64,000 bases of DNA from assembly GCA_030024085.1 (NCBI GenBank), contig JASEJE010000003.1, positions 62,001 to 126,000 on the forward strand. The letters are read 5' to 3'. A program made the translations under genes and the position numbers. The first letter of the stretch is position 1. The number at the start of each line of letters is the position of its first letter. Source of the DNA: Bacillota bacterium (GTDB lineage Bacteria; Bacillota; SHA-98; UBA4971). Shown here piece by piece: positions 1 to 64,000 of this stretch. Below the pieces are notes generated by a model that was not told the origin of the DNA, did not search any database, and was given only the letters and a program-made list of their open reading frames with translations.

Positions 1-79
1 CGAGCGTGCGGCCGAGGCCCAGGTTCACTCCGAACTTGCCCAGGCTATGAAGGAATGCGATGGCTTCCTCGTAGTCCAT
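1..79 (-). CDS. folC: Folylpolyglutamate synthase FolC, N-terminal fragment
   Basis: Only the first 26 codons are in the window; the gene runs off the left edge. The ATG at 79 begins MDYEEAIAFLHSLGKFG, the typical start of FolC (folylpolyglutamate/dihydrofolate synthase), a Mur-ligase-like enzyme that adds glutamate to folates with ATP. It lies 14 bp after the nth stop and in the order valS-nth-folC; in Bacillus folC likewise follows valS. No strong Shine-Dalgarno is visible before the ATG. The call rests on the N-terminal signature and the neighbourhood; the P-loop and catalytic residues lie outside the window. Confidence 0.72.
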   Translation of the reverse strand, partial: MDYEEAIAFLHSLGKFGVNLGLGRTL

Positions 80-93
80 GGGAAGTGTTTTCG

Positions 94-786
94 CTACTCG
101 AGAGCGTTTTCCTTCCCAAGTACACACTCGAGGGCCAGAAGGCACCCATCGCACCTGGGCCGTTGCGGCCTGCACCGGCGCCGGCCGTGGGCGATCATGT
201 TGACATGAAGGGGGTAGACCAGCTCCGGCGGGACCATGGAGGCCATGGCCTCGTGGGCGGCCTCGGCCCCACACCGGCCGCTTATGAGCCCAAGGCGCCT
301 GGCCACGCGCAGCACGTGCGTGTCCACAGGGAACACGGGCAGGCCGCACCCGAAGAGGAGAGTGCAGGCGGCGGTCTTCGGGCCGACGCCCTCGAGGGAC
401 ACGAGGTAGTCCTGCGCTCCGCGGGTGCCGAGGCGTTCCAGGAAGTCCAGGGACGTAGATCCTCGCTCGCGGTGCAAGCGTTCGAGGATCCTCTGTATCC
501 TGGCGGCCTTGACGTCAGCAAGGCCGCCGCTCCTTATCGCGTCCGCCACCTCATGCACGCCCGCCGCGCGCACAGCCTCCCACGACGGAAACCTCTCCTT
601 GAGGCTCCGGAAGGCCCTCCCGGAGTTGACGTCCGACGTGTTCTGAGAGAGCACTGTCTCCACGAGGGCGTCCAGCGGGTCCTCCCGCCGGGCGGGAGGG
701 ACCCCGTACATCTCCTCGAGAATCGCTGCAATCCGCCGTATGCGCTGCTTACTGGCGCCGTAACTGCACAAACCGGCAGCCTCCAT
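94..786 (-). CDS. nth: Endonuclease III, DNA glycosylase/AP lyase
   Basis: The 230-residue protein is a base-excision-repair glycosylase of the HhH-GPD family that removes oxidised pyrimidines and nicks abasic sites. The helix-hairpin-helix is LEGVGPKTA (about residue 131 on), with the catalytic Lys in GPKTA, and the catalytic Asp is in FPVDTHV about 18 residues later. The C-terminus carries the [4Fe-4S] ligand pattern C-x6-C-x2-C-x5-C (CRPQRPRC, then C and C). Length is close to that of E. coli Nth (211 aa), with a slightly longer N-terminus. It starts 35 bp after the valS stop and probably shares its transcript. Confidence 0.9.
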   Translation of the reverse strand: MEAAGLCSYGASKQRIRRIAAILEEMYGVPPARREDPLDALVETVLSQNTSDVNSGRAFRSLKERFPSWEAVRAAGVHEVADAIRSGGLADVKAARIQRILERLHRERGSTSLDFLERLGTRGAQDYLVSLEGVGPKTAACTLLFGCGLPVFPVDTHVLRVARRLGLISGRCGAEAAHEAMASMVPPELVYPLHVNMIAHGRRRCRPQRPRCDGCLLALECVLGKENALE

Positions 787-820
787 CGACCAGGCTGTCC
801 TCCTCCCCCTGAACCTGCAC

Positions 821-3496
821 TCACCCCTTCAGGTCCGCAAGCCTCGCAGCAAGGCGCGCCCGTTTTTCGGCGTACTCGTCGCGCCTGGCACGCTCGCGAT
901 CCACGACCTCCTCAGCGGCCTTCTCCACGAACGTCGGGTTGGCGAGCTTTCGCTCCGCGGCCTCCAGCGCGGCCTCGGCCGCCCGGAGGTCCCTCTCCAG
1001 CCTGCGGATTTCAGCGTCGAGGTCGATGACACCTGCAAGCGGCACGTACACCTCGGCGCCGGTTACGATAGCGGACGCTGCCTTTTCGGGCTTGCGAGCG
1101 AGGCGTTCCTCGATGGCGAGGCGTGCGAGGCCCGCAAGGCGCGTCACGAAGTCGCCGCCCGCCCGGAGTACCTGGGCCATGCCGCCGGTCGCGACCACGA
1201 TGGCCTCCACCTTCTTCTGAGGCGGCACGTTCATCTCCGACCTTATGTTGCGGATGGCACGCGTGACGTCCATGAGCGCGGCCATATCCGCCTCGGCGTC
1301 GGGGTCATCGAGTCGCTCTTCGAACTCGGGCCACGCCGACACCATGATACTTCCCCTGGCGCCAGGCAAGCGCTGCCAGATGCCCTCGGTTATGAACGGG
1401 GCGAACGGGTGCAGAAGGCGGAGCACCTTGCCGAGGGTCTCCGCGAGCACGTACTGGGCGGTCGTCCGGGCGCGCGCGTCATCACCGTAGAGACGCGCCT
1501 TGGAGATCTCGATGTACCAGTCGCAGAACTCGTCCCACGTGAAATCGTAGAGGGTGCGCGCGGCCTCTCCGACCTCGTAGTCGCGAAGATGTGATGAAAC
1601 CTTCTGCGCCACCCTGTTAACCCTGCTCCGTATCCACCTGTCCGCGGGCAGAAGGTCGAGATCCTGCTCGCCCACGGCGGCCCGGTCGAAGCCTCCGAGG
1701 TTCATGAGGACGAAGCGCGACGCGTTCCAGAGCTTGTTGGCGAAGTTGCGGCTGGCCTCGAGCCGCTCCTCTCGGAAGCGCATGTCGTTGCCGGGAGTGT
1801 TTCCGGTCACGAGGGTGAACCGCAGCACGTCGGCGCCGTACTTATCCACGACCTCGAGGGGGTCAACGCCGGTGCCGAGGGACTTGCTCATCTTCTTGCC
1901 GCTCGAGGCCCTCACGAGCCCGTGGATGAACACATCGCGGAACGGCGCCTCGCCCATGAACTCGAGGCCCATGAATATCATCCTCGCGACCCAGAAGAAG
2001 ATGATATCGTAGGCGGTCACCAGTACCGACGTCGGATAGAAGTGCCGAAGTTCCGGCGTGTCCTCGGGCCACCCCATGGTCGAGAAGGGCCACAGAGCTG
2101 ATGAGAACCACGTGTCCAGCACGTCGGGATCCTGCTCCAGCCTTGAGCTGCCGCATTTTGAGCACTCCTCGGGGGTTTCGGTCGAGGCGATGGCCTCCCC
2201 GCACTCCGCGCAATACCACACCGGGATCCTGTGCCCCCACCAGAGCTGCCTCGAGATGCACCAATCGTGGATGTTCTCCATCCAGTTGAGGTAAACCTTC
2301 GCGAACCTGTCCGGGACGAACCTGATGCGGCCGTCCTCCACGGCCTTTATCGCAGGCTCGGCAAGGGGCCTCATCTTCACGAACCACTGCCTCGATATCA
2401 TCGGCTCGACCACAGTGTGGCACCTCTGGCAATGCCCGACGGCATGATCGTGCGCCTCCGTCTTCTCAAGAAGGCCGAGGGCCGCAAGCTCCTCCACCAC
2501 CTTCTCGCGGCAGGCGTACCTGTCGAGCCCCTCGTACTTGCCGGCCTCCTTTGTCATCCTCCCGTCCTCGCCGATGACCTTCACGGCAGGAAGATTGTGC
2601 CGCAGGCCGATCTCGAAGTCGTTCGGGTCGTGGGCAGGGGTGACCTTCACCGCTCCCGTTCCGAATTCCGGGTCTGCATGCTCGTCAGCGATGATCGGTA
2701 TCTCGCGGCCCATTATGGGCAGGACGACTTCCTTTCCCACGAGGTGGCGGTAGCGAGGATCGTCGGGGTTCACCGCCACTGCCGTGTCGCCGAGCATCGT
2801 TTCAGGACGAGTGGTGGCCACGGTGACGTGGCCCTCCTCGCGGGCCAGGGGGTACTTGATGTGGTAGATGGCACCGTTGGTGTCCTGGTGCTCCACCTCG
2901 AGGTCCGAGAGAGACGTGTGGCACCTCGGGCACCAGTTGATGATGTACGTGCCCCGGTAAACAAGCCCTTTCCCATAGAGCCGCACGAACACCTGCCGGA
3001 CGGCGCGGGAGAGGCCTTCATCCATCGTGAACCTCTCGCGCTCCCAGTCGCACGACGCCCCAAGGCGCTGTAGCTGGCTGCGGATGGTGCCGCCATACTT
3101 CTCCTTCCACTGCCACACGCGGCGGACGAACTCCTCGCGTCCGATGTCGTGGCGGGATAGGCCCTCCTTCGCGAGGGCGGCCTCCACCTTCACCTGGGTC
3201 GCGATGCCCGCATGGTCGGTGCCGGGGATCCATACGGTGTTGTCGCCCATCATCCGGTGCCAGCGTATCAAGATGTCCTGGAGCGTGTTATCCAGGGCGT
3301 GGCCGATGTGCAGCGATCCCGTGACGTTGGGCGGCGGGATCACGATGCAGAAGGGCTTCCGCGATGGGTCGACCTCCTGGTGGAAGTATCCGCCCCGAAG
3401 CCACTCCTCGTAGATCTTCTCCTCCATTTCGAGGGGGTTGTACCTCGTCGCAAGCTCATCTAGAGCGAGGTCCGGCTCGTTTTCTGCTCTTGCCAT
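821..3496 (-). CDS. valS: Valyl-tRNA synthetase
   Basis: Class Ia aminoacyl-tRNA synthetase that charges tRNA-Val and edits Thr. Visible motifs are the HIGH box (GSLHIGHAL, in PPPNVTGSLHIGHAL), the CP1 editing domain, KMSKS (SGKKMSKSLG) and the C-terminal coiled coil rich in Glu, Arg and Ala that is typical of ValRS. The ATG at 3496 gives 891 aa. A GTG at 3535 would add 13 residues but has no ribosome-binding site; the ATG has GGAGG 14 nt upstream, so the start is not certain. A T-box leader with a GUC specifier and its own promoter lies upstream, separated by about 640 bp of low-complexity DNA. Confidence 0.95.
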   Translation of the reverse strand: MARAENEPDLALDELATRYNPLEMEEKIYEEWLRGGYFHQEVDPSRKPFCIVIPPPNVTGSLHIGHALDNTLQDILIRWHRMMGDNTVWIPGTDHAGIATQVKVEAALAKEGLSRHDIGREEFVRRVWQWKEKYGGTIRSQLQRLGASCDWERERFTMDEGLSRAVRQVFVRLYGKGLVYRGTYIINWCPRCHTSLSDLEVEHQDTNGAIYHIKYPLAREEGHVTVATTRPETMLGDTAVAVNPDDPRYRHLVGKEVVLPIMGREIPIIADEHADPEFGTGAVKVTPAHDPNDFEIGLRHNLPAVKVIGEDGRMTKEAGKYEGLDRYACREKVVEELAALGLLEKTEAHDHAVGHCQRCHTVVEPMISRQWFVKMRPLAEPAIKAVEDGRIRFVPDRFAKVYLNWMENIHDWCISRQLWWGHRIPVWYCAECGEAIASTETPEECSKCGSSRLEQDPDVLDTWFSSALWPFSTMGWPEDTPELRHFYPTSVLVTAYDIIFFWVARMIFMGLEFMGEAPFRDVFIHGLVRASSGKKMSKSLGTGVDPLEVVDKYGADVLRFTLVTGNTPGNDMRFREERLEASRNFANKLWNASRFVLMNLGGFDRAAVGEQDLDLLPADRWIRSRVNRVAQKVSSHLRDYEVGEAARTLYDFTWDEFCDWYIEISKARLYGDDARARTTAQYVLAETLGKVLRLLHPFAPFITEGIWQRLPGARGSIMVSAWPEFEERLDDPDAEADMAALMDVTRAIRNIRSEMNVPPQKKVEAIVVATGGMAQVLRAGGDFVTRLAGLARLAIEERLARKPEKAASAIVTGAEVYVPLAGVIDLDAEIRRLERDLRAAEAALEAAERKLANPTFVEKAAEEVVDRERARRDEYAEKRARLAARLADLKG

Positions 3497-3535
3497 GTCG
3501 CACGCGTCCGCCTCCGTCTTTGGTTCCGCTACCAC

Positions 3536-4138
3536 TCGGGCTTCAGGTTCCGCTTAGCCCGTATTCCGCAGGTGGAATGTGCCACGCCTCAGTTTGCGAC
3601 GGCGTTTGACCTCGTGGATTCGTGGAAGACTGCAACTCAATGCCTTCGCGATCTTCCAGATACCAGGAAGCGCCATGTGCCGCGGCCTGTCACATTCCAC
3701 GTGCGAGAAGCAGGCTTGAGCTTAAGCTTCAGGTTCAGGTTCGGGTTCGGGTTCAGCCTCAGATTTAGCCTCACTTTCGGTCTCAGCCTCAGGTTCAGCT
3801 TGAGCTTCGGCCTTTGGCCCTGCGCCCGCCGCATTGCCTTCCGCTTTCGCCTTCACTTCCGCCTTCGCTGTCACCCTCGCTTCCGCTTCCGCGCCCGCAT
3901 ATTGTCGGAGGCGTCGCTTCCTCCTTCCATCATCTCTTTTTTGCCTGAATACGTTGCCGCCGCTTCGCCCGACCCAGGGCCCTCCCGCCACACCAACCAG
4001 CGCAGCGTCAGCATCTGCATCAGTATCTGCATCTGCATCTGCATCTGCCACCGCTCTCAGCGTGGCTGCCGGCATGGCCACGAAACCCCCTGTCAGCCGA
4101 GCCCACGGCGAACCTCGAACCCACTGACTCCTTGAACT
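3536..4138 (-). repeat. Low-complexity hexanucleotide repeats between the T-box and valS
   Basis: About 600 bp separate the T-box terminator from the valS frame. From 3720 to about 3905 the plus strand is made of degenerate 6-mers such as TTCAGG, TTCGGG, TTCAGC and TTCCGC. At 4011-4049 there is a nearly perfect GCATCT hexamer run. An inverted pair GTGGAATGTG (3571) and CACATTCCAC (near 3692) lies on the valS side. A continuous minus-strand frame (3722-4207) crosses the repeats and would encode runs of Asp-Ala and Pro-Glu. It opens inside the T-box terminator and looks like a by-product of a period that is a multiple of three, so it is not called a gene. The block is part of the valS mRNA leader if transcription starts at the T-box promoter. 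Confidence 0.6.
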
Positions 4139-4176
4139 GAAAAGCCCCTTTCGCCGTATCAAGGGCGAAAGGGGCT
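4139..4176 (-). terminator. T-box intrinsic terminator of valS
   Basis: On the minus strand a 13-bp perfect stem, AGCCCCTTTCGCC pairing with GGCGAAAGGGGCT over an 8-nt loop, is followed by TTTTC. It sits directly after the T-box sequence, where the leader terminator competes with the antiterminator helix. Confidence 0.85.
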
Positions 4177-4513
4177 GGCTCCCGCGGTACCACCTTGCTT
4201 CCCGCAATCCGCCGCCAGTGCGGCGGGGATGCGGGCGCTCATAAGCTGTAACGGGCCACCCGTCAGGGTCTACGTTCGTCGGTCGGCGTCAGCCTCGGCA
4301 CATCGCGGCGTGCCATACTGGGCCATACCGCGCCATACTGTGTCACGGCGGGCCGCACCACGCCACACCATCGCGTTTCAACCCCGATGCTCCGGAGCGA
4401 CCTTCGGTGCGGCCTTATCCCGGGAGGCCTCTCAGCCGGTGGTCCTCCCTCTCTTCGGGCAGCGCCGCCCTACTCCTCTCCATCAACGCAAGTGCTCTAT
4501 ATCGCGTTGTATT
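4139..4513 (-). ncRNA. T-box riboswitch leader, valine-type
   Basis: The minus strand carries the conserved T-box AAGGTGGTACCGCG (4196-4183) just before the terminator. Upstream is a Stem I region with the AGAGAG-type bulge (near 4450) and the distal-loop motif GGCTGAGAGG (near 4430). The 3' side of Stem I reads GAAGGTCGCTCCGGAGC (4405-4389), which places GTC (4401-4399) in the specifier position, a valine codon matching the gene downstream. Uncharged tRNA-Val should stabilise the antiterminator and allow readthrough. The arrangement is standard except for the long distance to the valS start. The specifier assignment is by eye. Confidence 0.88.
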
Positions 4514-4548
4514 GCCTGTATAATACAACACGCGTCCGGGTCCGTCAA
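4513..4548 (-). promoter_or_regulatory. Vegetative promoter of the valS T-box transcript
   Basis: On the minus strand TTGACG (4548-4543) and TATTAT (4525-4520) are separated by exactly 17 bp, a good sigma-A-type promoter. Predicted initiation near 4513 is just upstream of the T-box Stem I. Confidence 0.75.
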
Positions 4549-4920
4549 GGCCCCGACTTGGCTCGACTTGCCTCAGGCAGTGCCGCCGTGCCGGGGGTGC
4601 GTGCAGCCGTTGTGGTCGCTACAGTTCCCATTGCCGGCTGTACGAGACGACAGCGGGTTGGCTTCCGAGTAGTCTGGCGGCAAGTCAACGGATCAGTGAT
4701 CGACCTGTCCATTACGTATGTCGCACCTCCTCTGCTCCCCGCACGCGGACAAGCGCTCCTGGACAGGCGGAAGTTGGTTTGATACAGTCGCATATCCGGA
4801 ACCCACCATGCTCCAAATCGCCCAAACGCAGCCTTGCGGCACCCCAGCTTGAAGGATGCCAGGAGTGACGGCCACTTTCAGAAGCGCTACTTTCCGATTC
4901 TGCAGTGCAACCGACATATC
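4549..4920. other. Intergenic stretch without a recognised gene
   Basis: No frame here shows protein-like composition on either strand. Near 4853-4895 there is a short stretch (GAGTGACGGCCACTTTCAGAAGCGCTACTTTCC) that resembles the arms of the E-family element next to it, here mentioned only as a possible decayed fragment. Confidence 0.35.
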
Positions 4921-5114
4921 CCAAGCGTGAGTTCAGAAATCCATGCCGGTTTGGGAGAAGATTCCGGGTTGCCGGTGCTTGCACGACGGGGCGTCGAGAA
5001 TTTGGCTAGCCTTAAGCGCCAAATTCGAACGAGGCGCGCCGCAAGCGCGCCGTCCCTGGAGGGCAACACCAGCAACCCTGGAAAAGTGGCGGTGATTTCT
5101 GAACCCACACTTAG
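4921..5114 (-). repeat. Structured intergenic element E1 (alpha/beta ends)
   Basis: This is a 194-bp copy of the repeat family described under findings, with its core in the minus orientation. The ends are AAGCGTGAGTTCAGAAATCC on the left and, read inward on the minus strand, CTAAGTGTGGGTTCAGAAATC on the right. The core contains an outer stem (TTGCCGGTG with the complement slightly decayed to CACCAGCAA), a hairpin of AATTTGGC with GCCAAATT, and a second hairpin of GGCGCGCC/GCGCGCC around GCAA. It lies upstream of the valS promoter and next to the palindrome array. It has no coding capacity. Confidence 0.8.
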
Positions 5115-5165
5115 TACTACGCCGTTACGTATGGGGCTCCTGGTAGCGCCGTCACTCGAGGTGAT

Positions 5166-5605
5166 GGCTGACGCACGTCACGGGTTCCTCGTTAACCGTT
5201 GCCTACGTCATCAGTGAGGGCTGTCGAGTGACGTACATCACTGGTCCCGGCCTTACCCGTTCCCTGCGTCACACATGCGAGGGGACGGACGACGTACGTC
5301 ACTCGTCAGGCTCTTCCCGTTCCATACATCACGCATCTGAAGTCAATCGGTGACGTACATCATCGTTCCCGCCTTACCCGTTCCCCACGTCACGGGTTCT
5401 CCATGAATCGTTCCATACGTCACTCGTCGAAGCGGGACGAGTGACGCACATCACGGGTTCTTCCTCAACCGTTCCGCACGTCATCGTTGAGAGCCGTCCA
5501 GTGATGCACATCACGGGTCCGAGCCTTACCCGTTCTCTGCGTCACGCGTCGAATCCAATTGCTGACGCACGTCACTTTTTCCGCCCTACCCGTTCCGTAC
5601 ATCAC
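5166..5605. repeat. 61-bp-period tandem array of 12-bp palindromes
   Basis: Seven units recur with starts near 5168, 5228, 5290, 5351, 5441, 5501 and 5562. Each unit has a palindromic block TGACGYRCRTCA (for example TGACGTACATCA), then 15-16 nt ending in a pyrimidine-rich part, a second block CCGTTCCNYRCRTCA, and a variable 17-19 nt linker. An extra half unit near 5408 explains the 90-bp step between units four and five. Each ACGTCA faces a following TGACGT, so every linker can close a hairpin. Only the motifs are conserved, which suggests sites for a dimeric DNA-binding protein. No gene is inside it. Confidence 0.8.
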
Positions 5606-5715
5606 GGGTCTTCGGGGAACCGCGCGGTCAAGGGCCACCGGGGCCAGGAGTCGCCCTGCCAGACAGGCCCGCCACGCCCGCCAAACCGGATGGCGTTTCG
5701 CATCTGACTGAGTAG

Positions 5716-5863
5716 TACTATGAGACGTACGGGGACAAGGCAGGCGCCCCTGTCGTCCTGGTGCACGGTTTTGGCGCAGTTCACAAGAGGAGCGGATACC
5801 TCCAACATGATGGTGCCGGACGCCTTTGACGAAGAAGTATTGAGCTTCATTACGCGGAATTGA
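5716..5863 (+). pseudogene. Remnant of an alpha/beta-hydrolase gene
   Basis: One frame reads YYETYGDKAGAPVVLVHGFG, the N-terminal strand and oxyanion HGFG turn of an alpha/beta hydrolase. After a short non-homologous stretch, the neighbouring frame reads NMMVPDAFDEEVLSFITRN and ends in TGA at 5861-5863, which resembles the extreme C-terminus of the same family. The nucleophile elbow, acid and His regions are missing, and an in-frame TAG lies just upstream at 5713-5715. It is read as an internally deleted, frameshifted relic. The family call is by inspection only. Confidence 0.55.
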
Positions 5864-5876
5864 GTCCACGGAAGGC

Positions 5877-5926
5877 CACGCAGGAACGCGCAGGGATACG
5901 CAGGGGCACGCAGCGACACGCGGCGA
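5877..5926. repeat. Five 10-bp tandem repeats
   Basis: Five consecutive decamers (CACGCAGGAA, CGCGCAGGGA, TACGCAGGGG, CACGCAGCGA, CACGCGGCGA) follow the hydrolase relic, just downstream of the glycosyltransferase stop. This is a degenerate minisatellite without visible coding function. Confidence 0.6.
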
Positions 5927-5968
5927 CAAGACGCAAAGGGGTTCCGACGCGCGACGGCCACGACGGGC

Positions 5969-6628
5969 TCAGCCCTTCATGTGGCTCACGATCTCCCAGT
6001 ACATCCTGAGGCGCGCCGCAAATCCCTTGAAACCGCCGCGCTTCTCCTCCTTCATCACCTGCGACACCCCGTGCAGAACGACCCGCTTGACCGTCGCGCC
6101 GCAAGAAGCAAGGTGCCTGTTGAGCATGACCTCCACGCCGAACCGGGCATCCTCCATCGGGACGTCGCGCACGAGCGCCGCCCGCACGGCGCGCTGGCCT
6201 GACAGCCCCGGCGTCAGCTTCTGGGCGAGCGTGGTCGAGGGTCTGCCGCCTTCGAACACGCCAAGAGTGGCATCGGCCTCTCCCGAAACCACCGGGCGGA
6301 CGAGCTCATCCACATGCTCTGGCATGAGGCCGACGAGGTCGGCGTCTATGAACGCCACCACCTCGTCGCTCGTCGCCGTAAGCCCGGCCTTCATGGCCCC
6401 GCCCTTCCCCCTGTTGCGCGCAAGCTCCACGACCCGCACTCCGAGGGACCGTGCCACGTCGGCCGTGTTATCGGTCGAGCCGTCGCTCACAACGATGACA
6501 TCCGACACCAGCTTCGCCCCCAGGGCTGCAGAGATCACCCAGCCGATACGGGCACCCTCGTTATAGGCAGGGATGATCACCGCCGCACCGGTCACCGCTG
6601 CACCAGTCGTACCGCGTTCATCGCCCAT
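5969..6628 (-). CDS. Family 2 glycosyltransferase
   Basis: The 219-residue protein has a GT-A fold. The nucleotide-binding start is AAVIIPAYNEG near residue 15, followed by VIVVSDGSTDNT and the metal-binding DxD-like motif FIDADL (near residue 95). No transmembrane segment is seen, so it is probably cytosolic or membrane-peripheral. The acceptor cannot be told from sequence; similar small enzymes use UDP-glucose or GDP-mannose on lipid or phosphoglycerate acceptors. The ATG at 6628 begins 2 bp after the ispG stop codon, so it is translationally linked to ispG. It is the last gene of the dxr-rseP-ispG group before the gene-poor region. Confidence 0.8.
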   Translation of the reverse strand: MGDERGTTGAAVTGAAVIIPAYNEGARIGWVISAALGAKLVSDVIVVSDGSTDNTADVARSLGVRVVELARNRGKGGAMKAGLTATSDEVVAFIDADLVGLMPEHVDELVRPVVSGEADATLGVFEGGRPSTTLAQKLTPGLSGQRAVRAALVRDVPMEDARFGVEVMLNRHLASCGATVKRVVLHGVSQVMKEEKRGGFKGFAARLRMYWEIVSHMKG

Positions 6629-6630
6629 GG

Positions 6631-7728
6631 CTACACCAGCCCCCCGGCTGCGTTAGGCCGCTCCCGGACCTCCCGGGCCATCTTTCGTATCTCCACGAGC
6701 AGCCTCTCTACGATCTCGCTGCGCGGCACCCTCCCGCTCGGCTTCCCATGCGTAAACAGGAGTCCCGCACCCTCGCCGAGGGCGACCCCGATGTCGGCCT
6801 CCCGCGCCTCACCTGGACCGTTGACCTCGCATCCCATCACCGCGACCGTAAGAGGCGCATCGATCCCCGCCACCCTGCGCTCCACGTCCCGGACTATTCC
6901 GAAGAGATCCCCGTGGCAGCGTCCGCACGTCGGGCAGGATATGACTTCAATGCCGAACCGCCGGAGCCCTACGGCCGACAGAATCTCCCTGGCGACCCTC
7001 ACTTCCTCCTCGGGCTGCGCGGTGAGCGATACGCGGATGGTGTCGCCGATGCCCCTGAGAAGCAGTGCTCCAATGGCCACGGCGGACTTCACCGTGCCAG
7101 CCCTCGGGCCGCCCGCCTCCGTGAGGCCCACGTGGAGTGGATACTCGGTCGCTTCCGCAATGGCCTCGTACGCCTCGACCGTAGTGACCGCGTCGGACGC
7201 CTTTATCGATATGACGATGTCGCGAAAGCCCTCGTCTTCGAGAAGGCCAGCGCTTCGCCTCGCGCTCTCCACCAGCGCCTCCGCGCAGGGCCTCCCATAC
7301 TTCGCAAGCAGGTCTTTCTCGAGAGATCCTGCATTGACACCGACCCTGATGGGTATGCCACGCTCCTTCGCGGCCCTTGCGACTTCCCGGACCCTCTCCC
7401 TGCCGCCGATGTTCCCGGGGTTTATCCGAAGCTTGTCCGCCCCTGCCGCTATCGCAGCGAGGGCGAGCCTGTAATCGAAATGGATGTCGGCCACAAGCGG
7501 CAGCGGCGACATACGCTTTATCCTGGCGAATGCCTCGGCGGCGCTGGCATCAGGGATAGCGCATCGCGCGATCTCGCATCCGGATTCCGCAAGCCTCGCA
7601 AGCTGGCGGACCGTGGCCTCGACGTCGCGCGTATCGGTCTTCGTCATTGACTGCACCGTGACAGGCGCACCGCCGCCGATTGGTATTCCCCCAACCTCGA
7701 CCCTTCGCCTCTTGCGCCGCTCGATCAT
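6631..7728 (-). CDS. ispG: 4-hydroxy-3-methylbut-2-enyl diphosphate synthase (flavodoxin)
   Basis: IspG is an iron-sulfur enzyme of the MEP isoprenoid pathway that reductively opens MEcPP to HMBPP. The TIM-barrel start VGGIPIGGGAPVTVQSM is typical. The C-terminal cluster ligands are CPTCGRC and the Cys of MGCEVNGPGEA. The ATG at 7728 (365 aa) follows GTGGAGCAAGAG and is preferred over a GTG at 7752 that has no ribosome-binding site. With dxr in the same direction it supplies two steps of the same pathway, and rseP lies between them as in many Bacillota. Confidence 0.95.
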   Translation of the reverse strand: MIERRKRRRVEVGGIPIGGGAPVTVQSMTKTDTRDVEATVRQLARLAESGCEIARCAIPDASAAEAFARIKRMSPLPLVADIHFDYRLALAAIAAGADKLRINPGNIGGRERVREVARAAKERGIPIRVGVNAGSLEKDLLAKYGRPCAEALVESARRSAGLLEDEGFRDIVISIKASDAVTTVEAYEAIAEATEYPLHVGLTEAGGPRAGTVKSAVAIGALLLRGIGDTIRVSLTAQPEEEVRVAREILSAVGLRRFGIEVISCPTCGRCHGDLFGIVRDVERRVAGIDAPLTVAVMGCEVNGPGEAREADIGVALGEGAGLLFTHGKPSGRVPRSEIVERLLVEIRKMAREVRERPNAAGGLV

Positions 7729-7829
7729 CTCTTGCTCCACTCCCAGTCCCACAGGTTCGCCGGTGTCCGCCGGGTTACAGGCGCTGCTGGTCGCAACTGC
7801 CCGCTACCGGCCGCTGCCCGCCGCTACCG

Positions 7830-7920
7830 ATCGCCGCCGACCGTCGCTGGCCCTTGCTGGCTGTTGCTGGCCCTTGCTGGCTGTTGATGGCCCTTGCTGC
7901 CCGCCGTTGGCTCTTGGCCA
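7830..7920. repeat. 20-bp degenerate tandem repeat between rseP and ispG
   Basis: The unit GCTGGCCCTTGCTGGCTGTT occurs about two and a half times, flanked by related GCTGNC words. It lies in the 250-bp gap between the rseP stop and the ispG start and is one of several short GC-rich repeat blocks in the window. Confidence 0.55.
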
Positions 7921-7976
7921 TTCGTGGCTGCTGTCGGCCGCTGCCACCGGCGCGAAGCAGGGCCCCAGCGCAGCGT

Positions 7977-9027
7977 TCAACCGAGCCGGCCACCCAGCCT
8001 CGCGATGTCAGAAAACGTGGCGAACGCGATCAATAGCGCCAGGATGGCCATGCCGACCATGCGCGCGAAGGCCTCCTGCTCCTCGTTGAGCGGCCGCCGG
8101 CGCAATGCCTCGACTCCCAGGAGCACGATCCACCCGCCGTCCAGCACCGGTACGGGCAGCAAGTTGAGGAGCCCCAGGTTCACATTGAGGAGCGCCGCGA
8201 GGTAAAGAAGGTTTACGATCCCAAGCCGTGCGGTCTGACCCACAGCCTGAGCTATGCCTATGGGCCCCGCCACCTCCGGCTTCACCCTGCCCGATATCAT
8301 CCTGCCCAGCGTGACCACGAGGTTCCTGGAGATGTCCACGGTAAACGTGGCGCCCGTTCGTACGGCCTTCGCCACGCCCGCACGCTGCCAGGGTTCGGAG
8401 AGCAGCACACCGATGACTCCCTGGCCCGTTTCCGGGTCTTTCACGGGCGTCACCTGGACTCTCCTCCTTACCGCTTCGCGCTCGACCGTGATGAAGATGG
8501 GTTTCCCCGGGCTTGCGGAGATGGCATCCCTCACCTCAGCCACAGTCTCGGTGGCCGCCCGTCCGACTGCGACGATCCTGTCGCCTGCCTCCAGCCCGGC
8601 GGCCTGCGCAGGCATTCCCGGGTATACCTCGGAAATGACCGCCGTGGGCACCCCGGCTGCCACGAAAACCACCGCGAAGAACACGAAGGCCATCACGAAA
8701 TTCATGAACGGCCCGGCCAGAATCGTGGCGATCCTCCACGCCAGAGGCTTCGCCCGGAAGCTGCGTGGGTCGCCTGCGTCAACGTCGTCCTGGGGGTTAT
8801 CCGGACGGTCGAGGCCTGCGAACTTCACAAATGCCCCGAGCGGCAGCGCCCGCAGCGAGTAGACGGTCTCACCCCGCCTCCGGCGCCATATGAGCGGACC
8901 GAAGCCCAGTGCGAACTCGTACACCTTTATCCCCGCGGCCTTCCCCACAGCGAAGTGTCCAAACTCGTGGGACAACGCGAACGTTGCAAAGACAAAGGCA
9001 AATGCCAGCACCGTAATCACTACGGTC

Positions 9028-9035
<8 letters not shown>
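7977..9035 (-). CDS. rseP: Site-2 intramembrane metalloprotease RseP/RasP
   Basis: A 352-residue membrane zinc protease that cleaves anti-sigma factors and signal-peptide remnants within the bilayer. The first helix carries HEFGH (HExxH); the third-helix motif is LLPVPVLDGG, with the Asp as third zinc ligand; a PDZ domain lies between (about residues 140-210, around GMPAQAAGLEAGDRIV). The GTG at 9035 is chosen because AGGAGG stands 8 nt before it and it overlaps the dxr stop by 8 bp. A start at 9074 would add 13 residues and has no comparable site. Confidence 0.93.
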
Positions 9036-10311
<1,276 letters not shown>

Positions 10312-10398
10312 TTACCCCACTCCCTTGCGGGCATCATACCCCGCTCTGACCTTCCGTCGCGCAGAGCCTTCTCCTGTCGCTCCCGGCGCCGGCGGTGC

Positions 10399-11445
10399 TC
10401 ATTCCCTCGGCGTGAGCGGCAGAAGCCCTCCCCGCGCTATGGCCTTGATTACGATAACGAAGAGCGGGCCTATTACGATGCCGCCAGCTCCGAAGAGACG
10501 CACGCCCACGTACACCGCCACGAGAATCGCAAGAGGGTGCACTCCCACGTTCGCCCCAACGACCCTGGGCTCCGCCCCTTTCCTGAGTATGAACTGAACG
10601 GCCATGAGCGCCGCGATGACGATGGTTTCAAACAGACGTCGCTTGAACCCATAGTAGACGATCATCGGCACGTATAGCGTGCCCGGACCGACCACCGGTA
10701 TCAGGTCGAGTATGCCACATACGATCCCGAGGATCCACGCATACCCGGTGCCGGCTATGCTGAACCCGACGATGCTCACGACCGTCGTAATCATGATCAG
10801 GATGAACTGCGCCCTTATGAACCCGAGCGTAGCGGAGACCACCTCCGACCTCATGGCCCGGGCCTTTTCGCGCCATCTGGACGGGGTCAGGCTCACGAGG
10901 AACTCCGATATCTGTTTCTTGTCGCGACTCATGAAGAAAGCGGCGAAGAAGCTGATGATGAGGATGAGGCCGATGTTCGGCAGGGCCGTCACCATTCCCG
11001 TGACCCTCGCCAAAATCCCCTCGATAGCGACATACAGCCTGTACTGGTTGTTCCTTATCGCGTCAATGACAGGAGCGGGCAGCTCACGGTAGATCCTCTC
11101 CACGTCTTGCACGACCCTCGAGAGCATCTCCTCGAAGCCGACGTTGTACATCGGCAGCGCCCGCGAAAGATCCTGTATCTCGAGGTAAAGTCGAGATACC
11201 CCCACGACGACCCCGACGCCCACTGCCACCAGGAGGAGGCACAGCATCACGAGAACCGCGCCGCCCCGCGACAACCTGGTCCGCCTCACCAGGAACTCCA
11301 CCGGAGGATCGATGAGCGCGGCAATGACGAAAGCCAATATGAACGGCACGAAGTACGTCAGCACGTACTTGACCAGAATGAAGCCCGCGGCGAGCACGGC
11401 CGCCCATGCCAGGAAATGCTTCCACGTTGCCGAAAGCCCCTGCAA
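10399..11445 (-). CDS. AI-2E family membrane protein, YtvI-like permease
   Basis: This 348-residue polytopic protein has the AI-2E transporter layout: two or three N-terminal helices, a central amphipathic domain (about residues 90-150), and C-terminal helices with the family motifs ILDLIPVVGPG (near residue 245) and ILRKGAEPRVVGANVG. YtvI of Bacillus belongs to this family and is made during sporulation, but related proteins export small molecules or ions and the substrate is unknown here. The TTG at 11445 follows GAGGTGATTCTGG. It lies 87 bp before dxr, and element E2 separates it from cdsA upstream. Confidence 0.75.
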   Translation of the reverse strand: MQGLSATWKHFLAWAAVLAAGFILVKYVLTYFVPFILAFVIAALIDPPVEFLVRRTRLSRGGAVLVMLCLLLVAVGVGVVVGVSRLYLEIQDLSRALPMYNVGFEEMLSRVVQDVERIYRELPAPVIDAIRNNQYRLYVAIEGILARVTGMVTALPNIGLILIISFFAAFFMSRDKKQISEFLVSLTPSRWREKARAMRSEVVSATLGFIRAQFILIMITTVVSIVGFSIAGTGYAWILGIVCGILDLIPVVGPGTLYVPMIVYYGFKRRLFETIVIAALMAVQFILRKGAEPRVVGANVGVHPLAILVAVYVGVRLFGAGGIVIGPLFVIVIKAIARGGLLPLTPRE

Positions 11446-11505
11446 CCAGAATCACCTCGCGACCCGTTCCCACGTCCGTCCTCGCTCCCATAAGTGAGGG
11501 TTCGC

Positions 11506-11707
11506 CAAGTGCGGGTTCAGAAATCACCACCACTTGTCCAGGGGTTGCCGGTGTTGTGCTGGTGTTGCACTCCGGGAGGGCGCGCTTGCGGCGCGCCTCG
11601 TTAGATTTGGCATTCAGGTCTGCCAAATCGAGAGCGCCCCGTCGTGCAAGCACCGGCGACCCGGAAGCTCCTCCCAAACCGGCGTGGATTCCTGACCTCA
11701 CACTTAG
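11506..11707 (+). repeat. Structured intergenic element E2 (alpha/beta ends)
   Basis: A 202-bp full copy with the core in plus orientation, in the 394-bp gap between the cdsA stop and the permease start. The left end is AAGTGCGGGTTCAGAAATCACC; the right end read inward is CTAAGTGTGAGGTCAGGAATC. The core has TTGCCGGTG, a GGCGCGC-TTGC-GGCGCGC hairpin, a GATTTGGC/GCCAAATC hairpin, and CACCGGC closing the outer stem. A second end-like sequence, TAAGTGAGGGTTC, lies just outside at 11491. Nothing else recognisable is in 11708-11839. Confidence 0.85.
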
Positions 11708-11839
11708 TTTTTCCGCGTTTTCCAGCGGCTGCAGGGCTCGCGGCGTTGCACTCGCGCACGGCGCTCCAAGCGGGGCGCCTTGACAGAATAGAGCCGGGTT
11801 CCCAGGCTCCCATGTCCACGCCCCTGCGCCCCCGGGTCC

Positions 11840-12655
11840 TCACTCAAGGAACAGCATCACATAATAGTACGCTACTGGAATAGCAAACAACACGCTATCG
11901 ATCCTGTCAAGCACCCCGCCGTGCCCAGGCAGGAAGACGCCCGAGTCCTTCACATGGGCGTTGCGCTTCATGGCGGACTCCGCAAGATCACCCGCCTGCC
12001 CCGCCACTCCGACGACCAGCGAGAGCATCACCGCATGAGCAAATGGGATGCCGGGCCACCACCCCAGGGCGGCGCCGAGCGCCCTGGCGCCCACCCCCAC
12101 GCACACCCCTGTCACAAGACCTGAGATTGCGCCCTCGATGCTCTTCCTGGGGCTCACGTCCGGCATGAGCTTGCGCCTGCCGAGGGCACTTCCGAGGAAG
12201 TAGGCGCCGATGTCGTTCGCCCATACCGTGAGGAGGGCCGTCACAACATGTCCGAGCCCTGCGGCCGCGCCCTCCGACCCTCTCAGGAGGAGAAGAAGGG
12301 CGATCGCCCAGCCCACGTAAGCCGCGCCGAACACGGTCACCGCCGGGTTGGCGATGGCCGACTCGCGGCCGAGCCTGAGCGTCTGAGACACGAGACTCAC
12401 AATGATCATCCCGGCCAGGGTAGCACCCACGGCAGCGCTCGAGCCCAGGTGCCCTGCGAGGGCGAACGACAACACCCCCACCACGCCGATGGCTGCGCCC
12501 GGCTCGAACCCTGCGCCCCTGGCGAGCCTGTAGAACTCGAGGACGCCGGCGACCCCGATGCCAGCAGCCATCACCGCGAGGTACGGCCCGCCGGCCACGA
12601 CAACCGCCACTGCGATGGGCGCGGCAATGAGTCCACTCAAGATCCTCTCCCGCAC
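11840..12655 (-). CDS. cdsA: Phosphatidate cytidylyltransferase (CDP-diglyceride synthase)
   Basis: A 271-residue multi-helix membrane enzyme that makes CDP-diacylglycerol from phosphatidate and CTP, the branch point for all phospholipids. The C-terminal family signature is present: GQAGDLAESAMKRNAHVKDSG followed about ten residues on by PGHGGVLDRIDS. Length and helix density fit the family (about 260-280 aa). The GTG at 12655 follows AAGGAGGCCACGAAG. It is read after uppS, with element E3 between the two genes. Confidence 0.94.
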   Translation of the reverse strand: MRERILSGLIAAPIAVAVVVAGGPYLAVMAAGIGVAGVLEFYRLARGAGFEPGAAIGVVGVLSFALAGHLGSSAAVGATLAGMIIVSLVSQTLRLGRESAIANPAVTVFGAAYVGWAIALLLLLRGSEGAAAGLGHVVTALLTVWANDIGAYFLGSALGRRKLMPDVSPRKSIEGAISGLVTGVCVGVGARALGAALGWWPGIPFAHAVMLSLVVGVAGQAGDLAESAMKRNAHVKDSGVFLPGHGGVLDRIDSVLFAIPVAYYYVMLFLE

Positions 12656-12697
12656 CTTCGTGGCCTCCTTACTCGTACGGACTCATGAACGCGCACC

Positions 12698-12902
12698 TTG
12701 AGTGCGGGTTCAGAGATCACCGCCACTTTTCCAGGGGTTGCCGGTGTTGTGCCGGTGTTGCACTCCAGGGAGGGCGCGCTTGCGGCGCGTCTCGCTAGAT
12801 TTGGCATTCAGGCTTGCCAAATCGAGAGCGCCTCGTCGTGCAAGCACCGGCAACCCTGACACCCTCAAGAAAAGTGGCGAAAACTTATGGCGCCATACCT
12901 AG
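12698..12902 (+). repeat. Structured intergenic element E3 (chimeric alpha/gamma ends)
   Basis: A 205-bp copy between uppS and cdsA. The left end is of the alpha type (TTGAGTGCGGGTTCAGAGATC), but the right end read inward is of the gamma type (CTAGGTATGGCGCCATAAG), so the element combines ends of both subfamilies. The core is complete: TTGCCGGTG/CACCGGCAA outer stem, GGCGCGC-TTGC-GGCGCG hairpin, GATTTGGC/GCCAAATC hairpin. The TAG in the right terminus is the uppS stop codon. Confidence 0.85.
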
Positions 12903-13723
12903 ATGGCGCCGAACCTGCGCGTGCGCCGCTGGTACTCATGGATCGCCTTCCTGAGCTCACCCCGGGTGAAATCCGGCCACAGCACCGGGGTTACGTAGAT
13001 CTCTGCATACGCGATCTGCCAGAGAAGGAAGTTGGAGACCCTCATCTCGCCTCCCGTCCGGATGAGAAGATCCGGGTCGGGGACGCCCGCCGTATAGAGC
13101 CGCGCCTCGACGGTATCGCTGTCGATCTCGCCGGGTCTGAGATCTCCCCGGGATACCTCCTCGGCCAGGCGCCTTGCGGCCCTCACGAGCTCGTCGCGGC
13201 CACCGTAGTTGATTGCGAGGTTGGCCAGGATGCGGTTGCCCGCCCGCGTCGCCTCCTCAACGCGGGTCAGTGCACGCACCACCGCCGGGGGCAGGTTGTC
13301 GCGGGCGCCTATCACCCGGATGCATGCCCCGAAATCGATGAGGGAGTCGAGCTTCCTTTCGAACATCTCCACGAGCAGGTTCATGAGGCCTCCCACCTCA
13401 TCGGCGGGTCGCTTCCAGTTCTCCGTGGAGAAGACGTAGAGCGTGACGACCTCGATGCCCATTTCCGCGGCAGCCCGGACTATGTCCTCAGCTCGGTCGG
13501 CCCCGGCCCTGTGCCCGGCGAGCCTCGGCAGGCCGCGCCCGGTCGCCCACCTGCCGTTGCCGTCCATGATTATCGCCACATGCCGTGGCAGGCTGGCGCG
13601 GTCGGCTGGTAGCGGATGGTCTCCTCCGTCGTCCGCCCCGGCCCGCTCACCCGGCCGCCTCACCAGCAACCCGAAAAGAGCCCGCAGAGAGTTCGTCCGC
13701 AGAGGCTTCACGAGAGCCGTCAC
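12899..13723 (-). CDS. uppS: Undecaprenyl diphosphate synthase
   Basis: UppS condenses eight isopentenyl diphosphates onto FPP to give the C55 carrier for cell-wall synthesis. The cis-prenyltransferase motifs are clear: HVAIIMDGNGRWA with the catalytic Asp, RLAGHRAGA, YVFSTENWKRP, and near the end the Arg-rich LLIRTGGEMRVSNFLLWQ and a Glu at AYAEIYV. The GTG at 13723 (274 aa) is preferred, because the frame can extend to 13858 only by running through the hairpin at 13773-13810. The stop TAG (12899-12901) lies inside the terminus of element E3. Confidence 0.93.
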   Translation of the reverse strand: MTALVKPLRTNSLRALFGLLVRRPGERAGADDGGDHPLPADRASLPRHVAIIMDGNGRWATGRGLPRLAGHRAGADRAEDIVRAAAEMGIEVVTLYVFSTENWKRPADEVGGLMNLLVEMFERKLDSLIDFGACIRVIGARDNLPPAVVRALTRVEEATRAGNRILANLAINYGGRDELVRAARRLAEEVSRGDLRPGEIDSDTVEARLYTAGVPDPDLLIRTGGEMRVSNFLLWQIAYAEIYVTPVLWPDFTRGELRKAIHEYQRRTRRFGAI

Positions 13724-13772
13724 CCCCCTTCCCTTCGGGAACCATACATCCGGCCTCCCCCCGCCAGAACGA

Positions 13773-13810
13773 CTCAAGGGGAGGGTGACCTCCCGGCGAC
13801 CTCCCCTTGA
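13773..13810. terminator. Strong hairpin between ferredoxin and uppS genes
   Basis: TCAAGGGGAG (13773-13782) pairs with CTCCCCTTGA (13801-13810); an inner GGTGACCTCCCGGCGACC forms the loop. It follows the ferredoxin stop by 14 bp on the minus strand. No U-run follows, so it may be an mRNA-processing or Rho-independent-like structure of modest strength. Confidence 0.5.
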
Positions 13811-13824
13811 CCATTCCCCTAGAC

Positions 13825-14001
13825 CTATTCCTCTTCCACTATTGCGCCCGAAGAGCACTCCTCAGCACACAGACCGCAGTCGGTGCAGACCTCGGGATCA
13901 ATCACAAACTTGTCCTCTCCCTCGCTGATCGCCTCGAAGGGGCACACCTCTGCGCACGAACCGCACTTGGTGCAGTCGTCAGTGATGACGTGGGGCAACA
14001 T
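13825..14001 (-). CDS. 2[4Fe-4S] ferredoxin
   Basis: A 58-residue bacterial-type ferredoxin. Two cluster motifs are complete: CTKCGSCAEVCPF and CTDCGLCAEECSSG, the second lacking the usual Pro after the fourth Cys. The ATG at 14001 has GGGAGG five nucleotides upstream; a GTG two codons earlier would abut that site. It lies between frr and uppS. It could supply electrons to IspG nearby, which needs a low-potential donor, but that link is inferred from position only. Confidence 0.93.
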   Translation of the reverse strand: MLPHVITDDCTKCGSCAEVCPFEAISEGEDKFVIDPEVCTDCGLCAEECSSGAIVEEE

Positions 14002-14013
14002 GGCCACCTCCCT

Positions 14014-15555
<1,542 letters not shown>

Positions 15556-15634
15556 AGACCGCCGCTGCTCTTCGCGGGGTTGCAGCCGTCGTCGGACCCA
15601 TACTCATACTCAGGGCCGTCTGCTAGACCCGGAC

Positions 15635-16261
<627 letters not shown>

Positions 16262-16282
16262 AAGCGCTACCTCCCCGCAAGT

Positions 16283-17149
16283 CTACCGCTCGTTGTCGTC
16301 ATCACGAACGACGGCGTGATCGTCATCGCCGACCTCGGCGACCTCGACGTCCAGCGGCATCTCGACAACGTCTGTCGCACCGTCGACATACTCGCCCTCG
16401 AGTTCGTGTTCGCGGATCTCACCCGTTGGCGACGCCTCCTCGGCCTGCGCCGCCAGGGCCGCATCGCGCCCCTCGAGGCCCTCTATCACGGCGTCGGCCA
16501 TCTTGCCACATATGAGCTTCACGGCGCGGATGGCGTCGTCGTTTCCGGGGATCACGTAATCGACCTCGTCCGGATCGCAGTTGGTGTCCACGATCCCAAC
16601 CACCGGTATGCCGAGCTTCCTCGCTTCTTGCACTGCTATTCTCTCCTTACGTGGATCAACCACGAAAACGGCTCCCGGTAGCCCCGACATCTCACGGATC
16701 CCGCCGAGGAACCGCTCAAGCCGCTCCTTCTCCTTCACAAGCTGCATGACTTCTTTCTTGGGAAGGACCTCGAACGACCCGTCCTCTGCCATCTTCTCGA
16801 GCAAACGAAGACGCTCGATTCTCTTACGTATGGTGCGAAAGTTGGTGAGCATCCCACCGAGCCAGCGTTCGTTCACATGGAACATGCCGCACCGCTCGGC
16901 CTCTTCCTTGACGGTGTTGCGGGCCTGCTTCTTCGTGCCGACGAACAGGATGGCGCCGCCTTCCTGCGCAACGCGCTTCACGAACTCGTAGGCCTCGTCG
17001 ATCCTCCTGACCGTCTTCTGGAGGTCTATGATGTATATGCCGTTGCGCTCGGTGAAGATGAAGGGCTTCATTTTGGGGTTCCAGCGCCTGGTCTGGTGGC
17101 CGAAATGGACCCCGGCCTCGAGCAACTGCTTCATGGTGACTACTGCCAT
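16283..17149 (-). CDS. rpsB: 30S ribosomal protein uS2
   Basis: The family start [22 protein letters not shown] and the motif [24 protein letters not shown] are unmistakable. The ATG at 17149 follows GAGGAGGTGAGACC. The 288-residue product is longer than the usual 230-250: after the conserved domain there is a highly acidic tail of about 45 residues rich in Glu, Asp and Val, seen in some high-GC Bacillota. It is the first gene of the rpsB-tsf-pyrH-frr group and has a strong promoter upstream. Confidence 0.97.
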
Positions 17150-17264
17150 GGTCTCACCTCCTCCCCCACCGGTTCTTCCTCCGCCCCGTTCATCCCCCGG
17201 CAGAACCCGCACAAGCGGGCACCGCTACCGGGATCCAGGAGCGTGCGTGCTCACACCAGATGGT

Positions 17265-17293
17265 AGTATACCACACGTATATCTCCATATCAA
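17265..17293 (-). promoter_or_regulatory. Vegetative promoter of rpsB
   Basis: TTGATA (17293-17288) and TATACT (17270-17265) on the minus strand are spaced by 17 bp. The leader of about 110 nt before the rpsB ATG may hold the S2 autoregulatory structure, but none was identified by eye. Confidence 0.8.
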
Positions 17294-17399
17294 CGAACGC
17301 GCGCCACGAAATTTCCGCCCCTGAATACCGGGTAGTGGCCGGGGAATAGCTAATTCATGAGCGAAAAACGCGCCTTTCCTTCGGCGGAGGTTTCAGAGG

Positions 17400-19766
17400 T
17401 TGAGCCTTCTTCGAGACGTCCTGAACGAGATAGCAGCCCTGCTTTCTTTCGAAAGCCCGGCCAGGGAGGAGGAATTCGTCCTCGACACCCAGCCGCGTCT
17501 ACCGGGCCTTACCTCGGACGTGCCGCAAAGTGAGGCACCGTCGCCGCCCGCGCTCGAAGGACAGGGCCAGACCCCCGGACGAGCGCAGGTACAGGCACCG
17601 GGACAGGAACAGGAACACAGGCAGGGGCAGAGCCAGGCGCAGGCGCAGGGGCAGCACGGTCGAGATCGCCGTCAGCATCGAGGCTGGTCGCTGTCAGGTG
17701 ACCAGGCTGGTGGGTCCGCGGGGGAACCGTCCGCGGTGGAGTGGCTGTCCGAGGCCCTGCCGCGCACGCCCTACGGATTCCTTCGGCCGAGGAAGATGTC
17801 CACCATCAAGATAGGGTTCGGCCGTGAGACGGCCCGGCCGGTCCGTCCGCTGCCCATCGCCCACGAGACCTCGACTGAGATCTCGCCGCCGACACATGGC
17901 AACGAACGCAGGACCACCGCACAGGAAAGCCCTCCTCAGGGAGATAACCAGCAACAGGGGCAATTGCGGCCGCGGGAGCCTGGGGACGGGCCGGGACAGG
18001 GGCTGGGGCAGGGGCAGGGGCAGGAACGCGGCGCGGGGCACGAGGCGGAAACGTCAGGGGTACCCTGCGGTGAAGGGACGGGCCCGGGCGCAGCAGGACA
18101 ACAAGCTGGTCCGGCGTCCGGCCGGGGCGGCGGCTCTGGAAATAAGGGTGACGAAGTGAAGCCTCTCGCCGAGAACCTCCAGGCAAACCTCGACGCCCTC
18201 AAGCAGGTCCTGCATTACGGTCTGAACTCAGATGTCATCGTGAGGGAGTTCGACGTACCGACCACGCCCTCCACCAGGGCGGCAATCGTGTTCATGGAAG
18301 GCCTCGCGAGCAAGGACCTCATCGACCTTGCCGTCCTCCAGCCGCTCATGCTCATCGCCAATCTGGACCGGGGTCTCCGCGCAGCGGACGTGCTCGAGAC
18401 AATCGAGCGGCGCCTCCTCCCCGGCAACCAGGTAACGCGCAAGGACAACCTCCGGGGTATCATCGAGGGTGTGATAGCCGGCACGACATGCCTTCTCGTC
18501 GAAGGATGCGGCACTGCGCTGGAGGTCGAGACCAAGTCGTGGGAGCATCGGGGCATAAGTCAGCCAACTGCCGAAACCGTGGTCCACGGTCCCCAGGAGG
18601 CGTTCAACGAGACCCTCAAGAACAACGTGGCGCTCGTGCGGCGACGCATGCGTACGCCTGACCTCGTAAGCGAGGTGATCAAGGTGGGGACGCTGTCGCG
18701 CGTGGATTGCGCGGTCCTCTACGTGGAGGGTCTCGCAAATCCCAAACTCGTGGCAGAGGTGAAGAGGCGCATCAATGGGATCAGGGCGGACCAGATTCAG
18801 GACACCGGCTCTCTCGAGCAATTCATCGAGGACAGGCCCTTCATGCTGGCTCCGCAGACCCTGTCCACAGAACGCCCCGACAGAATGGCCGCCTTTCTCT
18901 CCGAGGGGCACGTCGGCATCCTGCTCGACGGAAGCCCGTTCGGTCTGGTCGCACCGGCAACCTTCTGGGCGCTCCTTCAATCGGCGGAGGATCATTACCT
19001 GCGGTGGCCGTTCGGCACCTTCCTGCGCCTCGTCCGCCTGGCCGCCCTCGCCGTCGCCGTGCTCTTGCCAGCGGTGTACATCGCGCTCACCAACTTCCAC
19101 CCGGAGATGCTCCCAACCGACCTCCTCCTCGCCATCGCCGCGACGCGCGAGAGAGTGCCGTTCCCGACGGTGGTCGAGGTGCTCGTCATGGAGGTGTCGT
19201 TCGAGCTCATCCGCGAGGCCGGCATCCGCGTGCCGGGGGTCATCGGCCCCACCCTGGGCATAGTGGGCGCGCTGATCCTCGGTCAGGCCGCGGTCGCTGC
19301 CTCGATAGTCAGCCCGATCCTCGTGATAATCGTGGCCGTGACCGCCCTTGGATCGTTTGCAGTCCCGAACTTCAACATGGCCTTCGCCGCCCGGCTCACG
19401 CGCTTTGTGTATATCTTCGTTGCAGCAGCCTTCGGCTTCTATGGGATCGCGGTAGGGGTCTTCCTTCAGATGCTGCTATACGTGAACGCAAGGTCGTTCG
19501 GAGTGCCCTTCATGTCGCCGGTGGCCCCGTTCGCCCAGTCCAGCGGAGATCTGATCCTCCGGTACCCGTCCTGGAGCATGGAGCTGCGGCCCGCGTTTCT
19601 CCAGACCAGGCGCAGGGAGCGACAGCCTGAAGTCGCCCGCAAGTGGACACCCTCGTGGACTACCGACGCCCCATCACCAGACTCCGGCACCGGGCAGATG
19701 GCGGAGGAGTCGAGCGGAGGGCGGCCCACGTCACGCCGGGACAAGGGAGGCAGGGGACGTGCTTGA
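17400..19766 (+). CDS. GerA-family spore germinant receptor A subunit
   Basis: Residues about 250-560 form the cytoplasmic GerA domain (IVREFDVPT, CAVLYVEGLANPKLV, FIEDRPF), followed by four or five transmembrane helices starting near FGTFLRLVRLAALAVAVLLP and containing the family segment REAGIRVPGVIGPTLGIVGALILG. The A subunit sits in the inner spore membrane and helps sense nutrients and release ions. At 788 residues it is far longer than the usual 480-550, because residues about 40-250 are a Gln/Gly/Arg/Pro low-complexity region built from CAGGNN hexamers. The TTG at 17400 has GGAGG nine nt upstream. Plus-strand, opposite to its neighbours. Confidence 0.92.
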   Translation: MSLLRDVLNEIAALLSFESPAREEEFVLDTQPRLPGLTSDVPQSEAPSPPALEGQGQTPGRAQVQAPGQEQEHRQGQSQAQAQGQHGRDRRQHRGWSLSGDQAGGSAGEPSAVEWLSEALPRTPYGFLRPRKMSTIKIGFGRETARPVRPLPIAHETSTEISPPTHGNERRTTAQESPPQGDNQQQGQLRPREPGDGPGQGLGQGQGQERGAGHEAETSGVPCGEGTGPGAAGQQAGPASGRGGGSGNKGDEVKPLAENLQANLDALKQVLHYGLNSDVIVREFDVPTTPSTRAAIVFMEGLASKDLIDLAVLQPLMLIANLDRGLRAADVLETIERRLLPGNQVTRKDNLRGIIEGVIAGTTCLLVEGCGTALEVETKSWEHRGISQPTAETVVHGPQEAFNETLKNNVALVRRRMRTPDLVSEVIKVGTLSRVDCAVLYVEGLANPKLVAEVKRRINGIRADQIQDTGSLEQFIEDRPFMLAPQTLSTERPDRMAAFLSEGHVGILLDGSPFGLVAPATFWALLQSAEDHYLRWPFGTFLRLVRLAALAVAVLLPAVYIALTNFHPEMLPTDLLLAIAATRERVPFPTVVEVLVMEVSFELIREAGIRVPGVIGPTLGIVGALILGQAAVAASIVSPILVIIVAVTALGSFAVPNFNMAFAARLTRFVYIFVAAAFGFYGIAVGVFLQMLLYVNARSFGVPFMSPVAPFAQSSGDLILRYPSWSMELRPAFLQTRRRERQPEVARKWTPSWTTDAPSPDSGTGQMAEESSGGRPTSRRDKGGRGRA

Positions 19767-20871
19767 GGAAGGCAGGATCGGCACGAACGAGGCCATCGCG
19801 GCCACTGTGTATTTCCTTTCGTCGAAGCTGTTCATCTCGTTCCCGCAGCAAATGGCGACGGTCGGCCTGACGGCGGCATGGATCGTGCCCATCATCAGCT
19901 TCGGAACAGGCGCAATCGGGTTCCTCATCATAGCCGCTCTCCTCAGACGCTATCCCCGAATGAGCATCGTCGAGATAGGCGAGGAAGTCGCAGGGCCTAT
20001 CTTCGGCACCCTCGCCTCCCTCGGATATCTGGCCTTCTTCTTCGCCGCCACGATCCTCGTCATGCGGGAGTTCTCCGAGACCGTGAGCACCGCCCTGCTC
20101 CCGCGCACGCCTCTCTCGGCGGTGATGGCCGTCTTCGTGCTGGTCACCGTCATCTCCGTCTATCTCGGATCGGAGGCGCTCACGAGGGCTGCTTTCCTGG
20201 CCGCACCGCTCATCGTGGTGACCCTTCTGTTCCTGAACCTGCTTTCGCTGCCCCAGGCCAATCTCGACGCCATGTTCCCGCTTCTCGGCCCCGGGTTGAG
20301 TAAGCTCATCTACCACGGGGTGCTCCACTCGGCTGTGGCCGGGGAGGTCATGTTCCTTGGGGTCATAGCGCCGCAGCTTCGAGATGCGGACAAGGTCAGG
20401 ATGATGGGGCTTGTCGCCATAGCCGTGACCGCCGTATTCACCAGCACGGCGCTGCTCGTCTTCGTGACGGTGTTCCCCTACCCGCTGTGCGTTCACATCC
20501 CGTACCCCGGTTACGAGGTGTCGACCCTGATCTACGTCGGCAGGTTCTTCCAGCGGGTCGATGTAGCGTTCGTGTTTCTCTGGGTCATAAGCGGGTGCAT
20601 AGAGCTTGGGCTTGGCGCCTACACGACGACGATGATCCTGGCGCGCATGCTCAGGCTCCCCGTGTACCGCCCGATCCTGCCGGCGGTGGCGATCATCGGC
20701 TACACCCTCGCCTTCGTACCTCCGGACGTTCCTACCGCGACCCGGCTGGACTTCGAGATCGTCAGGACCTTGGGCGCCATCGCGGTCTTCATCGTCCCGG
20801 CGGTGCTGCTCCTCGTCGCCCAGATGAAGGAGGCCCGGGCCGGCGGGAGGAGGCGGGCACGCAGTGCGTGA
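19759..20871 (+). CDS. GerB-family spore germinant receptor B subunit
   Basis: A 370-residue membrane protein of the amino acid/polyamine/organocation superfamily with ten predicted helices. The start RIGTNEAIAATVYFLSSKLF and the motif ISFGTGAIGFLIIAALLRRYP are typical of GerAB. The B subunit contains the nutrient-binding pocket in characterised receptors. The GTG at 19759 follows AGGGAGG and overlaps the A-subunit stop by 8 bp, so the two are translationally coupled. The ligand cannot be predicted from the sequence. Confidence 0.93.
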   Translation: MLEEGRIGTNEAIAATVYFLSSKLFISFPQQMATVGLTAAWIVPIISFGTGAIGFLIIAALLRRYPRMSIVEIGEEVAGPIFGTLASLGYLAFFFAATILVMREFSETVSTALLPRTPLSAVMAVFVLVTVISVYLGSEALTRAAFLAAPLIVVTLLFLNLLSLPQANLDAMFPLLGPGLSKLIYHGVLHSAVAGEVMFLGVIAPQLRDADKVRMMGLVAIAVTAVFTSTALLVFVTVFPYPLCVHIPYPGYEVSTLIYVGRFFQRVDVAFVFLWVISGCIELGLGAYTTTMILARMLRLPVYRPILPAVAIIGYTLAFVPPDVPTATRLDFEIVRTLGAIAVFIVPAVLLLVAQMKEARAGGRRRARSA

Positions 20872-22294
20872 GATATCGAGGCAGACGCTCGCACGCGCCA
20901 GGACCGCTCTGCGCCTGTCGCTGTGCCTCGTTGCAGTGCTCGTCTGCGCCGCGGGGTGCTGGGACAGGACGGAGGTGGACGACCTCGCGTTCATAATGGC
21001 CATCGGCCTCGATGAGGCGCCGGACGACCAGGTGAACGTGACCCTGCACATAGCCGTCCCCAGGGCCGTGGCGGGCGGCGGCGGGTCGGGCGGCGGCTCC
21101 GGCGCGGGTGGTGGAGGAGGGGGTGGTCAGCAGACCAGCCTCATAACGACGCTGACGGGCCACTCCATCCTGAGCGTCCTCAACCTGGTGAACACCCACG
21201 TTGACAGGCGCCCGAGCCTCGTTCACGGCAAGATGGTCGTCATCAGCGAAAAACTCGCAAGACGCGGGATCGCCCCGTACATCAGCGAGCTCGTGAGGTT
21301 TCGTGACGCGAGGAGGACCATGTTCCTCACCGTCAGCCGGGGGAGCGCCAAGGAGTTCATCGAGAAGAACCGTCCGATCATCGAACAGAACCCCGCGAAA
21401 AACCTCGAGCTTCTCGCGCTCGCCAACAGGCAGACCGGGTTCATTCCCCCATCCCAGATTCACAGGTTCCTGGTGGAGATGCAATCACTGGGAGAGGAGC
21501 CTCTCGCCATCCTCGCGGGGGTCAGGGAAGAGGCTCCAGGCGGCAGAACGGAGCAATCAGCCGCCAGAGGAGGACAGGGCGGGGACGGCTCGTCCGATGG
21601 CGGCGCAGCCGGCGGCGGCGCCGGGATGGGGCCCCCGAAGGTGCCGCGCCCCCCGCCCGTCCACGTTCGCAGTGACTCTGACTATGTAGCAGGCGAGTCC
21701 CCCTCGGTCGGTGGAAACCCGGTGGAGGTCATCGGCGGCGCGGTCTTCAGAGGCGACACGATGGTCGGAGAGATCACGGGACAGGACGTCAGGGCCGTGC
21801 TCCTCATCCGTGGGACATTCAAGAGGGGCACGCTCGTCCTGAAGGACCCGTTCGTGAAAGACAGGTACGCGGCGTGCGACATCCGCCTTGCCCGCCCGAC
21901 GGAGACGCGGGTGCTGAAAGAAGGACAAGGGTTCCGCATCAAGGTGAACATCCTTCTCGAAGGGGAGGTCATCGGAAGCCAGAGCCGCATCGATTACTCA
22001 AACCCAAAGAACCTCCACATTCTCGAAAGGCGGTTCGCGGAAAACCTCAAGAAGAGTTGCGATGACGTGGTGAAAAGGGCCCAAGAGGAGTTTCGCGCAG
22101 ACATCTTCGCCTTTGGAAACAAAGCCCGCCACCTCACGAAGACATGGCGCGAATGGGAGGCTCTCAACTGGCCCGGGAGATTCCCGGAGGCGAAAGTGGA
22201 CGTCGAGGTGAAGCTGGACCTTCGCCGCACGGGCCTCTTGTTCAAGCCGCCGGAACCCAGCGTCCAGAGCGCGCCCAAGGCGGAGAGGAGGTAG
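20864..22294 (+). CDS. GerC-family spore germinant receptor C subunit, lipoprotein
   Basis: The N-terminus is a lipoprotein signal (LSLCLVAVLVCAAGC, with Cys near residue 26), directly followed by the GerC hallmark WDRTEVDDLAFIMAIGLD. The three-domain GerC fold follows, ending near residue 465. At 476 residues it is longer than usual (370-400) because of two Gly-rich low-complexity inserts (about residues 67-92 and 225-262) in loops. The GTG at 20864 follows GGGAGGAGG and overlaps gerB by 8 bp. Expected location: outer face of the inner spore membrane. Confidence 0.93.
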   Translation: MREISRQTLARARTALRLSLCLVAVLVCAAGCWDRTEVDDLAFIMAIGLDEAPDDQVNVTLHIAVPRAVAGGGGSGGGSGAGGGGGGGQQTSLITTLTGHSILSVLNLVNTHVDRRPSLVHGKMVVISEKLARRGIAPYISELVRFRDARRTMFLTVSRGSAKEFIEKNRPIIEQNPAKNLELLALANRQTGFIPPSQIHRFLVEMQSLGEEPLAILAGVREEAPGGRTEQSAARGGQGGDGSSDGGAAGGGAGMGPPKVPRPPPVHVRSDSDYVAGESPSVGGNPVEVIGGAVFRGDTMVGEITGQDVRAVLLIRGTFKRGTLVLKDPFVKDRYAACDIRLARPTETRVLKEGQGFRIKVNILLEGEVIGSQSRIDYSNPKNLHILERRFAENLKKSCDDVVKRAQEEFRADIFAFGNKARHLTKTWREWEALNWPGRFPEAKVDVEVKLDLRRTGLLFKPPEPSVQSAPKAERR

Positions 22295-22301
22295 AGAGCG
22301 C

Positions 22302-22478
22302 GTGCGTCTGGGAGTCCTGCTCACCACGATGCCGGTGCCGATCGCGGTGGCGATATACACTGCAAGCTTCGGTCTCTGGCTTCTTCGCCACCGAAACGTC
22401 CGCGGGGCTGTCGGGGCGTTCATCCTTGCGGCCGGGTGCATCGCCGCGCCGCTCCTGCTTCTCCTTATCAGCGGGTAG
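22302..22478 (+). CDS. Small two-helix membrane protein, candidate germinant receptor D subunit
   Basis: A 58-codon frame starts 7 bp after the gerC stop. The GTG at 22302 has AGGAGG ten nt upstream and the frame ends at TAG 22476-22478, just before the operon terminator. The product MRLGVLLTTMPVPIAVAIYT... has two hydrophobic segments (about residues 4-27 and 35-57) joined by a basic turn (LLRHRNVRG). Tiny two-helix D proteins encoded within or beside gerA-type operons are known in Bacillus and modulate germination rate. The assignment is from size, topology and position; no sequence match could be tested. Confidence 0.65.
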   Translation: MRLGVLLTTMPVPIAVAIYTASFGLWLLRHRNVRGAVGAFILAAGCIAAPLLLLLISG

Positions 22479-22500
22479 CCTCCCCGTCCCCGGGGGAGGC
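22478..22500 (+). terminator. Intergenic terminator between the ger operon and codY
   Basis: GCCTCCCC (22478-22485) pairs with GGGGAGGC (22493-22500) across a 7-nt loop, between convergent ger and codY genes. There is no marked T-run on either side, so it may serve both directions weakly. Confidence 0.5.
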
Positions 22501-22531
22501 CACCCGCGCATCCTGCACACCGCCGGCTCCG

Positions 22532-23317
22532 CTATCTCGCCCGCAGCCTCTCGAGTTCATCGAAGAGCTTGTCGTTGAGCACCCTGATATAGGTGCCTTT
22601 CATGCCGAGGGAGCGTGACTCGATGACCCCGGCGCTCTCGAACTTGCGGAGTGCATTTACGATGACCGATCTCGTGATGCCCACTTTGTCAGCGATCTTG
22701 CTCGCCACGAGCAGACCCTCGTCTCCGCCGAGTTCCTCGAAGATGTGCTCCACGGCCTCCTGCTCAGAGAAGGAGAGAGTATCGAGGGCCATCTGCACCG
22801 AAGCCTTCTTGCGGGCCTCCTCTTCGATCTGCCCGGTCTTCGAGCGGAGGATCTCCATGCCGAACACGGTGGCGGCGTATTCCGCAAGCACGAGGTCCTC
22901 GTCGGAGAACTCCTTCTCAAGCCTTGCCAGCACAAGGGTCCCCATCCTGTCTCCCCCTGCGTAGATGGGAACGACGGTGAGAAGCTTCTCGGCAAACCCG
23001 CACTCCACGTTCGGGCCGAGGAAGCACTTCCCGCGCTCGTGCCGGACGTTCTCGGACGTCTCGATTATCCGAAGGAGCCAGTCAGAGGACTCCCTGGGGA
23101 ACATCCCGCCGTTCCCGACACACCCCACCGCCGCCTCGCAATCGAAGCCCTCCATGAAACCGTATCCCAGAAGCTTTCCGCGGCGCGCCACCACGTACAC
23201 GTTGGCAGCGATCTCCTCGGAGAACACGGCGGCAAGTTCATTGAAGTTGCTTGGAAAACCCGTGGACTCCTGTATGAACCGGCTGATTCTCCGCGTCTTC
23301 TCCAGTAGTTCGCTCAT
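22532..23317 (-). CDS. codY: GTP- and branched-chain amino acid-sensing repressor CodY
   Basis: CodY is the global nutrient regulator of low-GC Gram-positives. At 261 residues it has the usual length: an N-terminal GAF ligand domain (LLEKTRRISRFIQESTG..., with the GTP/BCAA pocket) and a C-terminal winged helix (ASKIADKVGITRSVIVNALRK, about residues 203-225). The ATG at 23317 follows AAGGAGGAGACGTCG. It is the last gene of the xerC-hslV-hslU-codY series, the same order as codV-clpQ-clpY-codY in Bacillus subtilis. Confidence 0.96.
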   Translation of the reverse strand: MSELLEKTRRISRFIQESTGFPSNFNELAAVFSEEIAANVYVVARRGKLLGYGFMEGFDCEAAVGCVGNGGMFPRESSDWLLRIIETSENVRHERGKCFLGPNVECGFAEKLLTVVPIYAGGDRMGTLVLARLEKEFSDEDLVLAEYAATVFGMEILRSKTGQIEEEARKKASVQMALDTLSFSEQEAVEHIFEELGGDEGLLVASKIADKVGITRSVIVNALRKFESAGVIESRSLGMKGTYIRVLNDKLFDELERLRAR

Positions 23318-23388
23318 CGACGTCTCCTCCTTATGTTGCTCCTATACGTAAGTCTGGATTTGACTGCCAGCAGGCAGCCGGCCAGCCT

Positions 23389-23420
23389 CTTGCGTCTCGT
23401 CGTGCGAGCACCGGCAAGGC
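23389..23420. repeat. Fragment of an E-family element upstream of codY
   Basis: TCTCGTCGTGCGAGCACCGGCAAGG matches one arm of the E core (CCGTCGTGCAAGCACCGGCAA), but the partner arm and ends are missing. It lies in the 248-bp hslU-codY gap, which holds no other recognised feature. Confidence 0.5.
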
Positions 23421-23565
23421 GAGGTCCGCGCAAGCCAGCGCAAGCCAGTGAATCGCGAAAGCGCGGCACCCGGGCTTGTCCCACCGTGGGCCGCGTCCCA
23501 GCCCGGCGCGGCCGAGGATCGGGCGCCGCCACCGCCGGACGCGTCGGGGCTCGCCGAACCCGGTC

Positions 23566-24957
23566 CTACAGTATGAACCGACTGAGATCCCTGTCTCTCA
23601 CTATGTCTTGCAGCCGACTGCGAACGTAATCTGCGTCAATCTCCACCCTCCCCTTCGACATATCCGGCGCATCGAAGGAGAGATCATCGAGCAGACGCTC
23701 CATGATCGTGTGAAGCCTCCTCGCGCCGATGTTCTCGGTCTCCTGGTTGACTCTATCAGCGATGGCCGCGATCTCGTCGATGGCGTCGGGCATGAATTCG
23801 ACCTCGACGCCTTCCGTAGCGATCAGGGCCCTGTATTGCTTCACGAGCGCGTTCTCCGGCTCGAGCAGGATGCGCTTGAAGTCGTCCTTCGTGAGGCTGT
23901 CGAGCTCCACCCTTATCGGGAAACGACCCTGCAGCTCAGGGATAAGGTCCGAGGGCTTTGCCACGTGGAAGGCCCCGGCCGCGATGAAGAGTACGTGGTC
24001 GGTCTTCACCGGGCCGTGCTTGGTCATTATCGTGGAACCCTCCACAATCGGCAGGATGTCCCGCTGCACTCCCTCGCGCGACACGTCAGGCCCGACCCCG
24101 CGCTCTCTGCCTGCTATCTTGTCGATCTCGTCTATGAACACGATCCCGGACTGCTCGGCGCGCTGTATGGCCTCGTGTTCAACTTCCTCCATGTCGACGA
24201 GCTTCTGGGCCTCTTCCTGGGCTATGACCTTCCTCGCTTCCCTCACCGGGACCTTGCGGCGCCGCTGACGCCGGGGGAGAAGGCCGCCGAAGAGGTCCTG
24301 CATGTTGATGCCCATCTCCTCCGCACCGGAGCCGCTGAAGACCTCCAGCATGGGTGGGGTCTGGTCCTCCACGGCGACCTCGATGATCGTGTCCTCGAGT
24401 TCGCCCGCTGCCAGTCTCGAGCGAATCTCCTCGCGCTGCGACCTTGCCTCGGCCTGCCTTGCCCGGAAAGAGTCGTCATCCCGCGCCAGCCCCAGGCCCC
24501 CCATGAGGGCGCCGAGCGGGTTCCTCTCGGCCTCGCGCGTGGGGATGGGCGCCAGGATATCGAGAATCCTCTCGTCCACCATGGCCTCGGCCCTGTGGTA
24601 GACCTCAACCATCTTCTCGGCCTTCACCATCCTGATGGACGTTTCCACCAGGTCGCGAATGATCGAATCCACGTCGCGCCCGACGTAGCCGACCTCCGTG
24701 AACTTCGTCGCCTCGACCTTGATGAACGGCGCGTTCACCAGTCTCGCGAGCCTGCGGGCGATCTCGGTCTTCCCGACACCGGTGGGGCCGATCATGAGTA
24801 TGTTCTTCGGCACCACCTCATCGCGAAGCGGCCCTGGCAGCTTCAGCCGGCGGTATCTGTTGCGCAGGGCGATGGCGACCGCCCGCTTGGCCTTCGCCTG
24901 CCCGACGATGTACTTGTCGAGCTCCTCGACAATGGCTCGGGGTGTCAGGTCTTGCAC
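23566..24957 (-). CDS. hslU: ATP-dependent protease ATPase subunit HslU/ClpY
   Basis: AAA+ unfoldase that feeds substrates to HslV. The start [17 protein letters not shown] is typical; Walker A is [14 protein letters not shown], then the I domain, Walker [14 protein letters not shown], and the C-terminal SRFIL-type tail (RDLSRFIL) that inserts into HslV. The GTG at 24957 (463 aa) is preceded by GGAGGCACGAGG; a TTG at 24987 is not supported. It follows hslV after 14 bp. Confidence 0.96.
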
Positions 24958-24971
24958 CCTCGTGCCTCCCT

Positions 24972-25499
24972 TCAAAGCTCCTCGCAAGAGATCTCTTCAT
25001 TCGTATATATGCAGATGGACGCGGCGATCTTGAGCGCCTCCGTGGCGACGTCACGGCAGGGAAGGTCCGTGTGCCGGATGAGAGCCCGCGCAGCGGCAAG
25101 CGCATACGGGCCGCCCGACCCGACGGCCACCACGTCGTCGTCGGGCTCGATGACATCGCCACTCCCCGATATCACGAGAAGGTGGGACATGTCTGCCACC
25201 ACGAGAAGCGCCTCCAGGCGGCGCAGGGCTCTATCGAGCCGCCATTCCTTGGCAAGCTCCACGGCGGCCCTCGGAAGGTTCCCGTGAAACTCCTCCAGCT
25301 TCCCCTCAAACTTCTCGAACAGGGCGAAAGCATCAGCGGCCGCCCCTGCGAAACCCGCCAGCACTTTGCCGTCATGGATCCTTCTGACCTTCTTGGCCCC
25401 GTGCTTCATCACGGTGTTCCCGAAGGTCACCTGGCCGTCGCCGGCGACGGCCACATGGCCGCCGCGCCTTACGGCAACTACAGTCGTGGCGTGAAACAC
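24972..25499 (-). CDS. hslV: ATP-dependent protease peptidase subunit HslV/ClpQ
   Basis: Threonine-type (Ntn-hydrolase) peptidase of the HslVU complex. The N-terminus is [14 protein letters not shown]: after removal of the short propeptide, Thr becomes the nucleophile. [21 protein letters not shown] and [18 protein letters not shown] are family motifs. The GTG at 25499 (175 aa) has AAGGAG 8 nt upstream. The same frame is open to 25700, but that extension runs through element E5 and is not HslV-like; automatic annotation could overextend this gene by about 67 codons. Confidence 0.95.
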
Positions 25500-25523
25500 A
25501 CGGCTCACTCCTTCAGGTTTCAG

Positions 25524-25706
25524 GCTGAGTGCGGGTTCAGAAATCACCGCCACTTTGCCAGCCGCTGCCAGTATCGCGCTCCGGGGACGGCGCGGCTCGT
25601 CGGATTCGGCGTTCAGGCTTGGCAGATCCAGAGCGTCCCATCGTGCAAGCACCGGAAACCCGGAGGTCTCTCCCAGACCGGCATGGATTTCCGGACTCAC
25701 ACTCAG
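25524..25706 (+). repeat. Structured intergenic element E5 (alpha/beta ends)
   Basis: A 183-bp copy filling the space from the xerC stop to just before the hslV ribosome-binding site. The left end is CTGAGTGCGGGTTCAGAAATC; the right end read inward is CTGAGTGTGAGTCCGGAAATC. The core is more diverged than in E2: the first hairpin is shortened (GACGGCGCGGCTCGTC) and the second is TTCGGCGTTCAGGCTTGGC. The TGA of the right terminus is the xerC stop codon. Confidence 0.85.
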
Positions 25707-26602
25707 GCTCGAGGGTGAGCCCTGTCGTACACGAGCTTGAGCTTCTCGCGGGTCACGTGAGTGTAGATCTGCGTCGTGGATATGCTCACGTGCCCCAGTA
25801 GCTCCTGCACGGCTCGCAGATCAGCTCCGTGGTCGAGGAGATGGGTGGCAAAGGAGTGCCTGATCGCGTGGGGACTCACCTTCTTGTCGATGCTCACTTT
25901 GCGTATGTAACGGTCGACCATGGTCTGGACGGCCCTGGCTGAAAGCCTCCCGCCCCTGTAGTTCAGAAACAGCGCTCCTACGTCCGGACGCGCACCGACG
26001 AGCCGCGGCCTTCCCCGGCCCAGGTACTCCCTCAACGCATCAACGGCCCGCTCTCCGATGGGCACGATACGCTCTTTCCTGCCCTTCCCGAACGCTCGCA
26101 CGAAGCCATGGTGCAAATCGGCATCCCCGGTGTCTAGCCCCACCAGCTCACCTACGCGCAAGCCCGCCGCATACAGCGTCTCGAAGACGGCCCTGTCGCG
26201 AAGGCCGAGCGGGGTGTCGCGCGGCGGAGACTCGAGGAGGCTCTCCACGTCTCCTTCGTGGAGAAATCGCGGAAGCATCCGCCCGAGTTTCGGTGCCCTC
26301 ACGCCCCTGGCCGGGTTCGTCGGGCAGATTCCCTTCCTGCACAGGTACGTGAAGAACGAGCGTACAGCCGCGAGCCGCCGCGCTATGGTCCGCCGCGAGT
26401 ACTTCGCCCTTTGCAGGCTCGCGAGATATGCTCTTATCTCGAGGTGCGTTATGTCAGACGGGCTGCTGTCCCCCTGAAGGGCGTTGCCCAGGAAATCGAT
26501 GAAGCAACGGATGTCATGGGCATAAGCATCGAGAGTATTGGGCGATGCGCCCTTTTCGAGTGCAAGCTGCGCGAGAAAACCATCGACCTCCGAAGCAAGC
26601 AC
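25703..26602 (-). CDS. xerC: Tyrosine recombinase XerC
   Basis: Site-specific recombinase for resolving chromosome dimers at dif. The N-terminal SAM-like domain ([23 protein letters not shown]) and the catalytic set are present: Arg in AAGLRVGEL, Lys in [24 protein letters not shown] (His and Arg), [15 protein letters not shown] (His and Tyr nucleophile). The GTG at 26602 has AGGAGG 10 nt upstream and gives 299 aa, the family length. The C-terminus YDRAHPRA is normal, yet the TGA stop (25705-25703) lies in the terminus of element E5. Confidence 0.95.
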
Positions 26603-26760
26603 CAGAACCGTCCCTCCTGATCCGCCCCGGACGCGGTTCACCCGGTGCCCCGGCGCCCCGGGCACCCCGGCCGCCCTGGCGACCGCGCCCATCCGGCCAT
26701 CTGGCCATCCAGGCAACTTGCGTCTGCCATGGCGCTCCCGGCCAGTTCGGCCGCGCCGGC

Positions 26761-26820
26761 CACCCCAGCGCGACCCAGCGCGACCCAGCGCGGCCCAGCG
26801 CGGCCCAGCGCGGCCCAGCC
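26761..26820. repeat. 10-bp tandem repeat upstream of xerC
   Basis: Six successive decamers of the form CGACCCAGCG or CGGCCCAGCG fill this stretch of the 277-bp trmFO-xerC gap. It lies in the predicted xerC leader, downstream of the promoter at 26868-26896. Confidence 0.7.
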
Positions 26821-26867
26821 CCGGTCAGTGCCAGCCAGCGGTCCGGCGGCGACCCATCTAGCCTGAA

Positions 26868-26896
26868 ATTGTAACATAATTATAACAGTTCTTCAA
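26868..26896 (-). promoter_or_regulatory. Predicted promoter for xerC-hslV-hslU-codY
   Basis: TTGAAG (26896-26891) and TACAAT (26873-26868) on the minus strand, 17 bp apart. The -35 hexamer lies in the last codons of trmFO. The AT-rich patch is striking in such a GC-rich region. Confidence 0.5.
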
Positions 26897-28220
26897 GACC
26901 ACTTCGGAGGGTTTTCTCGAAATTCCTCATCGCGTTGAGGGCGGATGTCGCGATTTGGCGTCTGGCGGCTTTTCCCCTGAGCTTCCCTTCGGGACGGGGC
27001 ATGATCCCGAAGTTTGCGTTCATCGGCTGGAAGGGGCCCCGCCGGGGTCCGGTTATGTACCGGCACAGGCTGCCGTGGACCGTTTCGGCTGGGAACACCA
27101 GGGGGTCATGCCCGCGAGCCAGCCTCGCGACGTTCACGCCGGCCACAAGGCCCGAGGCTGCTGACTCGAGGTAGCCTTCTACTCCGGTCACCTGGCCGGC
27201 GAAGAAGAGCGTGTCGCGGGAGCGGAACTGCAGGGTCGGCCGGAGGAGCTCCGGCGAGTTTATGTAGGTGTTCCTGTGCATCACCCCGTACCTTACGAAC
27301 TCGGCGTGCTCCAGCCCCGGGATCATCCGGAAGACGCGCCGCTGCTCGTCCCAGGTGAGCCGTGTCTGAAAGCCCACCATGTTGAGAAGCGTCCCGGCCT
27401 CGTCCTCACGTCTGAGCTGCACAACGGCGTACGGCCTCTCGCCCGTCCGCGGGTCGACCAGGCCCACCGGCCGCATGGGGCCGTACGCGAGGGCCTCGCG
27501 CCCCCTCCGTGCCAGGACCTCCACGGGCATGCACGCCTCGAAGACTCTCGTGTCCTCGAACCCGTGGACCGGCGCGCACCTCGCCGAGACCAGCGCGTCA
27601 CAGAAACGATCGTACTCTTCCTTCGTCATCGGGCAATTGAGGTAGTCGTCGCCGCCCCGGCCGTAGCGAGATCCCCAGAAGGCCTTCGACATGTCGCACG
27701 ACTCCGCGGTCACTATCGGCGCTACGGCGTCATAGAAGTAGAGATGCGCGGTGCCAGCAAGCCGGGCCATGTCCTGCGCCAGGCTCTCTGACGTGAGGGG
27801 GCCTGTTGCTATCACCACCGGGACGCCTTCGGGGATCGTGTGCACCTCTTTCCTCACCGTCTTCACCCTGGGACAGCGCTCGATGTACGCCGTAACGAGA
27901 CGCGCGAACCGTCGCCTGTCGCACGCCAGCGCAGACCCGGCGGGGATCCTCGATCCTTCTGCGCATCTCATGATGATGGACCCCAGGATCCGCATCTCCT
28001 CTTTGAGCACGCCGGCAGCGCTGTCGGGGCTGTCGGAGCCCAGGGAATTGGAGCACACCAGCTCGGCGAAGTCGCCCGTGGTATGGGCAGGGGTCATCAT
28101 CGCCGGACGCATCTCCACGAGCGTCACTTGCAGGCCCTGCCTCGCAGCCTGCCATGCGGCCTCGATGCCCGCGAGGCCGCCCCCCACCACCATTACGTCA
28201 CCTACACCAGGATCGAGCAT
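26880..28220 (-). CDS. trmFO: Methylenetetrahydrofolate-tRNA-(uracil-54-C5)-methyltransferase TrmFO
   Basis: FAD/folate-dependent enzyme that makes m5U54 in tRNA. The FAD dinucleotide-binding motif is VMVVGGGLAGIEAAWQAA; further family stretches are AELVCSNSLGSD, the Cys in LVCSNS, and FFAGQVTGVEGYLESAASGL. The ATG at 28220 (446 aa) follows GGGGAGGAAGC; a start at 28259 is not supported by a ribosome-binding site. It lies after topA, with element E6 between, in the conserved topA-trmFO-xerC order. Confidence 0.96.
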   Translation of the reverse strand: MLDPGVGDVMVVGGGLAGIEAAWQAARQGLQVTLVEMRPAMMTPAHTTGDFAELVCSNSLGSDSPDSAAGVLKEEMRILGSIIMRCAEGSRIPAGSALACDRRRFARLVTAYIERCPRVKTVRKEVHTIPEGVPVVIATGPLTSESLAQDMARLAGTAHLYFYDAVAPIVTAESCDMSKAFWGSRYGRGGDDYLNCPMTKEEYDRFCDALVSARCAPVHGFEDTRVFEACMPVEVLARRGREALAYGPMRPVGLVDPRTGERPYAVVQLRREDEAGTLLNMVGFQTRLTWDEQRRVFRMIPGLEHAEFVRYGVMHRNTYINSPELLRPTLQFRSRDTLFFAGQVTGVEGYLESAASGLVAGVNVARLARGHDPLVFPAETVHGSLCRYITGPRRGPFQPMNANFGIMPRPEGKLRGKAARRQIATSALNAMRNFEKTLRSGLEELL

Positions 28221-28305
28221 GCTTCCTCCCCACCGGCGCGCCGGGCAATCGACACTCATGTGGACTCGTAAAACAGTATGGGCTGCTCATAGGCCAGAGG
28301 AGCAC

Positions 28306-28497
28306 CAAGTGCGGGTTCAGAAATCACCGCCGCTTTTCCAGGGGTTGCCGGTGCTCGCACGACGGGGCGCTCTCGATTTGGCGAGCCTGAATGCCAAATC
28401 TAACGAGCCGCGCCGCAAGCGCGCCGCCCCCGGAGTGCAACACCGGCAACCGAGAAGGTTCTCCCGAACCAGCGTGGATTTGTGAACTCACACTCAG
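28306..28497 (-). repeat. Structured intergenic element E6 (core inverted relative to its ends)
   Basis: A 192-bp copy between topA and trmFO. The left end is of the alpha type (AAGTGCGGGTTCAGAAATC), and the right end read inward is beta (CTGAGTGTGAGTTCACAAATC), as in E2 and E5, but the core (outer stem GGTTGCCGGTG/CACCGGCAACC) is in the opposite orientation. The TGA of the right terminus is the topA stop codon. Confidence 0.85.
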
Positions 28498-30599
28498 GCA
28501 GAGGATTCCTTGCCGCCGGGCTCGGATTTGGGCCCCTCCCGGTAATCACACGTCTCCCGCACGCACGCGAGGAACCCGCCCTTTCCGCCGCGCCTGACGA
28601 GAAACGCCCCGCACTTCGGACAGGTGGCCTTCACAGGGGTGTACCACGTGGTAAAGCGGCAATCGGGGTACCTGCTGCACCCGTAGAACTTCCTTCCCTT
28701 CCTCGTCTTTCGCTCGACTACCTCCGCGCCGCACTCAGGGCAGTTCACCCCGGCGGAGCGGACTATCTTCTTGGTGAACGTGCACTCGGGATACCCCTGA
28801 CACCCCAGGAACGTCCCGAATCTGCCGTGCTTCACCACGAGCGGACGCCCGCACTCGGGGCACTTCTCGCCGGTGACCTCGTCAGGGACCCTGACCCGTC
28901 CCACGCTCTGCTCGGCCGCGCTGACCGTCTTCTCGAATGGGACGTAGAATTCGTCGATGACCCTGACCCAGTCGAGCTTGCCCTCGGCGATCCTGTCGAG
29001 CTGGTTCTCCATCTCCGCCGTGAACGCCACGTCGACCACCTGCGGGTAAACCTGCTTAAGGAGATCCACGACCACGAACCCGAGCTGGGTGGGATGAAAC
29101 CTCTTCTCCTCCAACACCACATACCCGCGCCTCAGAATCGTGTCGATTATGGGCGCGTATGTGCTGGGCCGCCCTATTCCGTTCTCCTCCAGTGCCTTCA
29201 CCAGGGTAGCCTCGGTGTACCGCGGGGGCGGTTCCGTGAAATGCTGCGCAGGCTCGAGCCGCACGAGCCCAAGGGTCTCGCCCTCGTGCACCTCCGGCAG
29301 GCCCGGTTCCTCGTCCTTGCCGTTGTCGGTGGCCTCCTGGTATACGAGGGTAAATCCGGGGAACTTGACCCTGGACCCGGTCGCCCTGAACGTATAGGCC
29401 TGTGCCTGCACGTCAACGCTCATGGCATCGAGCACCGCCGACTCCATCTGGCTCGCCACGAACCTTTCCCAGATGAGACGGTAGAGCCTGTATTGGTCGC
29501 GAGTTAGGTGGGCCTTCACCTGGTCAGGGAGCCTCTCGACCGAGGTTGGACGTATCGCCTCGTGGGCATCCTGGCTCGTGGCCTTCGCCCGGTATCGCCT
29601 GGGCTGGCCGGGCACGTACTCCCGCCCGTAGGTCTTGCCGATGAACGCCCTCGCAGCCTGCTCGGCCTCGACCGCGGTCCGAACCGAGTCGGTGCGGATG
29701 TATGTGACCAGGCCAACGCTGCCCTCGTCTCCAAGCTGCAGGCCCTCGTACAGCTGCTGAGCCACCTGCATGGTCTTCCGCGAGCCAAACCCGAGCCTCC
29801 TCGACGCTTCCTGCTGCAGAGTGCTCGTGGTGAAGGGAGGCGCAGGGTTCCGGCGCCGCTCCTTTCTCGTGACCCTCGCCACCTGATACGTTGCGCCGGA
29901 GAGGTCGTCCAGAATGGACTTGGTCTCACCCTCGTTGCGGATCTCGATCTTACGGCCTGCGCGGAGCACCAGCTTCGCCGGGAACTCCCGTCCCTCGTCG
30001 GAGGACCGGAGGTGTGCAGTGATCGACCAGTATTCCCGGGGGACATGCGCCTGGATTTCTCTTTCCCTGTCGCAAACGAGCCTGACGGCCACCGACTGCA
30101 CTCTGCCCGCCGAGAGCCCGCGGCGGACCTTCTTCCAGAGGAGAGGGCTCAGACTGTAACCCACGAGACGGTCCAATACCCGCCTGGCCTGCTGGGCGTT
30201 CACGCGGTCAAGGTCGATCGCCCTGCGGCTTTCCAGCGCAGCCTCTATGGCGGGCCTCGTTATCTCATTGAACTCTATGCGGCAGGGGCTCCCAGGGTCG
30301 ATCCCCAGCACCTGCGTGAGATGCCACGATATCGCTTCTCCTTCACGGTCAGGGTCGGTGGCGAGCAGCACCCCCGGCGCCGACTCGACCGCGCTCTTGA
30401 GCTCGCGAATGATGTCCCCCCTGTCCCTCAGGACCACGTAATGCGGCTCGTAACCGTCCTTGACGTCTACCCCGAGTTTGCTCTTGGGAAGGTCACGCAC
30501 GTGTCCCCTGGAGGCCTTCACAGTGTACCCCGGCCCGAGGAACTTGCCTATGGTCTTCGCCTTGGCAGGTGACTCAACAATAACAAGGGATTTCGACAT
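28494..30599 (-). CDS. topA: DNA topoisomerase I
   Basis: Type IA topoisomerase that relaxes negative supercoils. TOPRIM domain at the N-terminus (LVIVESPAKAKTIGKFLG, then ATDPDREGEAISWHL), active-site Tyr in GLVTYIRTDSVR (near residue 300), and three C-terminal four-Cys zinc ribbons (CPECGRPLVV..., CPECGAEVVE..., CPKCGAFLVR...). The 701-residue length is standard. The ATG at 30599 comes 29 bp after the smg-like gene. The stop TGA (28496-28494) lies in the terminus of element E6, directly after the codons for GGKESSA. Confidence 0.97.
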   Translation of the reverse strand: MSKSLVIVESPAKAKTIGKFLGPGYTVKASRGHVRDLPKSKLGVDVKDGYEPHYVVLRDRGDIIRELKSAVESAPGVLLATDPDREGEAISWHLTQVLGIDPGSPCRIEFNEITRPAIEAALESRRAIDLDRVNAQQARRVLDRLVGYSLSPLLWKKVRRGLSAGRVQSVAVRLVCDREREIQAHVPREYWSITAHLRSSDEGREFPAKLVLRAGRKIEIRNEGETKSILDDLSGATYQVARVTRKERRRNPAPPFTTSTLQQEASRRLGFGSRKTMQVAQQLYEGLQLGDEGSVGLVTYIRTDSVRTAVEAEQAARAFIGKTYGREYVPGQPRRYRAKATSQDAHEAIRPTSVERLPDQVKAHLTRDQYRLYRLIWERFVASQMESAVLDAMSVDVQAQAYTFRATGSRVKFPGFTLVYQEATDNGKDEEPGLPEVHEGETLGLVRLEPAQHFTEPPPRYTEATLVKALEENGIGRPSTYAPIIDTILRRGYVVLEEKRFHPTQLGFVVVDLLKQVYPQVVDVAFTAEMENQLDRIAEGKLDWVRVIDEFYVPFEKTVSAAEQSVGRVRVPDEVTGEKCPECGRPLVVKHGRFGTFLGCQGYPECTFTKKIVRSAGVNCPECGAEVVERKTRKGRKFYGCSRYPDCRFTTWYTPVKATCPKCGAFLVRRGGKGGFLACVRETCDYREGPKSEPGGKESSA

Positions 30600-30628
30600 C
30601 CTGACACTCCCTGTTTCGTTTGCAGGTC

Positions 30629-31024
30629 TTAGTGAAGCAGCCGGGGTTCCGGCCGCGGGTCCTCATCCTCACCCTGGGCTATCTCGCCATCAGCCTCACC
30701 GCCCGTTGCCTGGCCAAGGATCATGGCCACCCTCTCCCTGTCGTCTATGACGCTGGATAACACCAGCGCCATGTCAGCGGCGTCGATCCGGCCGGCGTCC
30801 ACCGCCGTCACGAGGAGCATGGCCTCTTCCAGTTCGTCAGGACGGACGAGCCCTGCCTCCTGCAAAAACGTCACAAGGCCCCACGCATCGACAGTTAGCT
30901 TCTGTCGCTCATCGGCGTTTAATACCCTTCGTGCACCCAGGGCCTGACGGGACGCCAGGTGAGACCGGCTGCGCTTTCGGTTGGCCAATTCAACCACCTT
31001 CTTTCGCGCGTCGAACGTAACCAT
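30629..31024 (-). CDS. Smg/DUF494-like protein
   Basis: A 131-residue acidic-tailed protein. The central part (LTVDAWGLVTFLQEAGLVRPDELEEAMLLVTAVDAGRIDAADM...) resembles the helical DUF494/Smg family, and the position between dprA and topA is where smg genes are found in many bacteria. Function is not established in the family. The N-terminal 30 residues are basic and overlap dprA by 35 bp, so a start further downstream is possible. The tail GEDEDPRPEPRLLH is low-complexity. Confidence 0.55.
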   Translation of the reverse strand: MVTFDARKKVVELANRKRSRSHLASRQALGARRVLNADERQKLTVDAWGLVTFLQEAGLVRPDELEEAMLLVTAVDAGRIDAADMALVLSSVIDDRERVAMILGQATGGEADGEIAQGEDEDPRPEPRLLH

Positions 31025-32096
31025 CGAGAGCGCGGGCGACGAGGCCCCGGATCTCGAGGCCTGCGAGGGCCACCGCGACGTCCCGCGGTCCCAGCCCCGT
31101 CTCGTCTACTATATCATCTGCGGACGCCGGTGAAAAGTCCAGCGCCGCCAGGACCCGCTTCTCCCGGGCTGAGAGACGCAGGCTGCTCTCCCCCCTGCTC
31201 CCATGGCTCTCGGGAGCGGCCATGTTCTCGATGCCCAGCTCCTCTAGGATGTCCCCGATCCCCTCAACCAGCCTCGCGCCGTCCCTGATGAGCTGGTGGG
31301 TCCCCCGGGACAGCGGGCTGCGGATATCGCCGGGAACTGCAAACACGTCGCGCCCCTGCTCGAGAGCGAACTTCGCCGTGATGAGGGCACCACTCGTCTC
31401 CCGGGCCTCCACCACCACGACGCCAAGGGAAAGGCCGCTTATGATCCTGTTGCGCGCGGGGAAGTTCTGCCCATACGGACGGGTCCCGAGAGAGCGTTCG
31501 CTCACGAGCGCCCCGTTTCCTGCAATCTCCTCGGCGAGTTTCTCGTTCTCGGGGGGATACACCACGTCGACCCCGCACCCGAGGACAGCGATCGTGCGCC
31601 CGCCTGTCTCAAGGGCGCCGCGGTGGGCCTCAGAGTCGATGCCTCGCGCCATCCCTGACACGATGGTGAAGCCCGCACTCGCCGCCTCCCCTGCGACGAG
31701 ACGCGCCGCCGCGCGCCCGTAGCGCGTGGCATGCCTCGCTCCGACCACCGCAATGGCCAGCCCGTCACCTGGCAGGATCTCGCCCTTGACGTAAAGCACC
31801 GGGGGAGGGTGGTCGATGTTCAGGAGCCGTTCGGGATAGCCGGGGTCCGACGTGGTGACTATGCTTACCCCGAGGTCGTCAGCCTTCTCGAGTTCTTCCC
31901 GGAGCAACCTCCCGTCGCGCACCTCGGCGATCCTCTGCACAGTCACCGGGCCGATGCCCTCGACGCGCAGCAACGCATCCTCTCTCGCCAGCAGGGCATC
32001 GCGCGCCGAGCCAAAGCACTGGATGAGGCTAGCAAGCCTCGCGCCGCCGATGGTGCCCACCATGTTCAGGGCTATTGTGCACTCTCTCTCGTCCAT
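30990..32096 (-). CDS. dprA: DNA processing protein DprA
   Basis: DprA loads RecA on incoming single-stranded DNA during transformation. The Rossmann-like core shows AVVGARHATRYGRAAARLVA, VSGMARGIDSEAHRGAL and the family stretch VFAVPGDIRSPLSRGTHQLIRDGA; an N-terminal HhH/SAM-like region and a C-terminal winged-helix domain (DDIVDETGLGPRDVAVAL) flank it. The ATG at 32096 begins MDERECTIALN, as in relatives (368 aa). The frame continues to 32213 only through the nested insertion in E7 and is rejected there. Confidence 0.94.
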   Translation of the reverse strand: MDERECTIALNMVGTIGGARLASLIQCFGSARDALLAREDALLRVEGIGPVTVQRIAEVRDGRLLREELEKADDLGVSIVTTSDPGYPERLLNIDHPPPVLYVKGEILPGDGLAIAVVGARHATRYGRAAARLVAGEAASAGFTIVSGMARGIDSEAHRGALETGGRTIAVLGCGVDVVYPPENEKLAEEIAGNGALVSERSLGTRPYGQNFPARNRIISGLSLGVVVVEARETSGALITAKFALEQGRDVFAVPGDIRSPLSRGTHQLIRDGARLVEGIGDILEELGIENMAAPESHGSRGESSLRLSAREKRVLAALDFSPASADDIVDETGLGPRDVAVALAGLEIRGLVARALDGYVRRAKEGG

Positions 32097-32176
32097 GTGT
32101 CGTCCACCCGCCCATGCACGGGGAAAAGCCCGCTCCCCACGCATGCTTGCTGCCGCCGGCTTGCCCTGCGGTCGTC

Positions 32177-32501
32177 CTAAGTATGGCGCCATGAGGCTGT
32201 TGATTTCCTCCACTTTATGACAACGCAGCTCGGTGGAGTGCCGGAAAACGGTCGCCGTGCACGGCCAAACTGGCAGCTACTGGGGAAAATCAACGGTCTC
32301 CGCCATAAGTTTGCGCCACTTCTCCTGACGGTGTTGAGGTTGCCGGTGCTTGCTAGGGCGGGGCGCCTGGAATTTGGCTAGCCTTGAGCGCCAAATTCGA
32401 ACGCATCTCACCGCACGCGCCGTCCCCGGAGGGCAGTACCGGCAACCTTGGCGAGGACCTGCGCGCTGAAAAGTAGCGCGGATTTGTGGCGATCTACTTA
32501 G
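32177..32501 (-). repeat. Structured intergenic element E7 (delta/gamma ends), interrupted
   Basis: A copy of 211 bp net, split by a 114-bp gain (108-bp insert plus 6-bp duplication). The left end is CTAAGTATGGCGCCAT and resumes as CGCCATAAGTTTGCGCCACTT at 32301; the right end read inward is CTAAGTAGATCGCCACAAATC. The core is inverted (GGTTGCCGGTG ... TACCGGCAACC), with hairpins AATTTGGC/GCCAAATT and a decayed CACCGCACGCGCCG. It lies between comM and dprA; the comM stop is 35 bp outside the element. Confidence 0.85.
32193..32300. mobile_element. Nested 108-bp mini-element with 6-bp target duplication
   Basis: The insert interrupts the gamma end of E7 and is flanked by a direct repeat CGCCAT (32187-32192 and 32301-32306). 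Its ends form an imperfect inverted repeat: GAGGCTGTTGATTTCCTCC at the left and, on the complementary strand, GAGACCGTTGATTTTCCCC at the right. It has no coding capacity, so it looks like a MITE of a family different from E1-E8. Removing it and one CGCCAT restores an uninterrupted gamma terminus. Confidence 0.75.
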
Positions 32502-32536
32502 CGGTGGTCCTGGCGGTCGTCCCGGGCCGCCAGGGT

Positions 32537-34072
32537 CTACCCGCGAAGTGAGAACGCCCTGTAGCTCACGGCCTCGCTTATGTGCTGGTCCTGCACAAGG
32601 TCGCTTCCCTCCAGGTCGGCGATGGTCCTCGCCACTTTGAGCACCCTCGCATGGGCGCGGGCCGACAGCCCCAGCCTCGCGCAGGCGGCGTAAAGCAGTG
32701 TCCTTGCCTCCCTGGACATCCGGCAGAAAGCCCGGAGCTCGGAAGGGCGCATCTCCGCATTGGCCCTGACCGGAAGTCCCCCGAACCTTGCCTGCTGAGT
32801 CTGCCTTGCCCGAACCACTCTCTCGCGGATCTCCGCGGAGGTCTCCCGGCCTCGCGCCTGCTCGAGATCGTTCATATCCACCTTCCGCACGTGGATGTGG
32901 AGGTCGATCCTATCGAGGAGCGGACCGGACAGACGGGCGAGGTACTTCTGCACGGCGGTCGGGGTACACGTGCAGACGCCCGAGCGCGCCCCTCCACGGC
33001 CGCACGGGCACGGATTCATCGCCGCCACCAGCATGAACCTTGCAGGAAACGTCGCCATGCCGCCAGCCCTCGAGACCGTGACGAACCCGTCCTCGAGAGG
33101 CTGCCGTAGCGCCTCGAGAGCATGCCCCGCAAACTCCGGGATCTCGTCGAGGAAGAGGACGCCCCGATGCGCCAGAGAGATCTCCCCGGGCCTCGGAACG
33201 CGCCCCCCGCCGATCAGGCCGGGTGCCGATATGGTATGGTGAGGGCTTCTAAATGGCCTCGTCGACACGACGCTGGTGCCCGCGGGGAGGAGCCCCGCCG
33301 CGCTGTAGACCCTGGTTACCTCGAGAGCCTCATCCCACGTAAGCGGCGGCAAAACCGAGGGTATGCGCCGGGCGAGCATGGTCTTTCCTGCTCCGGGAGG
33401 CCCGACCATCAGCACGTTGTGTCCTCCCGCAGCAGCCACCTCGAGGGCCCGCCTGGCCTGATCCTGCCCCAGGACGTCCGCGAAGTCCAGGTCCTCCTCG
33501 AACTGCAACGACGCGTCCGCGAAACCCCTCGTCGCCGGGGTCTTGCTTATGCGCAGGGAACCGCAGAGATGGCCCACAGCCTCGACAAGCGTGTTCACAC
33601 CATAGACGTCGAGGCCGTCCACGAGTGCCGCCTCACCTGCGTTCTCGCTGGCGACCATCATCATGGTGAACCCCGCGGACCTGGCCGCAAGGGCTATTGA
33701 CAGCACTCCGGACGTTCCCCGCACCTGCCCGTCGAGGGAGAGTTCCCCTGCGAACACGCAATCCTCCACGGCGGATGAGCTGATCTCGCCGGTCGCCGCC
33801 AGGATGCCGAGGGCGATGGCAAGGTCGAAACATGCCCCCTCCTTACGGATCATGGCTGGGGCAAGGTTGACTGTGATCCTGCGAAGCGGAAACTCGAACC
33901 CGGAGTTCCTGAGAGCGGCCCTCACCCGCTCCCTGGCCTCGCGGATGGCCGCATCGGGCAGCCCAACTACCTCAAAGGACGGAAGCCCTGCCGAGACATC
34001 CACCTCGACGCACACAGGGTATCCATCTATGCCGAGAACGGCGCCACCGGGCACCTTCGCAAGCAAAGGCAT
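32537..34072 (-). CDS. comM: YifB/ComM family Mg-chelatase-like AAA ATPase
   Basis: ComM is a hexameric helicase promoting branch migration in natural transformation. The N-terminal Lon-like domain (VLGIDGYPVCVEVDVSAGLPSFEVVGLPD) is followed by the AAA module with Walker A GPPGAGKTMLARRI, Walker B GVLFLDEIPEF, NPCPCGRGG and the sensor RIDLHIHV. The ATG at 34072 overlaps the yraN stop as ATGA, which fixes the start (511 aa). With dprA downstream it forms a competence-related pair. Confidence 0.94.
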   Translation of the reverse strand: MPLLAKVPGGAVLGIDGYPVCVEVDVSAGLPSFEVVGLPDAAIREARERVRAALRNSGFEFPLRRITVNLAPAMIRKEGACFDLAIALGILAATGEISSSAVEDCVFAGELSLDGQVRGTSGVLSIALAARSAGFTMMMVASENAGEAALVDGLDVYGVNTLVEAVGHLCGSLRISKTPATRGFADASLQFEEDLDFADVLGQDQARRALEVAAAGGHNVLMVGPPGAGKTMLARRIPSVLPPLTWDEALEVTRVYSAAGLLPAGTSVVSTRPFRSPHHTISAPGLIGGGRVPRPGEISLAHRGVLFLDEIPEFAGHALEALRQPLEDGFVTVSRAGGMATFPARFMLVAAMNPCPCGRGGARSGVCTCTPTAVQKYLARLSGPLLDRIDLHIHVRKVDMNDLEQARGRETSAEIRERVVRARQTQQARFGGLPVRANAEMRPSELRAFCRMSREARTLLYAACARLGLSARAHARVLKVARTIADLEGSDLVQDQHISEAVSYRAFSLRG

Positions 34073-34452
34073 CACCCCCCGCAGTCGAAGGCGCCCTTGA
34101 TGAGGTGCGCGAGAGGCGTGCCCGAGGGAAGGAGGTCCACGGCCACCACATCGAACCTGCACTCGACCCCGGCCATCCCCCGGCCTGCCATGTACGCGAG
34201 CGCCGTCCTGACGATGCGCCGCCGCTTCCTCGCCGTGATCTGCTCCGCGGCCGAGCCGAACGGGCCAGGCCTCCTGGTCTTCACTTCGACGAACACGAGA
34301 ACCGCACCGTCGCGCGCCACTATGTCGATCTCCCCCGCCCTCCAGCGGAAATTACGCTCGAGTATCTCGAAGCCGTTCGACTCGAGGTACCTCGCAGCGA
34401 TATCTTCGCCCGCAGACCCTATATCCCTGCTTTTCGCGTACAATGAGCACAC
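34072..34452 (-). CDS. yraN: UPF0102 (YraN) endonuclease-like protein
   Basis: A 126-residue protein of the restriction-endonuclease-like fold. The core pattern is complete: GEDIAARYLESNGFEILERNFRWRAGEIDIVARDG with the acidic pair and VFVEVKTRR (E-x-K). The family sits beside rnhB and comM in many genomes; its physiological role is not settled. The GTG at 34452 is assigned; a TTG four codons in (LYAKSRDIG) is an alternative. Confidence 0.9.
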   Translation of the reverse strand: MCSLYAKSRDIGSAGEDIAARYLESNGFEILERNFRWRAGEIDIVARDGAVLVFVEVKTRRPGPFGSAAEQITARKRRRIVRTALAYMAGRGMAGVECRFDVVAVDLLPSGTPLAHLIKGAFDCGG

Positions 34453-34536
34453 CCCTCTGCCATCGATTCCCAGAGTGGTATTTCTCCACCGGTTTGGGTT
34501 TTCCTGCCATATGTCGGAGACTGATGGGAAATTGTG

Positions 34537-35202
34537 TTATAGCCCGAGCTCCGGGCCCAGGCTGGGCTGTTTCGCGAGGATGCCCCTGAGGAAGGTCTTT
34601 CTATGCAGCGGACACGGCCCGTGCTTCAAGATCGCCGCAACGTGCTCCGGTGTGCAATACCCCTTGTGGGACCTGATGCCATACTGAGGATACTCATGAT
34701 CCCAGACCACGCACATCCTGTCCCTCGTAACCTTGGCGACGATGGAGGCTGCGGCTATGGCCTGGGAAAGCCCGTCCCCGTGAATGACCGCGCTCTGGGA
34801 GATTGGCACGGGCACGACCTCGGCGTCAACGAGCAGGTAGTCCGGCAGGATGCCGAGGTCATCGACAGCCCTCTTCATGGCAAGCCTGGCAGCCTGCTTT
34901 ATGTTGATGCGGTCTATTGTCTTCGCGTCCACCGATCCGCATCCGACGGCAAGCGCGGCGTTCATGATGACGTCGTAGAGGGTCTCCCGCCGCCCCGGTG
35001 AAAGCGTCTTCGAATCGCGAACCCCCTCGACGATGGTCCCACGCCTGAACACCACGGCCGCAGCGACCACCGAGGCGATAAGAGACCCGCGGCCTGCCTC
35101 ATCGATCCCGGCCACCGCCACGTAGCCCTGTTCCCACAGCCGCCTTTCATAGAAGAGGAGGTCTTCCCGGCGGCACGATGCAACCGCGCTCAGAGCGATC
35201 AC
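34537..35202 (-). CDS. rnhB: Ribonuclease HII
   Basis: RNase HII removes ribonucleotides misincorporated in DNA. The signature VAGIDEAGRGSLIASVVAAAVV holds two catalytic acids; further motifs are RDSKTLSPGRRE and the Asp in LLVDAEVVP. The 221 residues fit the family. The GTG at 35202 overlaps the rbgA stop (GTGA). An N-terminal helix of about 25 residues (CRREDLLFYERRLWEQGY) precedes the catalytic core, as in Gram-positive RNase HII. Confidence 0.95.
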   Translation of the reverse strand: MIALSAVASCRREDLLFYERRLWEQGYVAVAGIDEAGRGSLIASVVAAAVVFRRGTIVEGVRDSKTLSPGRRETLYDVIMNAALAVGCGSVDAKTIDRINIKQAARLAMKRAVDDLGILPDYLLVDAEVVPVPISQSAVIHGDGLSQAIAAASIVAKVTRDRMCVVWDHEYPQYGIRSHKGYCTPEHVAAILKHGPCPLHRKTFLRGILAKQPSLGPELGL

Positions 35203-36065
35203 GTGGCCTCACCGCCTTGCGGCAGCGGGTCGAGGGTAACCCTTCCCAGGAGGCCCTTGCGGAAGTCAGAGAGCACCACGACACCTGCCCGAGAGAGATC
35301 CACCACTCCACCGGGCCCGAGACAGCCGCGCTTCCTGCCAACCAGTTCGAGCAGCTCCCGCCCGCCTACCGCCCGCACGTCCTCGAGCTTGAGGCGGGAT
35401 GCGAGGGCGTCCGGCGCCCTCTCCCGGAGGACGTCCAGCAGATGCTCGGCCACATCCGCAGGATCGAAGGTCTCATCGCTGATGGCGCCCGTCGCCGCCA
35501 GCTTGAACATGGCGGCAGGGTCGTCAGCGCGCGGCCAGAGGACCCCTGGAGTGTCGAGGAGATCTATGCCCCTGCCCACGGTTATCCACTGCTTGCCCCG
35601 GGTGATCCCGGGCCTCGCGCCCGTTTTTGCCGACCTTCGCCCGGCTATCCTGTTCACCAGCGACGACTTGCCCACGTTAGGGATGCCGATGACCATGGCT
35701 CTCACGGGGCGCATCCTCCGCCCTCTCGATGCGAGCCTCAGCATGATCTGGCCTGCCACCGAGGAGCACGCCTCCACGACCGCCTCAACGCCCTCCCCGG
35801 TCTCGGCGTTCACGGCATAGCAAAACGGCTCGCGTGCGCGGAGCGCAGCAAGCCATTTTCGCGTCTCATCGGGGCTCGCGAGATCCTCCTTGGCCAGGAC
35901 GACGATCTTCGCCCTCTCCCCCACGATCCAGGCGATCTCCGGGTTCCTGCTGGTATCGGGGATCCGCGCGTCCAGGACCTCTACGACCACGTCTATCCCT
36001 GCCAGGCTCCGCTTGATAGCCTGCCTGGCTTTGGCCATGTGACCGGGAAACCATGAAAGCATCAT
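35199..36065 (-). CDS. rbgA: Ribosome biogenesis GTPase RbgA/YlqF
   Basis: Circularly permuted GTPase needed for late 50S assembly. The motif order G4-G5-G1-G3 is seen: LAKEDLA (G4, variant of NKxD) near residue 60, then GIPNVGKSSLVNRIAG (G1), PGITRGKQW (G2), DTPGVLWP (G3). The N-terminus WFPGHMAKARQAIK is diagnostic. The ATG at 36065 overlaps the lepB TGA by four bases, giving 288 aa. The order rplS-lepB-rbgA-rnhB is common in Bacillota. Confidence 0.95.
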   Translation of the reverse strand: MMLSWFPGHMAKARQAIKRSLAGIDVVVEVLDARIPDTSRNPEIAWIVGERAKIVVLAKEDLASPDETRKWLAALRAREPFCYAVNAETGEGVEAVVEACSSVAGQIMLRLASRGRRMRPVRAMVIGIPNVGKSSLVNRIAGRRSAKTGARPGITRGKQWITVGRGIDLLDTPGVLWPRADDPAAMFKLAATGAISDETFDPADVAEHLLDVLRERAPDALASRLKLEDVRAVGGRELLELVGRKRGCLGPGGVVDLSRAGVVVLSDFRKGLLGRVTLDPLPQGGEAT

Positions 36066-36979
36066 TGCCCTACAGTTCCAGCCCCGATCCCCGGCGTTCG
36101 AACCAGCCCGATCTCCCCGGGCGGCCACCATGTGACAAAGGCCTTCCCAACGATGTTGGACCTCGGCACGAATCCCACATCGGGGAAACGCGAGTCGTCG
36201 CTGTTGTTCCGGTTGTCTCCGAGCACGAAGTAGCGGCCGGGGGGAACGACCTCCGGACCGAAGCTACCGAACGTGAGGTCCATGGTATAACCCTCATCGA
36301 GGATCTGGCCGTTCAGGATAACGTGCCCGTCACGCACCTCGACGATGTCGCCAGGCACCCCGACCACCCGCTTGATGAACTTGCGCTTCGGGTTCGCGGG
36401 GTACCTGAACACCACCACGTCGCCCCTCTGCGGCTCCTTGAAGCGGTACACGAGCTTGTTGACCAGCAGCCTCTCGCGGTTGTGCAGACTGGGTTCCATG
36501 CTCGATCCCTCGACCACGAAGGACTGGGCGATGAACGTGATGATGAAGGCCGCGAGCACGATGGCGATGGCGAACGCCTGGACGTACTCAAGGATCTCGG
36601 ATCTCAGCGCAGGCGAGATTAGGGGCCTTGCTACGGGTGGCGCAGGCTCGAGAGGGGCCGTGCCAGGGCACGCCCCGGCCGGGGGCCCGCCCGCCTCAGC
36701 CCCGCAGTCGCAATCATATTGCCCTGCGCATTGAGGCCCCCCTGGGCATTGGTCGCAGGCCGGCACGTCAACCCGCCCCTGGTCGCCTTCAGAAGCCGCC
36801 TCGTGCCCCGCAAAGTCGCCAGAGCGGGCGTCGCGGGGCTGTACCGCTTCGGCGAACCCGCCGGGGCACCCCCCGCCCTCGCCCTCATGATCTCCCTTTC
36901 CCTCGACCGGTTCCCCTGGAGCGACCACGCGGGAGCCTTCCAGGGCGCCATCATCGATATGGCCCATCTCGGAGGTCAC
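36062..36979 (-). CDS. lepB: Type I signal peptidase with long N-terminal extension
   Basis: LepB removes signal peptides on the outer membrane face using a Ser-Lys dyad: Ser in GSSMEPSL and Lys in [26 protein letters not shown] is box E. One membrane helix ([17 protein letters not shown]) precedes the catalytic domain. About 120 residues stand before that helix, where the family normally has 10-20. The extension is Gly/Pro/Glu-rich and contains a Cys cluster ([14 protein letters not shown]). The GTG start overlaps the rplS stop (GTGA at 36976-36979), and no good internal start exists, so translation of the extension is plausible. Confidence 0.9.
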
Positions 36980-37323
36980 TTCCTGTCTGCTTCCTTTACC
37001 CTGGCAGCCTTCCCGACGCGCTCCCTGAGATAGTACAGCTTCGCGCGTCTCACCTTGCCTTCCCGCACGACCTCGATTTTGCCGACCCTCGGCGAATGCA
37101 ACGGGAACGTCCGCTCGACTCCTATGCCTGCAGACATCTTGCGCACGGTGAAGGTCTCGCGGATCTGTGTTCCCCTGCGGGCGATCACCACGCCCTCGAA
37201 TACCTGGATCCTCTCTCTGCCGCCCTCGACGACCTTTACATGGACCCTCACGGTGTCGCCCGGCCTAAACGGCGGGATGTCCTCGCGCATCTGCTCGCGC
37301 TCTATAGTATCCATGATGTTCAT
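36976..37323 (-). CDS. rplS: 50S ribosomal protein bL19
   Basis: The 115-residue protein shows the family motifs [47 protein letters not shown] and [20 protein letters not shown]. The ATG at 37323 follows GGAGGATCCCGGACA. The same frame is open to 37380, but those codons are not L19-like. It has its own promoter in the trmD-rplS gap and is the first gene of the rplS-lepB-rbgA-rnhB-yraN-comM chain. Confidence 0.96.
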
Positions 37324-37392
37324 TGTCCGGGATCCTCCCTCCAGAGTGGACGCGCAAGGCGCCTTGCAGCCTGCGTTCATTCGACAACGGTG

Positions 37393-37422
37393 ATTATATC
37401 ACACGGTTTCGGCCACGTTCAA
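37393..37422 (-). promoter_or_regulatory. Vegetative promoter of rplS
   Basis: TTGAAC (37422-37417) and TATAAT (37398-37393) on the minus strand are 18 bp apart. The -35 box includes the TGA stop of trmD. Confidence 0.75.
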
Positions 37423-38171
37423 CATCGGCCTTCTGCGGCGGCCCCATCCCGCTCTATCTCTTCGAGCAGCCGCTCGTCCTCCGGGGTAAGGCTCGCCGAA
37501 CGAAGGAGATCCGGACGCCTCTCGAGGGTTCTGGCGAGCGCTTGTTTTCGCCGCCAGATCCTCACCTTCTCGTGATCCCCTGAGACGAGCACCTCCGGCA
37601 CGGTCATGCCGCGGAACTCACGCGGCCTGGTGTACTGTGGGTAATCCAGCAATCCACTGGTGAACGACTCGGCAGCCACGGACTCCTCATCGAGCACTCC
37701 CGGGACAAGCCTCGTCAGCGCATCGATGATGACCATCGCAGGGAGTTCACCGCCGGTCAACACGTAATCACCGATGGATATCTCCTCGTGGACCAGCGCC
37801 TCCCTGACGCGCTCGTCCACGCCCTCATAATGCCCACATATCAGCACGAGACGTTGCTCCCGCGCCAGCCGCACCGCAGTCTCCTGGGTGAACACCCGCC
37901 CCTGCGGGCTCATCAGGATCACCCGGGCGGAACCAGGCGCTTCGCTCATCACATGTTCAACAGCGGCGAAGATGGGCTCGGGTTTCATGACCATCCCGGC
38001 TCCTCCGCCGAACGGATAATCGTCGGTCACCCTGTGCTTGTCCCGGGCGAACTCCCTTATGTCGTGGACGTGGATCTCCACGAGCCCGCGTTCCCTGGCG
38101 CGCGCGACGATGCTTTCGGAAAGCGGCCCGGAGAACATCCCGGGGAAGATGGTGAGCACATCGATCCTCAA
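37419..38171 (-). CDS. trmD: tRNA (guanine-N1-)-methyltransferase
   Basis: TrmD forms m1G37 in tRNA and prevents frameshifting. The SPOUT trefoil-knot motifs are clear: [63 protein letters not shown]. The 250-residue length is standard. The ATG at 38171 follows the rimM stop by 10 bp. Confidence 0.97.
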
Positions 38172-38181
38172 CGCCAGCCAC

Positions 38182-38724
38182 CTACTCCAGCCCGGGAATG
38201 AGCTCGATGGTCATCCGGCCGCGCTCGAGATCTATGCTCTTTACGATCTCACGTACAGCCGGCACCAGGACCGTCCTTCCCGGACGTCCGCCGGGCCCGT
38301 TCACCTTGACCTCATAGATGTCGTTGGCGACGCCGCGGACGACCCGCGTCACCTTCCCGAGGCGGCGGCCCTCCGTGGTGACCACGTCGAGGCCCTCTAT
38401 CTCGTAGAAATAGTAGCGCCCCGGCTCGAGCGGCCATGTCTCTGACCTTGGAACCTCAAGGATCGCCCCCCGCAACTTCTCGGCGTCGTCCACGGAGTCT
38501 ACCCCGGCGAACTTCATGACCACAAAACCCCGGTGCTGTCGTGCGCTTTCCACCTTGAGGACCGCGACGCCATCCCCCGTGCGGGCCCGGAGCCTCAGAG
38601 ACGGTCTGAACCGGTCCGGGAAATCGGTCAGCGGCAGGGCCCTGACCTCGCCACGGATCCCCTGTGGGGCGGTCACCTCGGCCACCGCAACGAACTCACA
38701 GGTCATGTTCGGTTGCACGGTCAC
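38182..38724 (-). CDS. rimM: Ribosome maturation factor RimM
   Basis: RimM assists assembly of the 30S head. The N-terminal RimM domain shows [23 protein letters not shown] and the C-terminal PRC-barrel [25 protein letters not shown] followed by [26 protein letters not shown]. The GTG at 38724 overlaps the khpA stop (GTGA); an ATG six codons in is an alternative. 180 aa is close to the family length. Confidence 0.95.
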
Positions 38725-38951
38725 ACGATCTCCACGGTAACCTTCTTGCCCTGCCGCGCCCCCACGGATCTCACGAGCATCCTCATGGCCTTCGCAGTCC
38801 TGCCGGACCTCCCGATGAGCTTCCCCTTTTCGTCGGGATCGCAGGACACCTCGTACACGGTGTACCCGTCGGCGCCCGAGACGTCCGCCACTTTCACGCC
38901 ATCCGGATTATCCACGAGGTTCCTGGCGATGAACTCTACAAGCTGCTTCAT
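38721..38951 (-). CDS. khpA: KH-domain RNA-binding protein KhpA (YlqC)
   Basis: A 76-residue single KH domain with the RNA-binding GxxG loop as [11 protein letters not shown]. The N-terminal [17 protein letters not shown] is typical of YlqC/KhpA, which pairs with KhpB as an RNA chaperone linked to cell elongation in Gram-positives. It sits between rpsP and rimM as in Bacillus and overlaps rpsP by four bases. Confidence 0.92.
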
Positions 38952-39229
38952 ATGGCTTTCGCCTCACGAGACGCGGCCTGCCCGGCCGCATCGACGCCCG
39001 CCCTCGCGAGCAGGGATTTCGCGGAATCCGTCGGAAGAGCCCCCTTCTTCAGCCACTCCGCGGCCTTCTCGCGGTCCACCTCCAGGGTTTCAGGGCTCGT
39101 CCTGGGGTTGTAATGGCCAAGGATCTCGATGAACCGCCCATCCCGCGGGTAGCGGCTGTCGGCGACGACGATCCTGTAAGAAGCCTGCTTCTTTGCCCCC
39201 GTCCTCAAGAGCCGTATCCTTACTGCCAA
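38948..39229 (-). CDS. rpsP: 30S ribosomal protein bS16
   Basis: The 93-residue protein starts [34 protein letters not shown], the bS16 signature, and continues [12 protein letters not shown]. The C-terminal 15 residues are Ala-rich and not conserved. It follows ffh by 38 bp and overlaps khpA by ATGA. Confidence 0.97.
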
Positions 39230-39267
39230 GTTGTGTCACCTCCCGTCGCCCGGTTTCCCGGACCGGC

Positions 39268-40623
39268 CTATTTGACAAACGGGAATGCGCCTTTTCGCAT
39301 AGCGCGATGGGCAGCTTTCTCGGCGCCCCCGAATTGCCGAAGCATATCCCTCACCTGGTCGAACTGGCGCAGGACGCTGTTTACGTCCTGGATGCGCGTG
39401 CCGCTCCCTCGGGCAATCCTCTTTCGCCGGCTGCCGTCGATGATCGCCGGGTTCCTTCTCTCCTCCGGCGTCATGGAGCATACTATCGCCTCGACGCGCT
39501 TGAGCTGGCCCTCATCGACCTTGAAGTCGGAGACCCCCCGCATGCGCCCCATGCCAGGGATCATGGATAGTATCTCATCGAGAGGCCCGATCTTTCTCAT
39601 CTGGCGGAGCTGGTCCGCGAAGTCTTCCAGGGTGAACTCGTTGGTCCTGATCTTCTCGGCGAGCTTGCGGGCTTTTGTCTCGTCGTACGCCGCCTCAGCC
39701 TTCTCGATGAGGCTGAGGACGTCCCCCATGCCGAGGATGCGCGATGCCATCCTGTCGGGGTAAAACGGCTCGAGGGACTCAACCTTCTCGCCGACCCCCA
39801 CGAACTTCACGGGCTTGCCCGTCACGGCCCTCGTCGAAAGCGCCGCACCGCCGCGGGCGTCGCCATCGAGTTTGGTCAGGACGATGCCCGTAAGTCCCAG
39901 CCGCTCATTGAACGTGGCTGCGACGTTCACGGCGTCCTGGCCCGTCATGGCGTCCACCACCAGCAGCATCTCGGACGGGCTCGTCTCAGCCTTCATCCGT
40001 GCAAGTTCATCCATGAGTTCGTCGTCTATATGGAGCCGCCCGGCGGTGTCGATGATCACCACGTCGCGGCCGATAGACGATGCCCTGGCCATCGCTTGCT
40101 GTGCAACGCGGACCGCGTCGTCGCCCTCGCGCGTCGCGACCACATCGACCCCGACCTTCTCGCCCAGCACCTGAAGCTGGCGGATGGCGGCAGGGCGCCT
40201 GGTGTCGGCAGCGACCAGAATCGGGTGCTTGCCCTGCCTCTTGAGGAGGTTTGCGAGCTTGGCTGCGGTGGTGGTCTTGCCGGATCCCTGAAGGCCCACG
40301 AGCATTATGACGGTCGGAGGCCTCGGGCTGAACTGGATCTTGCTCTCGCGGCCTCCCATGAGCTCGGTGAGCTCGGAGTTGACTATCTTTATGACCTGCT
40401 GGCCAGGGGTGAGGCTTGCAGTTACCTCCTGGCCGCACGCCCGCTCGCGCACCTTTGCGATGAAGTCGCGGACGACCTTGAAGTTCACGTCTGCCTCGAG
40501 AAGGGCTATGCGCACCTCGCGCAGGGCCTCGTCCACATCGCGCTCGCCGAGCTTGCCTTTGCTGCGCAGCCTGCGGAACGTCTCCTGCAGCCGCGCCGTC
40601 AGGTTTTCGAACGTAGACCCCAC
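39268..40623 (-). CDS. ffh: Signal recognition particle protein Ffh
   Basis: SRP54 GTPase that binds signal peptides with 4.5S RNA. The N domain (FENLTARLQETFRRLRSKG) is followed by the G domain with GLQGSGKTTTAAKLA (G1), DTAGRLHIDDELM (G3) and TKLDGDARGGAALS (G4), then the Met-rich M domain (MIPGMGRMRG..., SMTPEERRNP). The GTG at 40623 gives 451 aa; GAGAGGAG abuts it and the predicted transcript start is only about 15 nt upstream, so the start is likely but not certain. Confidence 0.95.
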   Translation of the reverse strand: MGSTFENLTARLQETFRRLRSKGKLGERDVDEALREVRIALLEADVNFKVVRDFIAKVRERACGQEVTASLTPGQQVIKIVNSELTELMGGRESKIQFSPRPPTVIMLVGLQGSGKTTTAAKLANLLKRQGKHPILVAADTRRPAAIRQLQVLGEKVGVDVVATREGDDAVRVAQQAMARASSIGRDVVIIDTAGRLHIDDELMDELARMKAETSPSEMLLVVDAMTGQDAVNVAATFNERLGLTGIVLTKLDGDARGGAALSTRAVTGKPVKFVGVGEKVESLEPFYPDRMASRILGMGDVLSLIEKAEAAYDETKARKLAEKIRTNEFTLEDFADQLRQMRKIGPLDEILSMIPGMGRMRGVSDFKVDEGQLKRVEAIVCSMTPEERRNPAIIDGSRRKRIARGSGTRIQDVNSVLRQFDQVRDMLRQFGGAEKAAHRAMRKGAFPFVK

Positions 40624-40644
40624 CTCCTCTCGACTCACGCAAGT

Positions 40645-40673
40645 AGTATACACTGCGCCACTCGTGGAGTCAA
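40645..40673 (-). promoter_or_regulatory. Vegetative promoter of ffh
   Basis: TTGACT (40673-40668) and TATACT (40650-40645), 17 bp apart on the minus strand. The -35 box contains the TGA stop of ftsY, so ffh can be transcribed apart from ftsY. Confidence 0.78.
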
Positions 40674-41746
40674 TTAAGAACGCGCCGGGCAAAGAGCGCG
40701 TCGGCGAACTCTACAGGGTCGAAGTCGCGCAGGTCCTCCACTCCTTCTCCGATGCCGACGAGCTTGACAGGGATGCCAAGCTCCTCCCGGATCGCCAGCA
40801 CGACCCCGCCTTTCGCCGTGCCGTCCAGCTTGGTCAGGGCTATCCCCGTGACATCCACCGCGTCCTTGAAAGTCCGCGCCTGGGCGATGGCGTTCTGCCC
40901 ACTGGTCGCATCGAGTACGAGGAGCACCTCGTGGGGAGCGCCGGGGATCTCCCTCTCGACCACCCTGCGGACTTTCTTCAGCTCCTCCATGAGGTTCATC
41001 CGTGTATGCAGGCGCCCCGCGGTGTCGAGGATGACGTAGTCCGCCCTGCGCGCTTTCGCAGCCTGGCAGGCATCATAGGCCACGGCTCCCGGGTCGCCCC
41101 CCTCCTCGTGCCGGATGACATCGGCGCCCGCCCTCTCGCCCCATATCTCCAGTTGCTCGATGGCAGCCGCTCTGAATGTATCTGATGCGCCGAGGATCAC
41201 CTTCGCCCCTTCCGCGCGGAACCTGTGACCCAGCTTGCCCACGGTCGTGGTCTTGCCGGTGCCGTTAACTCCGACCACCATGACGACGGTGGTGCCCGAC
41301 GGTGCCTTCGCAAGCGGTTCCCGCGGCCCCAGCACATCCAGGACCTCCTCCTTGAGGTGCTTCATCAGATCCTTCTCGCCGCCGCCCTGTCTCACCTCGG
41401 CAGCCCCCGCCTCGAGGCCCCGAAGAAGCCTTTCGGTGGCCTTCACCCCCACGTCTGCCTGGAGAAGGATGGCCTCGAGCTCCTCGAAGAACTCCTCATC
41501 CAGGACGGGCCTGCGGCCGAAGAGCGCCTCGACCTTCCCCACGAGCCCGTCCCTCGTGCGGGCGAGCCGTTCGGTCAGGCGGGCGAGCACTCCGCGGGCC
41601 TCCCCCGCCTCCGTAACCCTCCCGTCGGCGTCGGCGGACGGGGCACCGGCCTCAGAAGGCGGTCGCGGCCTCGTGTCGTCCTTCACCTCATCCCTCGTGA
41701 ACAGCCTCTTTACGAACCGTCCCACGCCACCACCTGGTGCGCCCAT
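40670..41746 (-). CDS. ftsY: Signal recognition particle receptor FtsY
   Basis: SRP-receptor GTPase at the membrane. Motifs: GVNGTGKTTTVGKLGHRF (G1), GASDTFRAAAIEQL, DTAGRLHTRMNLM (G3), TKLDGTAKGGVVLA (G4). The first 60 residues are charged (TRDEVKDDTRPRPPSEAG) and variable as in other FtsY. The ATG at 41746 is assigned; a GTG seven codons in (GRFVKRLF) is an alternative start. It follows smc by 127 bp in the conserved smc-ftsY-ffh series. Confidence 0.95.
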   Translation of the reverse strand: MGAPGGGVGRFVKRLFTRDEVKDDTRPRPPSEAGAPSADADGRVTEAGEARGVLARLTERLARTRDGLVGKVEALFGRRPVLDEEFFEELEAILLQADVGVKATERLLRGLEAGAAEVRQGGGEKDLMKHLKEEVLDVLGPREPLAKAPSGTTVVMVVGVNGTGKTTTVGKLGHRFRAEGAKVILGASDTFRAAAIEQLEIWGERAGADVIRHEEGGDPGAVAYDACQAAKARRADYVILDTAGRLHTRMNLMEELKKVRRVVEREIPGAPHEVLLVLDATSGQNAIAQARTFKDAVDVTGIALTKLDGTAKGGVVLAIREELGIPVKLVGIGEGVEDLRDFDPVEFADALFARRVLN

Positions 41747-41873
41747 ATCCTCGCGCTCACACCCTTCAGTACCTTCAAAGGGCCGGCGGCCGAAAGCCCC
41801 GCGCCCCCGATATGATCCCCGGCCACGGGCTCCCCTATCCCGCGTGGCGGAACCGCCGCGGGCAGCGCATCAT

Positions 41874-44800
41874 TCACGCCGTCTCCTGCTGCCTCATCCC
41901 CGCATCTTCTATCCTTATGGAGATCAGCTTCGATATGCCTGACTCCTCCATCGTAACCCCGTAGAGGGCATCCGCCGCCTCCATCGTCCCCTTCCTGTGA
42001 GTCACCACGATGAACTGGCTTCGGGATGCGGCGTCCCTCAAGAGCTCGGTGAACCTGGCCACGTTGGCCTCGTCGAGCGCCGCGTCGACCTCGTCCAGCA
42101 CGCAGAACGGGCTCGGTCGCACCTCGAGGAGGGCAAACACGAGGGCGGCGGCGGAAAGCGCCCTCTCCCCGGCTGAAAGCAGGCTCAGGCTCTGAAGCCT
42201 CTTGCCTGGCGGCTCGGCCACGATCTCGATCCCCGAGGCGGGCGAGCCCTCGTCGGTCATCACGAGGTCAGCCCTGCCGCCCCCGAAGAGGCGCGCAAAC
42301 GTCCTCCCGAACGCGGTCCTTATGGCGCCGAGCGTTTCCTTGAAACGCCTTTCGCTCTCACGGTCTGAGCGCTCCATGATCCCTCCGAGGAACGCCCTGG
42401 CCTTCACGACGTCGTCCAGGCCGGACGAAAGCTCCCCGTGGCGCGCCCTGAGCCCCTCGTAGACATCGACGACCCCGGGGTCGACGGGCCCAAGGGCCTC
42501 AATCTGCAGCCTGAGCGACCTGGCTCTCGCCCGGGCCTCATCCGTGTCGGTTATCCCGAACGCGCGTCCCCTGGCCTCATCAAGTGTGAGATGGTACACG
42601 CGCTCCAGCTCATCACTGATCCTGCCCGCTTTCTCGGCGAGCCCGGCTTCCTCGATGGTCAGCGAGGCTTTCGCCCTTTGGAGGTCCTCAAGCTCGCCCT
42701 GGCACAGCCGCAACCTCGACTCCTTCTGCGCCACCCGGCGAACGAGGTCGCGCCTGGCCTCCCTGGCCGAAGCAAGGGCCTCATCCACTCCCGCCCTCTC
42801 GCGGGAAAGCGACTCCACCTGCGCCGTAGCCGAAGCCATGTCGTCGTTCGCCGACAGGTGTGTGCCTGCGACGTGCGAAAGCTCAGCCTCCCGCGCCTCG
42901 ATCTCAAGGGCGAGATCCCGCATCCGCGCGTCCAGCGCCTGTATCTCCCCGCGCAGCCCCGCGGCCTCCTGGGTGAGGGCAGCCATCTTCACCCGGAGGT
43001 CCGTCACGGCCCGTCCGACCTCCTGTCGCTTGCGCGCGATCTCCTCGAGATCCTGGGCAATCTTTGCCTGGGACCGGGCAAGCTCCCTACCGGCCTCCTC
43101 GAGCCGGGCACGCCTGGTCTCGAGTTGTCTCTTGAGCTCCTCGCGGGAGCCGTCGCTCTTCGCCGACGAGTCGATCTCGTCCTGCAGCACCTTCACCCTG
43201 GAACGGGCTTTCTCGATATCCCGCAGCGCTTGGAGATGTGCTGCCTCGGCCCGCGCGGCGTCCAGCTCGAGGGCCTGTTTCCTGGCCCGTGCATCCTCAA
43301 GGGACCTCTCCATATTCGTGACTTCATCCTGCGCCGCCGCCGCTGCGACTGCGACACTATCCTCCGCCTCGCCCAGCCTCGAGAGGCTCTCCTCGAGATC
43401 CGCAAGGCGTCGTTTCAACGCAAGCGGAGTCTCTCGCTGCCTCGCCCGCCGGCTGCCACCCGAGATCGCCCCGCCCGGCAGCGCGAGATCGCCGTCGAGG
43501 GTCACCACCTTGAGGCGCGTGCCGCTGGCCCGTGCCACCCGCACCGCAACATCGAGGTCCTTCACAACCACGGTGCGCCCGAGGAGATGCTCCACGGCCC
43601 TTTGCACCCGCTCTTCGCACGACACGAGCGCTGACGCCCTGCCGACCACTCCCCCCAGCGAGAGCGCGGCCTCTTCCGCCCGTGCAAGCTCGCCCGGCCT
43701 GACGAGATCGAGCGGGAGGAAGGTGGCCCTTCCCAGGCTCCGCTCTTTGAGATAACGCACCGCCGCCCTGGCGTGGACGTCTCCCTCCACTATGATATCT
43801 GAAAGGGCCTGTCCAAGGGCAGACTCGATCGCAACCTCGTACTCCTGGGGAACGCTGATGCAATCGGCAACCGTCCCAACCACCCCTGCAAGCTCGCCCC
43901 GCCCCGCACCAGCGAGCACGGCGCGGGCGCCATAGGGATACCACTCGCCTTCGGAGGCAAGCCTCCTCAGCGTGTTCATCTCGAGCGACTCCTCGCGCGC
44001 CTTCGCCTGGAGCGCCTGTCTCTTCGCCACGAGAGCTCTGAGGTTCTGCCGTTCGGCGCTGATGCTGCGCTCGAGGTCCGCCATCTCCCGGGAGGCGGCG
44101 CGGACCCCTGCTGCGATCTGCTCTCGCCTTGCGGCCTCCCGGGCCGCGAGGCTCTCAGCCTCTGAGAGCTCCGCCAGCGCAGCATCGACCTCCCTCTTCT
44201 CTCGCTCCAGGTGTCTTGCCTGGGTGGCCTCCTCCAGCGCCATCCTGGCCAGCTCGTTCCTGGCGTCCGCCACAGAAGACAGGACCTCTATGATATCGGC
44301 CTTGACTTTCCCGGCGGCCTCCTCGCTCGCCCTCTGCCGCTCGGCAAGGACTGCTTCCTCGGACTCGAGCGAATCGAGCTCAAGCGCAGCGGCATCGAGC
44401 CAGGACGAGATCTCGGCGAGCCTGGCGTTCTTCGCCGCACTCTCGCTCGTGCATCCCGCCAGGCGCTCCCTGTCCTTTTCCACGGCCTCGGTAAGAGCCT
44501 GCGCCTGGGCTACTTGCATCTCCGCCCGCTCTCTTGCAAGTGAGATCCTGCCCTCGGCTTTCTCGACCTCCGCTGCAAGCCAGGCGGACCGCTCCTGCAG
44601 GCGGTCGCGCTCGTCTTCTATCGAAGCGAGCGTCTCTCTATCCCTGGCGATCTCATCCACCAGGGACTCCCGGACCCCGCCCTCGTCCCCCAGCTTCCTA
44701 TCGATCTCCGAGAGCGCCTGCGCAAGCGCCGATCGCCTTTCCTCGAGAGCGTCGAGTTCGCCCAGTGCGAGGCTCACCTCGAGCCCAGCCAGCTCCTCGC

Positions 44801-45455
44801 TGCATTCACGGAACCTGCGCGCCTCGTCAGCCTTCGCAGCCAGCGGCTCCATCTGCCTCGATAGCTCCCCCAGCACATCACGCACGCGGATCGCACAGGC
44901 ATCAGCGGCCGCAAGCCGCCTTTCGGCCTCGGCCCTGCGCGCCTTGTACCTGTGTATCCCCGCAGCTTCCTCGAAGAACGCCCTGCGCTCGTCGGATCCC
45001 GCCCCGAGGATGGCATCTATCTTGCCCTGCTCTATGACGGAATAGCCCTCCTTGCCCGCACCGGTATCCATAAAGAGGGCCTGGATGTCTCTCAGGCGAC
45101 AGGGGGTGCCGCAGATAGAGAACTCGCTCTCGCCGGAGCGGTAGACGCGCCTGGCCACGGCGACCTCCACGAAGTCCACGGGAAGCTCGCCGTCCACGTT
45201 GTCGAAAACCAGGGTGACCTCGGCAAATCCCAGGGGCTTCCTCGCACCTGAGCCGGCGAAGATGACGTCTTCCATGCGGGTTCCCCGGAGGATCCGCGCG
45301 CTCTGCTCGCCAAGAACCCACCTGATGGCATCAGCGAGGTTGCTCTTGCCGCTTCCGTTCGGGCCCACGATGGCGGTCACACCTGGTGAGAACTCGAGCT
45401 CCGATTTATCTGCAAAGGATTTGAACCCGTAAAGCTCCATCCGTTTGAGGTACAA
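41874..45455 (-). CDS. smc: Chromosome segregation protein SMC
   Basis: Condensin ATPase. At 1193 residues it has the usual length: Walker A GPNGSGKSNLADAIRWVLGEQ, long coiled coil, hinge (about residues 500-650, with GELAGVVGTVADCISVPQEYE), second coiled coil, then the ABC signature LLSAGERALSAAALVFALLE and Walker B PFCVLDEVDAALDEANV. The TTG at 45455 (LYLKRMELYGFKSFA) has GGGGAGGA 9 nt upstream; upstream codons in the same frame belong to an element relic. Confidence 0.97.
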   Translation of the reverse strand: MYLKRMELYGFKSFADKSELEFSPGVTAIVGPNGSGKSNLADAIRWVLGEQSARILRGTRMEDVIFAGSGARKPLGFAEVTLVFDNVDGELPVDFVEVAVARRVYRSGESEFSICGTPCRLRDIQALFMDTGAGKEGYSVIEQGKIDAILGAGSDERRAFFEEAAGIHRYKARRAEAERRLAAADACAIRVRDVLGELSRQMEPLAAKADEARRFRECSEELAGLEVSLALGELDALEERRSALAQALSEIDRKLGDEGGVRESLVDEIARDRETLASIEDERDRLQERSAWLAAEVEKAEGRISLARERAEMQVAQAQALTEAVEKDRERLAGCTSESAAKNARLAEISSWLDAAALELDSLESEEAVLAERQRASEEAAGKVKADIIEVLSSVADARNELARMALEEATQARHLEREKREVDAALAELSEAESLAAREAARREQIAAGVRAASREMADLERSISAERQNLRALVAKRQALQAKAREESLEMNTLRRLASEGEWYPYGARAVLAGAGRGELAGVVGTVADCISVPQEYEVAIESALGQALSDIIVEGDVHARAAVRYLKERSLGRATFLPLDLVRPGELARAEEAALSLGGVVGRASALVSCEERVQRAVEHLLGRTVVVKDLDVAVRVARASGTRLKVVTLDGDLALPGGAISGGSRRARQRETPLALKRRLADLEESLSRLGEAEDSVAVAAAAAQDEVTNMERSLEDARARKQALELDAARAEAAHLQALRDIEKARSRVKVLQDEIDSSAKSDGSREELKRQLETRRARLEEAGRELARSQAKIAQDLEEIARKRQEVGRAVTDLRVKMAALTQEAAGLRGEIQALDARMRDLALEIEAREAELSHVAGTHLSANDDMASATAQVESLSRERAGVDEALASAREARRDLVRRVAQKESRLRLCQGELEDLQRAKASLTIEEAGLAEKAGRISDELERVYHLTLDEARGRAFGITDTDEARARARSLRLQIEALGPVDPGVVDVYEGLRARHGELSSGLDDVVKARAFLGGIMERSDRESERRFKETLGAIRTAFGRTFARLFGGGRADLVMTDEGSPASGIEIVAEPPGKRLQSLSLLSAGERALSAAALVFALLEVRPSPFCVLDEVDAALDEANVARFTELLRDAASRSQFIVVTHRKGTMEAADALYGVTMEESGISKLISIRIEDAGMRQQETA

Positions 45456-45514
45456 GCTGAATCCTCCCCACGGCGCGGCCTTCGCCTTGCCGCGCCGCCT
45501 CAGGTCAGGCCGGA

Positions 45515-45650
45515 GCCACTGTCGTAAAGCTTGCCAGTGCTTCAACGACGGGGCGTCAAAACCCGGCCGCTTGTCTGCAAGCAGAATCCGGCCGACCTGC
45601 CCCTTTTGGAACGCCGTCCCATGGGTGCAACACCGGCATCCAGATATGAG
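45515..45650 (-). repeat. Decayed E-family element upstream of smc
   Basis: TTGCCAGTGCTTCAACGACGGGGCG near 45527 and GGGTGCAACACCGGCA near 45625 match the two sides of the E core in the minus orientation, separated by one hairpin-like stretch CGGCCGC...CGGCCG that replaces the usual pair. The termini are not recognisable. The 294-bp gap between smc and the sigma-factor gene holds no gene; a TACAAT near 45693 could be part of a weak smc promoter. Confidence 0.55.
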
Positions 45651-45749
45651 GCGCCGACCCGAGTCGACACAGATCGCCCCAGGTGGCACTGGTATTGTAT
45701 CACAGCGCCAGCGAAAAGAGAATCATCCAGCGCAGGGAGAAGGCCCCGT

Positions 45750-46442
45750 CTAAAGGCTGACGCGGACCTCCATGCAGAGGTCGCGCCGCTTACGCACCTT
45801 CTCGGGGATCTCGGGATGGACGAGGGAGCCATATGTGTGGAGGAGGCGCCGCAGCTTGGCCTTCACGCGGGTACGCGCGTTGTCCACCGACTTCGAGTCG
45901 AGTCCCATGGCCTTGCCGATCTCACTGGTGGTATAACCCCGGAGCAAGAGGGCGGTCACGGTGTATTCGAGCATCGAGAGGTGGCTGCGCAGGACCTGTT
46001 CCACGCGCATCCTTGCCCACTCGTTCTCCACAACGGCCTCGGGGTCGACGTAGTCGCCTGCCAGGACGTCCAGGACCATCCTGGTCTCCTCCCTGTCCAC
46101 GTACGAGTAGAGCGATATTGCCTGGTTCAGGGCTTTCTGCTTGCTGCTGGTCTGCCGCCGCAGGCTGTTGTAGATCTTCCTGATGATACACAGGTACGCG
46201 AAGGAGCTGAACTTCACGCCGGGCTTTCCGGGGTCGTACTGGCGGATGGCATCCAAGAGGCCGACAAGGCCGTCCTGCATGAGATCCTCGAAGTCCGAGG
46301 CTGCAAGGCCCGGCGCGGTGGCACGCACTATGTGTCGCACCATCGGGACGTACTTTCGTATGAGGTCGTCTCGCGCAGCCTCCTGGCCAGACCTTGTCCG
46401 TTGCAGCAACTCCAGGTCAAGCTCCTGGTTGGTCTCGGACAT
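45750..46442 (-). CDS. SigH-like sigma-70 family RNA polymerase sigma factor
   Basis: A 230-residue sigma factor with region 2 (DDLIRKYVPMVRHIVRATAPGLAASDFEDLMQDGLVGLLDAIRQYDP, FSSFAYLCIIRKIYNSLRR) and region 4 (LEYTVTALLLRGYTTSEIGKAMGLDSKSVDNARTRVKAKL). The arrangement and the FSSFAYLCIIRKI stretch resemble SigH, the early-sporulation and stationary-phase sigma. In Bacillus sigH lies elsewhere, near rlmB; here it stands between spoVS and smc. The ATG at 46442 follows GAGGGGGATAGGAC. Subfamily assignment is by inspection and not certain. Confidence 0.8.
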   Translation of the reverse strand: MSETNQELDLELLQRTRSGQEAARDDLIRKYVPMVRHIVRATAPGLAASDFEDLMQDGLVGLLDAIRQYDPGKPGVKFSSFAYLCIIRKIYNSLRRQTSSKQKALNQAISLYSYVDREETRMVLDVLAGDYVDPEAVVENEWARMRVEQVLRSHLSMLEYTVTALLLRGYTTSEIGKAMGLDSKSVDNARTRVKAKLRRLLHTYGSLVHPEIPEKVRKRRDLCMEVRVSL

Positions 46443-46721
46443 GTCCTATCCCCCTCGGCAGGCCTTCTTGGCACTCGCTAAATATATACTGACTGCCGGG
46501 AAGGAATATGTTCTTTCGATGGGACATGATCTGCTTCTCAAGTGGGCAAGTTCATTCCGGGCCTGCCTGCCGACGGAGAAGAGGTAGCCGCCGAGATCCC
46601 CGTAACGCAATGAAACAGCCCACCTTCACGGCCGGGCCGCGAGTGCGGGCTGCGTGGCATCCATGATCCCCCATAAGATAAGCGGGTATGATTTCCCAGG
46701 AAGGTACCTCGCGCACCAGCA
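46443..46721. other. Gap between spoVS and the sigma-factor gene
   Basis: No gene or element is recognised in these 279 bp. An AT-rich patch near 46475-46485 (minus strand TATATATTTAG) may be the -10 region of the sigma-factor gene, but no convincing -35 could be matched. Confidence 0.35.
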
Positions 46722-46982
46722 TCACCTGGGCTCGACGATGAACTTTATGGCGGTCCTCTCCTCCCCGTCGATCTGGATCTCCGCGAAAGCTGGGATGGTC
46801 ACAAGGTCGATTCCGTTGGGCGCAACGAATCCTCGCGTGATAGCGATTGCCTTGACAGCCTGGTTAACAGCTCCTGCCCCAACCGCCTGAACCTCCGCGG
46901 ACCCCCTTTCTCTGAGCACCGCGGCAAGGGCGCCTGCCACCGACTTGGGCTTTGATTGCGCTGATACCTTTAGTACCTCCAC
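46722..46982 (-). CDS. spoVS: Stage V sporulation protein S
   Basis: SpoVS is an 86-residue Alba-like protein acting in coat and septum formation. The GTG at 46982 yields exactly 86 residues, VEVLKVSAQSKPKSVAGALAAVLRERG..., with the diagnostic VGAGAVNQAVKAIAITRGFVAPNG and the end IDGEERTAIKFIVEPR. GGGAGG stands upstream. The frame remains open to 47042, but those codons overlap the promoter and are not SpoVS-like. A near-consensus sigma-H promoter precedes it. Confidence 0.96.
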   Translation of the reverse strand: MEVLKVSAQSKPKSVAGALAAVLRERGSAEVQAVGAGAVNQAVKAIAITRGFVAPNGIDLVTIPAFAEIQIDGEERTAIKFIVEPR

Positions 46983-47036
46983 GCCTTCTACCTCCCATTC
47001 CCAGGTTTTGGACCATGCGCTTCTTGCCATATTTAT

Positions 47037-47063
47037 ATTCAACGCCCTATCAGAAGATCCTTC
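47037..47063 (-). promoter_or_regulatory. Sigma-H type promoter of spoVS
   Basis: On the minus strand GAAGGATCT (47063-47055) matches the sigma-H -35 consensus RWAGGAWWT at eight of nine positions, and TGAAT (47041-47037) matches the -10 HGAAT exactly, with a 13-bp spacer inside the allowed 12-14. spoVS of Bacillus subtilis is also sigma-H dependent. Confidence 0.75.
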
Positions 47064-47081
47064 GTTAGGCGCAATTTCTCG

Positions 47082-47927
47082 CTATTTCGGTATTATTGGT
47101 CGAACGCGCGGTCTTTTTACCTCGTACAACTGGGGCATGAAAGGTGGTGGCTCACCCTTCGCCTCCCTGATCACCTCGCTCTTCCACACCAGCAGCCTGC
47201 GGTTGATGGCGTCCATGGTGGCGCGCGCCACGGCATCCGTCTCATAGCTCCGCACCGGGGCCGTGCCCACCAGACGCTCCTCGCCCTGCATCCCGATTGC
47301 GCTCACGGAGACCAGGACGACATCCTGGTCGAGCATCTTGATGTGGCGCACCTCCCCTGCCGACAGCATGCTTCGCGTTCGAAGGAACGCCTCCACGGCA
47401 GCGACGGTCGCCTGTGCCACCACCTGGTACTGGCCGTATTTCGTGGCGGGACCCACTGCGGTGCCCGTGTACACCCTGCCCTGGAGGCCGAGTTCCACGA
47501 TGGAGTCAGCCGCATGCTTGCCCAGATTGAGGTACACGCGTTCGATCTTGAGCCTGCGCCCGATGAGCGCCTCCAGCTCCATCTGGGGCATGTCCTTGAA
47601 CACGCAGACCCCGATGCGCCTGTGGTCTATCTTGAGGCCCCACTTCGCGTAGAGCACGGTCTCGATGTCGCGCACGAGTTCCTGGGGCGAACGCAGCTCG
47701 ATGGACGTGCAGTGAACCTCGGTAATCATGCGCTTGCCGTCCACGATGATCTTCACTGCGTTCAGGCCGGGGATCTGGGAGAGCACCTCGTTGATGTCGT
47801 CGATGTCTACATCCTCGGGGACGATGTCGTTGTACGGGATCTTGCGCCATTCGGGTCCCAGCTCATGCCAGGCCAGCCGGCGGCGCGGGATCCGGCTTTC
47901 CCTCGTCTCGCCCTGGGTCTTCGCCAC
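47082..47927 (-). CDS. Conserved-looking protein of unknown function
   Basis: I do not recognise this 281-residue protein. The first 35 residues are basic; a well-formed domain follows (EDVDIDDINEVLSQIPGLNAVKIIVDGKRMITEVHCTSIE), then LKIDHRRIGVCVFKDM, a linker, and a C-terminal domain with VAAVEAFLRTRSMLSAGEVRHIKMLDQDVVLVSVSAIG and ATMDAINRRL. The alternating pattern suggests two alpha/beta domains; no signal peptide, membrane helix or catalytic motif is seen. The GTG at 47927 follows GGAGGGGAAGTCT and overlaps rnc by 65 bp, implying translational coupling with rnc. It lies upstream of spoVS, so a link to sporulation or RNA metabolism is possible but unproven. Confidence 0.7.
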   Translation of the reverse strand: MAKTQGETRESRIPRRRLAWHELGPEWRKIPYNDIVPEDVDIDDINEVLSQIPGLNAVKIIVDGKRMITEVHCTSIELRSPQELVRDIETVLYAKWGLKIDHRRIGVCVFKDMPQMELEALIGRRLKIERVYLNLGKHAADSIVELGLQGRVYTGTAVGPATKYGQYQVVAQATVAAVEAFLRTRSMLSAGEVRHIKMLDQDVVLVSVSAIGMQGEERLVGTAPVRSYETDAVARATMDAINRRLLVWKSEVIREAKGEPPPFMPQLYEVKRPRVRPIIPK

Positions 47928-48720
47928 AGACTTCCCCTCCCTGGACACAGGCGCTTCCGGCCGCCGGCAGAACACCGATACGGGCGAGCGCGTGAGCTGC
48001 CGCGGCCTGCTCCGCCGTTTTCTTCGTCTTCCCACGCCCGAGGCCTATGGGTCCGTCCTCCGACTTCACCACCACAGTGAAGGTCTTGTCGTGATCCGGA
48101 CCCTCCTCGCCCACGACCTGGTACTCGGGAATGGATTTCTCCCTTTTCTGAAAGAATTCCTGCAGGATGGCTTTGTAATTTCGCACGGCCTGTCCATCCC
48201 TGGCGGCGCCCATTCCCGAGCCTGGCGCAAGCTCCCGCACTGCGAGCTGTCTTGCGGCATCGAGGCCCTGATCCAGGAAAACCGCACCCAGGACGGCCTC
48301 CAACGCGTCGGCCAGCACTGAAGGCAGGCTGCGCCCGCCTGTGACCTCCAGGCTGTGGCCCAGGCGCAAAAACGGGCCGATGCCAAGCCGCCTTGCCGCC
48401 TCCGCGAGGGCCGCCTCGCTGACGGACCGCCCGAGCATGGCCGAAAGCTCCCCCTCCGGGGCCTCCGGGTGAGTTGTGTAGAGGTGCCACGCCGTCACCA
48501 GCTTGAGCACGGCATCGCCCAGGAACTCCAGGCGCTCGTTGCCGGCAAGGGGCCCGCCACCCACGAACGAGCTGTGGGTCACCGCCTCGGCAAGAAGCCG
48601 CTGGTCCTTGAACCGGACACCGAGGATCCCCTCGAGTCGCCCGACGTCGGCGTGCCCCGGCTCTGCGTCGCCGGGGGTACCCCCGTTCCCGGCCTTGCCG
48701 CCGGACTCCAGACCATCCAT
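47863..48720 (-). CDS. rnc: Ribonuclease III
   Basis: RNase III cuts double-stranded RNA in rRNA and mRNA processing. The nuclease signature NERLEFLGDAVLKLV and the second catalytic acidic helix LADALEAVLGAVFLD are present; the dsRNA-binding domain (NYKAILQEFFQKREKSIPEYQVVGEEGPDHDKTFTV...) follows. At 285 residues it is longer than usual owing to a 25-residue N-terminal and a 35-residue C-terminal variable tail; the latter overlaps the next gene. It belongs to the fab-rnc-smc region known from Bacillus. Confidence 0.95.
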   Translation of the reverse strand: MDGLESGGKAGNGGTPGDAEPGHADVGRLEGILGVRFKDQRLLAEAVTHSSFVGGGPLAGNERLEFLGDAVLKLVTAWHLYTTHPEAPEGELSAMLGRSVSEAALAEAARRLGIGPFLRLGHSLEVTGGRSLPSVLADALEAVLGAVFLDQGLDAARQLAVRELAPGSGMGAARDGQAVRNYKAILQEFFQKREKSIPEYQVVGEEGPDHDKTFTVVVKSEDGPIGLGRGKTKKTAEQAAAAHALARIGVLPAAGSACVQGGEVCGEDPGRDEGKPDPAPPAGLA

Positions 48721-48747
48721 GATGATATACCCCTCCCGGCGCAGAGA

Positions 48748-48776
48748 GGGGAGGCCAGAGCATCCCCAGCCTCCCC
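48748..48776 (-). terminator. Hairpin in the fabF-rnc gap
   Basis: GGGGAGGC (48748-48755) pairs with GCCTCCCC (48769-48776) around a 13-nt loop, 28 bp before the rnc start. It may end fabF transcripts or act as a target for RNase III self-control, as known in other bacteria; neither can be told from sequence. Confidence 0.4.
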
Positions 48777-48944
48777 CGTCTCACGCTTCATGTCGTTGTC
48801 CCGACAGATATGCTCTGATCCGGCCATTTGTCTCTGGGCCGGATTCCGCCCGCCCACTCTCCTGGTTGTCCCCGCGCAGCAGGGCGGCGGCGACCGACCA
48901 CGGTGTGCCATCGCAGAGAGCGGAGCGAACTTCGCCCATCCGCC

Positions 48945-50186
48945 CTAGCGCTCGTATCTCTTCAGAACGACCACACCGTTGTGCCCACCGAACCCGAACG
49001 AGTTGGACATCGCGACGTCCACCTGGGCCCTCCGCGCCACGTTGGGCACGTAATCGAGGTCGCAGTCGGGATCCGGCTCCTCATAGTTGATGGTCGCAGG
49101 GACGATGCCGGTGGTGATGGCGAATACGCATGCGGCCGCCCCCACCCCGCCCGCTGCGCCAAGCAGGTGCCCTGTCATGGACTTGGTCGAGCTCACCGCC
49201 ACCTTCGTCGCCCCGGGCCCGAACAGATTCTTGATAGCAACGGTCTCGCACCTGTCGTTGAGGGGCGTCGAGGTGCCGTGGGCGTTGATGTAGTCCACGT
49301 CGGCAGGAGAAAGACCTGCGTCCAGGAGCGCCCTCTGCATCGCAAGGAGTGCACCCTCGCCTCCGGGGTCCGGCTCGACGATGTGGTACGCGTCGTCGCT
49401 CGCACCGTATCCCGCGACCTCGGCGCATGGAAGCGCGCCGCGCCTTCTGGCATGCTCCAGGCTTTCGAGGACCAGCACCACGCTGCCCTCCCCCATGACA
49501 AAGCCGTCACGGCCCCTGTCAAACGGCCGGCACGCCTTCTCCGGCTCATCGTTCCTGCGAGACATGGCCCGAAGCGAGCAGAACCCCGCGAACCCGGCAG
49601 GTGTAATGCTGGCCTCCGCGCCGCCAGCCAGCATTACGTCGGCATCGCCCCTCTGGATGGTCCGGAAGGCTTCGCCGATGGCGTGAGTCGCGGCGGCGCA
49701 TGCGGTCGTCACCGTGAGGTTCGGTCCCCTGGCGCCCGTGAGGATGGCCACCTGGCCCGAGGCCATGTTCGGAATCATCATCGGGATGAAGAACGGGCTG
49801 ACCCGGCGCGGCCCTTCGGAGTGCAGTACCCCCACCTGTTCCTCGAGAGTCTCCAGGCCCCCGATGCCACACCCCATCACAACCCCGACGCGATCTCGGT
49901 TGGCCCTGTCCACCGTAAGCCCGGCATCCCCAAGGGCCATCCGCGCGGCCGCCACCGCGAACTGCGCGAATCTGGCCAGCCGGTGAGCCTCGCGCTCCGT
50001 CATGAAGTCCGTGGCGACGAAGTCGCGCACCTCCCCGGCCATCTGCGTCCTGAAAGACGACGGATCGAACCTGGTGACACGGCCTATGCCGTTCCTTGAA
50101 GTCCGGAGCCCCTCGAAAAAGGCGTCTTTGCCCACTCCGACAGGGGTGACAGCGCCAAGACCGGTCACCACCACTCGCGGTTTCAT
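48945..50186 (-). CDS. fabF: Beta-ketoacyl-ACP synthase II
   Basis: FabF extends acyl-ACP in type II fatty-acid synthesis. The Cys-His-His triad is present: nucleophile in TVTTACAAATHAIG, His in NAHGTSTPLND, His in SMTGHLLGAAGGVG. The ATG at 50186 (413 aa) follows GGGGTGAGGGA and starts MKPRVVVTGLGAVTPVG. It lies directly after acpP. Confidence 0.96.
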   Translation of the reverse strand: MKPRVVVTGLGAVTPVGVGKDAFFEGLRTSRNGIGRVTRFDPSSFRTQMAGEVRDFVATDFMTEREAHRLARFAQFAVAAARMALGDAGLTVDRANRDRVGVVMGCGIGGLETLEEQVGVLHSEGPRRVSPFFIPMMIPNMASGQVAILTGARGPNLTVTTACAAATHAIGEAFRTIQRGDADVMLAGGAEASITPAGFAGFCSLRAMSRRNDEPEKACRPFDRGRDGFVMGEGSVVLVLESLEHARRRGALPCAEVAGYGASDDAYHIVEPDPGGEGALLAMQRALLDAGLSPADVDYINAHGTSTPLNDRCETVAIKNLFGPGATKVAVSSTKSMTGHLLGAAGGVGAAACVFAITTGIVPATINYEEPDPDCDLDYVPNVARRAQVDVAMSNSFGFGGHNGVVVLKRYER

Positions 50187-50254
50187 TCCCTCACCCCACA
50201 CGGGACGCCGCGCCCGTCCTCTCCCGCGAACACGCGCAGGCGCGGTCGCCGATT

Positions 50255-50518
50255 TCACTCCTGGTCAGAGACCTTCTCGAGGATGAACTCGACGATGTCC
50301 TGAACCGTCGTGTCCTCGGCGATCTCCACGTCAAGCGTCCCGAGATCGAACTCGCGGTCGAGCTCGTCGCCGATGCTCATCCTGGTGGCAGAGTCGGCGT
50401 AAAGGTCATTCATGGTGGCGTCCCACGTCACCAGCGACTCGTCCACCTTCGCCTCTCTCACGATGATCTTCTTGACCTTCTCGAAGATTTCCTCCGCCCT
50501 CGGCTCCATCTCACCCAT
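50255..50518 (-). CDS. acpP: Acyl carrier protein with unusual serine context
   Basis: An 87-residue acidic four-helix protein in the fab operon between fabG and fabF. Helices and charge fit ACP (FEKVKKIIVREAKVDES..., EIAEDTTVQDIVEFILEKV). The phosphopantetheine Ser is expected in DSL; here the site reads LYADSATRMSIGDELDREF, so the Leu and the following acidic residue of the canonical DSLD are Ala and Thr. It is the only ACP in the cluster and is assumed to work; a second ACP elsewhere is possible. Confidence 0.85.
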   Translation of the reverse strand: MGEMEPRAEEIFEKVKKIIVREAKVDESLVTWDATMNDLYADSATRMSIGDELDREFDLGTLDVEIAEDTTVQDIVEFILEKVSDQE

Positions 50519-50568
50519 TTCCGTTCACCTCCCCTGACACAATGCTTTGAGCGGCAACCGGCCGCCCG

Positions 50569-51312
50569 CTACATTGCCAGGCCCCCGTCGACGCACAGGA
50601 CCTGGCCGGTTATGTAGCCTGCCTCATCAGACGCCAGGAAGACGCACGCCGCAGCCACTTCATCCGCTGTGCCGAGACGTCCCAGAGGTACGCCTGCGAG
50701 CAACTTCGCCTTCACGTCTTCCTTCAGCGAGGTAGTCATGCCGGCATCGATGAGCCCTGGTGCGATGGCGTTCACGGTGATGCCGCGCATCGCAAGCTCC
50801 CGGGCCGCGGCCCTGGTCAGGCCTATCACGCCGGCCTTGGCCGCCGAGTAATTGGCCTGGCCGGCGTTGCCCATGACGCCGGCCACGGAAGAGATGTTTA
50901 TTATCCTGCCCTGGCGCCGGCGGAACATCCTCCTGCCCACGGCCCGGGTGAAATTGAAGACCCCTCCGAGGTTCACCCGGAGGACGTCGTCCCACTCCGC
51001 GTCTGTCATGCGGATGAGGAAGTTGTCCCGGCGTATCCCGGCGTTGTTCACGAGGATGTCAATGCAGGAGAAGCGCTCACATATGCGCTCGCAGGCATCC
51101 TCCACGTCCCGGGACGACGTGACGTCACAGGCGAGGGCCATGGCCTGCCTGCCCATCCCTTCGATCTTGCGGGCCATCTCCTCGGCCGCGGCCAGGTTAC
51201 GGCCCGCCACCACCGCCACGTCAGCGCCTTCCCGAGCAAGCGCCTCCGCGCATGCTTGGCCTATCCCACCGGATGCCCCGGTCACAACGGCGACCTTGCC
51301 CGCCAGCCTCAT
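50569..51312 (-). CDS. fabG: 3-oxoacyl-ACP reductase
   Basis: Short-chain dehydrogenase that reduces beta-ketoacyl-ACP with NADPH. The cofactor loop is VTGASGGIGQACAEAL, then LVNNAGI, the catalytic Ser in INISSVAG and the Tyr-x3-Lys in YSAAKAG. The ATG at 51312 (247 aa) is one base past the fabD stop (TAATATG). The operon position confirms the fatty-acid role over the other SDR functions. Confidence 0.95.
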   Translation of the reverse strand: MRLAGKVAVVTGASGGIGQACAEALAREGADVAVVAGRNLAAAEEMARKIEGMGRQAMALACDVTSSRDVEDACERICERFSCIDILVNNAGIRRDNFLIRMTDAEWDDVLRVNLGGVFNFTRAVGRRMFRRRQGRIINISSVAGVMGNAGQANYSAAKAGVIGLTRAAARELAMRGITVNAIAPGLIDAGMTTSLKEDVKAKLLAGVPLGRLGTADEVAAACVFLASDEAGYITGQVLCVDGGLAM

Positions 51313-51313
51313 A

Positions 51314-52261
51314 TTACAGGACCCCCTCGACGAATTCAAGCGTGTCTTCCAGAGGCGCCGCCGCCTCAGCTGCGACTACCGCCGCTTCGGGCACGATCCG
51401 CCTGACAAGGCCAGTGAGTGCCTTGCCGGGGCCGACCTCCACGAACACCCTGGCTCCAGCCTGCCACATGAACTTCACCGACTCCTCCCACAATACAGGT
51501 GAGCATATCTGCCGCGCAAGCAGCGCCCGCACCTCGGACGCGCCCCGGGCGGCCCAACCGGTCACGTTGCACACACAGGGCACGGTGGGGTCCAGTATCT
51601 CCACCTTCGCAAGCTCGGCCTCGAAGGCGACCGCGGCCGGCGCCATCATCCTCGAATGGAACGGCCCGGTGACCTTGAGGGGAATCACACGGCGCGCGCC
51701 CGCCTCGCTGCATAGTTCCCCTGCTTTGCTGACGGCGGCGGCCTCGCCGGAGATCACGGTCTGATCCGGCGCGTTGAAGTTGGCAGGCTCGACCTCCCCT
51801 GCTCCAGCCCGGCGAGCAGCCTCGCAGCACTGCTCGACCGCGTCGCGCCCGAGGCCGATGACAGCAGCCATGGCCCCCACCCCGGGAGGCACGGCCTTCT
51901 GCATCAGTTCCCCGCGCGCCCTTACCAGCTGGAGCGCCTCCGCGAACCCGAGGGAGCCTGCAGCCACGAGAGCCGAGTACTCTCCCAGGCTGTGCCCGGC
52001 GACTATGCCTGGCCGGGCTCCCATGGCCCTCAACACCTCGAACACGGCCACGCTCGTCGCAAGCACCGCGGGCTGGGTGTTCCGGGTAAGGGCCAGGTCA
52101 TCGGGCGAGCCTTGAAAACACATCTCAGATATGGAAAACCCAAGGACTCTGTCGGCCTCGTCGAAGACCCGCCGCGCCTCCGGGTATCGCGAAGCCAGAT
52201 CCCGACCCATGCCGGCATATTGGGACCCCTGCCCCGGGAACACGAAGGCCACCTTATGCAT
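51314..52261 (-). CDS. fabD: Malonyl-CoA:ACP transacylase
   Basis: FabD transfers malonyl from CoA to ACP. The GQGSQ oxyanion motif (FVFPGQGSQYAGMG), nucleophile elbow GHSLGEYSAL, the Arg-containing ARGELMQKAVPPGVGAMAAVIGL and the His in VTGPFHSRMM are present. The ATG at 52261 (315 aa) overlaps the fabH stop by 8 bp and has AAGGATGAG upstream. Confidence 0.96.
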   Translation of the reverse strand: MHKVAFVFPGQGSQYAGMGRDLASRYPEARRVFDEADRVLGFSISEMCFQGSPDDLALTRNTQPAVLATSVAVFEVLRAMGARPGIVAGHSLGEYSALVAAGSLGFAEALQLVRARGELMQKAVPPGVGAMAAVIGLGRDAVEQCCEAARRAGAGEVEPANFNAPDQTVISGEAAAVSKAGELCSEAGARRVIPLKVTGPFHSRMMAPAAVAFEAELAKVEILDPTVPCVCNVTGWAARGASEVRALLARQICSPVLWEESVKFMWQAGARVFVEVGPGKALTGLVRRIVPEAAVVAAEAAAPLEDTLEFVEGVL

Positions 52262-53273
52262 GAAACTCATCCTTGCACCAGCGCAGTATGGCGGCGCCCC
52301 ACGTAAGACCGGCCCCGAAGCCGACCAGGAGCACACGGTCGCCCGTTTTCAGCTTCCCGGTCCTGGAAGCTTCATCGAGCGCGATCGGAATGGACGCAGC
52401 CGAGGTATTCCCGAACCTCGCCACGTTCGAATACACCTTCTCGGGGGATCCGAGCCGCTCGGCCGCGAGGTCGATGAGCCTCTGGTTGGCCTGATGAGGG
52501 ATGACGACGTCGATGTCGCCCTCGGCGAGCCCCGCTCTCTCGAGAACCTCTCGGGTCGCCTCCACCATGATCCTCACCGCGAACCTGTACACCTGGTTCC
52601 CCTGCATGTGGATGTAATGCATGCCCTGGTCCACCGTGTCATGGGATGCCGGGTGGGCCGACCCGCCTGCCGGCAGGGTGAGCACCTCGCCCCGGGCCCC
52701 GTCCGCTCCGAGGACGAACGCAAGGAGTCCGTCGCCGCGTTCGAGCGGCCTCACGAGCGCTGCTCCGGCCCCGTCCCCAAAGAGCACACAGGTATTGCGG
52801 TCACTCCAGTTCGTTATCCGGGACAGAGTCTCGGCACCGATGACTAGGACCTTGCTGTACCTGCCCGCCGCCACCAGGTCATGCGCCATCGAAAGCGCGT
52901 ACACGAACCCTGTGCAACCCGCTCCGATGTCGAAAGCAGCCGCGTTCGTCGCCCCGATCTTCGCCTGCACGACGCACGCGCACGATGGAAACGGCATGTC
53001 CGGCGTCACCGTCGCCACTATGATGAGGTCAACTTCCCCGGCACTCACCCCGGCATCGTCCAGGGCGGCTGCTGCGGCCTGCGCCGCCAGGTCCGAGGTC
53101 ACCTCTCCGTTCCGCGCGATCCGTCTCTCCCTGATCCCGGTGCGCTCCACGATCCATTCATCGCTCGTGTCCACCATCTTCTCCAGGTCGAAGTTGGTGA
53201 GCACGCGTTCAGGCACGCAAGCGCCCGTCCCCGCGATGCCGGCCCCCCGCAGGGCCTGCACACTAGATTGCAC
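52254..53273 (-). CDS. fabH: Beta-ketoacyl-ACP synthase III
   Basis: FabH starts fatty-acid chains from acyl-CoA and malonyl-ACP. The Cys-His-Asn triad is seen in GAGCTGFVYAL, IPHQANQRLI and GNTSAASI; TSDEWIVERTGIRERRI is diagnostic. The GTG at 53273 (339 aa) follows GAGGGAGGAAACGATA and overlaps the plsX stop by 11 bp. Confidence 0.96.
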   Translation of the reverse strand: MQSSVQALRGAGIAGTGACVPERVLTNFDLEKMVDTSDEWIVERTGIRERRIARNGEVTSDLAAQAAAAALDDAGVSAGEVDLIIVATVTPDMPFPSCACVVQAKIGATNAAAFDIGAGCTGFVYALSMAHDLVAAGRYSKVLVIGAETLSRITNWSDRNTCVLFGDGAGAALVRPLERGDGLLAFVLGADGARGEVLTLPAGGSAHPASHDTVDQGMHYIHMQGNQVYRFAVRIMVEATREVLERAGLAEGDIDVVIPHQANQRLIDLAAERLGSPEKVYSNVARFGNTSAASIPIALDEASRTGKLKTGDRVLLVGFGAGLTWGAAILRWCKDEFHA

Positions 53274-54291
53274 TATCGTTTCCTCCCTCGTGCGCTCCGG
53301 CTCCGATCGCCGCTGCAATGGCATCCGCGATTCCAGCCTCGCACGCCGCCTTCGCAGTGCGTATCGCGTTCTTGATGGCTTTCGCCCTGGATCGACCGTG
53401 CGCTATGACCGTCACGCCGTTCACCCCGAGGAGCAGGGCACCTCCATACTCCGAGTAATCCATCCGCCTGGCGAGCGCCTTCAGCGCTGGGCGCGCAAGA
53501 AGGGCCCCTATCTTGCAAACGGGGCTCCTGCTTATGGACTCCTTCAGCATGGAGACGATGGCCTCGCCGACACCCTCGGCCAGCTTCAACACGATGTTGC
53601 CCGTGAACCCGTCTGTCACGACGACGTCGGCCCTGCCAAACGGGATATCCTTCGCCTCGATGTTGCCGATGAAATTCAGACCTGATTTTCGAAGGAGTTC
53701 ATGGGACGCGATCACGAGCTCCGTGCCCTTGGTCTCCTCTTCGCCGTTGCTGAGGAGCCCAATGGCGGGCTCGGGCCTTGCCATGACGCTTCTCGCGTAC
53801 GCCGCCCCCATCTGGGCGAAGCTCAGAACGTGATGCGGCCTGCACTCGGAGTTGGCGCCTCCGTCGATGAGGAGGCAGTATCCGGTCGTGGTTGGGAATA
53901 CCGTGGCTATGGCCGGCCTATCCACGCCCCTTATGCGCTTCTGCCTCATGATGGCGGCGATCATGGCGGCACCCGTGTTGCCTGCCGACACCATCGCTTC
54001 CGCCTCACCCTTTGCCACCAGCTCCGATGCGACCAGCACGGATGCGTCGCGCATTCTGCGCAGGGCGTCCACCGGATGATGCTCGTCCATGGGCACCACG
54101 CTGCCGGAGTGGACCACCGATATCGACGGTCGCCCTTCGCTACCCAGCGCGGCAAGCCTCTCCTCGATCCTCTCCCTGTCGCCCACAAGCACTATCTCGA
54201 CGCCAAGCTCCTTCGCTGCCAGCACGGCGCCGCCGACGGTCTCCCCCGGGGCGTGGTCTCCTCCCATGGCATCAAGGGCGATCCTCATCAT
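53263..54291 (-). CDS. plsX: Phosphate acyltransferase PlsX
   Basis: PlsX makes acyl-phosphate from acyl-ACP for PlsY, joining fatty-acid and phospholipid synthesis. The start MRIALDAMGGDHAPGETVGGAV and DGFTGNIVLKLAEGVGEAI are typical. The first of two ATGs (54291) has GGAGG 8 nt upstream and gives 342 aa. It overlaps fapR by 20 bp, the same fapR-plsX coupling as in Bacillus subtilis. Confidence 0.96.
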   Translation of the reverse strand: MMRIALDAMGGDHAPGETVGGAVLAAKELGVEIVLVGDRERIEERLAALGSEGRPSISVVHSGSVVPMDEHHPVDALRRMRDASVLVASELVAKGEAEAMVSAGNTGAAMIAAIMRQKRIRGVDRPAIATVFPTTTGYCLLIDGGANSECRPHHVLSFAQMGAAYARSVMARPEPAIGLLSNGEEETKGTELVIASHELLRKSGLNFIGNIEAKDIPFGRADVVVTDGFTGNIVLKLAEGVGEAIVSMLKESISRSPVCKIGALLARPALKALARRMDYSEYGGALLLGVNGVTVIAHGRSRAKAIKNAIRTAKAACEAGIADAIAAAIGAGAHEGGNDSAI

Positions 54292-54886
54292 GCACGCTAC
54301 CTCCTTCGACCCTGACCTCCCCGGGCGAGGGGTCCACGGCAAACACCACGAATTCGCCCCTGAATACGTCCTCGCCCGCAACCTGCGAGACCACGTCCAC
54401 ATGATATCTCCTGCCCGCCCGCTCCGTCACCCTGGCCCTCGCGACGAGTCTCGCGCCCGCACGCACGGGGCGGAGAAACCTTATGCACGCCGTACCTGTG
54501 AGCGCCACCTCGGCGTCGACCAGCGCGACGGCGAGGGAGTTGGCCTGGGCGAAGATGTGGTGTCCCCTGACGATGCCGGTGCGCCTGAAGGCCATGTCGG
54601 CGGTGGGTTCGAGGACAGACACGCCTTCTTCCCCGAGGGACAGGTGTGTGAGGTCACCTATGACTTCGCCGGTCATCACCGACCGCACGTTCTTCGTGGC
54701 CTCTTCCGCCACTCTCCGGGTGCGCTCGCGCGCTTCGGGGATCCCCAGCTCGAGCCTGTCGAGGCGGATGGTCTGAACGCTGACGCCCAGCGCCTCTGCA
54801 AGCTCCCTGTCGGTGATGAACGGGTCTCTTTCGAGGAGTCCTCTGAGCCGCCGGTGGCGCTCAGGCTTGCCTGGTCTTGCGCCCAA
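54272..54886 (-). CDS. fapR: FapR, malonyl-CoA-responsive repressor of lipid synthesis
   Basis: The 204-residue protein has an N-terminal helix-turn-helix (DPFITDRELAEALGVSVQTIRLDRLELGIPEARERTRRV) and a C-terminal hotdog domain (AFRRTGIVRGHHIFAQANSLAVALVDAEVALTG) that binds malonyl-CoA in characterised FapR. It heads the fapR-plsX-fabH-fabD-fabG-acpP-fabF operon. A palindromic operator-like site overlaps its promoter, which suggests autoregulation. Confidence 0.95.
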   Translation of the reverse strand: MGARPGKPERHRRLRGLLERDPFITDRELAEALGVSVQTIRLDRLELGIPEARERTRRVAEEATKNVRSVMTGEVIGDLTHLSLGEEGVSVLEPTADMAFRRTGIVRGHHIFAQANSLAVALVDAEVALTGTACIRFLRPVRAGARLVARARVTERAGRRYHVDVVSQVAGEDVFRGEFVVFAVDPSPGEVRVEGGSVHDEDRP

Positions 54887-54924
54887 CTTAAGCTACCTCT
54901 CCCCGCTCCTCTTTAGGACCACCT

Positions 54925-54975
54925 ATTAGCATCTGCTGCTAATCCAGTATACAATGGCCCGTGGGACATTTGCAA
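54925..54975 (-). promoter_or_regulatory. fapR promoter with FapR-like operator
   Basis: On the minus strand TTGCAA (54975-54970) and TATACT (54951-54946) are 18 bp apart. Just downstream the palindrome TTAGCA-TCTGC-TGCTAA (54926-54942) covers the expected start site. Its TTAG/CTAA arms match the Bacillus FapR operator consensus TTAGTA...TACTAA. Confidence 0.75.
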
Positions 54976-55149
54976 GCCCGAAATGCGAAGCAGCGAAGCG
55001 GCGAAGCGGGGTGACCTGTAAACGACGAAACCCCTGGCGGCACGCCCATCAACGCCCAAGGCGGAACATGGGACAGGCTTTCCAGGGGATTTCGGCCGAA
55101 CTTCGCGGCTTCGCGCCTTCTCAGCTTGCGATTGAGCCCGCAGGGGAGC

Positions 55150-55353
55150 CTACGCTTCCTTCTTCTTTTTCTTCTCTTCCTCGACGGCCACGACCTCGCG
55201 CCCGTCGTAGTATCCACACTCAGGGCACACCCGGTGCGGCATCTTCGTCGCGTGGCACTTGGGGCACCTCGCGAGCGCCGGGGTCTCGATCTTCCACGTG
55301 GCCCGGCGCTTCCTCGTCCTCGACTTGCCGAATCTACCTTTGGGGTTGGCCAT
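55150..55353 (-). CDS. rpmF: 50S ribosomal protein bL32
   Basis: A 67-residue protein with the L32 start ANPKGRFGKSRTRKRRATWK and a zinc-ribbon pair CPKC and CPEC. The tail is a run of Glu and Lys. It follows the DUF177 gene, the same order as ylbN-rpmF in Bacillus. Confidence 0.96.
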   Translation of the reverse strand: MANPKGRFGKSRTRKRRATWKIETPALARCPKCHATKMPHRVCPECGYYDGREVVAVEEEKKKKKEA

Positions 55354-55379
55354 TTCCGCTCCACTCCTGTTACGAATGG

Positions 55380-55940
55380 TTAATCCTTGCGGTCCGCTTT
55401 CCCGTTCTCACGGAAACCGATGTCAAGAAGAGCCGCAAGACGAATGTCACCCGGTGCGGCGGGGCAATCGCACAGCCCCTCGTTGAGGTTCCTGCCGCAG
55501 GAGGGGCACAGCCCCCTGCACTCGTCGCTGCACACAAGCTTCATGGGAATAGCCAGCGAGAGGCTCTCTCTCACCTCAGGCCCGATATCGATGAAATCGC
55601 CGTGATACTCGCGCTCATCCTGCCCGCTGTCGTCACCGCCCGCGGTCTGCCGCGGACGCCCGTCGTCTCGCCCGTTTTTGTATTGCTGCTCGAACTCGGA
55701 CTCAACGCCCAGGTCGAACGGGGCAAGGCACCGATCACACGTGGCCTTGAGAGACGCCCTCGCCTTTCCCTGGACGAGCATGGCGCCGTGGCCGGTGTTC
55801 GTGGCCCTGGCCCGAACCTCGACAGGGCCCGAGGGTATGAGCTCTCTCCCGGCAGCGCCCAGGTGCCCGACGCTTTCGCACAGTTCCACCTCGACGCTGG
55901 CGCTCCTGGTATCCTTGATGGTCGAGATATCGATCCGCAC
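55380..55940 (-). CDS. DUF177 (YceD/YlbN) protein
   Basis: The family accompanies rpmF in most bacteria and is linked to rRNA or ribosome assembly. Seen here: VRIDISTIKDTRSASVEVEL at the start, LKATCDRCLAPFDLGVE, and the C-terminal Cys cluster CSDECRGLCPSCGRNLNEGLCDC, giving several possible metal ligands. The GTG at 55940 (186 aa) is preferred to a TTG at 55964 because the latter would coincide with the predicted transcription start. The central linker (GRDDGRPRQTAGGDDSGQ) is polar and variable. Confidence 0.9.
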   Translation of the reverse strand: MRIDISTIKDTRSASVEVELCESVGHLGAAGRELIPSGPVEVRARATNTGHGAMLVQGKARASLKATCDRCLAPFDLGVESEFEQQYKNGRDDGRPRQTAGGDDSGQDEREYHGDFIDIGPEVRESLSLAIPMKLVCSDECRGLCPSCGRNLNEGLCDCPAAPGDIRLAALLDIGFRENGKADRKD

Positions 55941-55969
55941 CGCGAGCACGCTCCCGCACAACAAGTCAA

Positions 55970-55998
55970 ATTATAAGCCAGGGCATCCCTGGCGTCAA
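55970..55998 (-). promoter_or_regulatory. Strong promoter of DUF177-rpmF with palindromic spacer
   Basis: TTGACG (55998-55993) and TATAAT (55975-55970) on the minus strand are 17 bp apart. The spacer includes an inverted repeat GCCAGGG-ATG-CCCTGGC (55993-55977), which could also fold as a terminator for the LysM gene upstream, as it is followed by TTATAATTT. Confidence 0.8.
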
Positions 55999-56035
55999 GG
56001 AAAACCGAAAGCGCGAAGATGCCTGGCTTACGCCG

Positions 56036-56923
56036 TCATTCGCTCGCAGCCGCCTCGCGGACGCACGCCTGGTGATCAGGGTCCACCTTCCCCGAGCTGT
56101 GCAGTCTGCTACCGAGGAAGTGAATGCAGAAGTGACCGGGAAAGCCGTTGGTCCGCAGTGACTCGGCGCCGTGGGGCATCCCGTTCATCGAGGCCGCGAT
56201 GCGCCTTCCTGCCACCTCCACCACGATGGGCCGCCGCGCCCAGCTCCACCGGCCCCCGTATATCCTTTTCATGATCGCAGTGTCATCCGCGCTCACAGGC
56301 TCTGCATCCGCGTGGAGGTGGCCTCCGCGCCGCTTCACGCGGAACGCGAGACCGGTGCGGACATCCACCACGGTAGCGTACGATCTGAAGATGGACTTCA
56401 CCCCATCCCAGTGGAGGGCCTCCACGGAGGCGCGTCCACCTCTCGACGGGACGCTCCCGGCCCCTGGGATCCGCAACTCCTGCCCGACCCTGACCGAGGA
56501 TGGGTCCTGGATGTCATTCGCCCGGACGATATCCTCGACACTGACATCGAACTTCCCGGCTATGACCCACAGGCTGTCCCCCGGCCGCACGACGTATGTT
56601 TTCACGCGGGCCTTCTCGAATTCGGCTTCAAGGCGGTTCCACGTGGATTGTCCCACGACGCCGTCAGCATCGAGGCCGTGCTCTCGCTGAAAGGCCTTTA
56701 CCGCATGCAGCGTGCGGTCGCCGAACACCCCGTCGCACTCGCCGCGGTAGAATCCGAGGCCGGCGAGGACCTGCTGGAGCCGCAGCACGTCGTCGCCCCT
56801 CATGCCCTGCTTGAGCACTCGAGAAGAGGCACCTGCGGCCGCCGGGCCTGTACACAAGAAAACCGCAACGATGAGAGCCACACCAACCAGCGTGCGCGCA
56901 TGTCCGAGCATGACCCGCTTCAA
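56036..56923 (-). CDS. Exported protein with peptidoglycan-binding and LysM domains
   Basis: A 295-residue protein with a signal peptide (LVGVALIVAVFLCTGPAAAGA), a PG_binding_1 domain (VLKQGMRGDDVLRLQQVLAGLGFYRGECDGVFGDRTLHAVKAFQ), a LysM domain (TYVVRPGDSLWVIAGKFDVSVEDIVRAND) and a C-terminal domain with GHFCIHFLGSRLHS and VDPDHQACV that is not assigned. Similar proteins occur in spore formers and act in the spore wall. The TTG at 56923 follows GGGGGCGACGGTC; an ATG five codons in is possible. Confidence 0.82.
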   Translation of the reverse strand: MKRVMLGHARTLVGVALIVAVFLCTGPAAAGASSRVLKQGMRGDDVLRLQQVLAGLGFYRGECDGVFGDRTLHAVKAFQREHGLDADGVVGQSTWNRLEAEFEKARVKTYVVRPGDSLWVIAGKFDVSVEDIVRANDIQDPSSVRVGQELRIPGAGSVPSRGGRASVEALHWDGVKSIFRSYATVVDVRTGLAFRVKRRGGHLHADAEPVSADDTAIMKRIYGGRWSWARRPIVVEVAGRRIAASMNGMPHGAESLRTNGFPGHFCIHFLGSRLHSSGKVDPDHQACVREAAASE

Positions 56924-56987
56924 GACCGTCGCCCCCTGTCGCCTGCGGCCCCATCCGCGCGGCGTGATTGCAGTCTACGAATCTGTA

Positions 56988-58004
56988 TTATTCTCCAGGA
57001 GTGCCATTTTTCCTCCTAGCAATCTCATCCAGCGCCCGAAGGGCCGCATCGATGTCGTCCACAGGCATCACCTTCATGGTCGTTGCAGCCATCCTTGCTG
57101 CGTACTCGTTCTCGGAGGGCACGAGGAAGTAGCGGGCGCCCGCCCGCTCTGCGCAGGCTACTTTCTGCTTCACTCCGCCGATTGGACCCACGACCCCGTC
57201 GAGGCTGATGGTCCCTGTCCCGGCTATGACCTGGCCGCTCGTAAGGTCGCGGGGATCGAGCTGATCGAGGATCTCCAGGGCGAACATGAGGCCTGCGGAC
57301 GACCCCTTGATCTCATGAGGATTTATGCTTACCCTGACGGGCAGCTCGTGAGTGATGCTCGGGCTTACCAGTATCCCCACGGCAGCACGAGTCCGGTCTT
57401 CCGGATGTGGGACGGTGCGAATGGTGAAGCTCTCGACGCGGGTGCCGCGTCTCACGGAGAGGTCGACCTGTGCCCCGGGGCGCCTCTCGCCTATCCTCTT
57501 CACGGCCTCATCGGCTGTCTTCACAGGCCTTCCGTCCACAGCCACGATCACGTCGCCTTCCTGAAGGAGACCTACGGAAGGACCCCCCTTCAACACCTCC
57601 TCGATCTTCACCACCGCTTCGACATGGACGCGGTATCCCAGCTTTCGCAGGGCGACCGCGCCTGCCACGAGTTCGCTCTCCCGCATCATGCTTTCCATGA
57701 TCTTGAGGTATCTCTTCATGTCCATGCCCGGGGGGATCTCCCGGCCCCGGGGCACCAGGTCCACCACAGGCGACATGCCTGCGACGATTGGGGATAGAAT
57801 GCCCGCCGGGTGGCTCGTCACTGCGGTGAGAAGGAACGCTCCTTTCGCGTCGCGCACCCCTCCCTCCACGCTCACCATCCCTGACAGATTCTCCGCCGGG
57901 CCAGGCGCAATGACCACGTAATTCCGGGCCAGGTAACCGTGAGCACCCGCAGTAACGAGGAGCGTTCCGATGAGCGCGAGCGCAAGGCGCTTTCGCCCTG
58001 TCAC
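56988..58004 (-). CDS. SepM/YlbL-like PDZ and Lon-type (S16) membrane protease
   Basis: A 338-residue protein with an N-terminal membrane anchor (LALALIGTLLVTAGAHGYLA), a PDZ domain (about residues 145-205, GGPSVGLLQEGDVIVAVDGRPVKTADEA) and a Lon S16 proteolytic domain with Ser in IKGSSAGLMFAL and Lys in GGVKQKV, the catalytic dyad. YlbL of Bacillus and SepM of streptococci are of this type. The GTG at 58004 overlaps the patatin stop as GTGA. The locus corresponds to ylbJ-ylbK-ylbL of Bacillus. Confidence 0.9.
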   Translation of the reverse strand: MTGRKRLALALIGTLLVTAGAHGYLARNYVVIAPGPAENLSGMVSVEGGVRDAKGAFLLTAVTSHPAGILSPIVAGMSPVVDLVPRGREIPPGMDMKRYLKIMESMMRESELVAGAVALRKLGYRVHVEAVVKIEEVLKGGPSVGLLQEGDVIVAVDGRPVKTADEAVKRIGERRPGAQVDLSVRRGTRVESFTIRTVPHPEDRTRAAVGILVSPSITHELPVRVSINPHEIKGSSAGLMFALEILDQLDPRDLTSGQVIAGTGTISLDGVVGPIGGVKQKVACAERAGARYFLVPSENEYAARMAATTMKVMPVDDIDAALRALDEIARRKNGTPGE

Positions 58005-58816
58005 ACCAATACCCCCTCCAGCCCCCGGGCTATTCCTGGAAGACACGCTCGCGCGGCCGCCCTGCCGCGCTCGATGATCTCGGCCGCACGGTCGAGCCTC
58101 GTGGGCCCGATATCTGCGAGGTCCGGTGCGATGACGACGTCGGCGCCGAGTATCCTCTGGCGAAGTATCGCAAGCTCCATGAGCTCGACAGCGGTGGTGA
58201 TCACCTCGAATATGTTCCTGACAGGCTCCTTCCTGTGGCGGTCCGGGGCGCCGTCTGCATTGCCGCCGGCAGACACTGCAATCACGAAGTCAGCCCCCAT
58301 CTCCCGTGCCCGGCTCGCGGGCACGCGGTCGAGCACCGCCCCGTCCACGAGCAGACGGCCGCCGACCCTGACCGGCGCCACGATGCCCGGAACAGCCATG
58401 CTCGCCCGGATCGCCAGGGCGACCTCGCCCTCTCTCAGGAGGACCTCCTCGCCCGTCTCGATGTCAACGGCCGTCGCGGCAAATGGCAGGGAAAGGTCGG
58501 CGAACGACTTCCCGCGCGTGAGAACCCGCAGGAACTCCAGGATCCTGTCCCCTGCGACGAGGCCCATTCGAGGGAAGCAGAGGTCCACCAGGTGATCCCA
58601 CTTGATATGCATCGCGAGCCGCTCCATCATGCCAAGATCGCGCCACGCAGCGTATATTCCCCCGACCAGCGCACCGGCGCTCGAGCCGACTATGACGTCG
58701 ACGGGCACGCCCTCCTCCTCCAGGACCTGCAACACCCCGATGTGGGCCAGACCCCGGGCCGAGCCGGCCCCGAGGGCAAGGCCTATCCTGCAACGCGCTT
58801 CCCTTGCAAGCTGCAC
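58001..58816 (-). CDS. Patatin-like phospholipase (YlbK type)
   Basis: The 271-residue protein has the patatin Ser-Asp dyad: oxyanion loop LALGAGSARGLAHIGVL, nucleophile in VGSSAGALVGG, and Asp in LLVDGAVLDRVP (DGA in place of DGG). It is expected to be a cytosolic acyl hydrolase. The GTG at 58816 has GGTAGG upstream; the open frame to 59041 runs through repeats and element E8 and is not patatin-like. It is coupled to the protease downstream. Confidence 0.9.
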   Translation of the reverse strand: MQLAREARCRIGLALGAGSARGLAHIGVLQVLEEEGVPVDVIVGSSAGALVGGIYAAWRDLGMMERLAMHIKWDHLVDLCFPRMGLVAGDRILEFLRVLTRGKSFADLSLPFAATAVDIETGEEVLLREGEVALAIRASMAVPGIVAPVRVGGRLLVDGAVLDRVPASRAREMGADFVIAVSAGGNADGAPDRHRKEPVRNIFEVITTAVELMELAILRQRILGADVVIAPDLADIGPTRLDRAAEIIERGRAAARACLPGIARGLEGVLV

Positions 58817-59025
58817 CCTACCACCCCACGGAATACCTCTATTAGGCCGCGGGCGCCGGTATGCTGGATCCTTGTGTCGTCGCGGGTCGCATGTCACGGG
58901 CCGCGAGATGCGGGCCGCGACATGCGGCGTCAGCATGTCCCGGCAATCCCGGGCCGAGCGGTGCCTTAGCATAACACCTCCCCACCCCAAATATACATGT
59001 AGGGACAACCGGGGAACAACCCGGT
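58817..59025. other. Intergenic repeats upstream of the patatin gene
   Basis: GGGCCGCGAGATGC and GGGCCGCGACATGC recur side by side near 58910, with related GTCACGGGCC and GTCCCGG words. No gene or clear promoter is seen. Confidence 0.4.
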
Positions 59026-59234
59026 CTAGGCAGATCGCCACAAATTCGCGCTACTTTTCAGCGCGCAAGTCCTCTCCAGGGTTGCCGGTGTTGCACTCCG
59101 GGGACGGCGCGTGCGGTGAGCCTCGTTCGAATTTGGCGCACTGGCTAGCCAAATTCTCGACGCCCCGTCGTGCAAGCACCGGCAACCCCGACACCGTCAG
59201 GAGAAGTGGCGCAAACTTATGGCGCCATACTTAA
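59026..59234 (+). repeat. Structured intergenic element E8 (delta/gamma ends)
   Basis: A 209-bp copy between the divergent patatin gene and ylbJ. The left end is CTAGGCAGATCGCCACAAATTCGCGC and the right end read inward is TTAAGTATGGCGCCATAAG. The outer stem TTGCCGGTG/CACCGGCAA is intact; the first hairpin is partly decayed (GGCGCGTGCGGTGAGCC), the second is AATTTGGC/GCCAAATT. The ylbJ ribosome-binding site starts immediately after it. Confidence 0.85.
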
Positions 59235-59252
59235 TACGGAGGTAGGGGCACC

Positions 59253-60539
59253 ATGGACGGTCGGACCCTCGTCACCCGGCGCGCTGCGTATCTTGTGGCC
59301 GCGGGCGCCCTCTTTGTCACCATCGCGATAATCGTGTACCCGGACGTGGCGTTCGAGGCATCTGTGGAAGGGCTGCGGGTCTGGTGGCACATCGTGTTTC
59401 CGGCGCTGCTCCCGTTCTTCATCGCTGCAGAGGCGCTCATGGCGCTCGGGGTCGTCCACTTCCTGGGCGTGCTCCTCGAGCCGCTCATGAGGCCGCTGTT
59501 TGATGTGCCAGGCGTGGGCGCCTTCGCATTCGCCATGGGGCTCACAGGGGGTTACCCCATAGGGGCCCGCATAACCGCGAACCTGCGAAAGCAAAACCTG
59601 TGCAACCAGATCGAGGGAGAGAGACTGGCAAGCTTTACTAACACTGCGGATCCGCTCTTCATGGCCGGCGCGGTGGCTGTGGGGATGTTCGGCATGCCTT
59701 CCCTTGCGTTCACCATCTGTGGGGCTCATTACGTTTCCGCAGTGATCGTGGGAGTGCTGTTGCGGCTTCACGGGGGGTCCCAGGTGAGGCAGGAGCTATC
59801 CCAGGACCGCAGAGAGAACATACTCGCGCGTGCTCTTGCGGAACTCTATCGGGCCCGCCAGGCTGACGGCAGGTCCTTCGGCCAGCTCTTCGGCGATAGC
59901 GTGAAGGATTCGGTCAACAGCATGCTCCTCATCGGCGGGTTCATAATGATGTTCTCGGTGATCATCAGGGTCCTGACGGTCGCCGGGGTGACACGGCTGC
60001 TGTCCGCCCCCATCGCTTTCGCTCTGAGCCCGCTGGGCCTGGACCCCACGCTGGTACCGGCGTTCGTGAGCGGGTTCTTCGAGATCACCCTGGGGTCGGA
60101 GCTCGCAAGCAAGGCCGCGGCGCCCCTTCTTCACCGGATCATGGCGGCGAACGCCATAATCGCCTGGTCGGGGCTGTCTGTCTTCGCCCAGGTCACCACC
60201 ATGTGTTCAGGAACAGACATCCGGATGACCCCGTATGTCGTATCACGTGTGGTCCAGGCAGCCATAAGCGCAGCCATCACCCTCCTGATGATGGGTCCCG
60301 CAGGTCAGAGCCTGGCGCGCATGGTGGTCCCTGCCTTCGTCACCCAGGTGACCACGCAGCACGTGCCTTTCCTTGCGCGCCTCGCGGGGTCGTCAGCCGC
60401 TCTCGCGCGCATGCTGGCGCTCATGGTCGCCATATCCCTGGTGATCTGGTTCCTCCAGCGCATACGTTTCATTGTAGTGCGCGTGAAGACGGAGACGAAG
60501 CCTATCCCTTCTTCTTCAGCTCCTCGACGCCGCGCCTGA
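59253..60539 (+). CDS. ylbJ: Sporulation integral membrane protein YlbJ
   Basis: A 428-residue polytopic protein with two nucleoside-recognition (Gate) domains: LRVWWHIVFPALLPFFIAAEALMALG and the later SGFFEITLGSELAS stretch, plus ALTGGYP-like MGLTGGYPIGARITANL. In Bacillus ylbJ is a sporulation gene needed for spore heat resistance. The ATG at 59253 has GGAGG 9 nt upstream. It is on plus, unlike the surrounding ylb-type genes, and its 3' end overlaps the next convergent gene by 38 bp. Confidence 0.92.
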   Translation: MDGRTLVTRRAAYLVAAGALFVTIAIIVYPDVAFEASVEGLRVWWHIVFPALLPFFIAAEALMALGVVHFLGVLLEPLMRPLFDVPGVGAFAFAMGLTGGYPIGARITANLRKQNLCNQIEGERLASFTNTADPLFMAGAVAVGMFGMPSLAFTICGAHYVSAVIVGVLLRLHGGSQVRQELSQDRRENILARALAELYRARQADGRSFGQLFGDSVKDSVNSMLLIGGFIMMFSVIIRVLTVAGVTRLLSAPIAFALSPLGLDPTLVPAFVSGFFEITLGSELASKAAAPLLHRIMAANAIIAWSGLSVFAQVTTMCSGTDIRMTPYVVSRVVQAAISAAITLLMMGPAGQSLARMVVPAFVTQVTTQHVPFLARLAGSSAALARMLALMVAISLVIWFLQRIRFIVVRVKTETKPIPSSSAPRRRA

Positions 60540-60957
60540 CCACTTTCAGGGTCTTCTGGAGGCTCTCCTCCATCTTCAGGAGGGTCCCGGCCGCGTATTC
60601 GTCGGCGCCTCTTCTTACCTCGCTCGCCTGGGCCTTTGCTTCCTCGAGTATCCTCGATGCCTCGGCCTCGGCGGCCCTTACCACCTCGTTTTGGGACACC
60701 AGGGATGCGAGGTGGTCCTTTGCCGAGGCCCTCAGCCTCTCAGCCTCTGCCGTCGCCTCCGCGAGGATACGGTCCTTCTCTGCAAGCACCGCCTCGGCCT
60801 GCTTCACATCGTCAGGCAGGGCGATGCGTATCTGGTCGAGCAGTTCCAGGATCTCGTACCTGTCCGCGAGCACCCTGTTCACGAGAGGCACTTTTCGAGC
60901 TGTCTCGATTGTCTCTTCGAGCCTATCCAGAAGGTCCACCAGCTTGGTCTTACCCAC
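60502..60957 (-). CDS. Coiled-coil protein, ATP-synthase-b-like
   Basis: The 151-residue protein is nearly all alpha-helical with heptads (LVDLLDRLEETIETARKVPLVNRVLADRYEILELLDQIRIALPDDVKQAEAVLAEKDRILAEATAEAERLR...). It is found in clostridial genomes next to coaD and is often labelled ATPase or DivIVA-like, without proof. No membrane segment is seen. The GTG at 60957 follows GAGGAGGAACC; the frame upstream overlaps coaD. Its stop lies inside the last 13 codons of ylbJ on the other strand. Confidence 0.7.
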   Translation of the reverse strand: MGKTKLVDLLDRLEETIETARKVPLVNRVLADRYEILELLDQIRIALPDDVKQAEAVLAEKDRILAEATAEAERLRASAKDHLASLVSQNEVVRAAEAEASRILEEAKAQASEVRRGADEYAAGTLLKMEESLQKTLKVVRRGVEELKKKG

Positions 60958-60983
60958 CACGGTTCCTCCTCGTCGCGCCCGGT

Positions 60984-61457
60984 TCACCTTGCGGGGCGGA
61001 ACTTCTCGGCGAGGCGACGAGCCACGTGATCGGGAACGAAGCCCCTCACGCACCCGCCAAAGCGCGCCACTTCTTTCACCATGCTCGAGCTCAAGAAAGC
61101 GTACTCGTTGGCGGTCATCATGAAGACCGTCTCGATGCCGTCTCCTATCTTGCGATTGACCGAAGCCATCTGAAACTCATACTCGAAGTCAGATAGCGCC
61201 CGCAGGCCTCGCACGATCACCTGGGCGTCATGCTGCCGGGCGAAATCCACGAGAAGCCCGGAGAAGTGCGCGATCTCCACGTTCGGAAGGTGCGCGAGAG
61301 CGGCTGCAAGCATCTCGGTACGCTCATCGACGCTGAAAAGCGCATCCTTCGCAGGGTTGCCAAGCACTGCCACGATGAGCCTCCCGAATACCCTCGACGC
61401 CCGCTCAGCGATGTCCAGGTGACCATTGGTCACCGGGTCGAAGCTGCCCGGGTACAC
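60984..61457 (-). CDS. coaD: Phosphopantetheine adenylyltransferase
   Basis: CoaD makes dephospho-CoA. The nucleotidyltransferase signature [20 protein letters not shown] and the family motifs [38 protein letters not shown] and [10 protein letters not shown] are present. The GTG at 61457 starts directly at the signature and has no good ribosome-binding site; an ATT six codons upstream has GGGGGG before it. The true start is uncertain within those codons. It supplies CoA to the lipid genes. Confidence 0.95.
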
Positions 61458-61470
61458 CGCTGTGATTACG

Positions 61471-62043
61471 TCAATCGCCCCCCTGTCCCCCGCCGGTCAC
61501 CCGATAGAAGGATACCACGGTATCGCCGAATCTTTCCAGCCTTACCAGTTCTACATTCGTCCCACGGTCCGGCATCTCCTGCCTGCGCTCGTGCCTTGCC
61601 ACGATAATGCCGTCCTGCCTGACGAGCCTGTGCCCCGCAACAAGCTCGAGGGCCACGGGGACGAGGCCGTGACCGTACGGAGGGTCCACGAAGACGAGGT
61701 CGAACAGCTCATCCCTGCCTGCAAGCACCCGGACGGCCCACCTCACGTCGGCATGCAACACCCTGGCCTGTCCCGCGAGGGCCGTCTCCTCCAGGTTTCG
61801 CCGGATGACCGCCACCATCCTCGCATCGCATTCGACGAACACGGCAAGTGCCGCACCGCGGCTGAGCGCCTCGATCCCAAGAGACCCCGTGCCTGCAAAA
61901 AGGTCAAGGCACCTGGACCCCTCTACATAAGGCGTAAGGATGTCGAACACCGACCTCTTCACCAGGTCCGTTACAGGGCGAGTTCTCATCCCCGGCGCCC
62001 CGGCAAGTCGCCTTCCTCTGGCTTTTCCCGCAATTACTCGCAT
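61471..62043 (-). CDS. rsmD: 16S rRNA (guanine-966-N2)-methyltransferase RsmD
   Basis: A 190-residue class I methyltransferase. The start [15 protein letters not shown], the SAM motif [20 protein letters not shown] and the catalytic DPPY ([11 protein letters not shown]) are clear. The ATG at 62043 is chosen by alignment with the family; the frame is open to 62475, but that part overlaps fakB and is not conserved. rsmD-coaD is a standard pair. Confidence 0.95.
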
Positions 62044-62381
62044 TGCCTGTAGTGTTCCCTGAACGCGTTCCCCGGACGGCCAGACGACCTTGATATGGCA
62101 CAACTTACCAGACAAAACCGCGAATATAACCCTGACTTGCGCACAAACTATGACCGAAAGAAGAGCCGAGGAAAACGGCACCTGGGCGGTGCCGGGGTTC
62201 CAAAACCCTCCCCCATAAGCTCTTCCTCCGGTTTCTCCTCTCCCACGGGATGACGGTCGCAAGACCGTCGTCTTATTCTTGTCGTCCGCCACAGGCAAGA
62301 AAAGGCCCCGACGAACCTCCGCCCGGGTCGCGCAACGCGAGGGCCCGCCGCCAGGTGCGAGCTCAGGGATAGCCGCCACGC
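62044..62381. other. Gap between fakB and rsmD
   Basis: No gene is recognised in these 338 bp. A perfect hairpin GACGGTC-GCAA-GACCGTC at 62252-62269, about 110 bp after the fakB stop, lacks a T-run but could end or process the transcript. AT-rich words near 62110-62130 (TTATATTCGCGG on minus) may belong to an rsmD promoter, without a good -35 box. Confidence 0.4.
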
Positions 62382-63233
62382 TTAGTCGATGGGGTGGTAA
62401 GCGATGGCGATGGTGCCCGGGCCGGTGTGCGAGCCGATGACTGCCCCGATTGTAGCCACCAGGATCTCCTCGCACATGAACTCCCTCTCCAGAATGTCCT
62501 TGAGAAACGCGGCCTCGTCAGGCGACACGGCGTGAATGACGGCGGCCCGCAGCTTCCTGCCGGCAGGGGCATGCTCCTTCCCCACCGCGACGAGCCTTGC
62601 CAGGATCTTCTGCCTCGATCCCCGCACCTTCTGGTACGGCGCCACCTCACCATCGTCAATCCAGAGAAGAGGGCGAATCGATAGCAGGGTGCCGAGAAAC
62701 GCAGTGGCCCTCCCGATCCGCCCGTTCTTCTCGAGATACTCGAGGGTATCAACGGTAAAGAAAACCCTCGTTCCGCCGACGAGATGCTCGACCCTCGCAA
62801 CGATGTCGTCGATGCCGGCACCCGCCCTCGCCATCCTTGCCGCTTCCAGCACCAGAAGACCCGTGGCCGCCGATGCGAGGCGCCCGTCGATGACGCGCAC
62901 CGGTGCGCCTTTCAGCATACCTGCAGCGACGACCGCAGACTGGTATGTGCCTGACATGTTGCTCGACAGATGTATGGACACGACGCCGTCCGACCTCGAT
63001 AGGAGGTCTTCGTACACGACCTGAAAATCGTGGGGTGACGGCTGAGACGTCCTCGGAAGGACCTTGCTCGAGGTCAGCTTCGCATAAAACTCCTCACTTG
63101 AGAGGTCGACGCCGTCCTGGTAGACCTCGTCCCCGAAATGCACGAGGAGCGGCACCATTGTGATCCCGTACTCCCTGTATAGGTGCGACGGCAGATCGGC
63201 CGTGGAGTCTGTCACTATTGCGATCTTCCCCAT
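62382..63233 (-). CDS. fakB: DegV-family fatty-acid-binding protein FakB
   Basis: A 283-residue DegV protein: IAIVTDSTADLP, PRTSQPSPHDF, IHLSSNMSGTYQSAVVAAGM, VIDGRLASAATGLLVLEAA and, near the end, HTGPGTIAIAY. FakB holds a fatty acid while FakA phosphorylates it; the acyl-phosphate then enters PlsX/PlsY. The next gene upstream is a FakA-like kinase, which supports this role. Confidence 0.9.
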   Translation of the reverse strand: MGKIAIVTDSTADLPSHLYREYGITMVPLLVHFGDEVYQDGVDLSSEEFYAKLTSSKVLPRTSQPSPHDFQVVYEDLLSRSDGVVSIHLSSNMSGTYQSAVVAAGMLKGAPVRVIDGRLASAATGLLVLEAARMARAGAGIDDIVARVEHLVGGTRVFFTVDTLEYLEKNGRIGRATAFLGTLLSIRPLLWIDDGEVAPYQKVRGSRQKILARLVAVGKEHAPAGRKLRAAVIHAVSPDEAAFLKDILEREFMCEEILVATIGAVIGSHTGPGTIAIAYHPID

Positions 63234-63339
63234 CAGGCTTCTCCTCCCTCTTCCCCTCCATGAAATATGGCCCTGGAGCCAGCTAGAATCTCAGACTCCC
63301 GTGCGGCCGCCGCGCCGCCGCCCGGCTCGGAGCGCAGTG

Positions 63340-64000
63340 CTACTCGGCGGACATGATGTAATAGTAAAGCGGCTGCCCGCCGTAGTGAACCTCGACCTCG
63401 CAATGGGGGTATATGTCCGCAAGCTTCTCTTGAAGCGCCTGGGCCTCGGAAGCGCGCACGTCCTGCCCATAGTACACTGTCAGGAGCGAGCTCTCTCCTG
63501 TCACCATCTGGCTCGCCAGGCTCATCGCAACCTCATCACGGTCCTTGCCCGACGCGCAGATCTCTCCGTCCTTGATACCTATGATGTCGTTGGCATCTAT
63601 CGTGAACCCGTTCACACTTGAACTCCGGACGGCGTAGGTGACTTCGCCCGTGCTTACCTGGCTTATGGCCTCGCTCATGGCACGCGCGTTGGCCGCGGCG
63701 TCGGCCGCCGTGTTGTACGCAACAAGGGCCGCCACACCCTGGGGTATGGTCTTCGTGGGCACGACCGAGACGGATTTGTCCACGAACTCCCTGGTCCTTT
63801 CGGCTGTGAGGATCACGTTGCCGTTGTTGGGCAGGATGATGACGCTCTTCGCGTTGACCTCGCGGGCGGCGCTGGCAAGCTCCTCGATGGAGGGGTTCAT
63901 CGTCTGCCCGCCTTCAACGACCACATCGGCGCCAAGGCTTTTCAGAATGGTCGCAAGCCCCTCGCCCACAGCCACCGCGACGACTCCCACGGGCTTCTCC
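63340..64000 (-). CDS. fakA: FakA/YloV-like fatty acid kinase, C-terminal part
   Basis: The gene runs off the right edge; 219 C-terminal codons are present. KPVGVVAVAVGEGLATILKSLGADVVVEGGQTMNPSIEEL, IILPNNGNVILTAERT and the end VEVHYGGQPLYYYIMSAE are typical of the C-terminal domain of YloV/FakA, a DhaK/DhaL-related kinase. The catalytic DhaL part lies outside the window. It is 107 bp upstream of fakB on the same strand. Confidence 0.88.
   Translation of the reverse strand, partial: EKPVGVVAVAVGEGLATILKSLGADVVVEGGQTMNPSIEELASAAREVNAKSVIILPNNGNVILTAERTREFVDKSVSVVPTKTIPQGVAALVAYNTAADAAANARAMSEAISQVSTGEVTYAVRSSSVNGFTIDANDIIGIKDGEICASGKDRDEVAMSLASQMVTGESSLLTVYYGQDVRASEAQALQEKLADIYPHCEVEVHYGGQPLYYYIMSAE

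Follow-up and report, generated by a model that had tools for sequence, protein, structure and literature searches.

Small proteins of germinant receptor operons

The germinant receptor has been described as a ligand-gated channel (PMC13170314). In the published account of the D subunit GerUD, the Km for glucose is 1.7 mM with this small protein and 7.5 mM after its loss, the corresponding Kgerm50 values are 0.24 and 2.5 mM, and reporter fusions indicate two helices with the connecting loop facing outward (PMC4661057). GerUD remains functional with one helix, with its helices swapped or with its sequence reversed, and a chaperone role has been proposed by the authors (PMC4661057). For the GerI receptor, AlphaFold 3 is reported to place GerID within the receptor protomer (PMC13170314). 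Small frames inside receptor clusters have also been reported as GerX(x) in Clostridium botulinum Group III, along with "unrelated small proteins" in other receptor clusters (PMC5083711).

The window analyzed here is the whole stretch of 64,000 nucleotides taken from a Bacillota bacterium (contig JASEJE010000003.1, positions 62,001 to 126,000, forward strand). It contains a gerABC operon followed by a frame for a protein of 58 amino acids, hereafter the window protein.

The locus

A preliminary description of this DNA had proposed a 58-codon frame with a good ribosome-binding site at the end of a gerABC operon, encoding two hydrophobic helices and lying before the operon terminator. The frame is present, opening with GTG 10 nt downstream of AGGAGG, and the identities of gerA, gerB, and gerC upstream of it are confirmed by Pfam (Table 1). 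The terminator could be upheld in part. A strong hairpin spans the stop codon, with a folding energy of -32.3 kcal/mol and a z of -5.6 that none of 200 shuffles equaled, and its sequence is largely conserved in all five aligned genomes of the genus; no T-run follows it, and it does not appear in the list from the terminator scan. Given the missing T-run, the hairpin may end both converging transcripts yet is not a textbook terminator, and it is probably a shared, non-canonical terminator of the ger operon and of convergent codY. The N-terminal 260 or so residues of GerA (window 17400-18200) are rich in Q, G, and P and probably disordered, with the GerA domain beginning at residue 267.

Table 1. 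Features of the receptor locus, in window coordinates.
Feature	Position	Strand	Basis
gerA, germinant receptor A subunit	17400..19766	+	Pfam PF03323, E 9.9e-172; start codon uncertain
gerB, receptor B subunit	19759..20871	+	Pfam PF03845, E 2.3e-32
gerC, receptor C subunit	20864..22294	+	Pfam PF25198, E 4.1e-38, and PF05504, E 1.5e-35
AGGAGG ribosome-binding site, overlapping the gerC end	22286..22291	+	sequence reading
58-aa two-helix protein (putative window-type D protein)	22302..22478	+	conservation, dN/dS, AlphaFold2
GC-rich hairpin across the stop codon of the 58-aa frame	22471..22507	.	folding and same-genus conservation
codY, convergent neighbor	22532..23317	-	Pfam PF06018, E 5.7e-53

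Conservation and selection

The 58-aa frame is a real, conserved gene under purifying selection. Conservation in related ger operons and a selection test had been suggested as checks, with absence from related species as the result that would speak against the gene. Orthologs occupy the same place behind gerC in every one of the five further genomes examined from the genus and in six of seven genomes of the sister genus, the contig of the seventh (G010) stopping just past gerC. Values of dN/dS range from 0.09 to 0.29 for the five pairs that include the window, and reach 0.55 across all 15 same-genus pairs, in many of which dS is high. Summed over 30 within-genus pairs, differences at codon positions 1, 2, and 3 number 397, 200, and 742. 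High-GC sequence of this kind is rich in long frames, 102 being listed, which gives some ground for suspecting a chance open frame; against this stand the conservation, the purifying selection and the relatives found across the phylum (see below), and the suspicion can be set aside with near certainty.

Larger overlapping frames (e.g., 22144-22578 on the plus strand and 21998-22441 on the minus strand) were ruled out because substitutions, read in the 58-aa frame, cluster at third codon positions. A regulatory role linked to codY is disfavored, as codY turned up, among the 74 loci scanned, only at those from the window's own family (L117 and L123-L130). Phages yielded no match to the window protein and plasmids none to either of the two relatives queried; a phage or plasmid origin is rejected as far as such searches reach.

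Predicted structure, motif, and charge

AlphaFold2, run with the family alignment, gives helices at residues 2-29 and 33-57 joined by a tight turn at 30-32, with a mean pLDDT of 91.4, in agreement with the two hydrophobic helices first proposed. The family shares the motif Y-T ... [FY]-[GA] ... [KR] ... N ... G-A ... P. Among 86 members, and in window protein numbering, Y and T (19-20) are kept in 76 and 74, G or A (24) in 79, K or R (29) in 72, N (32) in 60, G and A (35-36) in 73 and 74, and P (50) in 68. Basic residues of the turn region outnumber those of the two ends combined in 76 of the 86, equal them in eight, and fall short of them in two. Basic segments of membrane proteins tend to stay inside (the positive-inside rule), so the basic turn is predicted to face the core.

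No Pfam or NCBIfam family covers the window relatives at its cut-off, the family has no match among PDB sequences, and a PDB fold search returned nothing at E <= 0.001 (best 3.4). From Pfam, NCBIfam, and literature searches, the family is apparently undescribed. The window protein has no match to DUF3953 (PF13129); one relative, L099, matches it weakly (18.0 bits against a cut-off of 22), residues 18-53 aligning to positions 6-41 in the same register. In all, one of 58 family members reaches E 6e-4 against this domain, and none of 10 scanned singly exceeds 22 bits.

Distribution across Bacillota

Of 398 genomes from the phylum, 67 match a profile built from 15 sequences at E <= 0.01, and 62 match one built from 58 sequences at E <= 1e-5. 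In a Bacillus-like family, 59 of 151 genomes match the window-family profile at E <= 0.01. In a third family, 23 of 80 genomes match at the same threshold, of which four (G604, G605, G614, and G616) have clear small frames, whereas each of the remaining matches falls within a frame of 276-864 aa. No clear window-type case occurs in the 44 genomes of this family's largest genus; in several of its genomes that consist of a single contig, GerUD-type genes lie at about 420-540 kb. Among the carriers that bear names are Tumebacillus lacus, T. avium, Alicyclobacillus montanus, and Brevibacillus massiliensis, and the named near relatives of the window's genome are uncultured Bacillota MAGs. The search with 15 sequences found 76 places, six of which, all at E >= 0.001, were left out of the locus set. 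Among the loci dropped, L112, L120, and L121 missed the threshold of E 1e-3 on rescanning, L121 reaching 2.4e-7 with the later profile, and L118, which contains a run of N, was excluded from alignments.

Association with germinant receptors

Of 74 distinct relatives collected by sequence alone, 71 lie at ger operons: 61 immediately follow gerC and share its strand, nine are on the opposite strand facing the gerC 3' end, and one (L135) is behind gerB. The distance to the gerC 3' end is at most about 270 nt for 70 of the 74. All 15 loci examined from the 59 matching Bacillus-like genomes are likewise behind gerC, as are the four clear small frames of the 80-genome family. The nine convergent copies indicate that persistence of the frame is not merely a consequence of trailing gerC. 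When 269 phylum genomes were searched for gerA, carriers counted by the 58-sequence profile made up 39 of 232 gerA-positive genomes and none of 37 gerA-negative ones (Fisher p 0.004).

No ger genes lie near the other three relatives (L064, L065, and L105), which could suggest that a small membrane protein with some other task, such as a toxin-like or stress peptide, merely shares the operon. Such a reading is very improbable, since the 71 copies at ger operons come from many families of the phylum and from either strand. Two of the three solitary genes (L065:4492-4668 and L064:2294-2473) encode close relatives of the window protein, the start of the former overlapping the 3' end of a gene for a 356-aa membrane protein. 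The third (L105:4476-4646) is distant and lies far from ger genes, near a gene that we take from its sequence to be trpS-like.

A GerC tree was built from 103 tips, comprising 87 with the gene, one GerU, and 15 without the gene, these last being partly ascertained as the best GerC matches in non-carrier genomes together with the two other operons of the window's genome. Presence and absence of the gene require three changes on this tree, compared with at least 12 in 1000 shuffles, and two carriers (L111 and L122) are placed among non-carriers. By this phylogeny the window-type gene is linked to one clade of GerC. The window's genome has three gerA loci with the window-type gene at only one of them, so the protein is not a general need of receptors.

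Proposed role

The window protein is encoded beside a receptor operon and has two membrane helices with short ends (AlphaFold2, hydropathy), as do known D subunits. It is probably, in our judgment, a fourth subunit of the D type, or a close helper, that belongs to one receptor clade and tunes its sensitivity, because of the near-exclusive adjacency to gerC, the linkage to a GerC clade, the conserved motif and the analogous D proteins. We infer the role in germination itself from gene context alone. The protein would be made in the forespore together with the receptor, and its hairpin would insert in the inner membrane so that the turn lies in the spore core and the two ends lie outside it. There it may pack against the membrane helices of GerA and GerB, or aid their assembly, and the sensitivity of the receptor to germinant would thereby be set by the hairpin.

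The protein could instead be a factor for assembly or stability, a membrane chaperone and not a lasting subunit. The gene context fits this equally well, and the tolerance of GerUD for single, swapped, and reversed helices, with the chaperone role suggested in the same paper, lends it weight (PMC4661057). Against it, specific residues (Y-T, N, G-A, and P) are kept in the window family beyond the generic needs of a helix, and we regard it as a doubtful, if serious, alternative to a D-type subunit.

Comparison with known receptor proteins

GerD, the germinosome scaffold, is a lipoprotein with an N-terminal lipobox cysteine; the window protein lacks one, its sole cysteine lying within helix 2 at residue 46. 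GerID, from the GerI receptor of Bacillus cereus and compared here by its published description, is likewise a small D subunit (PMC13170314), and may belong to any of the families discussed below or to none. GerX(x), reported to be without homologs outside its group (PMC5083711), resembles the window protein, by its published description, in being a small frame within a receptor cluster.

GerUD and the GerKD-like proteins were compared by sequence, the latter label being assigned in Bacillus-like genomes from position and size. On Priestia megaterium pBM700, a 76-aa frame that runs divergently from gerUA was taken for GerUD itself, from its length and helix positions, an assumed position that differs from the placement in the constructs of the GerUD paper (PMC4661057). 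In the gene table of the plasmid record this frame (L140:4503-4733) is only a "hypothetical protein". A set of 65 distinct members of the GerUD family was collected, and gerA, gerB, or gerC is adjacent at all 60 GerUD-type loci examined. GerUD and GerKD-like proteins share with the window protein a small size, two membrane helices, and a gene within or next to an operon for a germinant receptor; a Pfam match is lacking for GerUD as well.

General topology, operon neighborhood, and similar size might thus mark the window protein as a member of the GerUD/GerKD family that has diverged past recognition. Profile comparison speaks against it: hhalign gives a probability of 3-6% between the window and GerUD families, while control subsets of each match at 98% and 99.8%, and in the absence of a profile match the two families are not detectably related. 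Charge is also reversed, the loop being more basic than the ends in none of 63 GerUD-family members as against 76 of 86 in the window family; GerUD-type proteins have an acidic outer loop with basic ends, whereas the window family has a basic turn. Moreover, GerUD-type proteins have a median length of 77 aa as compared with 58 aa, and their genes are divergent from gerA or beside gerB and not at the gerC 3' end. Distant common descent is therefore improbable. From the charge pattern, the window family is predicted to lie in the membrane in the opposite orientation to GerUD. The parallel with Bacillus D proteins that had been drawn from the sequence holds for the class of function, loss of GerUD altering germination (PMC4661057), but not for kinship. 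The best reading of the sequence data is that the window family would be a new D-type subunit, unrelated in sequence to those known.

A third two-helix family appears at the second receptor operon of the window's genome, where gerC is followed, at a distance of about 360 nt, by a 96-aa frame (L142:6956-7246). Of the 15 loci that lack a gene of the window type, six have relatives, which follow gerC in five cases and precede gerB in one; the other loci examined, many of which have short flanks, yielded none. This "PNP" family, with the motif WREL...PNP (also in L027, L026, L029, L021, and L032), gives no match with either the window or the GerUD family, nor does any Pfam or NCBIfam family match the L142 protein at its cut-off.

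Many Bacillota receptors would thus have an overlooked fourth gene, which is relevant to receptor reconstitution and modeling. A second, unrelated family, widespread outside the model species, offers an independent comparison with the Bacillus D subunits, and effects common to both families would point to the hairpin itself. A tentative extension, on balance unlikely, is that receptors possess, within the membrane, a slot that takes a small helical hairpin and has been filled by at least three unrelated families (window, GerUD, and PNP), each of them linked to a different clade of receptors. With the window family upside down relative to GerUD, such a slot would explain why GerUD functions with a reversed sequence.
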